This document shows, piece after piece, positions 1 to 64,000 of a stretch of DNA of 64,000 nt. The position numbers and the translations under genes were made by a program. This DNA comes from Massospora cicadina (Eukaryota; Entomophthoromycota; Entomophthoromycetes; Entomophthorales; Entomophthoraceae): contig JAKSZP010009575.1 in the NCBI GenBank assembly GCA_022478985.1, positions 25,763 through 89,762 on the forward strand, read 5' to 3'. The first letter of the stretch is position 1, and every line of letters begins with the position of its first letter. The notes beneath the pieces were generated by a model. The model was not told the DNA's origin and ran no database searches. It was given only the letters and a program-made list of their open reading frames with translations.

Positions 1-914
1 CATAATAGCATGAAGACTATTGTTTAAGTTGAGTGCTCTTAAAACCACGTTGAGTATAAGGTTCAATGCTAAACAGGTGCTTCTTCCTCTTAAAAATATC
101 TCTAGAATGAGTGGGAACTCTTATTTTATTCACGCTTAGCCAGCAGAGATCTGACAACAAACAAGATAACCTCATGGATATCTGATCCTTGCACTCTTAT
201 CCCAAAGAGTAAACTATACAACTAATATATAAACAATTAATTTTTATAAAATTAAGATATTCTTTATTCACTCAAAAAATCAAGGAATTTATAGGGGATC
301 CAGCGATCAACTGTTCTGTTGGTGCCTCACTGGGAATTGGCAGCTGTTGCCGGAGGATTACCCTCTAAAGTTTCACCCATAAGGATTCCTCATTCACCTA
401 GTTGGATTGCACCGCCAACTAGAGTCATGACATCTTCATGGTCAATTTTGGAAAGTGTCCCAACAATGTTTAATCAACCTCAGCGGAGTACCCTCTTTAG
501 GCTATCATTCTGCTTAGGTAATAGGATCTTTACCCATCAACTGAAATCTGCAAAACCTAAAAAGATAAACTGCAAGTTACCCTCAGAAGCATTGCCAATA
601 CTTCAGTACTACACATAGATTCTCAAGTTGATAGGTGACAATTCACAAGCAACTAATGATTAAAGTATCAATTATTATAATCAGCAATTGAAGTGTAAAA
701 CAAATACATTATCAGAAATTGTCCCCAACAAAACATTGCAATCCAGAAGATCAACACTAGCAGATTGGTAAAATTTTTTAGGGTTAATTCCCCAAACAAT
801 AGTTATCATTAAAGATGATAATTCCCACATCCACTGGAGGATATGATTCCCTATTGGGAAAACAGATATATGGAATTTTATGGCTGGGTAATATAGCATA
901 TCAAAATCTTAACA
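1..914 (-). repeat. Gypsy B 3' LTR, cut by the window edge
   Basis: This is the 3' LTR of minus-strand element B. Its sense strand begins TGTTAAGATTTTGATATG at 914, and the purine-rich tract expected before a 3' LTR lies at 915-921. It matches the second B LTR at 17403-18474 at roughly 90% by eye in the centre, for example over 380-600. It carries the TATAAATT box near 286-293, the TGGGTAA hairpin block near 515-540, and part of the U5 stem-loop at 3-22. The distal U5 end lies outside the window, so the target duplication cannot be read. Confidence 0.85.
3..22 (-). other. U5 stem-loop (B1 copy)
   Basis: On the + strand a stem AATAG, loop C-ATGAAG-A and stem CTATT are visible. This is one of about ten copies of a stem-loop that sits 40-150 nt from the 3' end of several different LTR families in the window. 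The loop ATGAAG (CTTCAT in the sense strand) is conserved while the stems vary. Confidence 0.5.
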
Positions 915-2035
915 GACCCCCCTTGACTAGATTATCTAGTGAAAGATAAGAAGATGGGGAAAGGATGCTGCCTTGGCCAGGGTCTTCATATTTCAAGATA
1001 ACTTCATTAGAGTGCAGCTCTATCATGCACAGAATGCTACTCATGCCAAACTTCAGCAACATGGCCCCTCTTCTTTGCTTCTTACTCACTGACACCTCAC
1101 TTGAGAGCAGTTCCTGAAGAATCATACTGTGCCATAACTTTGTTGAACTTCTCTGTCAAAAATTGATCAACCCTGTACAAACCCCAGGATGGGCTCCTAG
1201 TGGCTCCTTACTATTCAACCTGTATTAACCCCAGGACAGGTTCCAATGACTACTCATCATTCACAGGATCCTCTCAGTCAGCTTTTCTGAGTCCTGCACA
1301 AGCATCCAGGACTACTCATGGTGGAGCCAGCTTTAACCTGAGCTGGTCCTACTGATACTCTTCAAAAAAACTCTTCCTGGTGGATATAGTTTCACCTCAT
1401 CCTGATCCTACCAATACTCTTTCATTTGAGCACCTCAGGACTTCTTTCTGGTGTACTCAGTTGCAACCCAAGCTGGCCCTGTCAACCATCAGGACTCTTT
1501 CGTCATAATTTATCACTCCTCCTCCTCACTTGGTAGGTGGGAACACCACCAGATGCTTTTCTGTGGCAAAAATAAAAATCAATAACTTTTAATCATTTTT
1601 TTTCTTTTTTTATTCATTTTTTATCTTTTGGCATTATTTTTCTTTTTCTTTTTCTTATATTATTTGTATCACTTTAATAATTTGTTTTTGGCATTGTTTG
1701 CCAGCCCTAACATTTGGATCAATTCTGCCAATAGATCTTTAAATAAACCCCTACTCATATATATTTAGTAGTGTTAGTTCCATCCAATTACATCTGGATT
1801 CAATAATTTTTCTCATAATGTCTTGCCTCTCAAATTAATTTACTAAATTAAGATTGATCAACTTCATCCACCATCCCTAGATTATATTGACTTCTGTTTC
1901 AATCTCATCTAGCACCTTGAGGCTACTCACAGCAAACCCAGTTGCAACCTAAGCTGGTCCTGCCAACAACTTCATTATAAAAATTATCTAGCACAACAGG
2001 TTTCCTTGAAGTGTTAAATTGTTTTGCATCTAGAA
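915..2035 (-). mobile_element. 3' non-coding remnant of gypsy B and a fused fragment
   Basis: Sequence next to the B 3' LTR parallels the A 3' region at 3173-3900 (TTGACYAGATTATC start, CTACTCACTG block, trailing AT-rich run). The block near 1380-1500 recurs at 1900-1990 (GCAACC...AGCTGGTCCTGCCAAC), so two copies of the same 3'-UTR module are present. No gag or pol is left between them. Most of the B pol region is therefore missing here, either by deletion or by recombination. There is no credible protein-coding ORF; the two minus ORFs at 681-1125 lie in LTR or UTR sequence. Confidence 0.6.
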
Positions 2036-2084
2036 TGTAAGGTGTTAGAACTTGTAACTGGTAGTGACTTAATTGAGCACCAAT
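2036..2084 (-). other. Primer-site leader fragment next to LTR A1
   Basis: Read on the minus strand, ATTGGTGCTCAATTAAG directly follows the LTR end at 2085. It matches the leader of element A at 9206-9250 (shared ACTTGTAACTGGTAGTGAC-like block) and the E leader at 54509 onward. A primer-binding leader on this side and a polypurine side at 3173 means the LTR at 2085-3172 has internal sequence on both flanks. Confidence 0.6.
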
Positions 2085-3172
2085 TGTTAAATGTTTGGAA
2101 TTTGTTTCCTCTTTCTAGATTAAAACTTCCTTCAGCACCCCTTGTTCAACTGCACAGGTTTCTTATATGTGCTTTGTTTGACTTGTTGATAGTAGATTAT
2201 AAGGGCAGTAGTAGCATGAAGACTAATACTCTAGTTGAGCTTCTGATAGCCAAAATAGTTATTAGGGCTAACGCCAACCTGGCGCTTGTCCTTACTCTTG
2301 AATTTACTGGAATTGTAGGGAATCCTTCCCTATTTCATCTGGTAGAACTTATTTTAAGATAAGGTTCAGAGGTTCTTCTTCCTTCTCATCATGCAGAGTC
2401 CGCGGAGATCAACAATAACATAAACAAAAGATATTCTTGTCATTCCAACTCTAATCACAAAAGTAAACATTATAAATTATATAAATTCACTGACAAATGT
2501 TTATTTCAATAAGATCTGTTTTATTATAAAAAACCAATAATAATTTATAGGTGAATTCAGCGCACAACCTTTGGTTGGCACCCTAATTGGGAATGGCAGC
2601 TGTCGCCAATGTTTTAACCTTCCAGGGTTATTAAATTAACGATCTTCCTTATCAAATTAATTGGGTTCTCTCCTCTAATCAATGAGACCTCTTCTGAGCT
2701 GAAAAGAAGAACAGTCACAACGTCCTTGCTCAAATCCCATTGAATTAGCCTTATTTGGTAACAACCCGCATAGGTAATGGGTCTCTTACCCATAAACAGA
2801 AGTTTGCAATTAAGAAAAGGTTAACTTGAAAGTTGCAGTATCACAGGCGGCATTATTCACCAGCAACTAATAAACCCTTAGTTGATTGGCATTTAAACCT
2901 GATCAACTCTTACAATTCAATTAGGTTATCAATATTGAAATTAACTCCCTAATCACTTGTTTATTCTCGGGGATGATCCCTAACAAAACACTCATCAATC
3001 CAGCAGATATTAACTTGGTGGATCAATAAATACTTGCTGAGAATATCTCTATAGACAATAGTAATCATATATACAATTGATACCTCAAACATCCACTTGT
3101 GGGATGAATCCCCTAGTGAACAATCAGACAAATAATCAATGAAGCTGGTAAAATGGGCAAATTATCCCAACA
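2085..3172 (-). repeat. Gypsy A LTR (left copy)
   Basis: This 1,088-bp LTR reads TGTTGGGATAATTTGCCC on the minus strand from 3172 and ends in TTTAACA at 2085. The sense-strand tract before it (ending ATTGAGGG) is the expected polypurine end of A. It contains the TATAAATT box (2543-2550), the TGGGTAA hairpin block (about 2775-2800) and the U5 stem-loop (2207-2230). Compared with the right A LTR, the middle (about 2630-2970) is nearly identical while both ends are much more diverged. Confidence 0.88.
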
Positions 3173-3839
3173 CCCTCAATTGACCAGATTATCCAGCAAT
3201 GAAGATTTTCTGGGAGCATACACCGCTTCAATCCTGACTGAGTCTGCCAGAATGGTTAAAAATTTAAAGGTCTCTTGGTCCATCTCCACTCCTTGCTTGA
3301 TGCATCTTTGATTAGTTCTTCTTCTTTGTGCAGTTCTTTTCTGTGTCCTACTCACTGCCACCTCTGTAGAGCGCAGTTCCCATGGCCACCTGCTGTGCCA
3401 GCCTAGTTTGGGTGTTCTTTCTGATAAAAGGTCTGTAAAGTTTGTTTCCCCCAGGTTGTATTATATGACACCTTATCACTTAAAGGATCTTCTCAGGAAG
3501 CTTCCCCAATTCCTTGTTTCCTGTAACCTCCCAGGCTGGGCCTCATTTCTTTAGGGTCTACTCTAGAAAAATTAGTTTCAACCTGTCCTGATTCTATTGA
3601 TATTTTTTCTTCTTTCAGCGCCTTAGGACTACTCATGATGGACACAGTCTCAACTGAAGTTAGTCCTACCAACAACATAAGGGCACATTACCAGATGCTT
3701 TATGATAAAAAATAAAATTGATATAATATATATATATATATGCATTTTCATCTTCTAATCTATTTTTTCTTCATGATTTTTATCTTATATCAATTTTTGT
3801 ATTTTTTTCCTTATGTTGTTTTTTTTGCAATGAGACTTA

Positions 3840-3990
3840 ACCTATAATTAAGTTTAGAGGTCCATCAAATTCGCTTCTCCTACTTTGGTTTAGCAGTTCA
3901 TTATTTACTTAACCAATTATTGTGGTTCAGAGGTCTATTTATAATACTTAACCACTTATCATGGTTCAGCAGCCCCCACCTGGGACTTAA
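3840..3990 (-). other. AACCA/TGGTT hairpin array in the 3' region of A
   Basis: Two short hairpins AACCA-7 nt-TGGTT lie at 3911-3927 and 3950-3966, embedded in repeated phrases of the type GGTTCAGAGGTC and CTTAACC. The same arrangement follows integrase in elements I (40451-40504) and E (59781-59898). The preserved 7-nt loop with different loop sequences suggests RNA structure rather than coding. The function is unknown. Confidence 0.5.
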
Positions 3991-4079
3991 CTGACACTAG
4001 GACTTGACCTATTTTTTCTAGTTCTTTGGTACTTCAGTAACATTGCACTTATTCCTCCCCTAGATCCTATACTTAAGAT

Positions 4080-5270
4080 ACTTTGTATGGACCCAGTTCA
4101 CTACATAACCATCCACAATGTTCTTAACTGTGTAGGCATCAGTTGTCAACTTGGTGATAAATACAGACCCAACCACAAAGCATCCAGTTTATATCTTTAT
4201 CTAAAATTCATGGGTGACGCAATAGGCTACCCTATCCCCTATATGGTACTACTGTATTGCTGGTCAGTTCTTGTTGTCCGTCAACTTCACTTTGATCCTT
4301 TTCTTTAAGGTGACATTGAACTCCTGCAATTGCAGTTTGATCATAATACTAGTCAGTCAGTTCAGGTATTAATCAGTACTCATCCCAGCTGCTGACTCTA
4401 TGACAGAATACAAAATCAGTGGTAAGGCTGCCCTCTGTCCATAAAATAATTAAAACGGCGTTTTTATTGTCACCATATGATAACTTATGTTATAGGCAAA
4501 AAATCAACTTGGGTAATTTCCTCAAGCGGAACTTTTCCCATGACCAATATTCTTAGCATCACAGCTAGCGTTTCATTTACTCATTCCATCATTCCACTCA
4601 TTTTTTGCCTATATGGAGCTGATACCACTCCTCAGATCCTCATCAATTTTATTAAGCCTCAGAATTACATAGGAGGGTACAGTTGGTTCCATTGTCACTC
4701 AAGATAACTTGAGGGCATCCATGCTGGTATATCATTTGATTTAAAATGAAATCTAATGTGCTCACAGCATCCACTTTGCTCAATACTTGGTTTCAAACCA
4801 TCTAATTAGATGGTCTATTGCCACTACAATGTATTTTGTGCCTCCTATAATGATAATCAGGGGTTCCATCACGTTTATTAAAATATGTGCCATGCAAATA
4901 CAGGGTTTACTAGCCTGTATCCTGTTATATTCTTACAGGGATTGTGGAGTTGGTATTCCATACAACAGGACGGTAGTTGGTGACATCATAGTTAATTGAT
5001 TCCCAGTACTATTGAAGATAGTCCATAGTTTTCCTTAGGCCATCGTAGCTGACAACTTTGTGTCCAGCTTGGATTATTTCCACTCGTTCTGACAGCTTTG
5101 GGTAAAAGTTTTTTTCAATTGTTTTGAATATTTGTCCATTTTTCATCTCATTGTTTTCCATCACTTTTCTCAGCACACCTTGAATTTTGTAGGGTTTGTC
5201 CCCAACTTTGCCTCCAATTATTCTTTGAAATAATTTGTACACTTTATGATAGACAGTTTGGACTGCATGT
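4080..5270 (-). pseudogene. Gypsy A integrase remnant
   Basis: Integrase inserts the element cDNA into chromosomes. Minus-strand reading from about 5270 gives a segment near 5009-5242 (KLSERVEIIQAGHKVVSYDG) matching the integrase N-terminal region of element I. A degraded catalytic core follows, with [13 protein letters not shown] and a preserved VILSDNGTN motif around 4660-4730. The segment near 4087-4308 lies in the C-terminal part. Stops in every frame show it is dead. It matches the plus-strand integrase of element I at 39290-40340. Confidence 0.7.
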
Positions 5271-5660
5271 AATCTTGATAATCCAGCAGCGTTTTGATGA
5301 GCTGCTCAGGCCTGGTGTAGTATCTCAAAATTGTATGCTTGTAATTTTAAAACCATCAGTCCAGTCTCCCCTTTGGCTTCTTCAGGTTATGGAGCCAGCG
5401 TAAAGATGAGTGATCCGTTACCACTTTGAAGTGTGTTCCATAATTTACACTTAGAATTGCTTGCATGCATAGATCATTGCGAGGAATTCATTCACCATCA
5501 AGGTATAATTTATCTCTTCTGGCGCTAGTGTTTGACTCACATAGACCACTGTTTATTCTTCCCCATCTTCATCTGCTTGACCTAAAATGGCACGATTGCC
5601 ATCAGTGTAGCATTAGATTGGATGATGATTCTGATCAAAATCTGGTTACTTTAAGACAGG
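5270..5660 (-). pseudogene. Gypsy A RNase H remnant
   Basis: The minus-strand translation shows RNase H landmarks of Ty3/gypsy pol: TDGN...ILGQ near 5600, then YVSQTLAPEEINYT and NEFLAMIYACKQF near 5450-5540, then a broken TSKWRITH-like stretch. RNase H degrades the RNA strand of the RNA-DNA hybrid during reverse transcription. It follows RT directly, as expected. It is interrupted by at least two stops. Confidence 0.7.
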
Positions 5661-5749
5661 ACTGGTCATCAAATATTGACGTGATTAATTGATCACCTCT
5701 TGGCTTCTTTGTTTCACACAAATCATTTTTTCAAATCCTCTATTAAGTA

Positions 5750-6570
5750 AAATAAAGGCTCTGCAATCTTTGCAAAATCCTTTATAAATTTGCAATAGTA
5801 GCTGACCATCACAAGAAATATGTAAATATCCCAAACACCCTTTGGGATTGACATCTATTCATTTGCCATAATCTTCTGCTGCTGGTGTTCCAGTTCGCTT
5901 TTGTTTATAAAAAAACCTCAATTACTCAAGCTTCTTTTTAAAGAAATGTCATTTCTTCAGCTTATTCAAGTTTTCCATCACCAGCCACTTAGACACTTCT
6001 TATAATTGCTCCAAATTGTCCTTGAAGATACTGTTAAATACATGATACTATCTAGATATATTAAAACGGGATAGCTTCAGATCACTAATGATAGAGTCCA
6101 TTGCTCTCTGGAATATGGTTGGTGCGTTACACAATCCCTGGGCATTTGAGTAGTCTGGTAAAGTCCTTATGCAGTAGTAATCGCACATTTTTCTTGGTCC
6201 TCCTTTGGCAGTTTGATTTTCTAATACCCCAAAATTAAGTCCATCGCCAAAAAGTATTTGGCGTTACTTAGGCTATTGAGCGCATCATCAATTCTCACAA
6301 GTAGATAAGAATTTTCCTTAGTGATTTTATTCAATTAGCAATAATTATCACTATTAAATTTGATCTGTCCTTCTTTTTCACTATGTGGATTAGACTCACC
6401 CATGGACTTGGTGATGGAATGAGAAGCCCATGCTCAACTAGCTTGCTGATTTCTTTGCTGACCACAGCTTCAGCAGCTCTAGACCTTCGTACAGGTCTCA
6501 TCTTTATCAGCAAATATTCTCCAGCGTTGACTTTATGTTTCACATTCTTTGTGCATCCCAAGTTGTGATC
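5750..6570 (-). pseudogene. Gypsy A reverse transcriptase remnant
   Basis: The open segment 6331-6561 encodes the RT entry region (VVSKEISKLVEHGLLIPSPSPWVS...VKKKDRS), the standard Ty3/gypsy primer-grip lead-in. Downstream frames give RIDDALNSL, FLAMDLILGY and a MPRDCVTHQP version of the usual MPQGLCNAP block. The catalytic YLDD box is degraded to YLDS near 6050. Frameshifts and stops separate these blocks. Confidence 0.78.
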
Positions 6571-6989
6571 ATTTTGGGTGAATATCTCATCATAATTCTC
6601 AAATAATCATAGCACATCTTGCTGAAGTTTGGATAAATCGGACAGCTGCTCTCAATCCAATAGAACGTTGACACATTTGGCAGTTTCTACCAGAGATACC
6701 ATTTCAGTTGCATTCTAATATCATGTAATTTGCTAATCTCTGCCATCAGAAAAGAATACAGAAATGCAACGACTTGATATTTCGCTATCTTCATTGATTT
6801 CTTTTCCAGATTAGCCAGAAGCACCTTTATTTCTCCATGTCCTGGCATAATTGTTATATGGGCTATTCATGGTTCAATCCTTGATTTCTACATGGGCTAA
6901 CGACTTCTCCATATAGTTGCTCCTAGATTAAACATTAATCCGGTGTTAACAATTATCTGCCACCATAGTGGTATAGTATGCATCATTTT

Positions 6990-7345
6990 CATTCTCAATG
7001 GTATCTAGCTATTTTTAGGATCTCCTTTGACATTTCTTTCCATCTTTGCCCAACAGACTTGTACTGGATAGGAATGATGCCATTATTGTAAATCAAATTT
7101 ACAAAAATGTTCTTCTTGGTCAGCGACTGTTCTCCTTCACGCGGATATACCAAGGGCAAGGTCTGCCTAATAATTATCAAGGTGTAGTCCTTAAAATTAC
7201 ATTTCACTACATATTTACTCAGGAACTCCGTCCCAAAGAGTATATTACAATTCTGGGTAGCCAACATGATGGTGGAAGATGATACCACAGGTGAACCAAA
7301 CTGGAGTGGTAGCACACTGTAAGGTCCACAGGATATTTTCATATC
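6990..7345 (-). pseudogene. Gypsy A protease region remnant
   Basis: The open frame at 6995-7342 (115 aa) contains CNILFGTEFLSKYVVKCNFKDYTLII. This matches the C-terminal part of the gypsy aspartic protease (the YDILIG.EFLRKY type), also seen at 56520-56580 in element E. The catalytic DTGS site would lie upstream near 7500 and is not readable. Its place between the gag zinc knuckle and RT supports the call. Confidence 0.6.
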
Positions 7346-7984
7346 TGGTCTAGCTGTTCTATATAACTTCTAGTGTTCTAGATCCGGTGAAAACATCATT
7401 TGTTTTACCAATTTGGTCAAAATGATGTTGATGGGTTCCTCACTTTATATGATTGCCCTCGCTCTCACCTGGTTACCTATGCTATCCAATAGGTACACTC
7501 ATAATATAGCAATGGGATATTTACTGAGTGAATGGCGGTGTTATTTGCAAATTGAGAGAATGAATTAGTTGTGCATATAGATCAGGGTAATTCATTGATT
7601 GCACTAATTGGTATATACATTTGCCTCATCCAAACTCGTCTTAAGTATTTTCTCTTGGTTCTCAGTGATTTAATCTTGTCCCTATATGATAATCATAAAG
7701 TTTAGCCACCTCCTTACCAATTTCAGGATTTATTCACTTCGTTTTGGCTTGAGTAATGGCGTTCGCGTCCATGTTAACAACCTAATATAGTGGGTCAGTT
7801 GTTGCATCATCTACAAAGAGATTATAAATGTATATATTTTCATTCATAATATCTGGAGGAACAGCTTTAATTGTGGTGCCAAATTGTTCCTTATCTAGAA
7901 GGTGGTACCTTTTTTCAACTCATAATTGATTTCCTTCTCCTTCACCTGGATTAAGGTGATCTTATCCTTGGATTTCTTACTCCA

Positions 7985-9163
7985 ACATTGGACATCTACA
8001 TGTCCAGGTTTACTACACTGGTTGCAGCGGATCTGCGTCTTGTCCTCTCATTTCTGTACTTCAGGTTTATTCGCCATCACAACTTAATTTGGTTTCTCCT
8101 TATTTTTCTCAGAGAATTTTACAGTATTTTTGGCTCAAGTCTGGATCACTTTGAATGCTCGGTTTGGGGCTTCAAAAGTAGCTCCCAACATCTTCAAATG
8201 ATCCACCATTTGAAATGTGAACATTTGCATCACTAACGCTGAAGCCATTGTTCAGTAAAAATCATGATAGGGCCTAACGCCGCTTGCATCATGATTCAGG
8301 CATCAAAATCTGTTAGCAATTTTGTACTGGCCAGGATATGTGATTTTGGTAGAAATGGCCTACAAAAGCTACTAGGGTTTTGTCTTTTGGAATTGAATCT
8401 CCATAAATTTCTGCTTGCAGTTAGACATCCATATAGGGCTTCCAAATTCTAGCATAATGGCTTCCTGGCCTCATTGTAAAACCAATTGTCCCCATTTAGG
8501 AGGGATAACACCAGATTCTGACAATTGGCGTTCAGGCAGTTCATGAAGGTCAATGACTTTTAATCAGTCACTGAAACTGAAAATTGTCATCTTGAATAAT
8601 TGAAAAACGCAGGGGCTTTATACCAATGGAACGTGGGTAATATTGGTGTACCTTGATGTCCATCCATGACTCCTCTTTCAGGTGAATCCTGCCCAACGAC
8701 TCTATTGAACATGGGAGTAACTTTGGGGGTCATCTCCCAAATTGCTCCAAATGAACCAGACATTTCCGGGTGGATTATTCTTCCCAACTGGATTTCCAGA
8801 AGTTTTGTTGTTAGCTTCATCCGCCTCCATTTGTTCACAATCGCATTTATGGTTCTCCAGTTCTTATATGCATATCAATTATCATGCTATATCTAATAAT
8901 CTGGCATATAAGTTCTCAATCTGCTTCTCACTCAGCCTTCTGAAACAATACTTCTTTGATTAGTTCATCCCCCTTGCGTTTCAAGGAGTTGACTTTTCCA
9001 CAGAGGTCATTGTAATTTTTCCCACTTGTTTGACTTCTTCCTCAGCCTTTGTCACCTGTTCTTCTAATGCAGTGAAGTTGGACTGAGACGCCAGGTTGTG
9101 TGCGTTCTTGTTGACGGTCTTTACTTCCATCCAAAGCTTGCATAGTTCATTCTTATAAGACAT
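7985..9163 (-). pseudogene. Gypsy A gag remnant with CCHC knuckle
   Basis: Gag forms the particle that packages element RNA. The frame starts at 9163 (MSYKNELCKLWMEVKTVNKN) with a probable coiled-coil (ALEEQVTKAEEEVKQ). A second open part (8587-8838) ends in LPTFHWYKAPAFF, a phrase also found in E gag near 55130. The nucleocapsid motif CNQCSKPGHVDVQC is readable in one minus frame near 8000-8045. Several frame breaks lie between 8460 and 8000. Confidence 0.75.
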
Positions 9164-9250
9164 GTTTGATACGATCTTCCTATTAAATTCAGCTAACTCA
9201 ACTACCCCCTGTAGTAAGCATTAGTTAAAACTTGTAGCTGATAGTGACTT

Positions 9251-9268
9251 TGTTGAGAACCAATTGTT
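9251..9268. repeat. LINE target-site duplication, left copy
   Basis: The 18-mer TGTTGAGAACCAATTGTT is repeated exactly at 14549-14566. It spans the junction between the A leader (primer site) and the first bases of the A LTR, which fixes both ends of the LINE. Confidence 0.92.
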
Positions 9269-9333
9269 TAAATTTAAATTTTAAATTTATTGTGGGGAAA
9301 GCTGACCATGGGATGGACACTTCCGAATATGAC

Positions 9334-10061
9334 TCAGATGAGACAAAACTTAGTACCAGGGGAGGCACCCCAGAGAAGCAATGCTATCTCTTGTTGCCAG
9401 CGGGAACGCCACTTATGGGAAGGGGAGGGAACGTGTGTAGGGGGCGTAGCCACTATTGAGCACGTGTGGAGGAAGGGGTCTGATTTGATGAACCAGACTG
9501 GGAACCAGGAGGAGACCAGCTGCCGGCGACGTGGTGGGAGATATCCAAACATCCACGCTTGAAAGTGATCCACCAAATGAGACCGGAATCTGTGGACAGC
9601 TTCAGGGAGGGTGGGGATGGATCCGGCGATGGCATCCAAGACAATCGTGTGGATAGTCCACATGGCGATTGCAACCACCAGAGCACGAAGGGAGGGTGGG
9701 AGGGGGAGGCCATTGATGAAGCAAACATATATCTTGACAGACTGAAGGGATGTGTTTGATCCTGGCCTAGCAGACGTTGGACTTCGCGCCATATTACTTT
9801 AGAGGTGGGGCACTTCTCCAGGCGGTGGAACAGCGTTCCATATTGGCCACACACGACGCAGGATGAGTGTAAAGCGTTAGAGTGCTCAGCTGTACGATAC
9901 ATCCGCCTCAGGCAGCGCCACACATGGGAGCGGACTTGAGGCTGCAACAGAGGATGGTGTGCGTATTTCCAGATAGTCTTTTGGGTCTCAGTGGAATAAG
10001 GGATGTCCATCATGTCCAGGTAGTCCACCCTGGATAGGACTTGGGGTCGAATGGGGATCAC
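9334..10061 (-). pseudogene. LINE ORF2 C-terminal zinc-finger (zf-RVT) region
   Basis: The minus frame at 9453-10061 shows VRSHVWRCLRRMYRTAEH then SSCVVCGQYGTLFHRLEKCP. This is the C-X2-C-X(n)-H-X(4-5)-C zinc-binding region placed after the RT in plant- and fungal-type L1 elements (zf-RVT family). An overlapping frame (9334-9792) continues the C-terminus after a frameshift. The region is thought to bind nucleic acid, but the exact role is not settled. Confidence 0.75.
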
Positions 10062-10079
10062 GCCATCATGGATGGGTAG

Positions 10080-11720
10080 CCCCTGTACCTCTTGTGTGAA
10101 CTGAGGAGAGGGGCGGCCTCTTCAGGTTGTATGTCCACTAATACGAATTCTCCACTCTGCGCTTCGCATGGAGAGTAGGATTCGTTTGTAGTGGGTTTTG
10201 GTCCCGTGAAGACCTGTGGCCAATGTGTGTGATGCGAGGCATTTCATCAGGGAGTGGGGTTTTGATGGATTGTTGAGGCCCAAGGCTTGGGAGAAGTTGG
10301 AGTGGGCCGCGCGGGACCAGTGTTGGGATGGGAGTGTAGGAGCAGTGACGGCCGCAATTCAGGTGCCCAGGATCTTGGCGGCATGGGCTTTGAAGTCAAG
10401 TAGGCCCATGCCACCATGATGATGAGGGCCAAACATGACCTCTAGCCGTACTGGTGGAGGGCGGCCTGACCAAAGCCAACCTTGTAGCAAAGCATACAGG
10501 GATTTGAAGAAGCTTGGGGTGAAGGGGATGGCGTGGGCTCCAAACCAGACTTTGGATAGGAGCATAGAGTTGGCTAGAACAACCCTGCCAGTGAGGGTAG
10601 TAGGGTGGGCTCTGAGAGAGGCGATTCGCTTTGTCACGTTGTCCAGTATATGGCACTCCATTACTGCTGACGCGTATCCACCTGCCTCCAACCACACGCC
10701 CAGATGGCGTACCGGTCCTATGGTAGGTCATGGCACAAAGGGGAGCACCAGTGGAGCGGTGTATTTTGAGTTAGTAAGGCGTGGATGTGGGCGAGCAGAT
10801 GGGCCGGGTTGGGAACTACTTGCTGGGGCCCAGCAGTTCTGAAACTGACTAAGGAGGATGATTTCAGTTTTGGAGGCGTTCAGTGCCGCGTTGCTTACCC
10901 AGGAATATTCCTGGATGAGGGCTTCAAGCGCGCGTGCATCTTTGTTATTAGACACCCCCACCACGCAATCATCTGCAAATGCCATCATCTTGACTGGGGT
11001 TTGGCCTGGCACATGGACCCCAGTGAGTTGGGCATTCACAATTCGCAGTAGTGGGTCAAGGCTGAAGTTGTATAAGAGTGGGCTCAGGGGGTCCCCTTAT
11101 CACAGGCCCCTTTGAGGATGGACTACTTCCGTTAGGAAACCTGGGCCGCGCACTGCCATTGTTGCAGATTCCATGAGCAGCATCACCCAGTTAATGAAGC
11201 AGGGAGGTAGGCGGAATTGTTGGAGGCAGGCCCTAAGGTATTCCCAGTTTACTCTATCATAGGCCTTTTGTTGGTCCAAGAATACAAGTGCCCCAGAGGC
11301 TGTGGACTGACACACATTAGCCACAGAGTGCACGTTATCCCAAATTGACCTTCTGGGGATGAAACTGAATTGTTCTGGAGAGATGGTGGCAGATGCTACA
11401 GTCCCTAAACGGTTAGCCATGATTTTTGTTAAAATTTTGGTGTCTGTGTTTGTTAGAGAAATGGGGCGCCAGTTGGCTAAGTCTAGCCTATCCCCTTCTT
11501 GAAGAGTGTGACCGTAAAGGCCTCATGTCCTCCTGGTAGGAGGCGCGTTTCCAACAGGCTTTGGTTGAGTGAGGCTAGCAGCAATGGGGATATATATTTA
11601 AAATATTTTTTGTAGAACTCATATGGAATGCCATCTGGGCCTGGGCATTTTTGGTTTGGCGCACCGCGAATGGTAGTCCATAATTCATTTGGAGTAACTA
11701 AATTCATTATTTCCGGGTAT
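10080..11720 (-). pseudogene. LINE ORF2 reverse transcriptase domain
   Basis: Minus frames in order show NQKCPGPDGIPYEFYKKYF (11483-11707), PEQFSFIPRRSIWDN and LVFLDQQKAYDRVNW (11100-11420), then MMAFADDCVVGV with the catalytic FADD box (10728-11039). After that comes a thumb-like segment with LTGRVVLANSMLLSKVWFGAHAIPF (10359-10697). This is the full RT motif series of non-LTR elements, which prime cDNA synthesis on nicked target DNA. Single frameshifts separate the segments and the catalytic aspartates remain. Confidence 0.9.
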
Positions 11721-11855
11721 CAGAAAATGGTGCGGATATGAGCTCTGTCAAGAAATTCTGCCATTTTGGCCAGCTGAATTGGTTCGGCTCAGTATAGCTC
11801 GGAGTAATATATTTGCATTTTGATTGCCACTTCAGCCAGTGTGTCCACAATAGAA

Positions 11856-13040
11856 TTATCCGATTTTCGCACCTGTGTGCAGGCTACACTCTGGCGTGGT
11901 GCAAAATTTTTTTGAAGAAGTATGCGGTGCACTTGTCGCCTTTAGTGATGCATGTGGCCCTGTATTGGACACAAACCCGATGTTTGTGTTGCCTTTCAAG
12001 TGCGTTGAGGTGGGCTGCTGCCTCCGCCCACTTCTGGCCCCATGCAGGGCTATATCCTGAGGCTGGAATATTGGACTCCAAGTGGGCCAATTCTGCCAGC
12101 GTGCGCGATATAACTGCCAATGTGGCTCATGAGCGTCTGGATGAGAGATGGCGATAGTGGCGGATGGTGTCTTCTTTGAAAGTTGCCCATGTGGAAATGG
12201 GGTCCGCGCAAAATGGTGCAACAAACAATTTTGCCAAAGTTGCCTCTTCCACCCATGTGGAAAATCCTGGCGACACGAGCTCTGGGGGGCGGATTTTGCA
12301 CCAATGTGGGGCCTTTTCAACTGTGATGGGTAAGTGGTATGTTATCGAGACCAGTCAGTGGTCAGAGAATTCCATTTTCATTGTTTTGAAGTGAGAGATG
12401 TGGGGTTGGAATTTCGCTGGCACTAGAATGAGGTCGATGCAGGTCATGGACCTTAATTGGCCATTGTGGACATGGGGATGCGTCATGTTTTTGAGCAGTG
12501 GGGCATGTCGCAGCAGCGCATCCATTAACCCAAGGGTGGCTTTTAGAATGCGTAGTTCTACGTGACCCTGTGGGGCGTGGGGTGAGGGCGGCCACCAGTC
12601 CGTTGGTGAGGTTAGCCAACAGTTCATGTCGCCAATTAGGAAAAAATTGGGGGGTAGCGGGAGGTATTTGACCAACAAAAAATTCCCGACGCTCTTGTGC
12701 ACCGTTTGGGGCATAAATGTTGACGATTGTGTGTGCAACATCAGCCCATGAGTTGGTGACAACGAGCACTCGGTCATTTAGGAATGTTTCTGAAGATGTA
12801 AATTTGAAAAAAATTGTTTTTCTGAATTAGCACCCCATAGTGCTTCGACCAAAAGGATAGAGATGGTAGGAGCATTGTCTTCTAAGCTTCCTCGGAACCT
12901 CATGGACAGTGGGTTTCCTGGATGGCCAGGATATCCACAGGCAAATTGTTTTGTAAAAAACTCAGTTTCTTAGCCTGGGACGGGGAGGCCTTGAGTCTGG
13001 TGATATTCAGCATCCCTAGAGTGAAGGTTTCCCCCATTGC
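11856..13040 (-). pseudogene. LINE ORF2 AP-type endonuclease and linker
   Basis: Minus frames from 13036 read LNITRLKASPSQAKKL and then DILAIQETHCP, the conserved N-terminal motifs of apurinic/apyrimidinic-like LINE endonucleases. FFLIGDMNCW follows near 12640. The linker toward RT continues as an open frame at 11856-12320. This enzyme nicks the target to start insertion. There is an in-frame stop after ETHCP and a frame change near 12770. Confidence 0.82.
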
Positions 13041-13183
13041 ACCTTAGGTGCGAGGGGGTGGGCCCCCTGGCCCACCAGCCTCTTCCAGGTCCCCACGGGC
13101 TTTCACAGCAGCATGGGTATTAGCAGTGATGCTATTGGGGTTTTTGTTAATTTTTGTGGAAAGGGTCGCATTGGCTTTGGCCT

Positions 13184-14456
13184 TCACTTTTTGTTTTCCC
13201 GACGTCGGACGAATTTTTTGCGGTGTGTATAAGTTTGGTGCACCGTCAAGTGGGGCAAAAATTTTTTTTTGGTTGGGATAGGTCCCAAGTCAGTTTCGAC
13301 CAGGGCTTGGGTGCAGCGATTGGGTGAGATCAAATCTCCCATCAGATCCTCAGATTGAGTGGCCCATTCAGCATGGGCCTCCCAATCTGATTGGGTGATG
13401 GATTCCTGAGTTGCTTCCACCGCGAAGGTCTCCATGTCCTCCTGGCGTTGTGAGTGTGGGATGGTGGTGGTGACCTTGGCCGCTTCCTTGGCCGCAGTCC
13501 TATGGGCCTGCTTGGCCTTCTTCCACTCTTGCAGGGAGATGGGCTTTACCAATAGGTAGCAGCCTTGTGCTCCCCATGAAAAGCCTCCTTGGTGCTTGCG
13601 GTTGGTTTGTAGTGTGCCTCTCCGCTGGCCATAGCCGCTGAGGGGTGCTCTTGGAATGTGATGCCCTCTTTGATGGGGCATGCATGTGCCTTATGGCTGA
13701 ATGCATCACAGTGGGTGCAAATGGGGGGCGCGCTGTCCACAATTACCCAGAATGGGTGGGTGGTGTGCCCTGCAATGTCAATAAAGGTGGAGTGCGGGAT
13801 CTGGGTTAGGTCCTTTGTGATCTCCTTGGTTGGGGTCAGAACTGCAATGGCTTTGCCAGTGCACAGGTGTGGCATCAGCATGAAACGTTACATTTCAAAA
13901 GATTGTATTTCGCTGTATATGGTGAGACCATCTTTCAGGTGTTGCTCCAAAATGTCACGTTTTACTGAGTAGGCAAAAAGTCAAATGTGAGGAAAATTTG
14001 GTTTGATTTTGTCCATCTGGTGTGTTTAGTTTTGACGACCTGTTGCCCTTTGGGGAGGTTGACCACTATGCGCACCGCTGCAGCCTTGTCTGCTACTATT
14101 TTGCTTTCAAAACCTAGGTCCAGCCAACTGCACGACATGGAGTGAGGTGCAACGTACACCGCAGTCGGGAAAATTTTGTGTACATCTTCACAAAATTTTT
14201 CCCATAGGGCCGTTTTTTGGATGTCCAGATACACACGGACTCCAAATTCCACCGACAAAAGTGGCTGGGAATGTGGCGTGTTGATGTACTGGTTGCATCG
14301 TGCTTGCCACACGAGTATCTCTGGGGAAATTGTGACCACCGGTTTTTTTAGATTTTTTTCTATTCTGCCAGATTCTCTGGGGCGTTTTCGAACGTTAGAG
14401 GCCGCGGGCCTTCCGCCTGCTCCTCTTGCCTTGCTTGCCCAACTGCTCCCAGACAT
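13184..14456 (-). pseudogene. LINE ORF1 with CCHC knuckle
   Basis: The frame starts at 14456 (MSGSSWASKARGAGGRPA) and runs to 13962. After a frameshift it continues at 13546-13881, with FWVIVDSAPPICTHCDAFSHKAHACP giving a CX2CX4HX4C zinc knuckle, then into an Ala/Gln/Glu-rich tail (13184-13681). ORF1 proteins bind element RNA and form the particle. The basic Gly/Arg N-terminus and central LDLGFESK block have counterparts in the half-LINE ORF1 (FDLGFTCE, and HMFWVHVEGGQMICLSC before its own knuckle). One or two frame breaks make this copy probably inactive. Confidence 0.82.
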
Positions 14457-14548
14457 GGGCGCAGACTAATCCCCTCTATGAGATTATCAAACTAGATTTA
14501 GTCTTGAATTGAATGGGTTGAAAAAGTGTTTGCAACGAGAAAGAAAAG

Positions 14549-14566
14549 TGTTGAGAACCAATTGTT
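14549..14566. repeat. LINE target-site duplication, right copy
   Basis: This is an exact second copy of TGTTGAGAACCAATTGTT. Its last four bases are the first bases of the A LTR at 14563, so the LINE entered precisely at the LTR/primer-site boundary. Confidence 0.92.
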
Positions 14567-15648
14567 AGATGTTCAGGCTTTGTTTCTTCTTTCTGAATTA
14601 TAGATTGTTTTGGCTCCCTTGTTCAACTGTACAGGTTTCTTGTATATGCGTTGTTTACTTAATGCTTATATACTATAATGGATAGTAGTATGAAGACTGC
14701 TAATCTTTTTGAGTTTCTGTTAGCCAAGATAATTATTAGGGCTAACGCTAACCTGGTGCTTAGCATAATCTTGAATTCATCTAGAATTGTTAAGGATTCT
14801 TCCCTATTTCGTCTGATAGATTTTACCCTAGGATAAGGTTCAGAGGTTCTTCTTCCTTTTTGTCATGCAGAGGCCTTGGAGATCAACAATAATATAGACA
14901 AAGAATCTTCTTGTTCTTCCAACAAAATCACAAGAGCAAACAGTCTAAGTTATAAAAATTTACCAATAAATGTTTATTTCGATCAGATATGCTTTAATAT
15001 AAAAAATCAAGTGGAATTTATAAAGTGAATTCGGCTCACAACCTTTGGTTGGCACCCCAATTGGGAATTGCTGCCGTTGCCAACGTTTTAACTTTCCAGG
15101 GTTATTAAATCAACGATCTTCCTTATCAAATTAATTGGGTTCTCTCCTCTAATCAATGAGACCTCTTCTGAGCTGAAAAGAAGAACAGTCACAACGTCTT
15201 TGCTCAAATCCCATTGAATTAGCCTTATTTGGAATAACCTGCTTAGGTAATGGGACTCTTACCCATAAACAGAAGTTTGCAATTAAGAAAAGGTTAACTT
15301 GAAAGTTGCAGTATCACAGGCGGCATTACTCACCAGCAACTAATAAACCCTTAGTTGATTGGCATTTAAACCTGATCAACTCTTACAATTCAATAAAGTT
15401 ATCAATAATGAAATTAACTCCCTAATCACTTGTTTATTGTTGGTGATCATCCCCAACAGAACACTTATCAATCCAGCATATTGTAATCTGATGGTTCACT
15501 ATAGAATTTTTTGAGAATATTTCTCCAGAGGATAGTTATTGTTTATACCATTGGTAACTTTAAAATCCACCAGTGGGATTAATCCCTATTGGACAAGCAG
15601 ATAAATCATAACTGATGAAGGTAGGTAAGGTGGGCAAAAATCCCAACA
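14563..15648 (-). repeat. Gypsy A LTR (right copy, 5' LTR)
   Basis: This 1,086-bp LTR has sense-strand ends TGTTGGGATTTTTGCCC (at 15648) and CTAACA (at 14563). It lies upstream of the A leader. It contains the U5 stem-loop (14681-14705), the TGGGTAA hairpin block (about 15245-15270) and a TATAAATT-like box near 15020. A central block of about 340 bp is almost identical to the left LTR, but the flanking parts are clearly more diverged. Confidence 0.88.
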
Positions 15649-17402
15649 CAAGGTTTTTTGCCAAATGCTGAGCTTCTTCTTCCTTCTACTGAGGAAGCAC
15701 AAAATTCTCATATCCTTTTGGGTTCTTACACCAATATTAGGTGGCATTATTCTACCAATTAAGAGTCTGAATTAGTTGTGTAGACAAATCAGAAAATAAT
15801 TTCTTAATCTCACTCATTGTTAAGGATTATTTACATCAATTTTCACTTGGAGTAATTCTTCTGTGCTTACAGTGGATCTAATTTTTCCGCTATCTGTCAT
15901 ACATATGGCCAGCAACCTCTTTCACAATTTTGGGTCTATCTACTTCACTTTTGCTTGAGTAATAATTCAACATCAAAATGTACCATCTGGCAAAGAGGAT
16001 CAGGTGCATCATCCTCCATGAGTAATCAGAGGTATTAATGTTGTCATACAATATATCTAGGGGAATAGGGTTGGCCGCGGTGCTATATTGTTCCTTATCT
16101 AGACCAAGGGTCTTTTTTAAACTCTTGACTTTCTAAGCCTGAAGCAAAGCAACTTGCTTTCTCATCAATTTTTATAAATATTGAGCAATTATATGCCTAA
16201 GTTTTCCACATATGTTACAACAAACTGGATCTCTATCTCTCTTTTTTGCCCTTTTGCTTAATACCATCAAACTTTGATTCTGTTGTTCATTATTGACTTT
16301 GGCAAATTTCACAATATTCTGAGATTTCGTCTTGATCACCATAAAGGTTTTATTTGGAGCTTCAAATGTTGCTCCAAGCATCTTAAGATGGCCCATTATC
16401 TGTGAGGTCGAGGTTTGATTCACCAATGTTGAAGCCATAATCTAATGCAATTAATGGTAGGGCCAAAGCGCCGCCTGCATAGCTATGCATGCATTGAAAT
16501 CAGAAAGTACTTCGCCCCTTCCAGGATCTGCTACTCCTGATAAAAATGGTCAGCAAAGGAGACAAGGTCTCATCTCTTTGGAATTGTATACCCGTAAATT
16601 CTTGTTTGCAATTGGCCATTCTAGTAGGACTTTTGAATTCAGCCATGATCAGTTCTTTTGCTTAAACATACGACCAATTGTCCCCGTTAAGGGGTGGCAA
16701 CACCATATTCTAGCAATTGGTGTTAAGGCAATTTATAACAGTTACCACTTTTTGGCCGTCCACATAACTGAACATCATCATCTCGAAAGGATGGAAAAAT
16801 GCTAGGGGCGTTATCCTGGTGAAAGGAAAGCAATTTTGGTGTATTCTGGAACACTTCAGTTGCTCCACTAGAAGGGAATTACCGCCCAACAATCCAGATA
16901 GACATAGGCGCTGTTTTATGAGTCATCAACAACATGGCAGCGAACAATTTAGTCATAATTTATGGATGATGCTTCCTTCCTGACTGGAGTTTTAGAGATA
17001 TAATTGCAAGCTTCATTTGCCTCAAGTTAAGCACAATCAAACTTTTTATTTTCTAACTCCTCAATATGCTTCCACATCCTAGCCATGTCCTCCTGAACGC
17101 AGCAGAAACGTTCTCTGTCACGTCACAATCAGACTTTTGGAATAAAAATTCCCTAATTATACTCCCTTTCCACTATAAAGGGGCAACCTTCCCATAGAGG
17201 TTGTTATTTTTTCCAAACTTGGTCAATCTCATCCTCTGTCTTAGTTACACGCTCTTTCTAAATAGTGACATTGGCTTGTGACGCTGAGCTCAACATGTTT
17301 TCAATGGTGTCCAACTCCATCTAGAGCTTCTGAATTTTATTATATAACATTATTGATTTAATTTATATTTTTAACTTATCTATCACTGTAGATAGCACCA
17401 AA
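15649..17402 (-). pseudogene. Gypsy B gag remnant with CCHC knuckle
   Basis: This is the 5' internal part of element B. On the minus strand the leader TTTGGTGCTATCTACAG follows the LTR at 17403, then gag (WMELDTIENM-like start near 17320, open parts at 16710-16892 and 16172-16438). The knuckle reads CCNICGKLRHIIAQYL, with the last Cys replaced. The phrase ATFEAPNKTFMVIK parallels A gag. B breaks off at 15649 at a point equivalent to about 7460 in element A, before protease. Confidence 0.72.
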
Positions 17403-17517
17403 TGTTGTAATTTGGGAGCTTTAAACTTTAAATTTCTGTAGCTCACTTTAGCTCCCTTATTCAAATGCAAAGATTTTAATAGGTTGCATTGATTAAATTA
17501 ACTGATTAAATTGGGGC

Positions 17518-17541
17518 AATAATAGTATGAAGACTATTATT
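17518..17541 (-). other. U5 stem-loop (B2 copy), perfect 9-bp stem
   Basis: On the + strand the stem AATAATAGT, loop ATGAAG and stem ACTATTATT form a perfect 9-bp hairpin. It is the clearest AT-rich version of the stem-loop shared by the LTR families. Confidence 0.65.
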
Positions 17542-17543
17542 TA

Positions 17544-17574
17544 TTGGGTTGGGACCATCTAGTACTATAAAAAA
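17544..17574 (+). mobile_element. Mini-retroposon copy 1 (31 nt)
   Basis: A 31-nt insert with core GTTGGGACCATCTAGTA and a run of A at its 3' end. It is flanked by the exact 13-mer AGACTATTATTTA at 17531-17543 and 17575-17587. The left duplication is the 3' arm of the U5 stem-loop. Tail and duplications point to target-primed insertion by LINE machinery. Confidence 0.78.
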
Positions 17575-18474
17575 AGACTATTATTTAAGTCGATTTCCCT
17601 TAAAGCCACATTTTGTATAAGTTACTGTGCTAATTTGGTGCTTCTTCCTCTTGATGATATTTCTATACTGGGAAGGAACTCTTCCTTACTCTCTTCATGC
17701 TGATCCAGCAGAGATTTGATAACAAACAAAATAACTTAAGAATGTCAGATCCTTGCACTCTTATCCCAAAGAGTAAACTATACAACTAATATATAAACAT
17801 TTAAGTTTTTTCTCAAACTAAGATCTGTTTACTTACTCAAAAATCAGGGGACCTATAGGGGATTCAGCGACCAACTCTTTTTTTGGTATTTAACTGGGTG
17901 TTGGAAGCCTTTGCTGGAGGATTACACTCTAAAGTTGCACCCATGAGGATTCCTCTTTCATCTAGTTGGATTGCACCGCCAACTAGAGTCACGACCTCTT
18001 CATGGTTAATTTTGGAAAGTTTCCCAACAATCTTTAATCAACCCCAGCGGGGTACCCTCTTTAGGCTATCATTCTGCTTAGGTAATAGGATCCTTACCCA
18101 TCAATTGTAGACTGCAAAACCTAAAAGGTTAAACCTTAAATTATCCTCAGAAGCATTGTCAATCATTTAGTAACTATACATAGTTTCCCAAGTCAATAGG
18201 CAAAAAACCACGATAAACCAAATATCAAACTACCAGTTATTATAATCAGCAATAAAATCATAAATTAAATACATTAGCAGGAATCATTTATAACAAAACA
18301 TTGTCAATAGAAGAATACACTAGCGGATCAGTAAATATTTTTTAGGGTTAATTCACCAAAATGTTATCATTAAAAATGATAACTCCTACAATTTTGAGCT
18401 TTGATCCCCAATTGAGAAAAACAGATATATGTGATTGAATGTCTTGTTAATATGGTCATATCAAAATTCCAACG

Positions 18475-19601
18475 TGCGTGTATTAATAAATTTTACTTTC
18501 AAAAGTCCCAAATTGGTAAACAAGCTTTTATGCAAAATGAGCTATTCTCTAAAGCAATCTAACGCACTACTTAACTATTATAATTAGATTCTTTTTTATA
18601 TCTTAATATAATATTTTATGAGGAACTTAATATTGGTGTCTGGCTGTTGTATTAATAGATCATTAGAATAAGTTTTTGTATATTCTTTCCCACTGAGCTT
18701 TAATTGAACTTTACCTTCCCTTTAAATTTTTTTTGCTAGATATGAAGATAAAGAGCTGGTTTATTTATTACCAGAGCCTGACATCTAGGTCTTATATATT
18801 TATTGTCAATTGGTTAGTGGCACCACATGTATGTAACTGTACAGCGTGCAGTGTAACTGTATCTTTTTCAGCATACAATGGAGAATCATATAAGAAAATT
18901 AAGATCTAGTATGTTGACAGAGCCTGTGGAGGAGTAAGCCTGGGTTGGGTCCTTCCATATAATGCTTATTATAGAGAGGATTGCAGAAGGGAACTAAATC
19001 TAAGAATGCTCAAAGTATAGAACTATATACAATATACCCAGGACCAATGCATCAGCATACCCTATAGATATGGAGTCTATGTATAGTTCTACAATAGTAT
19101 ATTCCCACAGTTATCCAGATCCGCTGTTTTTGACATCATAATATTTGGCTATCACTCAGTTTTGTATGCTTTCAAAGCGTTACACAGATGTAACTTTTTT
19201 ATGTAAAGCACTGATTAGATTGTCAGATTGATTGGGTTAGAGACTATGTGTCTGCTACAGCATGTAAGATCATTTATGAGAAATGCAGTTGACATTAATT
19301 TGTCCAACGCAAGGCACCAGTCATTGAAGTTACCAAACAATAAGGAGACCAGCTCTTACTATTCCATTAGCAACTGAAAAAAAAGCTTATTATTAACAGC
19401 TTTGCCAAACTATTATGTTTGGATGTAGGGGTTGTTATACCACTTTTCCAATTAGAAATAGGCCAGGGTTCCCAAAGACCTGGGCGAGGAATACTAGGGT
19501 GTACTTTTAACAAAATTAAAGTTTTTCAATCAAGGAAAATAATCCTAGGTTGGCATATCAAATTGTGGTTATTAAAAAATATAGTTCTTCTAAAGTATAT
19601 A
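18475..19601. other. AT-rich spacer, nothing recognised
   Basis: About 1.1 kb of AT-rich sequence lies between LTR B2 and LTR C1. I see no convincing ORF, LTR end, knuckle motif or RNA gene. The 68-aa ORF at 19419-19625 runs into the LTR and has no family resemblance. It may be unique host sequence or an old element beyond recognition. Confidence 0.5.
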
Positions 19602-20747
19602 TGTAAAACTTTACTAAAGAGTTGATTATCAGTTGTCAACCCAGTAACCTTTTTACTGCACAGGTTCAGTTTCCTTGTGCACTTGCGTTGTAAGAATATA
19701 TAATCCAATAATAGTATGGAGAATATTATCCGTAGTTGAGTTAGAACTATTTTCAGGCCCAACGCTTCAGCCAGTATTTCCAATTAAATACTCAATAGTT
19801 GTACTCATAGAGATTCATTCCCTATATTACTGTCCACTCAATCTTTGTCCAGATCCTCTGATGGCATTCTCCTTTGTCCCAACACACAGTTGGCAGTGAT
19901 CCCTTAGTCATGGTTCCCTTCATATCTAGATCCCCACTCGGATCTCTACTCTTCTTCTAAGAGTCTACCAATTATTGCCTTCTGCAATAATATCCTTGAG
20001 ATGGAATCTTCACGCTAAATGCTGATAGTCTAACTATTACCAAATCTACAATAAAACTATTAATGTTCTAAAGTAGCAGTATGTATAAGTGTATGTATTA
20101 ATGTGTGTCTTTTATTATAGTGAATCCTAGGGAATTTATAGGGGATTCGGCCATCTAACCCTTGGTTGACACCTCTTTGATGAAACAGCAGCTGTTGCCA
20201 TTGAATCACCCTTCCTCATCTCAGCAGCGATGGTCTTCCCCATCCTGGCTAGGATTCCATCATTGGACATCCTCAAGACCTCAAACAGAAAGAGTTGTAA
20301 ACGTGTCCCTATCGTTTTCCTCTCGATCCAAGAGAACCAACCATAATTGGCTAGCGACCTGCTTAGGTAATGGGACTTTTTACCCATTATGGCAGGTCAC
20401 TTCATCAACCAATTGATTCACTAGTTGCAGGCAGCATCACTCGCCTTGCAACTATCATACATTCCCAATCAGTCAGTGATGAAACCCAACTGATCCCAAT
20501 TGGTACACCTGATAGTTAATCACTATCAGATGCCCCTATTTCGTCAGCTGCTCTGCCCGATGAGATATTAGGTATTCATCCATATTGATCCCTGACGGAT
20601 ACAACCAGACGAATATCCCAAAATCCCCTGAATGTAGTTTCTCTGAAATTTGGGCCAACTGATTTTTAATTCACTTCGCTTTAGGGGATTTTCCCTTAAT
20701 GACACTAGGTAATCTAGAAGGCTAAAATTTGGGCAAAAATCCCAACA
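19602..20747 (-). repeat. LTR C1, probable solo LTR
   Basis: This 1,146-bp LTR has sense-strand ends TGTTGGGATTTTTGCCC (20747) and AGTTTTACA (19602). It is closely similar to LTR C2 at 62751-63904 over its length. No primer site or polypurine tract is seen on either side, and the flanking 5-mers are ATATA (left) and ATATT (right), four of five matching. A solo LTR left by LTR-LTR recombination fits best. It holds the TGGGTAA hairpin block (20358-20390) and an imperfect U5 stem-loop (19707-19730). Confidence 0.78.
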
Positions 20748-20775
20748 ATATTAATTAGAATAGAGCCTTGAGGTA

Positions 20776-20892
20776 AGGGGTATGCAAAATGAACTTCTTT
20801 TCTTTAATAAATTTCAAATAATTGATGTATTTGGAGCTATTTATTATAAGTTAGCATGGGATGGGATATTAATTATTACCTTACTCTAAAAA
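20776..20892 (+). mobile_element. 117-nt A-tailed retroposed insert
   Basis: The 17-mer AATAGAGCCTTGAGGTA occurs exactly at 20759-20775 and again at 20893-20909. The 117 nt between them end in CTCTAAAAAAA. This is the signature of a retroposed RNA with a target-site duplication. I see no Pol III A or B box and no match to the LINE 3' end, so the source RNA is unknown. Confidence 0.7.
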
Positions 20893-20897
20893 AATAG

Positions 20898-20928
20898 AGC
20901 CTTGAGGTATTCATAGTACCTCAAGGCT
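20898..20928. other. 12-bp perfect inverted repeat
   Basis: Stem AGCCTTGAGGTA, 7-nt loop TTCATAG and stem TACCTCAAGGCT. The 117-nt insert and its duplication sit in the 5' arm, so the hairpin was the insertion target. The role is unknown. Confidence 0.6.
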
Positions 20929-21930
20929 AAAAGTGGGGTAGGAAAGTGAACTATAATAATCAGCAGTTGGAGAGTGTAAGGAAGGACATAAGAAATTTAC
21001 TAGAGATAGCTGCCTAGCTTAGTAAGAACTGTCTCTTTAGTTTATCAGATAACAATAGTATTATAAAGATAATATAAAGTAAGGATTTAAATGCTGGTAT
21101 TTTAAGGAATTACCTAGCATGTCCAGGCCAAAATCTAAACCTAATTTGTTACTCGGACATTCTGAAACTCTCTGGTCTTATCAGTTAAACAATATTCAAT
21201 CACCTTTTCAGAATGGGTTCAGATCCCAATATTGGAAAGTATAAGTAAAGTTAACTGGGGATTATCCACAATAATAATAATAATAATTATAATCCAAACT
21301 TTAACTCAGATTAAATTCTGTTGTCTGTTTTACTTGAATATTCACTTCAGTACAGAATCCTGACAATAATACATCCATGAATTTATACTATGTGTTTGAT
21401 AATGGTTATGATGTAACTGACAAATGTGCTAATGTTGCACAACCTGAGTTCAACAAACTTAGATAGTAAGGGATGTTAAACTTGATGAATTTAACACAGC
21501 TATTGCTACCTAGTGCATTCTAAAACTGAAGTGTGCCTTGGAAAAAAATTGTAAAACAGTAATCAACCTAAAAGTTGTCATGATGAACTTACTTATAAAT
21601 AGAAACCCCTAAGTTGAAAAGGAAATGAAGAATCAGATGCATAGTTGAAATATTGGATAAATCCATGCCAAACTAGTACTGAAAGATTATTGATCGTGTA
21701 TTGAACTTACTAATAATGGTAGTAGACTTTAAACTAAGATCATTTCAGTTAAAAATAAACTTATCAACCAAGGACTAGAATATTTAACAAGAAGGTATTA
21801 ATAGTCATTTATATACAAATATTATCAATAGAATTACTCTTTATTGACTGCAGTTATACCAAAATATTTTAGAGATATTGAACTTTTTTATTCTAATATG
21901 CAAGAGTTAAGACTGATGCATCAAGGGTGA
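20929..21930. other. AT-rich spacer, nothing recognised
   Basis: About 1 kb of AT-rich sequence with no ORF of note and no similarity to the LTRs in the window. A short ATA/ATT microsatellite-like run (AATAATAATAATAATAATT) lies near 21270-21290. Confidence 0.45.
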
Positions 21931-22450
21931 TGTTTTTAATACTGGAAATATAGTTAGTAACTACTATAAGGGCTACACAGGGTTAAGCCCACTGGGCAAC
22001 AATTGGAGGATATGGAGATCGTCAGTCTCAAAAATAAACTTAGTAATTGTAATAAGAACACAAAGAGATTGCTTTGGTGACCTCACATTACTAGTGTATT
22101 ATTTAAAACGAGCAGCCTTCTACTGCTGATTCTTTTTACCTACTATCCACTCTAGTTCTTCATATCAACTGACCCCCTGACTTCACTTCACATTCCGCTC
22201 ATATTTTCGTTGTTTCTGGTCTGTTTCAACCCTTCAGCTTAGTTACTCCCTATTCACTACAATTTTAGGGGGTTTACCTCATCATTGAGGCTCTGGCAGA
22301 ATTCACTCTTTACTGTCAAGGTCAACTTTCTCAGCATCAACCCATATCAATTTAGTAGATAATAATTACCTTGACCCAAGATTGACGGATAACCAATGAT
22401 ATGCCATTAATTACTTAGGCTTATTGTCCATTCATATAAATTTCCTGATA
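21931..22450 (-). repeat. Gypsy G 3' LTR
   Basis: A 520-bp LTR matching 28878-29399. Shared blocks include CACAGGGTTAAG, CTACTGCTGATTC, CTTCACTTCACATTC and TTCACTACAATTTTAGGGG. The sense strand before it (CAGTCAAGGGGCG near 22455-22470) is purine-rich, as expected of a polypurine tract. It is shorter than the A/B/C/E LTRs and lacks their U5 stem-loop. Confidence 0.8.
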
Positions 22451-22795
22451 TTACGCCCCTTGACTGGATGATAAGCTTCAGCACTGCGTCTATGAACATT
22501 ATTTCAATATTCTCTGAATCTTAACAACAACCAATGTCCTGAGCCCCTGCTTTAAATTCTTTAAATATGGTACAGTGCAGATGTGAGTGACCCAAAAAGA
22601 ATTTCACATCCCCAGTTCCCACTTCCCAGCTAAGAGGGAGTGGCAGAGGTAGACGCTGAGACCCACTTGGCTCAGGAGGAGCTCCTCCCTTAATTCATCA
22701 GCCATATGGCATCCTTGCATGCGCCCTATGGCGACTTAGTGGCACAGTTACACTGGGGTGGGGAGTGGAGCAGAGGACCTTCGTTTAACAATGTG

Positions 22796-23640
22796 TCACA
22801 CTAACTGGTGGACGGGTTTAGCCATCTGGTGATTCCCCCTATCGCAAGCCTCATCCTGCAGTATTAGCCATCTAGCAGATGTTATGCTTAGTGTGATGAG
22901 TGTTAGCCAGCTGGTCGAGGTCCTTACTCCACACTCCAACCAACTTTTGGTCACTAGGGATGAATTTTTAGAATAATCGCCTGAACCATATGCAATATGG
23001 GTTGGCACAGCATTTGCAGCTCTTAACGTCAACAACCTAGTCCAGTACCTCCACATACTTGCGCTCCTTGGGAACATGGTTTTCTTCTTTTACTCAGGCG
23101 AGTTAAGATTGGTGATGGAATGGCACCAGGTGGCTTTTGAGCGGGCCTGTCAAGCAGCATATTCAGTGGCTGCTCCTTTCCCGCATGCATATCCCAGCAT
23201 GGATGACTTCATGGTGTATTTACTGGTCTTGAAGCGATTTTTTCTCAAAAAGCTGGAACTCATCTCCTTATTCACAGTCCACTCCAACTTTAGGCCCTTT
23301 TTATCGTGTACTCCTTAATATCCTGAAACCATCAGCAGATGTGGTGTGGGCTTAGTTCTTGTGGGGGCAAGAGCGCATTTTCTTCAATCACCTGTTCAAG
23401 TTGTCACCTCCTCAACTTTTAAGCTGGGTACCCAGTGCTACATCCTATTCTTGTTCCGCTTCTACATCTTCTTCCCTGTCCACAGGCACGGCGTCCCCTG
23501 AGCTTAATCTGACCCACTTGCCACCAATACTGCAGCCTCCTCCCCCACCGCCAACCTGTGAAGGGTCCAGTGGGACTGAACCACCCATTAAGAGGCGGAA
23601 AAGGAAGAAACGTGGATCCCATCAGTAAAAACATAAGGCG
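22796..23640 (+). pseudogene. Antisense ORF in the 3' region of G, unknown function
   Basis: The plus strand, opposite to G transcription, holds a GC-richer coding-like stretch between integrase and 3' LTR. One frame is open at 23076-23318 (YSGELRLVMEWHQVAFERACQ), and readable sequence upstream of it (FAALNVNNLVQYLHILALLG) precedes it. A second open part (23359-23628) has a Ser/Pro-rich run and a basic end (IKRRKRKKRG), like a nuclear-localisation signal. I do not recognise the family. The minus ORFs at 22796-23077 and 23419-23649 look like shadows. It may be an accessory gene of the element or a captured host sequence. Confidence 0.45.
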
Positions 23641-23869
23641 CACCGTCAAAAGCAGAGGAAGCGAAGGGATTCTGAGACATCTTGACTAAAAGTATGTTAT
23701 GCTTTGGTTCCTAATAAATTCATTTTACTGAACAGTTCTCCCTCATAAATCATCATTTGTATCATAGTTATTATATTTATTATTTGTTTATTATTAGATA
23801 TCCTATTCATTCGTTCATTCATTTATTATTATTATATTTTTTTCATATCTATTATTGCTTATATGCCTT

Positions 23870-24850
23870 AAGGAACTTGGCGTTCACGTGGTTGATAACT
23901 TGTTCACTTTCTGGGTCCTTGATGGTGTAGGCATCCACACTAGTTTTCTTTATTATCTCAAAAGCTTGATCCATATACTAGCCAACTTATTCCGCCACCC
24001 AAACCCATGCTTGTCATTGAAGAGAATGTTCTCCCCTATCATGAACTGGGGGAGTCCAGTACGCTTTAATTTATCAGAATCATGATCTTTGATTTTTTAG
24101 CCAGTCTGGTTGAAAACGCTTCAGTCTGGAGCTTTATCAATGTAGATGTTAAAGTCGTCAAGTAGCATTGTGGATCTACTCCACCAGTTTCCTCTACACA
24201 GGAATAAAGTAACGCATGCAGGGCGGGATGTCTTTTTATAGCAACTGAAAAGGACTATTTTCAGTCGCAGAATGATAATTGATGTTGTAAGAGAAAACAG
24301 CAGTGGACAGGAGGGCACTCCAATCTGACAGTCTATCTGTTACCAGTTTCCTGATCATATTAAACTGCAACCCACTAACCCTATCGACCATTCCATTAGA
24401 CTCATGAAGGTATGGGGTTGTTAGAGCACCATGGATGTCCATTGTTTTGTTCAACTTGGGGAGAATGTGTGAGGTGAGTTTAGTTTTATTGTTAGTGAGA
24501 TGAACTGTGGACAGCCGTGCTGTTGGCTTATGCATACCATTATGAACTTGACAATTGTGACCGCCACCAAATCTCATATTGCTCTTGACTCCACCCAACT
24601 GGTTAAATGGTCTATGGCTACCAAGATATACTTGGAGCTATTTGTGCCTGTTGTTAAAGGGCCCACGATGTAAATAGAAGCCATGTGCCATGAAAACCGG
24701 GGCTTCACTAACCGATAGGATGTCTTCTGGCAGAATAGCTTTTATATTTGACATTGATGGCAACAAGAAATCAATTCCAGCACGTCGAAGTGCATGATCA
24801 TCTGATAGTAGAGGGGCTGCAAGAGCTCTAACATTATGCATACCCATTCA
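23870..24850 (-). pseudogene. Gypsy G integrase remnant
   Basis: Minus frames show an integrase core ending in TTPYLHESNGMVDRVSGLQ, followed by DRLSDWSALLSTAVFSYNINYHS (24236-24598). This corresponds to the last catalytic Glu region (HPQTNGMVERVNG type). The upstream segment 24638-24847 is the N-terminal and linker part. Further down, LPQFMIGENILFNDKHGFGWRNKLASIWI (about 23880-24060, one frame break) matches the C-terminal GPY/F-like chromatin or DNA contact region. Stops interrupt it. Confidence 0.72.
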
Positions 24851-25089
24851 TGGCCTACCGCCTTGTGTGCACTCAAGGTGATGTCTGGCTGAGCAGAGGA
24901 TTTTGGATAACTTAGCATATCATTACAATACGCTCGTATAACTCCCCATTTTTAGACCATATCAACCATCATTCCGTCTAGTGCCCAAATAACTTGAGTT
25001 GGTTCATATGCATATCTACCACTGACCATTTTTCATACAGCAAATTGACCAAATCCACCATTACCATGATCATTGGTAAATGAGATTAG

Positions 25090-25560
25090 CAGTCAGCATT
25101 TTGGTGCTTTGCGACAGGATGGTGAAATATTTAAAATTGTAGGCCTGAATCTTTAGATCCCATCTAGCAAGGCGCCCCTCTGGCTTATGAAGGTTCTGTA
25201 ACCAACGAAATTATGTGTTATCAGTCATGACCTTTAATTTTACTCTGTGAAGAAATACTTATAACTGCTTATATGCATAGATCATAGCTAAGCACTACTG
25301 CTCTGTCATGGTGTAATTCTCTTCATAGCAATTTAAGCTCCACCTAAATATGCACCAGGGTGCTCCGCACCATCATCATCCTTCTGGAAAAATACTGCCC
25401 CTATGGTGGAAAGAGAAGTGTCCGTTTACACAATATATTCCTTCTTGAAATAAAGTATTGTAAAACTGGCGTGCTATTCAATGTGATCCGTAAAACATTA
25501 AAAAGCGTTTTGACAACGTTCAGTACAGTTTAAGGTGGCTTTTTTTAATATTTCAAAGAT
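25090..25560 (-). pseudogene. Gypsy G RNase H remnant
   Basis: The minus translation contains TIGAVFFQKDDDGAEHPGAYL followed by remnants of the ITP...SSA block, then THNFVGYRTF and RGALLDGI. These are the gypsy RNase H landmarks in order. Multiple frame breaks make it clearly non-functional. Confidence 0.6.
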
Positions 25561-25599
25561 TAGATCCTCAATACAGCTGGAGTTAGGGATGAACCGCCG

Positions 25600-26300
25600 G
25601 TAGTAACTAACTTACCCAAAAACACCTGGATATCCCGCTTGTTACCTGGCCTGTCATTTTATGTTTAGCTTCTATCTTCGCCAGCTGAGGTATAAGCCTT
25701 TTGGAGTCTACCACAAACTTGAGATATTCTAATCGCTCTTTGAAAAAAGGACACTTTTTGAGGTTTGATTTTTATGTTAGCTTTAGCAAATCGACGGAAA
25801 ATTTATTCTAAGTGGTCTAGATGCTCTATGAACGTTTGCAAGAACACATAAATATCGTTAAGGCAGATTAGGACACATGCCATCGTCATGTCAGCTAAGA
25901 TAGTGTCCATAGCCCACTGGAACATAGCTGGGGAATTACACAACCCTTGAGGCATATGTGTGGACTGGAACAACCCTTTTGTTGTGATTATGGCGCATTT
26001 CTCCTGTTCCGCTGCAGGCAACTCAATTTTCCAGTATCCAAATATTAAGTCTATAGCAGAGAAAAAGTTGGCACCACCCAGCCTATCCAGAGAGTCATCA
26101 ATTCGCGGGATCAGATACAAATCTTTTTTTTGTGATGCTATTGAGATTCCAGTAGTTAATTAATGCCCAAATAGTGCCATCCTTCTTCTCAACAATAGCA
26201 CCAGCGACGCCCAGGACTCTTTGGCAGCTCTACCATCCCCTATCTGATTAATCTAGCTACCTCATCAGGTACAACTTCTTCCGCAGCTTTTGAGCACCAG
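25600..26300 (-). pseudogene. Gypsy G reverse transcriptase remnant
   Basis: The open frame 25803-26120 reads IPRIDDSLDRLGGANFFSAIDL, GYWKIELPAAEQEKCAIIT, FQSTHMPQGLCNSPAMFQ and LICLNDIYVF. These are RT blocks 3 to 5 of Ty3/gypsy. The catalytic YLDD is changed to CLND, so the enzyme would be inactive even without the frame breaks on either side. Confidence 0.82.
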
Positions 26301-26849
26301 ATAGGCCATGATTGAATGGGAGGGTGACTTCCGGTGTCCAGCCGATTCACAACTCTGCAGACACATCCAAAATTGTGGTTGTCAGATGCAAAAATGCCTC
26401 AGTATTTTTCAAACAGGTTCATCGCCCTATCTTTTTGTTCCTTCAACAGCTCAGTTAGGGCTTCACGCAGAACCATGGTCATTACGCTTATGAGGTTTTT
26501 ACAGTTAGACTGAGGTCCTCCCAAGAACCAAAATCATGGATACAGTAAATTTCATTAAAAGGAGTCAGGTATAGAAAAGCCACCACTTGGTGCCTTTGAA
26601 CCATTATAGGCTCCTCCTGTAGGTTTGCTAATAATACCTTCACTTCCACATGCCCCAGTAACGGTAGTCCAGGAGCCACATGGGTCCAAGCTACGATTGC
26701 TGTTAGGGATCCATATTTTCACCATATAGACCTTTGGGGATTTCTATTTTAAGCTCCATCCCTACTATGACCTGATGTTTAGGAGGTATACTTAAGGTGT
26801 TCGCAGCCCATAGCAGAATATCATATATACTCATAAATCTGGTTAGGAA

Positions 26850-27110
26850 GAGCTCTGGTCAACTGTTTCATCCACCAATAGTGAACAGAAATCATTCCAT
26901 TGCTATATGAAAGATTAATTTGACTGGAACGAATGGGGTCTTTTGGGACTCCGCTGAAGGTAAATAGATGAGGATCCATTGCTTCAAAATCTTGAAGGTT
27001 TCCTCTGCCATATTGACCACTGCCTCAAATCGCCGCATGAATACAGCCCCAATCAGCAAGTCATAATTATTATTAGGCAAACCACAGCTGGAGAGGATCC
27101 GTTGACTGAC
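26850..27110 (-). pseudogene. Gypsy G protease region remnant
   Basis: Minus frame 26892-27080 starts MPNNNYDLLIGAVFMRRFEAVVNMAEETFKI. The YDLLIG...F..RF pattern is the C-terminal half of the gypsy aspartic protease. The DTGS half should lie just upstream near 27240-27260, where a GAPS-like remnant is readable. Confidence 0.62.
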
Positions 27111-27769
27111 CCAAACCTCAGAAGCAACGCACTGTATGCACCCTCAAAAACAGTGCTTTCTGTCCATCAGTCCCATACACTACTTAATGTTTCACATCAG
27201 GTTTCAATGGGAGCTTAGCCACTAGTTTGGCGGATAGTATATTGATGGGGCGCCAGTATCTATAATTGCTCAAACTTTGGTATTTTATATGAAATATTAT
27301 AGTATGTATGCTGCAAATAAGAAGAACCGTTAGTGTTTATCACATGCACATACAAGGGCTTTTTGTTAGCAAGAAAAGTAATAATACCAGTGCTGACATG
27401 AGCTTACTCCCAAACGATTTTCTCTACTGGCATTGCAACATTCACAACCTCTAATGCAGCAACATCCGTGGAGGGTCTTAATCACTCAAAACATTATGCT
27501 CAAGGATTTTACAGGCATATGGTTTTTGTACATCTTGTTGAAACTCCAAGTCTTTATTCTACCTGTCTCCCTTTAGGGGGAGTCAGATGCATTGCTGAGA
27601 GATTGTTGTATACTAAATCGTTGGGGTGAGTACTGGGCCAGACACAAAGGACTTATTAGAATTACCATGGATGGATAAATTTGGTTCATCAGAGGTAGAG
27701 CTTCCCATCTCTACTCTGCTCAAACTTTTCCCTGCTCAGTCAGGGCTGGTGGTACTGCATAATCATGCA

Positions 27770-28640
27770 GGTTGTTAGGGCAGTTAGCTGCATAATGACC
27801 TCTTTGGCCGCAAGAGAAGCAGGCGTTTGTATATGGCTCATATCTCTGTGTAACTATAAAAACCCAGGTCAAAAAATAACTGAAGGATTGTATTCAACTG
27901 AAGATGAGCTGGGTGACCATAAGAAGATGTAAAGGACTCACTGAAGGGTTGAGTGACTGAGTATTATCCAACGGATTATAGCTGAATTTTTGTATCCATT
28001 TTCTGAAGAGGATTTGGTAACAGGTGTAGGGGCTTTTTGTTCCGCATTGGGAGCACTAAAAGTGGCGGATAAATGTCGTAATAGTTGATGATTTATTGAT
28101 ATATTGCCACTTCGGCATAAAGAACATGGGCCATAGAATTATACTGCTCCTAATATGAATTAACAGCCACCATCATTGCGATGCCCACATCCTTGTTGGT
28201 CAAAATATCTGCTACCACTAGCACGTAAGCCTCAGAAGTGAATTGCTCCGCAAACTCCACTAAAGAGAATTCCATTGAAATTTTATTGTTGGAAAATTTG
28301 CTTTGCGCTGCACCATCTTTGCCACACCCCCAAACAGACAAAGCACGATTTCCTTAACCTCCTTATATACTACGGTGCTATTCTTAAGGTAACGTATAGC
28401 TTGGTATGCACTCTCAACATCCAGAGAAGACAAAAACAGTTTAGCTTTACGCTGATATGAAGCCCCAACCACTTCAAACTCAAACTGATTAAAAAATCCA
28501 TGTATGTTTCCATCGCTGTTAAATGGGGGCAGCTTATCAATACAGACCTCGCCCTCTCTAGTAACACTATTCAATTTACGCTCTGCACGGTGTAGCCACT
28601 CTGTAGTGTCATCCAAGCGGTTGACAAGTTGAATGGTTTA
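27770..28640 (-). pseudogene. Gypsy G gag with CCHC knuckle
   Basis: The frame 28260-28616 (MDDTTEWLHRAERKLNSV, then PPFNSDGNIHGFFNQFEFE) is the gag capsid region. Its overlap frames preserve FSLVEFAEQFTSEAYVLV. The nucleocapsid motif CFSCGQRGHYAANC is intact in a minus frame at about 27775-27830. Gag coats and packages the element RNA. Frameshifts lie between capsid and knuckle. Confidence 0.75.
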
Positions 28641-28877
28641 AAACCAAGCAGGTGCATTTGGTTGAAGGCCTTATAAGCTGATCCATTATACCTTAACTTT
28701 TTGAAAAAGCGTTTTATGAGTCTGGAGTATTTTATCCAAGACAAATTTTAATTCCGCATATTGGGATAACTCAACAACCTGGGGTAGTACCCTGTCAAGT
28801 TGAGCCTGTTGCACCATTTCTTTGTGAATATGGAGCTTTTATTGTGTTTATCAATGGGCCCCCTGTAGTGAGCACAA

Positions 28878-29399
28878 CCCCTATAAAAGTAGCGATATAG
28901 TTAGTACTTCCATAAGAATTGCACAGGGTTAAGACCACTGAGCAACAGACGGATGATATGAAGATCGTCAATCTCCAAATAAACTTGGTAGATGTAATAA
29001 GAACACAAAATTATTGCTTCAGAAAACCAACTTTATTTAATGTATTATATATAATGAGCAGCCGTCTACTGCTGATTCCTCTTTTTTACCTAATATCCAC
29101 TTTCGTTCTTCTAATTAAATGATCCCCTTACTTCACTTCACATTCTGCTCATATCTTCATTGTTTCTGTTCAGATTCAATTCTTCTGCTTAGTTACTAAC
29201 TATTCACTACAATTTTAGGGGCTTTACCTTATCATTGAGGCTCTGGTGGAATTCACTCTAATTTTCCAGTTTAACTTGTTCATCATCAATTCATATTGAT
29301 ATAATAAATTATAATTACTTTGACACAATCTTGATGAGTATATATTGATTCTCCATTAATTAATTAGACCTATCATCAATTCATATTAATTTACCTACA
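28878..29399 (-). repeat. Gypsy G 5' LTR
   Basis: A 522-bp partner of 21931-22450. On the sense strand it begins TGTAGGTAAATTAATATG at 29399 and is followed after 28878 by TTGTGCTCACTACAGGG, the primer-binding site. Confidence 0.8.
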
Positions 29400-29602
29400 G
29401 ATGCACTGTCTGAAAAGCTATAGTTGACTTATAACTCTTTTATAAAAAATATCAGAAGCATACTATAGTCTTTAAAAACAGTCTAATTTAGATACTTGAC
29501 TTTATCATAAGCCCTTAAACTATTTTTATTTAAATTATGCTAGTTTTAGATATACAAACTGCCTTTGCAATTATAAAAAGGACATAAAGTGAATGACATA
29601 TT
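29400..29602. other. Short AT-rich spacer
   Basis: About 200 bp with no recognisable element. It is the left flank of solo LTR K and carries its ATATT target copy at 29598-29602. Confidence 0.5.
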
Positions 29603-30620
29603 TGTTGTGAAATTGATCGTGGGCTCCACTAGTGTGCCTGGCCAACCAGTATGAAGACTGGTTGGCCCTTTGCTGTTTCGCCTTCATAGGCATACCAACC
29701 CCATTAGATTCTGCGTCCAACCCACCAACGCAGCAGACCAACAACTTCACCTTAGCCCTAAGGCCTGTGGTGTGCCTTGGCGAGTCCTGCCCTCATCCTG
29801 GGCGGCCTAAACACTCCTACGCTGCCCCACCATCCCAACCCTTTGCCAACCCATCTAGGCATGCCACAGCGAGTCCTACCCCATCCTGAGTGGCATTGCA
29901 CTCCCACGCTGCACCCTGCAGGGTTGACAGCCAGCTGCGCCATCATTGGTGGTCATTTGGCTAGGTTCCCGCCTGTTCCTCCTAGGGATTGGTATTGGAG
30001 CTGGCATGTTGGCCACTTCAGGTGCATCACCTCGAACCAACGTCAGGGATCTCCATCCCTTTTTATTATAACATAGCAGAAAAACTACTAGCAATTAAAA
30101 TAAGAAAAAGCGAAAAGAGGTGTTTATTTGGAGGGAATGAACGATTATATATACTCTTGGCTACTTCACCTATTAAACCCTTTGCCAATCCAAGATGGCA
30201 CTTTCTGTAAATCTCATTCATTCCTGGTTTCAATTCCCTCCCAATCTTCTTGTCTTGTTCACGAAAATTAGATTAATTTGACCCATCCTCAGCATGAGTC
30301 ACCAGTCAATCATATATAAATTCATTAAATTAATAAAACATCAAGCATCCTTGGCATGAGTCAGCGGTGCTCTAAATTTAGCAGCAGAACCATTCTTAAA
30401 AGATGGTAATGGATTCATCAGCTTTCCATCAGAAACTCCTACAATTGCCCTCAAATTGGAATTTTGGCAGCAAATGCAGATTCCGGTGAACCTAAACTTG
30501 AATTAATAATATAACGTTAAACAGTATCAAATTAGGCGATTAGCTGGCAATTACATCTGAATAACTGACACCCCTAATTTGAAAACTATTGGGATGATCC
30601 ATCTGGTTAATTTCTTAACA
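29603..30620 (-). repeat. Solo LTR K with perfect 5-bp duplication
   Basis: The 1,018-bp element begins TGTTGTGAAATTG on the + strand and ends TTTCTTAACA. It is flanked on both sides by ATATT (29598-29602, 30621-30625), and no internal sequence is present. It carries the U5 stem-loop at 29640-29667 and a GC-rich block (29690-30060) containing an imperfect 89-bp duplication (GCGAGTCCT at about 29779 and 29868). The only other copy of this LTR type I see is itself, so its parent element is elsewhere. Confidence 0.85.
29640..29667 (-). other. U5 stem-loop (K copy), perfect 11-bp GC-rich stem
   Basis: Stem GGCCAACCAGT, loop ATGAAG and stem ACTGGTTGGCC. The stem sequence is quite unlike the AT-rich stems in the other LTRs, yet base-pairing and loop are kept. 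Confidence 0.7.
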
Positions 30621-30695
30621 ATATTAATCCAAACTAAATTAAACTTGGAACTACTCCTTCAGATGTTTTTCATTAATGAGTAGAGCCAGATTGGT

Positions 30696-30742
30696 ACATC
30701 GATGAATCCCCCCTCAGGTTGGGACCATTTAGTATAAAAAAA
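30696..30742 (+). mobile_element. Mini-retroposon copy 2 (47 nt)
   Basis: A 47-nt insert with CCCCCCTCAG, core GTTGGGACCATTTAGTA and a run of A. It is flanked by the exact 17-mer AGTAGAGCCAGATTGGT at 30679-30695 and 30743-30759. It is the longest of the three copies at the 5' end (extra ACATCGATGAAT). Confidence 0.82.
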
Positions 30743-30759
30743 AGTAGAGCCAGATTGGT

Positions 30760-32497
30760 GATGCCACCAATAACTAGATTTCCCCATACATTTTAGTTAC
30801 ATTTTGTCAACTATCTGAATGTCATTGCTTTTATGCAACTTAGGTCCAGTATTTCATGATGTGCTGTACCTTAAGGTAATTTCTAATATTTAAATACCAA
30901 TAACCAGGTTGAGTACAAGAGCCATAAAAACCTGTTCACAAAAAATCTCCTCTATGGTCCCTATCATGTTAAAGTATTATAAAAGCATATCTAAGAACTA
31001 AAGTTTTGGATGCTATAGCTACTAATTTTCATTACAACATTTTTCAATGTCAGGTAACTTGGATGCAGGCTTATTGCTATGCTATATTCTATTCATATCA
31101 TCAACCAAGCATGCATTTTTTATAAAAACTTTCTGTCAAATACACTGCACTCCATCCATTCTAGAAGAACACTAAAAATCTGTACTACTCCTTCTTTTGA
31201 TAACAACAAAAGTATCTGACTGAAATATTGTTTGCTCTTACCTCTGTTGTTACCTAGCGTGTTCCACAGGATGACCATGCCATTTTTCAATGTAAAAGAA
31301 TAAAATTGGAAATATAATGAAGGATAAGTTTATTCTCATTATAAACTGATTGGCTTCCGCCAAGAATTATTCTGAATATTAAGCTTTAAGTGGCAATAAT
31401 CATGTTGATCATCTTGCCAACCTTCCAATTCAGAAATTCAAGCACATACTATCAACTTTAATAAGAGGTCTAAAGCTTTATCCAAATATCATGAAAACCT
31501 TTAAGTACTACTCCTCACACCATTTTTTAGGTAAACTTATAAGAAAATTATACAAAAGACTTTAAGCTGCCATCTTTGTCTCACAAAAAAAGTTCTAAAT
31601 TTAAGAATTTTAAAAATGGTAAATCATCTGCCTATCTACTGATCACAACCTGTACTACTCAGCGTAAAAGAACAACCTATTGATTATAAAGTTGTTTGAT
31701 ATGTTAAGTATGACATTTATCATATAGTCTAGTGATACCTTTATTAGAAATCCATATATCAGAGATGATGGAAGTATATAAGCATTTGACTACCATGAGA
31801 GAATTGACTCCTAAACGTGAGAATGGGATTAAAGAAGCCAAATAAAGTATGATTTATAGGAACTTATAGTTGGTAAGACTTAACTCATTAATAGAAAATC
31901 TCATTGTGTTAATTTGAGTCTAATATACCCCAAGATGTAATCCTGTCTAATTGAGATATAAATCATCGAAATGTTAGGTGACCATTACACTAGGTGAAAC
32001 ATGAGGCAGTAAATTAGAATGAAAACAAAAAAGGGTAAGAAGTAAAATCTGCTTAACAATTAACCTAATTCATATTAAGTCTCTCCTGATTTGATATTCA
32101 AAAAACCTTTTAATCTATCAAAATACGCTACAAAGTCATTGTACAACCTGGATGTATTGCTTGATCAAGAGCATCCCTTATAAATTTCCACATCTATTAA
32201 TTTTATTAATCCTTTTCCTTATGAGGCTTATATTGTAATATGTAACAGATAAAAACTTCTATTCTATTATGAATATAGTTACGTTGTTAATTATATAACA
32301 CTTTTTTAATACTTGACTTCAATATGTCCCTTTTTACTGTCATTAACATATGATGATACATTATTTATGGGACCAAAGCATGACTTAGCACCCTCAAAAA
32401 TTAATAATATACTTGTTGTGAGTCTTAGTCTGCTTCAATTAATGGCTGTCAGGCTTTATGGGCATAGCACTAATGAACCACCAAAATGGAAGCCCAA
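30760..32497. other. AT-rich spacer, possible unique sequence
   Basis: About 1.7 kb without LTR, knuckle or pol motifs. An 86-codon ORF (32313-32573) overlaps the H LTR and has no family resemblance. This is the largest stretch that might be original host sequence, but I find no gene in it. Confidence 0.45.
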
Positions 32498-33235
32498 TGT
32501 AGGAATCCAGCTTGGAGGTGCTCGCTGGTGTTTATGCCACTGGACCCCACAAAATTTTCAATTAACTAAATAAACTTCACGAATAAAAACTAAGGTTCAA
32601 TCATTTTTATTAGTAGAGCGGGGGGTTAAAACAAAAAGCAATCCCTTCCTGACTTCCAATAACTAGTATCTATATTATTTTCGAATGTTGGAGGAATTTG
32701 GGGATAGGTTTGGAATAGCTTTAGTGCTTTCCAATTTAGGTAATATGTGTGGTGATCCTATCAGATCGTTGGGAAAGTTAGTTAATTTTAGTACAATGGG
32801 CGTTGGGGTTTTGAAGAAGTTTATAAATGCAGCAAGGTTTTGATATACTATAACCAATCACCATTCAGGAAATTTTCTCACCTTGGGGCCTGCCGCCACA
32901 CCTATAAAGGGGGTGGCCCCCACACAGGTGTGGTGAAGGACTTGGTGCTGGCCGGGGGAGTACCTTCCGCTGGTTTCCCCAAAGTCCATTGTGAAATCAG
33001 CAAAATCTGATTGTTGTATTATACTGAAAGTGCCCATGCAGGTTTTGAACTGGTGTTACCCCAGTTTACGGGGTTCCACTGAGAATTGGCCAGGGTCTTT
33101 TGGCCATTCTTGTCACTATTTTCATTAAATTTGCTCTTAATGGCATTTGGGAATCACAAATGGCCGACATTTCCCTTTTTCAGCGCAACTCCTAATACAT
33201 TATTATTTTTGAGCTGCAAAGGTAAATGTCTGACA
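32498..33235 (-). repeat. Gypsy H 3' LTR
   Basis: A 738-bp LTR paired with 38021-38772. The sense-strand start is TGTCAGACATTTACC and the end ...GATTCCTACA. The preceding sense tract TTGAGGGGGTGG (33236-33247) is the polypurine tract. It contains a GC-rich CCACACC...GGGGGTGGC segment next to a TATAAAG box near 32900. Confidence 0.85.
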
Positions 33236-33279
33236 CCACCCCCTCAAGAATGTTGGGGGGTGAGTAGGGCTGGAGGAAA

Positions 33280-34340
33280 CGGCCATGTACACAATTAATA
33301 ATGATACCAGTTTCTAGATTTTTGATAGAGTACTCGTTTCCTCTCTTGTAGATGATGATGAAAGGACCCTCCCAAATTGATCCAAGTTTACCACTTCTAG
33401 GGGTGATGCAGTTATGGTAGTACAACCATGTCAGAAACTTGGAAAGTGGGTAAGAAGTTTGAAACTCATTTGCAGCCTGCCCTTCTTTTGTTACTGTTTT
33501 GGCTAAATTGATCATAGCTTTGGATTAGAGTTGAATTATGTGCTGAACCAAGCTTCTAATAAATTTCTCGGTTCCTCAACTCTAGAAGAGAATACATCCT
33601 TGACTAAGAGGGCAGGTATACCTGGTTTTCGCCCATACAAGACATGGAATGGAGACATTTTCAAATTCCGGTGATAGCTAATATGGTATGCCATAAGAGC
33701 ACTAGGTAGATATTGGTCCCAGTGAAGAGGATCAGATGAGGCCAGTTTGTGAAGAATGGAAACCAAGGTTACATTTTCTCTTTACACAGTCCCATTTGTG
33801 GATGGGATATACGAAGCTAAGAAGAGTTGTTGTGCTCCTATAGAAGTGGCTAGACTTTTGACTACTCTGGAGGTAAAGTTCTTAACTTTATAACAGAGTA
33901 GTACTTGGGGGCAACCGTGACGAGTGAAGATATTGTGATATAAAAAGGTGGTGGGGCCTTAGCTGTATGAGCAGGAAGAGCCACGGTTTTAACCCACTTA
34001 GTGAAGTGATCAATAGCTACTAGGATAAATCTGTTTCCACTAAGAGACTGAGGAAGGGGACCTATTACATCCAAGCTAATAGTGTGGAACGGTTGTTGAG
34101 GGGTAGTTGGTTGATATTGAATCTAGACTTGAAGCCAGATTGCTTCTTACAAGTAAGGCAGGCTTTTAAAACATCAACGATAGATTCCATAATTCCATCC
34201 CAGCAAAATTGATTTTATTCCACTCATAGGTTTTCCTTGCCCTTCCATGACCTAGGGTAGAATGGGCTTCTATTATAGCAGGTACGCGTTTTGAGGGTCG
34301 AAGGTAAGGTATCCATTTTGTCCCCACCTGCTTATGAAAA
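33280..34340 (-). pseudogene. Gypsy H integrase remnant
   Basis: Minus frames read VPAIIEAHSTLGHGRARKTY (N-terminal HH half), then MDVIGPLPQSLSGNRFILVAID and FTKWVKTVAL (first catalytic Asp block, 33862-34074). MAYHISYHRNLKMSPFHVLYGRKP follows (33536-33766), then KLGSIWEGPFIIIYKRGNEYSI (33192-33515), a GPY/F-type C-terminus. The order and motifs are complete for Ty3/gypsy integrase, but three or more frame breaks disrupt it. Confidence 0.85.
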
Positions 34341-35000
34341 TTCCCGTTCTTTACTCTGGTGTTACAGGAGTGCCGGTTTAACATTTTCTGAACAGGCTCA
34401 TCCTCATCCTCCCATTCATCTGGGGTCATTAAGAGGTCGTGTAACCTTTCCGCTTTACTGTTATCTAAATGAAGAACTGGCAGTTTATTCAACCCATCAA
34501 CATTCATGTGACAAGTCCCAGCACGGTGTTCAATATTCATATCATAATGCTGGAGATTGAGAGCCCAGAGATCTAACCGGCCATTAGGATCCCTAATATT
34601 CTGTAAACATTTCAATGAAGCGTGATCAGTAACCACAGTGAAGGTGGTCTCATATAGGAATGGGCGGTAGTGTTTCACAGCTAAAAAAACGGCAAGGCAC
34701 TCCTTTTCTGTTACATTGTAGTTGCGTTCCACTTTTGAAAGCATTTTATTAAAGTAAGATACCATATTAATAACAGTTTCATCCAATTGGTCTAAGATGG
34801 CCCCAACAGCGTAGTCTAAGGCATCAGTAAACAAGATAAGTAATTTATAATAATCTGGGTGCTATAGTATAGGGCGTCGTTGTAGTAGCTGCTTCAGGGT
34901 CATAAAAGCGGCCTTTTGTTCAGCACCCCAATAAAAAGGAGTATTCTTGGTTAATAGCCGGACAAGGGGCTCACTGAGTTGGGCAAACTTAGGGATGAAC
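34300..35000 (-). pseudogene. Gypsy H RNase H
   Basis: The 222-aa frame 34166-34834 begins MFTDALDYAVGAILDQ (catalytic Asp of the DAS-like block), followed by YNVTEKECLAVFLAVKHYRPFL (catalytic Glu), VVTDHASLKCLQNI (catalytic Asp) and IEHRAGTCHMNVDGLNKLP. It then runs into the integrase zinc region. The core looks nearly intact. Confidence 0.88.
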
Positions 35001-35049
35001 TGATGGTAATACCCCATAATCCCTAGAAATACCTGGATATTTAATAGAT

Positions 35050-36010
35050 TTTTATGGGCGATATTTTTGAGATGGCTTCAATCTTGTCCTTCATGGGTGA
35101 ATTCCTTCTTGGGAAATGGAATGGCCAAGGAAATCCAATTTCTTTAATGGGAGAAGGTACACTTTAATGTCTTTAACTTAATATTAGACTTACATAACCG
35201 TTAAAACACCTTTTTTAAGTGATCAAGGTGTTCATTGAAGGTCTTCAAAAATACGGTAATGTTGTCAAGGTAGATGATAACGCAGGTTAACTTGAGATCC
35301 TGCAAAATGTGATCCATTGCACGCTGGAAAGAAGCAGGTGCAATGCACAACCCTTGGGGTAGTCGTGTGGGTTGGAAGAAACCTTTACTACAAATAAGGA
35401 CGCATTTCTCCTGATCTTTAGGAGAAAGGTCTATTTGCCAATAGCCACTGGCAAGTCCATGGCGGAGAAGAAGTTAGAGCCAGAGAGTTCAGCCAAGGCG
35501 TCATTAATGCGAGGGATAGGATAGCTATCCTTCTTAGTGAGGCTATTCAACCTATAGTAATCCAAGACTATCTGATGACCTTTATTTTTCTAATCAATTA
35601 GTAAGAGAGGTGAAGACCAAGGGCTTTGTGAAGGAACGAGTAACTCCGCGTCTAATAACTGCTGGAGCTCCGTCCTCATTTGTTGCTCCTCCATCTTTGA
35701 CTTGCGATATGGTTTGGACCTTATAGGCCGGGAATCACCCACATCAATGGAGTGGCACCAACCCTTCATGTGGCCATAGTCAGTATTCAATTTGGAGAAT
35801 ATGTATCTGTATTCTTCTAGCAAGGTATTAACTTTTTCCAACTCCTCTGGGGTCAGTTTATTCGAAATATGAACATTGGGCAAGGTGCAAACCATGTTGT
35901 CCATAGGTAAGCCCAAATCCGCCATAGAGCCAGCTGAGTGGATATGTTCAATGTCCTCTACTGGGAGTAGGAAACCTCTGCCAATCTCCTGGTGTTTCTG
36001 TATGCTCATG
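35050..36010 (-). pseudogene. Gypsy H reverse transcriptase remnant
   Basis: Frame 35590-36009 gives PEELEKVNTLLEEYRYIFSK and SKMEEQQMRTELQQLLDAEL, then SPWSSPLLL, the RT lead-in. Downstream minus reading shows YWQIDLSPKDQEKCVLI, GFFQPTRLPQGLCIAPASFQ and VIIYLDNI, where YLDD has become YLDN. A stop or frameshift lies at each junction. Confidence 0.82.
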
Positions 36011-36599
36011 TCCTTTCCGGTGAGGTTTCCCTAATAGAATGGTAATTGGCCTCTGGTAGGCTGGGTCTAGTATCCCAGGCAATACACGAGGCTCCAAGGG
36101 GCTAACGCCCTCAATACTTACAAGGTTCAATAAGCACTGATGTGGGATTTGTAGTGTGATTTTATTTTCAACCACTCTTTGTTCCTTAGGCTTAATCAAG
36201 ACCTCATCTGCAGCGTAGAAAGGAATACCATCCACAGCATCCACTGATCAGGTAACCTCTTTGTGTAGTGGCTGGAATGGAATAAGGCAAGGTTATGTCT
36301 GAAAAAGGTTATTCAACCAGGCAAGAGTATTCATGCTTGCTGTATTCTTTATTGGATAAGACTAAAGGGACTATGTAGTTGAGTGACGAGAGGACCCCTT
36401 GCTTCAGGTTGTTTATTCCTTCATATTAATCATAAATTGAGTGCCAATGAGCATACATATGCGTTGTTGTCCAAAGCCACAGCAGGGGCTGATAGAATAA
36501 GCTTTCCAATTCGAGTGGGAAGGGAAAGTATAACCAATAGCACAAGTATTGTTGAGGCCAGCGGTTCCAAATTCTTACATGTACTCCAGGTTAGGCGCT

Positions 36600-37000
36600 A
36601 GCTTTATCTTCTTAATAATCTTAGTGGAGATCACGTTGAATGGGAGCCAGTGTCCAGGATGGCTAGTATTCAGACCTTTTGAATGACCACCTCAACCTTA
36701 GTGAGCGTTCCTCCAAATTTAGGTGACAAAGCTAAGACTTCCTTGAGCCAGAAAATGGAGGTTAACTTTTTAGCGGTCTCAGGGTATTTATCCATGATGG
36801 ATTTTATTTGATGAACTCGCTGAAGAGGGAGTATCAAGCCAGCTAAGAATTGGTCACCATTGTTGGCAGTGTCAATAACTTTTGGACACCCTAGTATCTG
36901 GCTGAGGTACGTTTCCTTGGGTATGGCGGTCTCATCTACTCCTCCAGCGTTTAAATGATCAGGCATATCTTTTTCCGCAGGGGCTTTTAATATCTAGTAA
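36600..37000 (-). pseudogene. Gypsy H protease region
   Basis: A minus frame at 36630-36660 reads ILAILDTGSHS, preserving the DTGS active-site motif of retrotransposon aspartic proteases. The frame 36670-36966 just upstream (GGTLTKVEVVIQKV end) joins gag to it. The protease cuts the Gag-Pol polyprotein. Confidence 0.7.
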
Positions 37001-38010
37001 CCAACGTCATCGTAACCCCCTCAGATTCGTCACCAAGGGTATTTTCAACAACTGGAAAGGCCGTGATGGAGGTAGGAGAGATGGCCACAGGAGATTGAAT
37101 AGCCTTAGGGCGTGCATTTACCAGCTTAGCTGGAGGGATAGGCAAAGCTTCTTTAGTGAGCTTGTGCGGGTGTAAGGTTGTTACTACCTTACAGGGCTTT
37201 GATTCATAAGGAGTGATAACCTTTTTGAGTCGCACTGAGGGAGAAGGTTTAGCAGGGAGGATAGGCACAGGTGAGTTCACTTTCAACTGTTCAACTGGTG
37301 GTAACTCCTTAATGGTTAGAGCTGGATGTCTCACCTCAGCGACATTTGTTTTGGCACATAATTGGAATTTGGCCACTTCAATAAAAGCCTCTTTAATATC
37401 GCAGATGTTTTTGAAGTGGCATTTCACTGAGATGATATGTTTGGATAGAGAAGGCTGGGACACTAATCTAGTTATCAGGGCGGCGATAGCATCATCAAAG
37501 GTAAGCATGTTTGAGGTTGACAACCTTTGCGCAGCGATGTAAAATCGTTCAACAAAGGCAATGGTTGATTCACCTTCATACATACTAAGGCGCATAAAGG
37601 TCTGTTTTCCCTGTGCAGACTTTGCTTTGATCCGAATTCAGCTAGAAGAGCCTCCTTCACCTCTGCCCAGGTGCGCAAAGGGTTCAGGTAAGGAATTATC
37701 ATCTCTTATTCTGGGAGACTTAAAAAGGGAGGATGTGTTGCATTTTTTTGCTTGTCCGTTGCACCATCCATGGCAGCTTTGTAAACATAAAAAAAGTAGC
37801 AATACTTCCTTCACCAGGGATATACTTGTCTTTAAAACATGGTTTTAGAGGGCGCTGATAAAGTTCATTGAGTCGGTATAGAGCGCTTGTTAGTTGGTTT
37901 TCCAGAGCAAAAAACTTGATTCCATGTAAAGAGGAAAAGTGGGAGATTTGCTCATGGTTATAGCCTCCATTTTTGATGTTTTTTTGTGTAAAGGGGGCCC
38001 CCCTGTAGTG
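36987..38010 (-). pseudogene. Gypsy H gag
   Basis: Frames 37720-38073 (HYRGAPFTQKNIKNGGYNHE, then a capsid-like helix LENQLTSALYRLNELYQRPL) and 36987-37595 (MRLSMYEGESTIAFVERFYI, AAQRLSTSNMLTFDDAIAAL) cover capsid and a Pro/Lys-rich tail. The 202-aa frame is the longest preserved gag piece in the window. No CCHC knuckle is visible in the tail, unlike A, E, F and G. Confidence 0.7.
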
Positions 38011-38020
38011 AGCACCAATT

Positions 38021-38772
38021 TGTAGGAATCCAGCTCTCTTGTGCTCGCTGGTGCTTATGCTGATGGATCTCACAAAAGCTTTGATAAAAATTATAAAATA
38101 AACTTTAATAAAAACTGGTTTTTATAAGGTTTTTACCAGGAGTGTGGGTTAGTAACAGAAAAATGATCCCTCATGATATCCAACCAATCAGTATTTAAAC
38201 TGTTTTAAGGGTCAAGGAAATTTGAGGATAGTTCTGGAATAGCTTTGATGCATTCTGAATTAGGAAATATGGTATACTCGCCTATCAGAACGTGAGAAAT
38301 TTGAACTACTCTTTGGCAAATTGATAGTTCAGGATGGGGTTTTAAGGCAGAATGTGTCCATGTGGTAATGTTATGTATTTCAACTAATTACCACTTTTTT
38401 AAAATACTTACACCTAGGGGACCTCCGCCACGCCTATATAAGGGGGTGGTCCCCACGTAGGTGCTTGGAAAGACTGGGTGGGGGCAAGGGGAGTACCATC
38501 CAATGGTCACCCCACAGTACATCAGGTGGTCAGAGCAATCTGACTGCTTAATTTTATGGTTTTTGCCCACTCAGGATTTGAAATGGTGTTACGCCAATTG
38601 ATGGGGTTCCACTGAGAATCAGCCAGGGTCTTTTGGCCAATATCAGCATTATCCTTATTTAAATTATTTTAATCATCATTGGAAAACTTGCAAATGTCCA
38701 ACATTTCCCCCTTTCAGCGGATTTCTACCCAAAACATTCTTCTTTTGTAACTGGGAGGGCAAATGTATGACA
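38021..38772 (-). repeat. Gypsy H 5' LTR
   Basis: A 752-bp LTR. The sense strand starts TGTCATACATTTGCC at 38772 and ends GATTCCTACA at 38021. Beyond it (37985-38020) lies AATTGGTGCTCACTACAGG, the primer-binding site. The two H LTRs differ at a moderate number of sites, so the insertion is not recent. Confidence 0.85.
38431..38446 (-). promoter_or_regulatory. TATA-like box in H 5' LTR
   Basis: TATATAAG next to a GGGGGTGG/CCACCCCC segment. The same arrangement (CTATAAAGGGGGTGG) is kept in the 3' LTR near 32900. It is a candidate core promoter, judged from position only. Confidence 0.4.
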
Positions 38773-39130
38773 ACAGCAATTGGTACCATTACTTAAGCAG
38801 AGGATGATGGGGAAGAACATTGGAGGCCTGTGTGGACAGAACACTAATGCCAGAGGTAAAAAATCACAACATGATGGAGTGCAGATGCCTTGCAGTATCT
38901 ATGCATGCAAGACATTCCAATTGTATATCCATGGACACACTTTAAAATGGTTACTGACCACTTGTCCTTATGCTGGCACCATAACCTGAAGGAACCAGAA
39001 GGGCGATGGCCCAATGGGCTTTAAAACTACAAGCCTACGATTTTAAGATAACACACCAAGCCATACCAGTACATTAAAATGCTGAAGGACTATCAAGATT
39101 TCCTGCTGTCCAGTTTTCTATCATTAAGTA
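38773..39130 (+). pseudogene. Gypsy I RNase H remnant
   Basis: Plus frames give GKNIGGLCGQ (the IGAVLGQ block), IYACKTFQLYIHGHTLKWLLT, then across a frameshift a remnant of LKEPEGR...WAL-LQAY and the THQA-like end. It marks the left edge of element I, because everything upstream of RNase H is missing at the junction with LTR H. Confidence 0.68.
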
Positions 39131-39239
39131 GATGAGTTATTCCAGAGGATGATTGAAGGCAATATTGGGAATGAGCCCAAAAAATTCAAGATGCACTAAA
39201 GAAAGCGATGAAAAAACCGAGATGAAAATGGAAAGTTAT

Positions 39240-39274
39240 TCCCCCCCTTGAGTTGGGACCATCAAGTAATAAAA
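39240..39274 (+). mobile_element. Mini-retroposon copy 3 (35 nt)
   Basis: A 35-nt insert in the pol of element I with a C run, core GTTGGGACCATCAAGTAAT and A tail. It is flanked by the exact 15-mer AAAATGGAAAGTTAT at 39225-39239 and 39275-39289. It splits the linker between RNase H and integrase. Confidence 0.8.
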
Positions 39275-39289
39275 AAAATGGAAAGTTAT

Positions 39290-40340
39290 ACAAAATAATC
39301 AAAAACTGTTTTACCCAAAGCTGTCAGAACGAATGGAAATAATCCAAGCTGGACACAAAGTTGTCAGCTATGATGGCCTAAGGAAAACTATGGACTATCT
39401 TCAACAGTACTACTGGGAATCAAATAACTATGATGTCACCAACTACCGTCCTGTTGTATGGAATGCCAATTATATAAGCCGCATAAGAATATAACAGGAT
39501 ACCAGCTAGTAGTCCTGGGTTTGTAAGGCACATGTTGTCAATAGACATTATGGGACCGCTAAGTATCAGTACTGGAGTAGCTAATTACATCATAATGACA
39601 ATAAACCATCTGACTAGATGGGTAGAAACTACAGCTTTGAGCAGAGTGGATGCTACAAGCATGGCGAGATTCATCCTGGACCAAGTGGTGTACCAGCATG
39701 GATGTCCTCAATTTTTAAAGAGTGACAATATAACTAATTTCACCTCCTATGTGATCATTAGGTTGAATGAACTGATGAGAATCTAAGTAGTGTTTTCCAT
39801 TCCATATTGGCCCAAAACAAATGGAATGTTAGAATGAGCAATGGAATGTAGCTGCGACGCTGAGAAAATTGGTTGTGGGGAAAACTTTAGCTGAGGTACT
39901 TATCCAAGTTCAGTTACCTTTTCCAACATTATTATTCTTTATATGGCTACAAAATAAGACGCCGGTTGAATTACTATACAGACTAAGGGCAGAATACTAC
40001 TAATTTTGTATTATGCCATAGAAACAGCATTGGGGATGAGTACTGATCCATATCTGAACCGACTGGAAAGTATTATGATTGACCTGCAATCACAGGCGTT
40101 TAACCAACTTGAAGATAAGGATTAAAGCAAAAATTATGGATGACAAGAACTTATCAGCAATGCAAGAGTATCATGTGGGGTATAGGGTAGCCTATTGCGA
40201 TACCCATGGTTTTGAAAGAATAAATAAGCTGGATACTTTGTAGTTGGGTCCATTTTAGGTGATTGCAAAGTCAGAACTGATTTTTTTATAATTAAGAACC
40301 TCACAGATGGTCATATATAACGTGGTCCATATAAGAATCT
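39290..40340 (+). pseudogene. Gypsy I integrase remnant
   Basis: Plus frames start with KLSERMEIIQAGHKVVSYDG (as in A), then the open frame 39532-39786: MLSIDIMGPLSISTGVANYI, INHLTRWVETTALSRVDATS and FILDQVVYQHGCPQFLKSDN. These give the two catalytic Asp blocks in the GP-L...ID and SDNxTNF contexts. The C-terminal part is degraded. It is a plus-strand homologue of the A and E integrases. Confidence 0.8.
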
Positions 40341-40419
40341 CAAGTATTAATCTAGCGGAGTAATAAGTTGCAATGTTCCCAAGGTACCAATGAACCTATA
40401 AAAATAGGTTATGTCTGGT

Positions 40420-40570
40420 GTGTTGGTCAAGTCCCAGGAAGGGACCACTGAACCGTGATATGTGGTTAAATCTTAGAAAAGACCTCTAACCATGATAGCT
40501 GGTTACATTCAGAAAGTGAACCGCTGAACCAGAGTGGGGGAAATGAAAAGATCGACCTCTGAACCTAATG
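40420..40570 (+). other. AACCA/TGGTT hairpin array in element I
   Basis: Two hairpins with 7-nt loops lie at 40451-40467 (AACCG pairing TGGTT) and 40488-40504 (AACCA pairing TGGTT). They are embedded in repeated GACCACTGAACC and GACCTCTAACC phrases. It sits just after integrase, as in A and E. Confidence 0.5.
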
Positions 40571-40714
40571 ATATATTAAGTACCATTGCATTTAAAAGAA
40601 AAAAGTACAAGATAAAAAATCATAAAAAAAGTATATTAAAAGATAAAAATGAATAATTGTTTACATATCAATTTCACTTTTTTCATCACAAAAAGCATCT
40701 GGTGATGTTCCCTT

Positions 40715-41217
40715 ATGTCATTGGTAGGATAACTTGGGTTGAAACTGGGTCCACCATGAGTAGTCTTGAGGCACTGGAAGAAACAAACATATTGGCAGGA
40801 TCAGGAAGGGTTGAAACTGGATCCACTATAAAGAGGCCCTAAGAAGTGAAGCCCAGCCTGGGGGAATACAGGGACCAAAGAAATCGGAGAAACCACCCAA
40901 GAAGATCTCCAAATGACGACTTTTCATATAGCCCTGACATGGGGGAATACAGGCTTTCCAGACCTTTTATTGACAACAACACCCAAACTAGGCTGACATG
41001 GCATGGGACAGTGGGAACTGCGCTCTGCGGAGGTGGCAGTAAGGAGGACTTAGAAAGAAAATGTGTTAAGAAGAAGAATTACCCAGAAATGCTTCAAGCA
41101 AGGAAAGGAGATGGACCAAAAAAATAAAAAACATGCTGGAGGACTTAGTCAGGATCAAAGCGGTGTATGCTTCAAGAAAAGTTTTATTGCTATATAATTT
41201 GGTCAATCAGGAGGATG
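40715..41217 (+). other. Gypsy I 3' region with repeated module
   Basis: A module GGGTTGAAACTGGRTCCAC occurs twice, about 76 bp apart (40735 and 40808), as GGTAGGATAACTT- and GGCAGGATCAGGAA-led copies. The same module exists once in A (about 3540-3670) and twice in B (1380-1500, 1900-1990). ORFs at 40657-41127 are open across it but have no recognised domain. The region ends in CAATCAGGAGGATG, the polypurine-like tract before the LTR. Confidence 0.5.
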
Positions 41218-41351
41218 TGTTGGGATTTTAAAATCCTCACATTACCTAGCTTAATTGATTAAAATACATATGCTTGTACACTAGAGGATTCATTCTTATA
41301 GTGTGATGTTGGAGCTATTAATTATATAAAATATCTATTGTTCAGATTATT

Positions 41352-43264
41352 TTACTCTCTTTCTACTCAGCATAACTTTCTGAGCAAAAATATATGGATT
41401 AAAAAGTAAAACTCAATCACCCACTGTAGTTTTGCTCCAATATCATCAGATTCCCCACCAGCTTCCCCAGTGTGGGGCAGCAGCGAAACTCCCACCACCA
41501 TTATCCATTCAACAGGAAAATGTGCTCAGACTGGCTTGCCAAGTCATACCAAACCCTTGAGATGATTCTTTCCTCCCACGGATCTTGACGCCCACCTCAC
41601 TTGAACCCAAAAAGGTGCCCCATTGCCCCCTGGTGCTCCCAAAGCAACATGCACTTTGGCCTTAGGGTCAAATATAGGAAACTTTTCCCTTACAATGACC
41701 AAGCCATTATCAAAATGGCTCAGGCGGGGATGCATTCCAACTGTTTTATTGACTTCTGCTCATATAAGTGGCATTTTGATCTTGGCTTCACCTGTGAAAC
41801 TAATACCGCCACTGTGGCAACTGTGCCCCTGGTCTTCCAGGATACTCCTCTCCCAATAACTCAGACCCAGCTCCCAGCAGACACCACTTTGGTGGTTCAG
41901 TTCGATGGTTTGCTCACTCACCTTCCCCCTGAGGTGCTCCACCAGGAGCTGGTGGAAGGTTTAACAACCTATAGCTCCAACCCCATCTTGCAATTTGTGG
42001 TCCCAAATGGGGTCACACGCCTCTCTGGGCCTCGAGATTATACCATAATCAGCCCTGAATCAAACAAAATTGCCCCATTAATTCCCCTTGCACCACTATC
42101 CCTTCTGCCCCTGACCATCCATTCTGGACCTGAGTCAAGGGCGGATGGACGATCTGTCCATCCTGTTTTGAGTTGGACCACTTAAGATGCAAGTGCTTAT
42201 CCCTAGCTGCTTCCAATGGCGCTTATTTTTTCCGCCAGCCTCCAATGCGCCACCCTCCTGCACCAGCTTTGGTATGAGGCACAATCCTACCTACCCCTCC
42301 CTCAAATCCTAATGCTGCAGCTGCACCTGAAGCTACCAATAAGCCTCCTCCTCGCCCCAGTGCTACAAACGCCACATCCAAATAAGCACAGGATAGGACC
42401 CCAGTTCAATCCCATGCGTCCTCCAATGAATCAAACAAACCTCAACCATATGCTGATTCCCCAATTCAATTCAGACAGAACTTATGGGAGTTTTGGATGA
42501 AATTTAAGAATCAAATAATATCATTGAAGATCATCGCTGTAAGTCAAAAAGTTCTATAATGCAGAATAGGATGTAGAAATCCCACCTCATTTATATGCCC
42601 CTCAGCCAAATGCTGATCCATTCTAGAGCGACCACCAGCTTGCAGTAGAATCAGCTGCCACACCTGATTGTTGCCCCCCGCAAAGCTGCCGCCAAATCAG
42701 TGGCGATACTCACCATAGGTATTCAATCCTGTTATCCCCCAAAATCTTACTCCAAAAAGTAAGATTAATATGTAACAACTGCACAAAAATGTCAATGATG
42801 CTAACCAAAACGTGGTGACTGTAGCACAGAATCCTAAAACTAAGATTACCCAAACCAATACTGCCACATTTATTAAATTACCAGATACCTGCATTAAGGC
42901 TGAAAAGCTTTAGCCAAATATATCACTTCCATTTTTGTAGTTGGTAATTTCTTGGAAGTACCAATCATTAGAGATATCATACCACATGCCGCTGATGCCC
43001 CAACGCCCTTGCTATCCGCCTTGACACATACCCTACTCTGGAATGAGGATGCTGCTGCTGAAGATGAGCCCCCTGATCCGCCTCCCTTTCCGCCATGGAG
43101 GAATAAGTGGTTTCCGCTCCCCACCTGATTGGTTGTTTCGTTCAGTGTGTTTCATTTAAACCGCTCATTTGGGCGTTTAGTTTGATTCAATTAGTTACGT
43201 CTCTTTAGTTTTAGTTTAGTTCAATAATGCCCATCCCCTGTCGGCTTACCTCAGTTAAATTAAA
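41352..43264 (+). mobile_element. Half-LINE copy 1 (ORF1-only LINE)
   Basis: A 1,913-bp insert with exact 16-bp target copies TATTGTTCAGATTATT at 41336-41351 and 43265-43280. Its 3' end reads CCCATCCCCTGTCGGCTTACC with a TTAAATTAAA tail, matching the 3' end of the full-length LINE. It encodes only an ORF1-like protein and has no endonuclease or RT. The length equals that of the second copy (46084-48015), so the short form looks like a defined family rather than random truncation. Confidence 0.85.
41440..42500 (+). pseudogene. Half-LINE 1 ORF1-like gene
   Basis: The open stretch 41601-42185 (194 aa) reads YRKLFPYNDQAIIKMAQAGM, FDLGFTCETNTATVATVPLV, TTLVVQFDGLLTHLPPEVLH and NPILQFVVPNGVTRLSGP. 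It is colinear with the minus-strand copy at 46953-47927 and homologous in part to LINE ORF1 (LDLGFESK). The zinc-knuckle segment is frameshifted here near 42130-42200. A Pro/Asn-rich tail follows (42216-42500). Confidence 0.75.
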
Positions 43265-44130
43265 TATTGTTCAGATTATTATCCTGGAAAAATATTTTGT
43301 AATTTGTCAGATTTTGATCCATCAAATTACTAATGTTTTATCAGGGGTGATTCCTGACATTAAATAAGTGATTAAATTGTCAATTTTATTATTGATAATT
43401 TAATTAACTTTATGAGTCTATCAGTTTTAGTTGCCAATTGACTAAGTGGCTTTTGAGTTGCTAAGCAAGTGATGCCGCCTGTGTAAAGTAGCTTGTGAGT
43501 TAACCTTTTAGGGATTGTAACCTGCTGTTTATGGGTAAGAGTCCCATTAACTAAAAATTCTGTTTTAAATAAGGTTGACTCAATGAAGTTGAGTAAAGGT
43601 ATTGGGATATGTTATTCATTTCAACTCAGAAGAATTTATAATGAGGTAAGAGAGAAAATATTCTTAAAACTGATGAGGAATCTTATTGAATCATGCAACC
43701 CTGGAGGATTAATTAACCAGCAACGGCTGTTATTTCCAATTGGCATTCTAACAGAAGTGTTGGGCGCCAAATTCCCTTATAAGTTCCCTTGCATTTTTCT
43801 AAATAAAGAAGATATTTATTTACCAATAAAGATACTTTGAGATTGAGTACTTTAATAAATTATAATGGTTTGTACTTGAGACTAGAGTTGAAAGTATAAG
43901 AGATCTTTTATCTATTTTATTATTATCTCAGAAGAATCTATGTGATGAGAAGGAATAAGAACCACTGAACTAATCTAGGTTAAGTTCTATATTTAAAGAT
44001 AAAAAAAAATTTTGAACCTATCCTATGTTAAGTTCTACAGAAGAGGGCATACGTCTTTATCAATATTTCAGAATTCAAGATTAGGACAAGCACCATTTTA
44101 TCGTTAGACCTAATAATCATAGTTGAATCT

Positions 44131-46070
44131 TCACCTAATTTAGGGTGAATTCTGACATAGCCCTCCATACCTTGACTAAGAGTGACACGAATTTTGCTAG
44201 AGTCAGCCAGCTTTGTTAAAGTCCCAAACTATCAGAGTTGGGCTGTATGTGATAACCTAAGGTAGTGGGTTGGGTGTTGGCCGAGTGAGAAAGAGTTAGG
44301 GTTCAGTTTTATAAATTTCATTTGCCTGGAAAACTTGACCTTAAAGAGGTGTGGATACCATAGTTTGGTTCCAAAATAGAATACAGCAAGGCGACTCTTA
44401 AAATGGTACACATTCATGCCAAGGGTTAGTAGCACCAGCTTGGGAGTTGAGGTAGACAAGGGACAGAGGAACGTAGGCAGTATTTGGATACTTCTGTAAG
44501 ACAGAAAAAATGACTAAGTAAAGAGGGGCAAATGCAAAACTGATAACAAAGCTGCATAAAGTGGCTGTATGTGTGACAGTTGAGGTTTATCCTCAAAATC
44601 ACATTGCCATGAACCTTGATAAGATAGGACAATCTGGTGTAAAAGATAGAGGGGGTGAGAGAGCATTAGTCTTGGCTAGAACCCAGGTTGAGACTAAGAC
44701 TGGGGAAAAACGGCGGTTAAATGTTTTATCAGGCCTGGGATCGAACCAAATGGTTTTGAAGTGGGTGGTTTCTAGGTTAAAGGTGGATTTAAATCATAAT
44801 TGAAACAAATCTTGGGTATGGTGGTTCAGCCACTACGGAATTCAATCTGGCCTAAAACAATTGGAGTTTGCTTATGGTATGTTTCAAAAGATATAACGTC
44901 AGGCATGGCGAATGAGCTTGATCTATGCTTGCAGCAGAAAGCTATAAGAGATAGGACTTGAGAATGGAGGTTCTCTAGTTCCATTTTTTATCAACTTGCC
45001 TAAATATATCAAATGAAGCCGTTCTTAAGCCTTACTTAATTTTATTACTGTCTTCTGAGGTTTATATGATAAATTTAGTTTAACAGCGGCCATGTTTGGC
45101 CTACACAACAAGGAGTTGGACTTTGAGAGCGAGACTGGGAAAACTATTGCCTCCCTATACACCTTATCATGGAGTCAGGGCATGTTGCTGGGGTAATCAT
45201 ACTTGCAACTGTCCTCAACGGGATGTTTATCCGTGGCTCCTGTAGCACATGCACTAGGAGAATGGTCTCAGGGACCTTGTCTGCCCTTTGGTCATTGACT
45301 TGGGTCCTGCTTCCCAATTCATTCATGGCTCACTGGAAGGAGCCAGTGCATTACAGTATGGATATGATCAACCGAACCTGCGGTCAAAACCAAAAGAGGT
45401 TCCAGGGATAGAGGAAGCAATCTAGTGCAGGGAGAAATTTCTCCATAATCTTTAGGAGCTTCAAGGATGACTCCATGGGCAAGGGAAGATTTGGTAACAG
45501 AGGGCCTACCATAACATCAAGTTTTAGATCAGGTGAATTGGGGTTTAAAAAATATGTTGTGATTTAAATTATAGTAAGGCAATTGAAAATAGCCTGGACA
45601 TTTAGATCCTTAAGGTTTAAGCTGATCCCTAGCGGAGGTGCTTCATCAGTTAGGGTTTGATAGCTAGTTGCCAAATTAACTTGAATTCCTGGATCATCCT
45701 CGAATTGTCTAAAATAAACTGATCTAAATTAGGAGCTAAATGGGAGAGGGGAAAGCGATTGAGCTGTTTGGCCCAAGTACATATCAACAGAGGCGAGAAA
45801 TTTTGATTTTGGCCTCATTTAATTTTAAGACTCCAGCTGATCAGGGGTATAGTTAATTTGGGCAACAGGGAAAGGTAACCCTCAGTCAAGCTGTTCATCT
45901 CATCTGCAGAGATTATTTAACAGCTGGAGGTTTATGACGCTGACAGGTTAATATAAAATAAGATTGGGCGGTATCAGGTTTGCAGATTGACAGAATAGCG
46001 AGGACAGGAGATTATGGTCACAGCCTCACTTATAAAAAAGGTGATCAGGTGGTAGCTTCTCAAAATCCTC
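44131..46070. other. Degraded sequence, not assigned
   Basis: About 1.9 kb with scattered short ORFs (for example 44561-44803 and 45169-45411) and no readable retroelement motif. LTR-like phrases are absent. The plus ORF at 45169-45411 and the minus ORF at 45144-45326 overlap and neither resembles a family I know. It could be an old element or host sequence. Confidence 0.4.
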
Positions 46071-46083
46071 TAGATAGAGTGTT

Positions 46084-48015
46084 ATATTTATTTGAGGCAA
46101 GCTGACCAGGGGATGGACATTACTGAAACTAAAAATATACTAAAAAACGTAACTATTTGGTTCAAACAAATGGCCTAATGAGAGGATTGAGTGAAATGCT
46201 TCAAAAACTGACCAACCAGGTGGGCAGCGGAAGCTGCTTATCCCTCCATGGCGGAAGGGGAGGGGGGGTTGGGGGCTTGTCTTTGGCACCCTCTTTTGCA
46301 GCAGCTTCTTCCTTCCATAGTAAAGTGCATGTCACGACTGTCAGTAATGGCGTTGGGGCATCTGCGGTATGTGGTTTGATATCTCTAATAATTGGAATTT
46401 CATGGAAATTGCCAGCTAGGTAAATGGCACTGAGATACTTGGTTAAAGCTTTTTCAACTTTAATTTGGGCATCTGGGAGTTGAACAAACGTGGCAATGTT
46501 GGTTCAGGTTATTTTTGCTTTTGGATTCCGTGCTATAGTTGCCACGTTCTGGATAGCATCATTTGTGTTTTTGTAATACTTGTTCACCGATATTTTGCTT
46601 TTTGGGGTTAAGGTTGCAGGATAACAGGAGGTGGAATTCCTCCTTTAAGTATCGGTACTGTTTTAGTGACAGCTTTAAACAGGGGATGACAATTTGGTGT
46701 TGCAGCTGCTTTGACTGCAAGCTGGTGATCACTGCGAAACGATTAAGCATTTGACTGTGGGGTATAAAGTTGAGGGAGGTATTTGGCGTCCTATTCTGCA
46801 TTAACAAACTGCTCAATTTTCAGAGATGGTTCTTCAATGAACGTACCTGATTTTTCAATTTCAGCTAATAATTCCCATGGGTTTTGGTTGAATTGGATTG
46901 GGGAATCAGCATATGGTTGAGGTTTGTTTGATTCATTTGTGGAAGCATGGGATCAAACTGGGATCCAATCCGATGCTTGATTAGAGGAATTTATTATGGC
47001 TTTGGGGTGAGGAGGAGGCTGATTGGTGGCTGCAGGTGCAGCTGCAGCAATAGGCTTTGGGGGTGGAGGAGGTAGGATTGTGCCCCATTCCAGAAATTGT
47101 ACAGGGTGGGCAGCAGATTGGAGGTCAGCAGATGAGTCATCTGATCTGCCTGAAGTGGTTGAGAAGGGGCACTTGCGTTTTGAGTGGTCTAACTCGAAAC
47201 ATGACAGACAGATCATCTGCCCGCCCTCAACGTGGACCCAAAACATATGGTTGGGCGCTGAGGGAATAACGGTGCATGACGGAATTGCCACCGCAATTTT
47301 ATTAAATTCAGGGCTTATTGTGGCATATGCCTGAGGCCCAGCAAGTTGTGTGGCCCCATTTGGGACCACAAATTGTAAGATGGGGTTGGAGTCATAGGCT
47401 GCCAAATAATCCATCAGCTCCTGGTGGAGCACCACAGGGGGGAGTTGGGTGGGCAAACCAGCAAACTGGACCACCAAAGTGGTGTCCTCTGGGAGCTGAG
47501 TCTGGGTTGTGGGGAGAGGGGTGTCCTGGAATACCAGGGGCACAGTTGCTGTAGTGGCAGCATCAGCTTCGCAGGTGAAGCCAAGGTCAAAATACCCCTT
47601 CTAGGGGCGGAAATCAGTAAAGCCGGTGGGTGTCATCACCACCTGTGCCATTTTGATAATGGCTTGGTCATGGTATGGGAATAGCTTCCCATATTCGATC
47701 CTTAGGCTGTAGCGCACATTGCTCCAGGGGAGCAATAGGGGGCAGCATGGTACCACTTGGGTTTGAGTGAGGTGGGCGTCGAGATCCTTGGGTGGAACAA
47801 ATTGGCCCATAGGTTTGGAATGACTGGGTGAACCAGTCCTAGTGCATTTTCCTGCCAGATGGAAAATAATGGGGGAAGTTTTGCTGCTGTCCCACGCTGG
47901 AGCAGCTGGCGGAGAATCTGAGGACATTGGAGCAAAACTACTACAGCAAATTCAATTTGTTTATAGATTCATGTAATTTTTCTTAGAAAGTTATGCTGAG
48001 TGGAAAGAGAGTAAT
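46084..48015 (-). mobile_element. Half-LINE copy 2 (ORF1-only LINE)
   Basis: A 1,932-bp insert on the minus strand with exact 13-bp target copies TAGATAGAGTGTT at 46071-46083 and 48016-48028. The 5' end (CTCTCTTTCCACTCAGCATAA) matches copy 1 (41354 onward). The 3' end is GTCCATCCCCTGGTCAGCTT followed by GCCTCAAATAAATAT, again like the full LINE. It lies inverted to copy 1 with about 2.8 kb between them. Confidence 0.87.
46953..47927 (-). pseudogene. Half-LINE 2 ORF1-like gene with CCHC knuckle
   Basis: Minus frames 47601-47927 (IIFHLAGKCTRTGSPSHSK, RYSLRIEYGKLFPYHDQAII) and 46953-47543 are separated by one stop or frameshift. The second, 196 aa, runs MPLVFQDTPLPTTQTQLPED, then HMFWVHVEGGQMICLSCFEL with the CX2CX4HX4C knuckle ending KRKCP, then a Ser/Asp and a poly-Pro/Ala tail. 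Relative to LINE ORF1, the order FWV-x-V...knuckle is the same. It would bind RNA and could in principle package its own transcript. Confidence 0.82.
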
Positions 48016-48028
48016 TAGATAGAGTGTT

Positions 48029-49703
48029 CACCAGGGAATTTTAATTCTCTGACATCAGCAAAAAATCCTAAAATTGGTAATAGAATAAATAATAATGATA
48101 AATAAAAGGTATAAAAAATAAATTAGGAAAAGGGCAAAAAATAGGTTTTGAAGGCTCTTATTTTGTTGTTGTAACAGTCAGGGACATTGTTGCAGTGAAA
48201 TGATGAGGGCGTCAAAGCATTCAGTTTATCTTTTCCAATTTTGTCATTAGAGAACAAGAAGCATTGATATGGAGAAATGGAGAAAGCATTGAGGCGTTTG
48301 TTTGGCTGTTCCAATTTTGTTGTTAAAACAGTGAGAAGCATTGGTGAAGAGAAATGGAGAGAGTGTCAAGGCAAACAGCTCAGCTAATATAAGTTCTTCA
48401 ATAAAATAGCGAGAAGTATCAGTGCCATAAAATGGAGAGAATGTCAAGACATCAGGTTTGGTTATCCTAATCTTGTCATTGGAACATCGAGAAGCGGTGG
48501 CATGGAGAAATGGAGAGAGCATTGAGGTATTCATTTCAGCAAGCCCATTTTTAATGGGAGGAGACTTCAGTTCAGGTACAGAAATAAACTTGACCTCACT
48601 AATAGCAGGTTTCAAGTTTTTTTTGCGATTTATTTTCAGGGTGTTCACTTCAGTGCAGAAATGAAAGGTTCATTTGGCTTGAATAAAGTTAGAGGACTTT
48701 TTATAGCTTCAGCAGAGGAGAATAATTTCAGTGCCAAAGCATTTGGTTCAGTGGGTCCATTTGAGCAGATGAGAGCCTCAGCATTGGGAAACAAAACAGC
48801 GAGGCAATTTTCTAGTTTATCCGTTTAACTCAACTCATCAAGAGTTTTGACCCAGCTGCAATATTAATCTCAAGATTCTCATTTCAGGAAAATGGATAGG
48901 GCAGTAAGAATCTTTTTTGGAATTAGCTGAGATAAGCCCAAGTTTTAATAACTTATACCAGGTTTTCTCTAAGATAGGATGGTAGTTTTAGCAGCTCTCT
49001 CACAGGAGTTTCTCTAGCATTGGAGTAAAAGAATCACAATTTTTAGCGTCATAAAACATATCTAATCCTTCTTCTACCGCTTCATCATTTTTTGAGTTCA
49101 CAATAATGATCTAAAATTCTTTTAGCGGCATGTTTAATATAATTTTTGATTATATTGAGCTGTTTTTCACAGTATTTCTCGTCACATACCCATTAATTTC
49201 ATCTTCTACTACTTTCATGGCTGTTGTCATCATTTAAAAATAGTGCATAGCTCAATTTATACATAGCACTCATTTTTTTAGCACTAGTGGCGCCTAACTC
49301 AAAAAGGGGGGCTCTCCACACATCTTTATTTGCAAAAGGAAAAACAAAGGGGATATTCATAAGTAAAGAAATTTCTAACATGGCTCTTTTGGCTAATAGC
49401 CTAAGATGCCATATCAGAAGTGGAAAAGGGGATGAGGGAATCTACATCCAGTGTATATTGAAGGACATGTGACATTGCAGACAGAACTGGAGTTAGGGCA
49501 TCAGCGACATGGGGTTGGAGGTTGTCAAGATTTGGTAACCCTCATTGATGAGGCCAATAGTATGCATAGCCTTGAGATACTGGGCAAGTTGGAATTCGGC
49601 ATGCTTGATCAACTCTGGAACACATAAAAAACTTTTTAAATATATTGACAGGTTTGGGGGTAATTCAGGTTCACAGCAACAGTTTAGCTGCATCCATGCA
49701 TGC
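48029..49703 (-). other. Degraded region with tandem repeat; possible old gene
   Basis: This is the flank between half-LINE 2 and element E. Minus frames at 49199-49381 (LGATSAKKMSAMYKLSYALF) and 49493-49693 (AEFQLAQYLKAMHTIGLINE) have an amphipathic helical look, vaguely Sel1/TPR-like. I cannot support a family. The left part is a tandem repeat described separately. No LTR or pol motif is visible. Confidence 0.35.
48160..48540. repeat. Tandem repeat, about 78-bp unit, five diverged copies
   Basis: Units share GAGAAGCATTGG, GAAATGGAGAGAG, a CATTGAGGC/TGTCAAGGC block and CCAATTTTGTCATT, starting near 48175, 48250, 48327, 48405 and 48482. On the minus strand an open frame (48247-48648) reads as 26-residue repeats around SPFL-TNASHCFNNKI. 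On the plus strand the unit encodes WRNGESIE. Which strand, if any, was coding is unclear. Confidence 0.7.
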
Positions 49704-50319
49704 TGTTGGGATTTATGCCCACCTTTCCACCTCCTAGATTACCTGTGGTTTGCTAGGAGATAATTCCTGATAGTGAGTAATTTGGATATCAGTTGACCCC
49801 ACTTTCAGGCTAATAATGTTTAAGGTTTTTAGGTAAATCTCCACGTTTGGATCCATTGGGAACGATTAAGTGAATGCTTAAGATCTTGTTGGACAAAGTT
49901 GCTGACAAAATGGGGTCATCTGATCATGAATTAATGATTAACTAACAGGTGTACTGTTTGGGATCAGAGATGTTTCATCACCAACAAATTGGGAATATAA
50001 TGAGCAAGGTGTGAGGCAAATGATGCCACCTGCAACTAGCAAATTGATCAGTTGCTTTACAACCTGCCATAATAGGTAAAGAGTCCTATTATCTAAGAAG
50101 GTTGCTTGTCAAATATGGTTGGTTCTCTGGGATTGAGTGGGAAACATTAGGGACACGTTTTTTGAGTCTGTCCATTTTAAGTCTCAAGAATGTCTAACAA
50201 AGAAATCCTAACCAGATGGAGAAGACCATTGCAGGTGAAACATCAAAGGGAAGATCAATGGCAATGGCTGCCGTTTCATGTATGAGGCTCCAACCATGGG
50301 TTGGGTGCCAAATTCCCTC

Positions 50320-50327
50320 TATAAATT
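50320..50327 (+). promoter_or_regulatory. TATA-like box in E 5' LTR
   Basis: TATAAATT followed by CC, in the context ATTCCCTCTATAAATTCC. The same box is present in the other A/B/C-type LTRs at matching places (for example 286-293 and 2543-2550 on the minus strand). It is the likely core promoter, from sequence conservation only. Confidence 0.45.
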
Positions 50328-50471
50328 CCTTGATAAACCTACATTAAATAAAAAATTCCATTGGAAATTATAAGATTAATATTGTTTTAGTCCTATTAGT
50401 ATTCAGGAAATTATTGCTGTGTACAATATTTGGTGACTCTTTTGTTGTATAAAGAGTAAGGTTTGAGGATC

Positions 50472-51290
50472 TGTTGAATTTTGGTCTTCTTCAGATGGCT
50501 GGTTCTTCTTCTGCGGTATTGTGGAGTTTCAAGCATCTATTGTATGAAGACAATAGACCAGACGGTGACTATAGTTAAGATAATATCCTTTTTAATAGCA
50601 CTTGAAAGTTGTCTCTCCTGTCATTACTTGGAAGATGGCACATTGCTTTGATCTCACTGATCCCAAGTAAATACTCAACCTAACACAACTTTTAAGTGAT
50701 AAACAAAAATCTTGTAAGTTAAACTATAAACTAGTGGTTGTAGTTGAATGTTTTTTATTAGCATCAACTTGGGGATAATTTATAGGGTTTGATGTTCACC
50801 ACATCTTACCCATGACGTCTCATTTTCAATGGCACTTGGCCAGAGGAACACATAAAATGTTCATTTGTGGGTCTACAAATACTTCAACTCAGGGCATCTT
50901 GCTCAGCCTCAGGGTCAGTGTAAATAATGTCATCATTCTCAAGATGGCGTTTCAAATGCATCTGCAATTAGCTGAACCAACTCTCTTCCACAAGCAATTG
51001 GCAGCACATACTAAGGCGATTTGTATCACTATTTAGTAATTAATTCAAACAAAAAAACTTGACCAAAATTAAAAACTAACTTTGACATAAACCACCAAAG
51101 CCCACGTGCCCAAGCCATTAAGTCAAAACTTAATTTTAAGTCTGAACTAACCAACTAAGCCCTTAAGCCCATGTCATCATAGTCAAATATAATTAAGTGA
51201 AATTGTTAGGCCACAAATTCAAGTTCAGATATACTTAGGATATTTTCATTTATAGTAACTGACAATTTAGATCCAGTCAACCATTCAACA
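50472..51290 (-). repeat. Element F 3' LTR
   Basis: An 819-bp LTR. The sense-strand start is TGTTGAATGGTTGACTGG at 51290, directly after the purine tract AAGGAGGGGGAAG (51291-51303). It contains a perfect 8-bp U5 stem-loop at 50536-50557 (stem TCTATTGT, loop ATGAAG, stem ACAATAGA). Confidence 0.88.
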
Positions 51291-53338
51291 CTTCCCCCTC
51301 CTTGACTGGATAAAAGCGGTGGGTATTCTTTTTCTCTTGATCACAACATCTAATTTTTCTTGACCTACAGAATAGGATGTTACATTAATAATCTTTTGGC
51401 CTGGATTAACCTTTCTTCTTAAACTCCACAATTCCATGCTGCATGCTACAGTTAGCTCAGGCGTTTTGCATTTATTTTTGGGTTCTATACCTGCTACAGC
51501 TCCAGCAATCCTCAGCAAACTTTAACCGGCCCATCTTGGCTTTGATTTCAATTTTCTCCCCCTCCCAAAAAAGGGATATTAGCTTTAAAGGCAATAAGGC
51601 TTTAAAACTCATTAATTTTTTTATTTTCCTAACTGTTTTTTAATTTTCATAAGTTTTATCATTTTTTATTTTTATTTTTTATTTTTTTCACTTTTTTTCT
51701 TTTTTTAAAAAGAATCAATAGAGCTTACTAAGTAGATATGGTAAAAATCCAACAAGTTAAGAGTATGCTTCAGGGTATTTCCAATACTTGGACATTCATT
51801 GATGAATTTGTCAATTGGCATAGCTATATTCACCCCCTTCAAGCTTGGTGTATCTGATGCATTGCTCAGCCCCTCAGCTTGAGTATTCTCAATATCTTTT
51901 GCACATATGGTTTATCAACTACTTCATAGGCTTCAGGTATGACACCCTTACTCTGAGAGCGAGTTACCACATGTATGTTTGTAAATTCTTCATTTGGTGT
52001 TAAAATAGAATTCATATTGCTAAAATTGAGGCCCCGTGGCCCATGTTTTCATGTTGGTCAGGTGGAACTGGTGTTTTTGGCACAATAGATTGTACTGCAT
52101 CTATTGTACTTGTTCTTTTCCCTCCACCTGTGCGTTATTTGGAAGGACTACATCAACACCACGCTGATGGCATTGGGAAGCATAGTGTCTTTTACAATTG
52201 CAGTTATAGCAAGTGATCTCATTTAATGGGCGTGAAGCCCTTGTATTTGAGTTTTGTTCATTTTTTACAGGCGGATTACTGTCAATATTGTTTTCAAAAG
52301 GCTTTCTAGCATAGGCAGCAGGTCCTGATCTGTACCCGGTATTAGAAGGGCCATAATTTTTTGAACATCTGTCAAATAATCAATCAATTCAGATGTTGCA
52401 AGGTTTTGCACAAAAGCAGGCAATAAATTGTTTGACAAATTTGGGTAAGGTTCTACTGCATGTTCTAGTGCAATATTAGCATCAAAATCAACCATAGCCT
52501 TTGCGCCTAGGAGAACTTGAGCTTTGCAATAGAATTGATCTGCAAATCTATTAATTGTTTCATCTTTCTTAAAGCTGAAATTCATGAATTTGGAATTTCT
52601 GGATGACATTCATTCTGGTCCTCCAAGTTCATGAAACACGGCCCCTTTGACTTTGGCATAGGTTGGGTTTTCATCCAAATGAGGCATAATTAACTTAATA
52701 CTCCATTCATCTAAGCAGTTGATCATAGTGGGCGCTTTGTTACGGTCACTGGCCCCATACATGGCCATTTCAAAGCGTTTGATAAAAGTGGCTATATTTC
52801 CATTCTTGTCAAAAGCAGGCAGGTTTGCTGGTTTGAAATTATCACTTTCTCATCCATGGCTATCATGGTTACTTCTTTGTTGACTTGATCCAGGCGTACT
52901 AGGGCGCTGAGGGATTGTATCACAGTTAGTGGAACTTGGGTGGCCAAAGAAACCATTCTACAGCAGTTGCCGACGTGGCCTATTAATCTCATAACGTTTA
53001 GAGGCATCACTATCAGTAAATTCGCTTTAGGCATGCTGGCTTTGAAAAACATTCAAAATTGCAATTTTCTCATTCATATTGGTCATTTGCAATTAAAGAG
53101 CAGAAGTCACTTGATCTTTTTCTATGATTTTCTTCTTTAACCAATTCACTTCTTCATGTAGGGCATTGTTTGCCTCGTTAATAAAAAAACTTCTTCAGTG
53201 AGATTATTTATTTGATGACTCATTATGTCCACTGAGTTTTGGAATTTTGTAAATTCATCCTTGAAAAATTGTTATAGCTAGGGGTTGCTCCCCTGCTCAG
53301 CTTGGTCACCATCTGTGTTCCCAACCATGAGCGCCACT
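51291..53338 (-). pseudogene. Element F gag region
   Basis: Minus frames at 52792-53052 and 52265-52609 encode a gag capsid part: MSSRNSKFMNFSFKKDETIN, RFADQFYCKAQVLLGAKAMV and FVQNLATSELIDYL, resembling E gag (FQKDESLASFAD). The knuckle CYNCNCKRHYASQCH is readable at 52163-52220. The part toward the 3' LTR holds a T-rich run (51600-51720) and an open 77-codon frame (51285-51518) with a basic end. Without pol the element would depend on enzymes from a relative. Confidence 0.75.
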
Positions 53339-54159
53339 TGTTGTAATTTTAGACTTCTTCAAATGGCTGGTTCTTCTTCTGCAGTATTGTGGAGTTTCGA
53401 ACATCTAATGTATGAAGACAATAGACCAGACGGTGACTATAGTTAAAAGAAACTCCTTTGTAAGCCACTTGAAAGTTGTCTCTCCTGTTGTTACTTGGAC
53501 GATGGCATGCTGCCCTTGATCTCACTGATCCCAAGTAAATATTCGACTTAATACAACTTTTAAGTAATAAACAAAAAGCTTATAAAATTAAACTATAAGC
53601 TAGTGGTTGTAGTTGAATGTTTTTTATTAACATCAACTTGGAGATAATTTATAGGGTTTGATTTTCACCATATCTTACCCATGGCGTCTCATTTTCAATG
53701 GCACTTGGCCAGAGGAACACATAAAATGTTCATTTGAGGGTCTACAAATACTTCAACTCAGGGCATCTTGCTCAGCCTCAGGGTCAGTGTAAATAATGTC
53801 ATCATTCTCAAGATGGCGTTTCAGATGCATCTGCAATTAGCTGAACCTATTCTCTTTCACAAGCAATTGGAAGCACATACTAAGGCAATTTGTATCACTA
53901 ATAAGTAATTAATTTTATCAAAAACTTGACCAAAAAAAAAAAACTAATTTTGACATAAACCAACAAAGCCCACGTGCCCAAGCCATTAAGTTGAAACTTA
54001 ATTTCAAGTCTGACCTAACCAACAAAGCCCGTGAGCCCATGTCATCATAGCCAAATATAATTAAGTGAAATCGCTAGGCCACAAATTCAAGTTTGGATAT
54101 ACTTAGGATATCTTTGGATTATAGTAACTGATGATTTAGATCCAGTCAGCCATTTAACG
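53339..54159 (-). repeat. Element F 5' LTR
   Basis: An 821-bp partner of 50472-51290. The terminal base is changed (ending ...TTAACG instead of AACA on the + strand). The primer-site side reads AGTGGCGCTCATGGTTGGG on the minus strand below 53339. The stem-loop at 53404-53425 has one mismatch. Confidence 0.88.
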
Positions 54160-54360
54160 GTATCCTTAGAAGAGAAGCTGAACTTAGAGGAGTTTTTTCC
54201 ACAAATTCAGCTGACGATAAGACAGGCCATAACCTTCTGGATCTGAGAGTGGATCAAGTTAGGCATTTAAGAGAAGAAGTCCTTATAGTCGACATCAAGA
54301 GTATTTTGTAAAGAAGTACAGTCAAGCGTTGGACCATAATGGGTTATCCATTCAACTACA

Positions 54361-54384
54361 GATAATAGTATTCATACTATTATC
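54361..54384 (+). other. U5 stem-loop (E copy)
   Basis: Stem GATAATAGT, loop ATTCAT and stem ACTATTATC, a perfect 9-bp stem. It lies about 125-150 nt from the 3' end of the E LTR, in sense orientation, with a loop close to the CTTCAT of the minus-strand elements. Confidence 0.6.
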
Positions 54385-54639
54385 AATCAACTATTAATTA
54401 CTATCAGACAACGCAAATTGTGCACATATCAAACATGTTCACTTAACAGTTGAGAGCTTTCAATCGGTGAAAAACCAAGGATTTTACCAATTGGTGCTCA
54501 CTACAGTGGTCAATAGTTACCAGTCTTTAACAATTAAGGAATAGTTCCCAATTTTTAGAAATTGGTTCTCACTACAGGGGGTAGTTGAGTAGGATGTGCT
54601 AGTATAAGATGTTGTACAAGGACTATTTAAGAAAACTCT

Positions 54640-55870
54640 GGATGGAGTTGGCAACTATCAACAAGAACGCCTTACATTCTGCCAATCAGAAAATTCGCTG
54701 CCTTGGAGGAGATAGTTACCAATATTGATGAAGGAGTGGAAGATGTAACTAATTTTTACAATAAGTTAATAGGGAAAGTAACATCATTAAAGAAGAAAGA
54801 TTAAGATCTAGTTTGAGAATTTTTAGTCTTGAAAACTGAATGCAAAGCGGATTGAGTTTAATTGTGTTCATTCAGCGCAGACATAGAGCATTTAATGAAG
54901 CAAGTCGAAGAGTTGAAGACTATAGATGCAAATGTGAGCCCTATGAAGTGACTGACGCCAAAGAAAGGAACCCAAGAACTTTAGTTGGGAAGTCGACTAT
55001 TCCAAGAAATATGCCAACAGCATTCACAGCCATTTCATATATGACTCCCAAAATCACTCCTCATGTGATTCAAGTAGCCAAACCAAGAGTGGTGGCTAGA
55101 GAAACTTCAGAGTAATTTAGAGCTACGCTGAAATTACCCACATTTCATTGGTATAACGCCCCTGCATTCTTCTAATTGTTTGACATGACATTATTAAGGT
55201 ACAGCGATCATCAAAAAGCTTTGATGACGATAAACTGTTTGGACACTGATTGTAAGAATTTGGTGTTGCCCCATATAGAGGGGGACATCTGGTCTTACTC
55301 AGAGGCCAAGGCTGCCATAATGAAAGATTTTGAAAGTCCCACACATATGTCAAAATGCAAACAGGAATTTATGGGAATCCAATTCCAGAAAGATGAGTCC
55401 TTAGCCAGTTTTGCCGATTGATTCTACCAAGAATTGCAGATTTTAAATGGGCAAAAGTACTGGATGATTTTGATGCACAGATCACGTTGCAAGCGGCCCT
55501 TTGGCCCTATCACAATTTACATTAAATGATGTCTTCCATGTTTGCAACTGAGATTACCAACTCACATTTGGTGGATCATTTGAAGATATTAGAATCCACA
55601 TTTGAGACCACATATAGAAGCTTCAAGCCAAGTCCAGTTCGAAATTTGAATCCTATGAAGGGGATTGAGAGCGCTAAAGAGTCCAATAATTGAACCATGA
55701 CAGGAAATAAGACCTAGGAGTTCAAGAGGACAGACAAGAAATACAAACGCTGTTTTCAGTGTGGAGGAAAGGGACACTTCGCTGTTCAATGCAAGATGCC
55801 ATAGGATCAGATTAACGTGGTCCAGGAAACAAGGCCAAACCTGCACAGGAGTCAGCAAAAAGGGCCCACA
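54640..55870 (+). pseudogene. Gypsy E gag with CCHC knuckle
   Basis: Plus frames: MELATINKNALHSANQ at the start, 54840-55115 (RRHRAFNEASRRVEDYRCKC), LPTFHWYNAPAFF near 55130, and 55176-55421 (LRYSDHQKALMTINCLDTDC, FQKDESLASFAD). The knuckle CFQCGGKGHFAVQC follows near 55750-55795. The HWYxAPAFF phrase is shared with A gag. Five or more stops break it. Confidence 0.8.
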
Positions 55871-56229
55871 GCCTAGACAGAGACCAGTCTAGAGCTGCAG
55901 TTAAACCCATTCTCTCTGATATCTGAATGAAGAAATTAACGTTAGTGATCTGGTTGTTGATGAGGATACGCAGGACCAACTTTATCAAGTGGTCAATTTG
56001 GATGTCAACGCAGTAACCAGATCCAAAGCGTAGGGGATTGACCTCAAAATAATCAAGGAGGTCGCTCGCCTATATGCATGACAACTAGCGGAAAAAAGTT
56101 GAGCTGTGGAGAATCTAGAAGAGGTGTCTAAGGTCAAATTAGATAGGGCAAACCTGTCTATCCCTTTAGCGCAATTTAAGAGTTGTTTCCTGATCTATCA
56201 GCGCAAATTATTCACACCATTGATTTAGT

Positions 56230-56600
56230 GAATAACGCCGCTATAAACTCAGTAAATATGATTTTACAATACTCTTAGTGTACATATATTGATATACTGG
56301 TTAATTAAGTATAGGTGCAGGTGATAAAAGTCTTATGGAGCGCATATCAATATTGTCTCAACCAAGCTGGTGAAGTAGATGAGAATCTCACCTAATTTGT
56401 AGCATAGGAAATAATATGGGCCACCAGACCTGAACACAACCATCTCTTGTGGAGTGTATAGCACTTTACCACTCCAATTTGAATCTTTAGTGGTATCCTC
56501 CCCAGCAATAGTTTTTACCAACCAAAACTATGATATACTGATTGGAACTAAGTTTTTAAGAAAGTACGAGTTATATGACACTTCAAAGATAATAAGTTAA
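56230..56600 (+). pseudogene. Gypsy E protease region remnant
   Basis: The plus reading near 56505-56590 gives TNQNYDILIGTKFLRKYELY, the C-terminal part of the gypsy aspartic protease that parallels A (CNILFGTEFLSKY) and G (YDLLIGAVFMRRF). The DTGS part is not readable upstream. Confidence 0.6.
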
Positions 56601-57229
56601 CTACATTGGGTCAGACGTTAACATTAGTTTATCAGATTGATGGGGAAACTCCACTAACCAGGAGAGACGAATTTTATTAATCTGATCTAAATGATGGCAT
56701 TATACCAATTTGCTACCAATTGGCTGGGCAAAAACAAAGAACATGCTGATGAAAATCCTGGAAATTGAGGAATTCTAGTTGTGGATCAATAAGTTGAGAA
56801 CTTATGCTGCCAGGATTGCAGATCATAGTCAACACAGAATTGACGTTGGAGATACCTGAGCTGTTGTATGGAGAAGTCAGTAACCCCTGGAAGAAGTCCA
56901 GAGTAGAGCCTTGGGTGGCTCCTGTTTTAGTCATTCCAGGCCATGAAGAAATTCAATTTCTCTTTATGAATTTGAGTGAAAAGCAATTATAGATAGAGGA
57001 GAACAAGATCACCATATTTGTTCATCTGATCTTGATGATGGAATCGAGGAAAGTCCATGATTTTTGGGACCCTTGATAAGATGGGATTACCAGCAGGGGT
57101 GACTGAGAGCATCAATCTAATGGTTGATCTAGAGCAACTTGCTGATCTGATGGAAAGATAGCAAAGGAAGTGCTTGAATTTTTTGAGAAGTATTGAGAAG
57201 TATTCACTCAGGATGACATGGTAGGTGCG

Positions 57230-57960
57230 AGGAATGTCATCCACAAAGTCAACCCCAGGGAAAATTTGCCAATAAGGATGAGACTGAATTGATGGTTGAA
57301 GGCTTCTGAGGCAGTTATGGAAGAAGAGATCAGTAAACTAGTGAAGCCTTGGCTTCTAGTTCCGTCGGCAAGTCCCTGGGTGATCCCTATCCTGATTGTG
57401 AAGAAGAAGGACGGCTCTAATTGTGTGGTGATCAATTATCAGAAGCTGAATAAAATAATGAAGTAGGATTCATATCCACTACCATGAATCAATGATCCAA
57501 TAAATCAATTAGTAGAAGCGAAGTACTTCTCTGCGATAATTCATATATTTTGGGATATTGACAAATCAATTTGCCAATGGAAGACCAGGAGAAATGCGCG
57601 ATCATTACCTGGCAGGGGCTGTACCAACCGATGAGGATGCCCCAAGGTCTTTGTAAGCATTTGCGACTTTCCAGAGGGACATGGATGCCATAATAAATGA
57701 CTTAAAGTTGTCATGCGTCCTTGTATATTTGGATGATATAAATGTGTTCAGTAGGACATCAAGAGACCATTTACACCACATGGAAGAAGTCTTTAAGCGA
57801 CTGTCCATGGCTAACCTGAAGATCAAGAGTTGTAAGTGCCACTTTTTCAAGAAAGTGTTGGAATATCTGGGATTTATTATCAACTCTAGTAGACTGCAGC
57901 CGCAATCCCAAAAGATTGAGGACATAGAGAAAATGCCCATCCTATGAAGTGCACGAGTAT
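57230..57960 (+). pseudogene. Gypsy E reverse transcriptase remnant
   Basis: Plus frames: EEEISKLVKPWLLVPSASPW and LIVKKKDGSNCVVINYQKLN near 57310-57450, INLPMEDQEKCAIIT and MRMPQGLC-like remnants near 57580-57650, then the open frame 57681-57947 with LVYLDDINVFSRTSRDHLHH and YLGFIINSSRLQPQSQKIED. The catalytic YLDD box is intact here, the only gypsy copy in the window where I can see it unchanged. Upstream stops still disable the protein. Confidence 0.85.
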
Positions 57961-58039
57961 TCAGGTGTTCCTTAAAATGGTTGTATACTACCAAAGATTT
58001 ATATAGGATTTTGCAAGAATCGCCAATCCCCTCTTTCAT

Positions 58040-58560
58040 TTGGTGAAGGATCCAAAGAAAAGATTCGTTTAGAATGAAGAGGCCCAGAGTTCTTTCAATG
58101 AGTTATGTCAGTATCTGATTGATTCTCCAATATTGAGATATCCAAATTTCGATCAAGGATTTATATTACAGACTGATGCTTCATTAGTGGCGATTGGCGC
58201 CATACTGAGCCAAGTAGTTGAGCTCAGGGATGAGCATCCAATAGCTTATGTGAGCTGGACGCTATTGGCAGCAGAACAGATTTACACCATTACTGAGCTT
58301 GAATCCCATGCTGTAATTAACGCCTGTAAACAGTTTTGGGTTTATATTCACAGAACACACTTCAAAGTGGTGATAGACCACTTTTTGCTGCATTGGCTGC
58401 ATAATTTAGGGGGACTGGAAGGATGACTGGCCCAATGGACATTGAAGCTACAGGCTTACAATTATGAGATAGTCCACTGAGCTGGAGCTTCTCACCCTAA
58501 TGTTAATGGCTTATCAAGGTTACCAATGGTCCAATTGTTATAACAGCAAGCTAATGAGCA
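58040..58560 (+). pseudogene. Gypsy E RNase H remnant
   Basis: The open frame 58133-58426 shows FILQTDASLVAIGAILSQVV, YVSWTLLAAEQIYTITELES and HAVINACKQFWVYIHRTHFK, then VVIDHFLLHWLHN. These include the catalytic Asp, Glu and Asp positions. After a stop, the AQWTLKLQAYNYEI end is readable. Confidence 0.85.
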
Positions 58561-58679
58561 TTTTCCAGAAGATGTCTGATGGAAAAATTGGGAATGATCC
58601 TTGAGTGATCCAAAGTGCACTTTAGAAAGTGATGGAAAACACCGAGACCAAATATGGACAAGTTTTTAAAATGATCAAT

Positions 58680-59720
58680 GGAAAACAATAATTATTCACA
58701 AGACCGTTGTAACAATTAGTAATTATTCAAGCCACCCATAAGTTTGTCAAGCATGGAGGCCTGAAAAAGATGACTGACCACATTTCCCAGTACTATTACT
58801 GGGAGTCTATCAACTATGATGTAGCGGATTATCTGGATTTCTGAGTGGAGTTCCATTTGCACAAGCCTAAAAAACATAAATGGATATTGATTGTTCTGCC
58901 TTGGATTTGCCTGGCATACAGCGTCCAGTGATGTGATGGGACCATTAACCATGAGCACAGGGGGAGTCAAATAAATCATAGTTGCAGTTTGACCATCTGA
59001 AAAAATGTGTTAGGGTGAAGGCCCTGGCAAAAGTGGATGCTACAAGAACTGCAATGTTTACCCTGGATCAAGTCATATACAACCATGGATACTTGCAAGT
59101 CTTGTTAAGCGACAATGGAATGAATTTTACATCCCACGTGATCCTTGGGTTGAATGAGATAATGGGGATCTGAGGAGTCTTGTCAGTACCTTACCAGCCA
59201 GAGATGAACGTATTGGTAGAACGGGTCAATGGAACTCTGGCTGTGATGCTGAGGAAGCTGATCGCAAAGAAAACTCTTCCACATGAGGAACATACCTCAG
59301 TTTGGTGATGGTCGCATATAACATAAGTCATCATATGGCGACGGGAAAGACGCCATTCAAATACTGTATGGAAGGAAGGCTGCATTACCGCCAATTCTAT
59401 ACTTGATGGTTGAACCAACATTGGGGATGAGTGCTGAGAAGTACCTACTCCAATTGTCAAATATCCTTATTGAGATGCAATTACAAGCATCTGATACAAC
59501 CTTGAAGAAGAGAATCAAGAAAAAATGATGGCTTTAAGAACTAACGGGCATTATCAGAATACCACATAAGTGATAAAGTTGCCTTTTGTGATAAGAATGG
59601 TTTCAGAAAAAAAACAAGTTGGATGTATTGTGGTAGGTCCATTTGAGATTATTGCCACGACAGCAAGGGACGCCTAATCCATCAAGAACCTCTTGGATAG
59701 AAGGATTGTGAATTGAAACC
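58680..59720 (+). pseudogene. Gypsy E integrase remnant
   Basis: Plus frames: HKFVKHGGLKKMTDHISQYY (N-terminal region), then 58982-59173 with VDATRTAMFTLDQVIYNHGY and LLSDNGMNFTSHVILGLNEI (second catalytic Asp block). YQPEMNVLVERVNGTLAVML follows near 59200-59250 (catalytic Glu block). The ends are frame-broken. It is homologous to the A and I integrases. Confidence 0.82.
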
Positions 59721-59774
59721 ATGATAAATATCTAAAGCAGCGATCAAAGAAACAATAAAAGTGTTCCCAAAGGA

Positions 59775-59960
59775 CTGCTGAACCATTGAGATAGTTATGT
59801 CCTGATAATTTTTGTTTAAGTCCTAAAAATGGATCGCTGAACCAAAATAGATGGTTAAATTTTAAGAAATAAGACCTCTGAACCATGGAAAACTGGTAGG
59901 TAATATTATACCTCAGAACTAGTTTGGGGGAATAAATAAAAAAGATGGACTGCTGAGCCA
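59775..59960 (+). other. AACCA/TGGTT hairpin array in element E
   Basis: Three CTGAACCA starts (59781, 59840, 59881) are each followed by a TGGTT-like complement after 7-8 nt; the copy at 59840-59856 pairs perfectly. GACCTCTGAACC and GGACTGCTGAACC phrases repeat around them. The location, just after integrase, matches A and I. Confidence 0.5.
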
Positions 59961-60189
59961 AGTGAAGGTCATGTCCCATATAAAAAAGAAAAAATAATAA
60001 AAGTTTGATAAAAATACATAAAACATTAAATGCACATAATAAAGACATTTTATAAAAAATCTATTGGTTATCCTCAACTTGTGAATGATTCTGCCTATGT
60101 CACCTCTTTGGGGAGGGAGGGTGTATAACAGTAGGGTTGAATAAAGCGTCAAAATCTATGTGAGATCAAAAGCTAGCAAGGGCTAGACC

Positions 60190-61110
60190 TACTCAAAGCC
60201 AAGTTCATTGAGTGGATGCTGATCCCTGAGATAACGCAATGAGGGGAAGAGAAATGAGGATTTTAGTACTTGCCAAATGCAATACCATGGACTGTGGAGG
60301 GAAGAAACATAACAAGAAGAGGCAGTTGGCAAGTAAACCCATGTAATCCTGATATGGAACTGGAGATATAAGATTGGTCTTGAGCACTTGCCAATGTGCT
60401 TAGTCAAGAACATTGGACATATGAGCCTGCCATTGTGCAAGGGATACTAGGCGGGGGTTGCCAAATCATGCCCCCAATTAAAGCCATAAGGGGGAGGTAC
60501 TGATGGGATGTGCTAGAAACGAGATTGTCATGCAAGAAGCGGATGGCATTTTGAAGACAATGACTAAAAGCTTCTTGAATCCAAAAGCAGAATGAGCGAT
60601 GGAATCCAGAAGAGGCTGGAAGCTTTGTGGCCCAACTTCAAAGAACTTGGCCATCAAATCAAAGGGAATAGGCTGCAACATCTCGTTCTAGGATGTTTGT
60701 AAGATCAGAGGGATTTAGAGCTATGGACAGAGCCTTGGTCATTTGGGTTTTCAATTCTGCATAAGGGAGTTCAAAATGTTCACAATTTCCGATGGCAATT
60801 CAGTTGACAGAACAGCTGGTTTATAAAATTGACTGAGGCGGAAAAGGAACTCCAGAAGCAAGTCAGATCTGGTGAGAAACATTATATCAATATTGGATGG
60901 CATTTCTTCAGGAGGTTCAATGGTGATAGTAGGAGTATCTGCAAAAGGAGTTGAATCCAGGAGGGTATCAAAATCTAATTTAGAAAGTGATGACAGAGGG
61001 AGGATTGGCCGCAAATCATTTTATACAATTGCTACTCTGGTTCGTTGTGGTTGGATACTGTTTCTGGTAGTTCTATGGAAGGACTGCCTATGGGCGCTTC
61101 ACGGGGAGTA
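60190..61110 (-). pseudogene. Antisense ORF in the 3' region of E, unknown function
   Basis: On the minus strand, opposite to E, the frame 60751-61014 reads MRPILPLSSLSKLDFDTLLD and TITIEPPEEMPSNIDIMFLT, then LLLEFLFRLSQFYKPAVLST. After a short gap, 60478-60681 continues (MAKFFEVGPQSFQPLLDSIA), then 60205-60440 (LPTASSCYVSSLHS, or LLANCLFLLCFFPPQ in the other frame). The composition looks protein-coding and the position equals that of the antisense ORF in element G. No domain is recognised. Confidence 0.45.
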
Positions 61111-61119
61111 TAAGCCCTA

Positions 61120-61815
61120 GGGAGATCATAGAAGAGATTTCTTCGCGCAGATCAACTCATCAGTTGGAAGAGACAAGCTTCTTAATTAGACAGACTGTCG
61201 AGCAGTTGCTGGTACCAAGATTCCAAATTTGACATATGAGCTGGATGAGAGGGGGATGTCAGACTTTATGATAATAGTTGACACTATTCACTTTGGTATC
61301 AATTAAGCTCTAATTTTGGAGAACTTAATCTCAAAATCAATGAGATAAGCTCTTCAGAAAAGAATTAAGAATGATATGAGCAAAAATTTATTATGAGAAA
61401 ATAACAAGAGCAATATAATTGAGCATTCTTAATTGTGCTGTAAGATAAACATCAATGACAGTGACCTCCTGTTAAGGACAATGAGGAAGATCAGTAAATC
61501 TAGGATGCTGTACCAAGATCCTGAATATGAAAACGGGTCATATGCCCTGACTTGGGGGGAAACCAGCTTTCTGAGACTAGCAGAATTACAAATAAATTGA
61601 TCAGCCCACATGACAAAAGGTCATGGGGACCACACTCTGAGTAGGCAGTAGCGAGGAGAAAAAGGAAGAGAACTGCGTGCTGAAGGTTGTCCTGAACAGC
61701 GTTGAGTAAAGATAGATTGTGCTCTGCTATAAAAAAAGAAATAATTTATCTGGTCTGAGGTGGTATTCTCCTGTCCTGATCCTATTCTCTCTGTAAATCT
61801 AGGCAAGAGGTGAGA
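61120..61815 (+). other. Gypsy E 3' region before LTR
   Basis: About 700 bp of AT-rich sequence with no gene, ending in GGCAAGAGGTGAGA, the polypurine tract. Short ORFs at 61429-61806 on the minus strand are not convincing. Confidence 0.5.
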
Positions 61816-62750
61816 TGTGATGGGATTTTTGCCTACCTTTTCAGCCTCCTAGATTACCTGTGGATTGCTTGGGGATAATTCCCAATGGCGAGTGAATTGG
61901 ATATAAGTTGACCCCATTTTTATGTTAATAACGTTCGGTGGATTTTAGGCAATTTGCCTGGTTTAGATCCGTTGGGGATCAATCTGGGTAAATGCTTAAG
62001 ATCTTGTTGGGCAGAGTTGCTGATGAAGTGGGGCATCTGATAGTTTAACAATTAACTATCAAGTGTACCAATTGAGATTAGTTGAGTCTCATCACCAACC
62101 AATTGGGAATTTAATGATCAAGTTGTGAGGTGAGTGATGCCGCCTGCAACTAAAAAATTGATCAATTGATTCACAACCTGCCACAATGGGTAAAGAGTCC
62201 CATGACCTAAGCGGGTTGCTTGCCAAATATGTTTGGTTCAAAGGGATTGAATGGGAAACATTAGGGACACGTTTTCTGACTCTGTCCATTTTAGGTCTCG
62301 AGGATGTCCAACAAAGGAATCCTAACCAGATGGAGAAGACCATTGCTGCTGAGACAAGGTTGGGTGATTCAATGGCAACAGCTGCTGTTTCATGGATGAG
62401 GCTCCAACCAAGGTTTGGCGCTAAATTTCCTCTATAATTCTTTGATAATTCAATAGTAAAAAGCATTCCATTAAAAATTATAAAATTTAATATTGTTTTA
62501 GATTCTATTCATTTTCAGAAAATTATTGGTGTTTGCAATAATTGGGGACATTTAAGTCATATAAAGAATAAGGATTGAGGATCTTTATAAAAGAAGCTGA
62601 ATTTAGAGGGGAATTTTCGCAGACTCAGCATGATGAGAAGACATGCTGTAAACTTCTGGATCTGAGAGTGGATCAAGTTAAGCGAATAAGTGAAATAGTC
62701 CCTCTAGTCAACATCAAGAGTATTATGTGGATTGACACAGTGTAAAAATT
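61816..62750 (+). repeat. Gypsy E 3' LTR, truncated by LTR C2
   Basis: It begins TGTGATGGGATTTTTGCC and aligns with 49704-50471 and 54165-54320 of the 5' LTR. It provides the uninterrupted version of the F insertion site. It stops after GACACAG at 62750, where C2 starts, at the point equivalent to about 54327 in the 5' LTR. Confidence 0.87.
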
Positions 62751-63904
62751 TACTTAGGAGTTGATTATTGGTTGTCAACCCAGTAGCCTTTTTACTGCAC
62801 AGGTTTGGTTTCCTCATGCATCTCACGTTGTAAAGAATATATTATCTGATAATAGTATGGATACTATTATCCATAGTTGAGTTAGAACTATTATCAGGCC
62901 CAATGCTTTGGCCAGTACTTCTAATTAAATACTTGATAAGTCATACTTGTAGGGATTTGTTCCCTCTATTACTGTCTACTTGATCTTCGTCAAGATCCTC
63001 TGATTACAGTCTCATTTGGCCCAACACACAGTCAGCAGCTATCTCTGATTTCTGGTTCCCTTTATCTCTAGATCCCCTCTCAGATCTCTACTCTTCTCTC
63101 TGAGAGTCTTCCAATTATTGCCTTCTGCAATTATATCCTTTAGATGGAACTTCACACTGGATGCTAATAGTCTAACTATAACTAAATCTAAAATAAAGCT
63201 AATAATGTTTTAATGTATGTTAATCTTGGTAGTATTAATAATATTTGTAGTAATTGTGTTTTTTATTATAATGAACCCTAGGGAATTATATAGTAGGGTA
63301 TTCAGCTGTCTAACCCTCAATTGACACCTCTTCAATGAAATGGCAGCCATTGCCATTGAATCACCCTTCCTTGTCTTAGCAGCGATGGTCTTCCCCATTC
63401 TGGCTAGGATTCCATCATTGGACATCCTCGAGACCTCAAACATAAAGAGTTGGAAACGTGTCCCTAACGTTTTCCTCTCAATCCAAGAGAACCAACCATA
63501 ATTGGCTAGCGACCTGCTTAGGTAATGGGACTTTTTACCCATTATGGAAGGTCACTTCACCAACTGATCAATTTGCTAGTTTCAGGCAGCATCACTCGCC
63601 TCACAACTTTCTACTCATTCCCAATCATTTGATGATGAAACCTGACCAATCCCAATTGGTAACCCTGATAGTTAATCACTATCAGATGCCCCTATTTTGT
63701 CGGCTGCTCCACCCAATAAGATATTAGGTATTCATTTGGATTGATCCTCAATGGATACAACCAGGCGAATATCTCAAAATCCCCCAAATGTAGTTCCTCC
63801 AATATTTGGGCCAATTAATTTCTGATTCACTTCGCCTTATGGAATTTTCCCCTAGCGACACCAGGTAATCTAGCAGGCTGGGAATATGGGCAAAAATCCC
63901 AACA
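62751..63904 (-). repeat. LTR C2 (3' LTR of an element running off the window)
   Basis: A 1,154-bp LTR closely similar to C1 (19602-20747). The sense-strand ends are TGTTGGGATTTTTGCCC (63904) and AATTTTTACA (62751). The sense tract before it, GCAAGAGGGAGGATG (63905-63919), looks like a polypurine tract, so the parent element extends to the right. It cuts the E 3' LTR at 62750, and CACAG at 62746-62750 would be its target copy. It holds a near-perfect palindromic U5 stem-loop (62848-62871). Confidence 0.85.
62848..62871 (-). other. U5 stem-loop (C2 copy)
   Basis: Stem GATAATAGT, loop ATGGAT and stem ACTATTATC. The outer loop bases can pair as well, leaving only GG unpaired. Confidence 0.6.
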
Positions 63905-64000
63905 CATCCTCCCTCTTGCATATATTTCCAGCGAGAAAAGGACCAGGGCATGGGAACGCTGCTTCAGACATCTGATCAAATACTTCATTGGTTCAAGTGG
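63905..64000 (-). mobile_element. 3' internal end of the C2 element
   Basis: The last 96 bp of the window lie upstream (in element sense) of LTR C2 and start with the purine tract. Too little is present to name a gene. Confidence 0.5.

Follow-up and report, generated by a model that had tools for sequence, protein, structure and literature searches.

A stretch of 64,000 nucleotides of Massospora cicadina DNA (the window) carries three short A-tailed inserts, each between direct repeats, and the question raised by this locus is what RNA the inserts were copied from. A sequence-only reading of the window had proposed an ultra-short retroposon family of 30-50 nt, either a mobilised small RNA or the heavily truncated 3′ end of one longer RNA. 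The analysis showed that the inserts are most likely the last 13 to ~45 nt of a ~6.4-kb, putatively L1-like LINE, which makes them a case of extreme 5′ truncation rather than a small-RNA family or SINE. Inserts and flanking repeats were all present at the positions first reported, and the features in window coordinates are as follows.

17530..17543, + strand: left copy of the target duplication of insert 1, an exact 14-bp repeat AAGACTATTATTTA, with an empty site at window 1-60
17544..17573, + strand: insert 1, made up of the final ~23 nt of the LINE and the A-tail, and starting 7 nt to the left of GGGACC (97% match over 31 nt with the LINE 3′ end of copy L022)
17574..17587, + strand: right copy of the target duplication of insert 1, exact 14-bp repeat AAGACTATTATTTA
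30679..30695, + strand: left copy of the target duplication of insert 2, exact 17-bp repeat AGTAGAGCCAGATTGGT
30696..30742, + strand: insert 2 plus the A-tail, starting exactly at the ACATCGATG boundary beside the AATAAA of the LINE (88% over 51 nt to the LINE 3′ end)
30743..30759, + strand: right copy of the target duplication of insert 2, exact 17-bp repeat AGTAGAGCCAGATTGGT
39225..39239, + strand: left copy of the target duplication of insert 3, exact 15-bp repeat AAAATGGAAAGTTAT, with empty sites
39240..39274, + strand: insert 3 plus the A-tail, whose start is the C-run in the LINE 3′ end (a 90% match to that end over 41 nt)
39275..39289, + strand: right copy of the target duplication of insert 3, exact 15-bp repeat AAAATGGAAAGTTAT
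1..60, + strand: empty-site paralogue of insert 1, a one-copy target with only ~12 nt of its left flank inside the window
5105..5175, - strand: empty-site paralogue of insert 3, a one-copy target in a related repeat
58615..58720, + strand: second, more diverged and less clear empty-site paralogue of insert 3

All three window inserts arose by true insertion. Counting both strands, 4 window sites combined an A-run with an exact repeat (at least 12 bp, within 170 nt) behind it; 60 dinucleotide shuffles gave 0. One-copy empty sites were present for 2 of the 3 inserts (1 and 3) in paralogues of the surrounding repeats, and BLAST returned no paralogue of insert 2 in the window. The 3′ part was common to all three inserts and the start points differed. 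The target copies are exact, as the sequence-only reading had stated; at copy 1, where it gave 13 bp, the maximal exact repeat is 14 bp (17530-17543 / 17574-17587). The fourth A-run/repeat case (20759-20909) had a 3′ end unlike the LINE core; this 117-nt insert with an A-tail and a 17-bp target duplication, AATAGAGCCTTGAGGTA, belongs to another retroposed RNA or LINE family. The hairpin described at copy 1, in a putative LTR, was also present, as a 9-bp inverted repeat AATAATAGT..ACTATTATT at about 17518-17541. The same stretch recurs with one or two mismatches at 19706-19729 and 54383-54362, and it lies at the edge of several window repeats.

The terminus of the inserts also ends a ~6.4-kb LINE that has an A-tail and target duplications of the same size, and extreme 5′ truncation is therefore the most likely origin. 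Two copies, L022 and L025, had ~6.46 kb in common at 97.6% identity, with the same 5′ and 3′ ends, and their 15-bp target duplications (AGATTGGTCATGGCA and AATCTCTTCCCTGGC) lay directly before the common 5′ end ATCTCTTTCTGCTAAGC. Copy L023 had a 13-bp target duplication and ~12 further nt ahead of that 5′ end, copy L024 had 484 nt upstream of the core with a 17-nt duplication containing one mismatch, and no target duplication was found for the long copy L040. The L022 ORFs matched an endonuclease (Exo_endo_phos, PF03372, 2.7e-10) and a reverse transcriptase (RVT_1, PF00078, 7.8e-34), both above cut-off, and zf-RVT (PF13966, 8.7e-6) at 26.7 bits, just below the curated cut-off of 27.5; the domain order and the zf-RVT match suggest an L1-like element. 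When the 3′-terminal 1,004 bases of the element were compared with the window, the matches were the three inserts only (E 1.6e-8 to 1.1e-10) and one 14-nt match at E 0.65. The copies share their 3′ end and finish in an A-tail, which was broken in 1 of 100 (L085), and the insert variants TTGGG/TCAGG and CATCG/CATTG recur in the long LINE copies. The search for longer members that had been suggested thus reached LINE copies of up to ~6.4 kb with their own target duplications, and of the two proposed origins the truncated 3′ end was upheld, while the mobilised small RNA was set aside because the LINE itself carries the terminus and the variants are common to inserts and long copies. The 5′ part of the source LINE also contained two ~376-bp tandem repeats that are ~94-96% alike (L022:2493-3245, L025:2407-3160).

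The window holds a LINE of its own (9269-14548, minus strand), which is frameshifted and L1-like, with RT and zf-RVT domains, an AATTTA-like tail and an exact 18-bp target duplication AACAATTGGTTCTCAACA (outer limits 9251-14566). It was ruled out as the source of the inserts by its different 3′ end, and its RT is ~38% identical to that of the source LINE at the protein level. The element sits between two copies of a ~1.1-kb repeat (2073-3173 and 14551-15649, 84% alike), and a Massospora cicadina protein, 90% identical over 30% of a fragment of this LINE, is co-linear with it.

The family is a repeated one, as the sequence-only reading had supposed. In 1,469,884,898 bases on 16,968 contigs, the 14-base core GGGACCATYTAGTA had 20,393 exact matches (10,135 + 10,258) versus 10 (4 + 6) for the reversed control. 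The exact sites numbered 30,833 for ACCATCTAGTACTAAA (control 0) and 6,837 for ACATCGATGAATCC (control 28), and the counts dropped with distance from the tail in the order ACCATCTAGTACTAAA, GGGACCATYTAGTA, ACATCGATGAATCC; all are exact matches only, and window insert 3, with one change, falls outside them. The viral contig collection gave 0 matches with the tail and 1 without the tail, which was judged to be due to chance, and a Ty3 protein piece confirmed nothing there; a genome-contig collection gave 0 matches. In protein searches, a Ty3 piece drew 6 distant hits and the zf-RVT piece none. The available part of the genome paper describes a nanopore-based assembly of 1.488 Gb with 92% transposable elements and 2,079 annotated tRNA genes (PMC9584336), a count high enough to suggest tRNA-like repeats. 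A LINE expansion in Massospora cicadina after a Ty3 burst is described in an Entomophthora paper, and the words SINE and retroposon are absent from its main text as far as this was available (PMC11105155).

For the length profile, the first 100 listed of the 20,393 exact-core places were read (contigs C1-C13; exact cores only), with length classes assigned by script and ambiguous rows by eye. Half of the copies (50/100) started 0-9 nt left of GGGACC and so contained 16-25 nt of the LINE, and 5 started in or near the C-run (L018, L020, L061, L082 and L101). A further 27 had their start no more than 3 nt from the ACATCG boundary, beside AATAAA (~41 nt of the LINE), and 1 (L011) started ~16 nt past this boundary. 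The remaining 17 continued into the LINE as longer copies, of which 12 were read to ~180 nt only, one of these (L045) being aligned to 77 nt. Among 5′ ends more than 9 nt from the core, 26/52 fell in one 8-nt window (p ~4e-21 if uniform over 10-180, a crude null computed on 26/52, the final assignment being 27/50). The ~41-nt end at the junction of CAATAA and ACATCG kept its sequence position though the C-run inside the insert varied in length, and it is therefore defined by sequence or structure and not by a counted length. Such preferred end points went beyond what could be seen in the window at first reading, and the size of 30-50 nt given there applied to part of the copies, since 50/100 had only 16-25 nt of LINE and some inserts only 13. 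One core copy with a duplication (L088) carried a ~74-nt A- and G-rich addition before TTGGGACC, likely a product of template switching or slippage.

Shorter copies were seen among the ACCATCTAGTACTAAA places, where 41 of the first 100 listed were without the GGGACC core; 3/62 GGGACC places in the same contigs were missing from the ACCATCTAGTACTAAA list. Four of these 41 were read (L028, L029, L036 and L037), and all 4 were flanked inserts of ACCATCTAGTACT plus an A-tail, with 13 LINE nt; one had an extra A, and the L028 duplication differed by a one-base indel. Two of the 37 unread places adjoin a ACATCGATGAATCC place and are thus apparently copies of ~41 nt or more in which the core has changed. 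Roughly 1/9 of the recognisable copies are estimated to be long, from 17 long ones among 100 GGGACC copies and from the site numbers of 30,833 and 20,393, on the assumption that the unread places resemble the four that were read.

A nearby duplication at a score of at least 9 was found by script in 76/100 core copies, each at its own site. Outside this test stood 15 copies flagged long, of which L022, L023 and L025 have exact duplications and L024 a near-exact one; for 9 other copies of the 100 the script found no duplication, and 2 of them (L052 and L070) are long by sequence. A first pass on 97 of the 100 copies gave 73 short copies with duplications of 10-24 nt, most often 16-17, exact in 58/73 and inexact in 15/73. 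The duplication had A at position 1 in 66/73 and at position 2 in 64/73, with T at -2 in 43/73 and T or G commonest at -1, where A is excluded by how the duplication edges are drawn. The window inserts by themselves had suggested an ATG/A nick motif; this was dropped in view of the base preferences in the 73 copies. Extra bases were present at the 5′ junction in 17/73 short copies.

The 3′-terminal 107 nt of the LINE folded as RNA with a z of -2.71, and 1/200 shuffles was as stable; two hairpins were predicted, and the linker that separates them contains the ~41-nt boundary. A longer LINE 3′ piece gave a less striking fold (z -1.39, 18/200 shuffles), and the outer pairs of the upstream hairpin were broken in some long copies (L023, L040). 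An RNA hairpin as a family feature of the inserts was rejected, as the three inserts alone folded no better than shuffles.

The LINE identity, the common terminus, the duplications, the empty sites and the preferred 5′ ends are directly supported, and the origin of A-tailed, duplication-flanked inserts from LINE machinery, claimed at the outset, was borne out by the duplications, the empty sites and the LINE terminus. We regard it as fairly probable that the inserts are products of target-primed reverse transcription (TPRT) by the ~6.4-kb L1-like LINE, in which synthesis mostly stops early, with a roadblock at the edge of the poly(A) signal. The LINE endonuclease would nick the bottom strand at T-rich sites, as the leading A of the duplications on the top strand indicates. 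Annealing of the A-tail would follow, and first-strand synthesis would begin at the LINE 3′ end. In most copies examined it would halt once 13-25 nt were made, or else at a fixed position of ~41 nt, where AAUAAA has its downstream edge. The short cDNA would proceed to normal second-strand cleavage and joining, leaving a duplication of ordinary size. The ~41-nt roadblock may be a protein still bound to AAUAAA, or the upstream hairpin CGCCU..GGCUC-UUAG-GAGCC..AGGCG at the polymerase entry. T-rich nick sites, the A-tail and the duplication size are those of ordinary LINE TPRT, and the departure lies in the ends at a few points. A roadblock at AAUAAA leaves the 13- and 16-25-nt ends unexplained.

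A second, related family bears on the roadblock, and its copy in the window is as follows.

49273..49340, - strand: 3′ terminus of an element from a second, related family, ...GCGCCACTAGTGCT-A7 (nhmmer E 0.18 taken alone; terminus shared with L024, L033 and L039)

No exact target duplication was seen at this copy. The terminus of the family (CACTAGTGCT-A) was present in four copies in the sequence examined (window 49340-49273, L024, L033 and L039), and a fifth match, L031, looks unrelated. Copy L039 is short, has a 16-bp target duplication and starts just after the place of the AAATAAA of its family (n=1). Support for a stop at the poly(A)-signal edge from this family thus comes from this one copy, against three (L024, L033 and the window copy) that extend past their AATAAA.

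That the 5′ ends are polymerase stops rather than template ends, with a roadblock as the ~41-nt stop, is what the pattern of ends suggests; genomic sequence does not tell a polymerase stop from a template already ending there. The serious rival is a template RNA that was already short, i.e. LINE RNA cut, or chewed 5′ to 3′ as far as a protected 3′ hairpin or RNP, whose poly(A) remnant was copied to its end, and we hold this to be possible though doubtful. It would account for the sharp 5′ end at ACATCG in 27/100 copies, which lies ~5 nt upstream of the predicted 3′ hairpin in the single-stranded linker, for the 16-25-nt ends, which fall in the loop or 3′ arm of that hairpin, and for the precision of the ~41-nt end, which also fits nuclease-trimmed RNA. 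In the part of PMC10830420 available, human L1 ORF2p is described as highly processive, and cleavage of L1 RNA or of the intermediate is preferred as the cause of 5′ truncation. However, a hairpin as weak as the folding of the inserts indicates is a doubtful exonuclease block, and the 13-nt inserts would require RNA fragments barely longer than their A-tail, which are hard to imagine as templates. The polymerase stop is preferred for this reason, and because the series of 13, 16-25 and ~41 nt resembles a set of early aborts with a single barrier after them.

It is quite improbable that the inserts come from a non-autonomous short element or small RNA, in effect the shortest SINE, which has a gene of its own and is mobilised in trans. 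The one 5′ end common to 27/100 copies resembles a defined RNA, but there are several 5′ ends rather than one, LINE-length copies carry the same terminus, so that no existence separate from the partner LINE was seen, and the insert variants also occur in long copies. No known RNA was found either: Rfam gave a single match below threshold at insert 2 (E 2.7, on the opposite strand) and none in the LINE 3′ end, and neither Rfam (insert 2, LINE 3′ end) nor ARAGORN with the bacterial code setting (window) returned a SINE head. The 3′ ends of tRNA or 5S rRNA, which the inserts presumably resembled, were dropped as a source after Rfam and ARAGORN gave nothing useful. Chance repeats, an assembly artefact or later deletion within longer LINE copies can be given hardly any credence. 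The published assembly is indeed nanopore-based (PMC9584336, as far as available), and the script assigned no duplication to 24/100 copies, 15 of them flagged long, but the shuffles and the one-copy empty sites speak against chance, the 76/100 duplications each lie at their own site, and intact duplications with shared 5′ ends are not what deletion would produce. Of the other outcomes that the sequence-only reading had itself allowed for, an origin of every hit from the 3′ part of a single LINE agrees with the 100 of 20,393 hits read, though no name was found for this LINE; chance matches as an explanation of the flanking repeats did not hold. With early polymerase stops as the preferred reading, a bolder proposal, put forward only tentatively, is that 3′-end processing proteins, or host restriction on the 3′ RNP, routinely bring reverse transcription of this LINE to a halt where the poly(A) signal ends. 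Nearly 9/10 of recognisable insertions would then be stubs of down to 13 nt, forming a fossil record of abortive TPRT with possibly tens of thousands of events.

The causes of LINE 5′ truncation are described as not well understood (PMC10830420, available part), and stubs that end at preferred points between duplications, possibly in the tens of thousands, would give this question fixed coordinates. Inserts of 13-45 nt are probably short for repeat annotation, and the stub class may be overlooked. Each stub adds a duplication and an A-run, and thereby length variation, and the stubs could reveal in fine detail which insertion sites are preferred. Among the listed titles and abstract openings of open-licence papers, none was found to describe LINE insertions below 50 nt in very large numbers and with preferred ends.

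Among known systems, SINEs and tRNA-derived retroposons are likewise short and A-tailed, with duplications, and borrow LINE machinery. Unlike these, the Massospora case yielded no separate RNA gene, and the LINE itself carries the terminus. In the available part of the study of zebrafish ZfL2-2 in DT40 cells, 5′ truncation is tied to the hand-over of cDNA to end joining, and loss of NHEJ lengthens the inserts, but no discrete classes of tens of nucleotides are described there (PMC2666801). Short retrotransposed pieces of sequence downstream of an L1 also escaped earlier detection, but they are not the last tens of nucleotides of the L1 itself, and the portion of that account available describes no pile-up at preferred points. 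There is also a likeness to 5′-truncated human LINE-1 insertions, for which the accessible text reports TPRT, an A-tail, duplications peaking at 14-16 bp, a T-rich nick, and 5′ junctions that show microhomology and extra nucleotides (PMC2912911). New human insertions are often a few hundred bp (PMC10830420, available part), whereas most in the Massospora sample are below 50 nt and their 5′ ends pile up. The human survey, by its available text, counted insertions of 50 bp to 10 kb only (PMC2912911); stubs of less than 50 nt would have escaped it, and because of such a lower limit in at least one survey similar stubs in other genomes may have been passed over. While 5′ truncation of LINEs is known, the pile-up of sub-50-nt stubs at preferred ends appears to be the new part.
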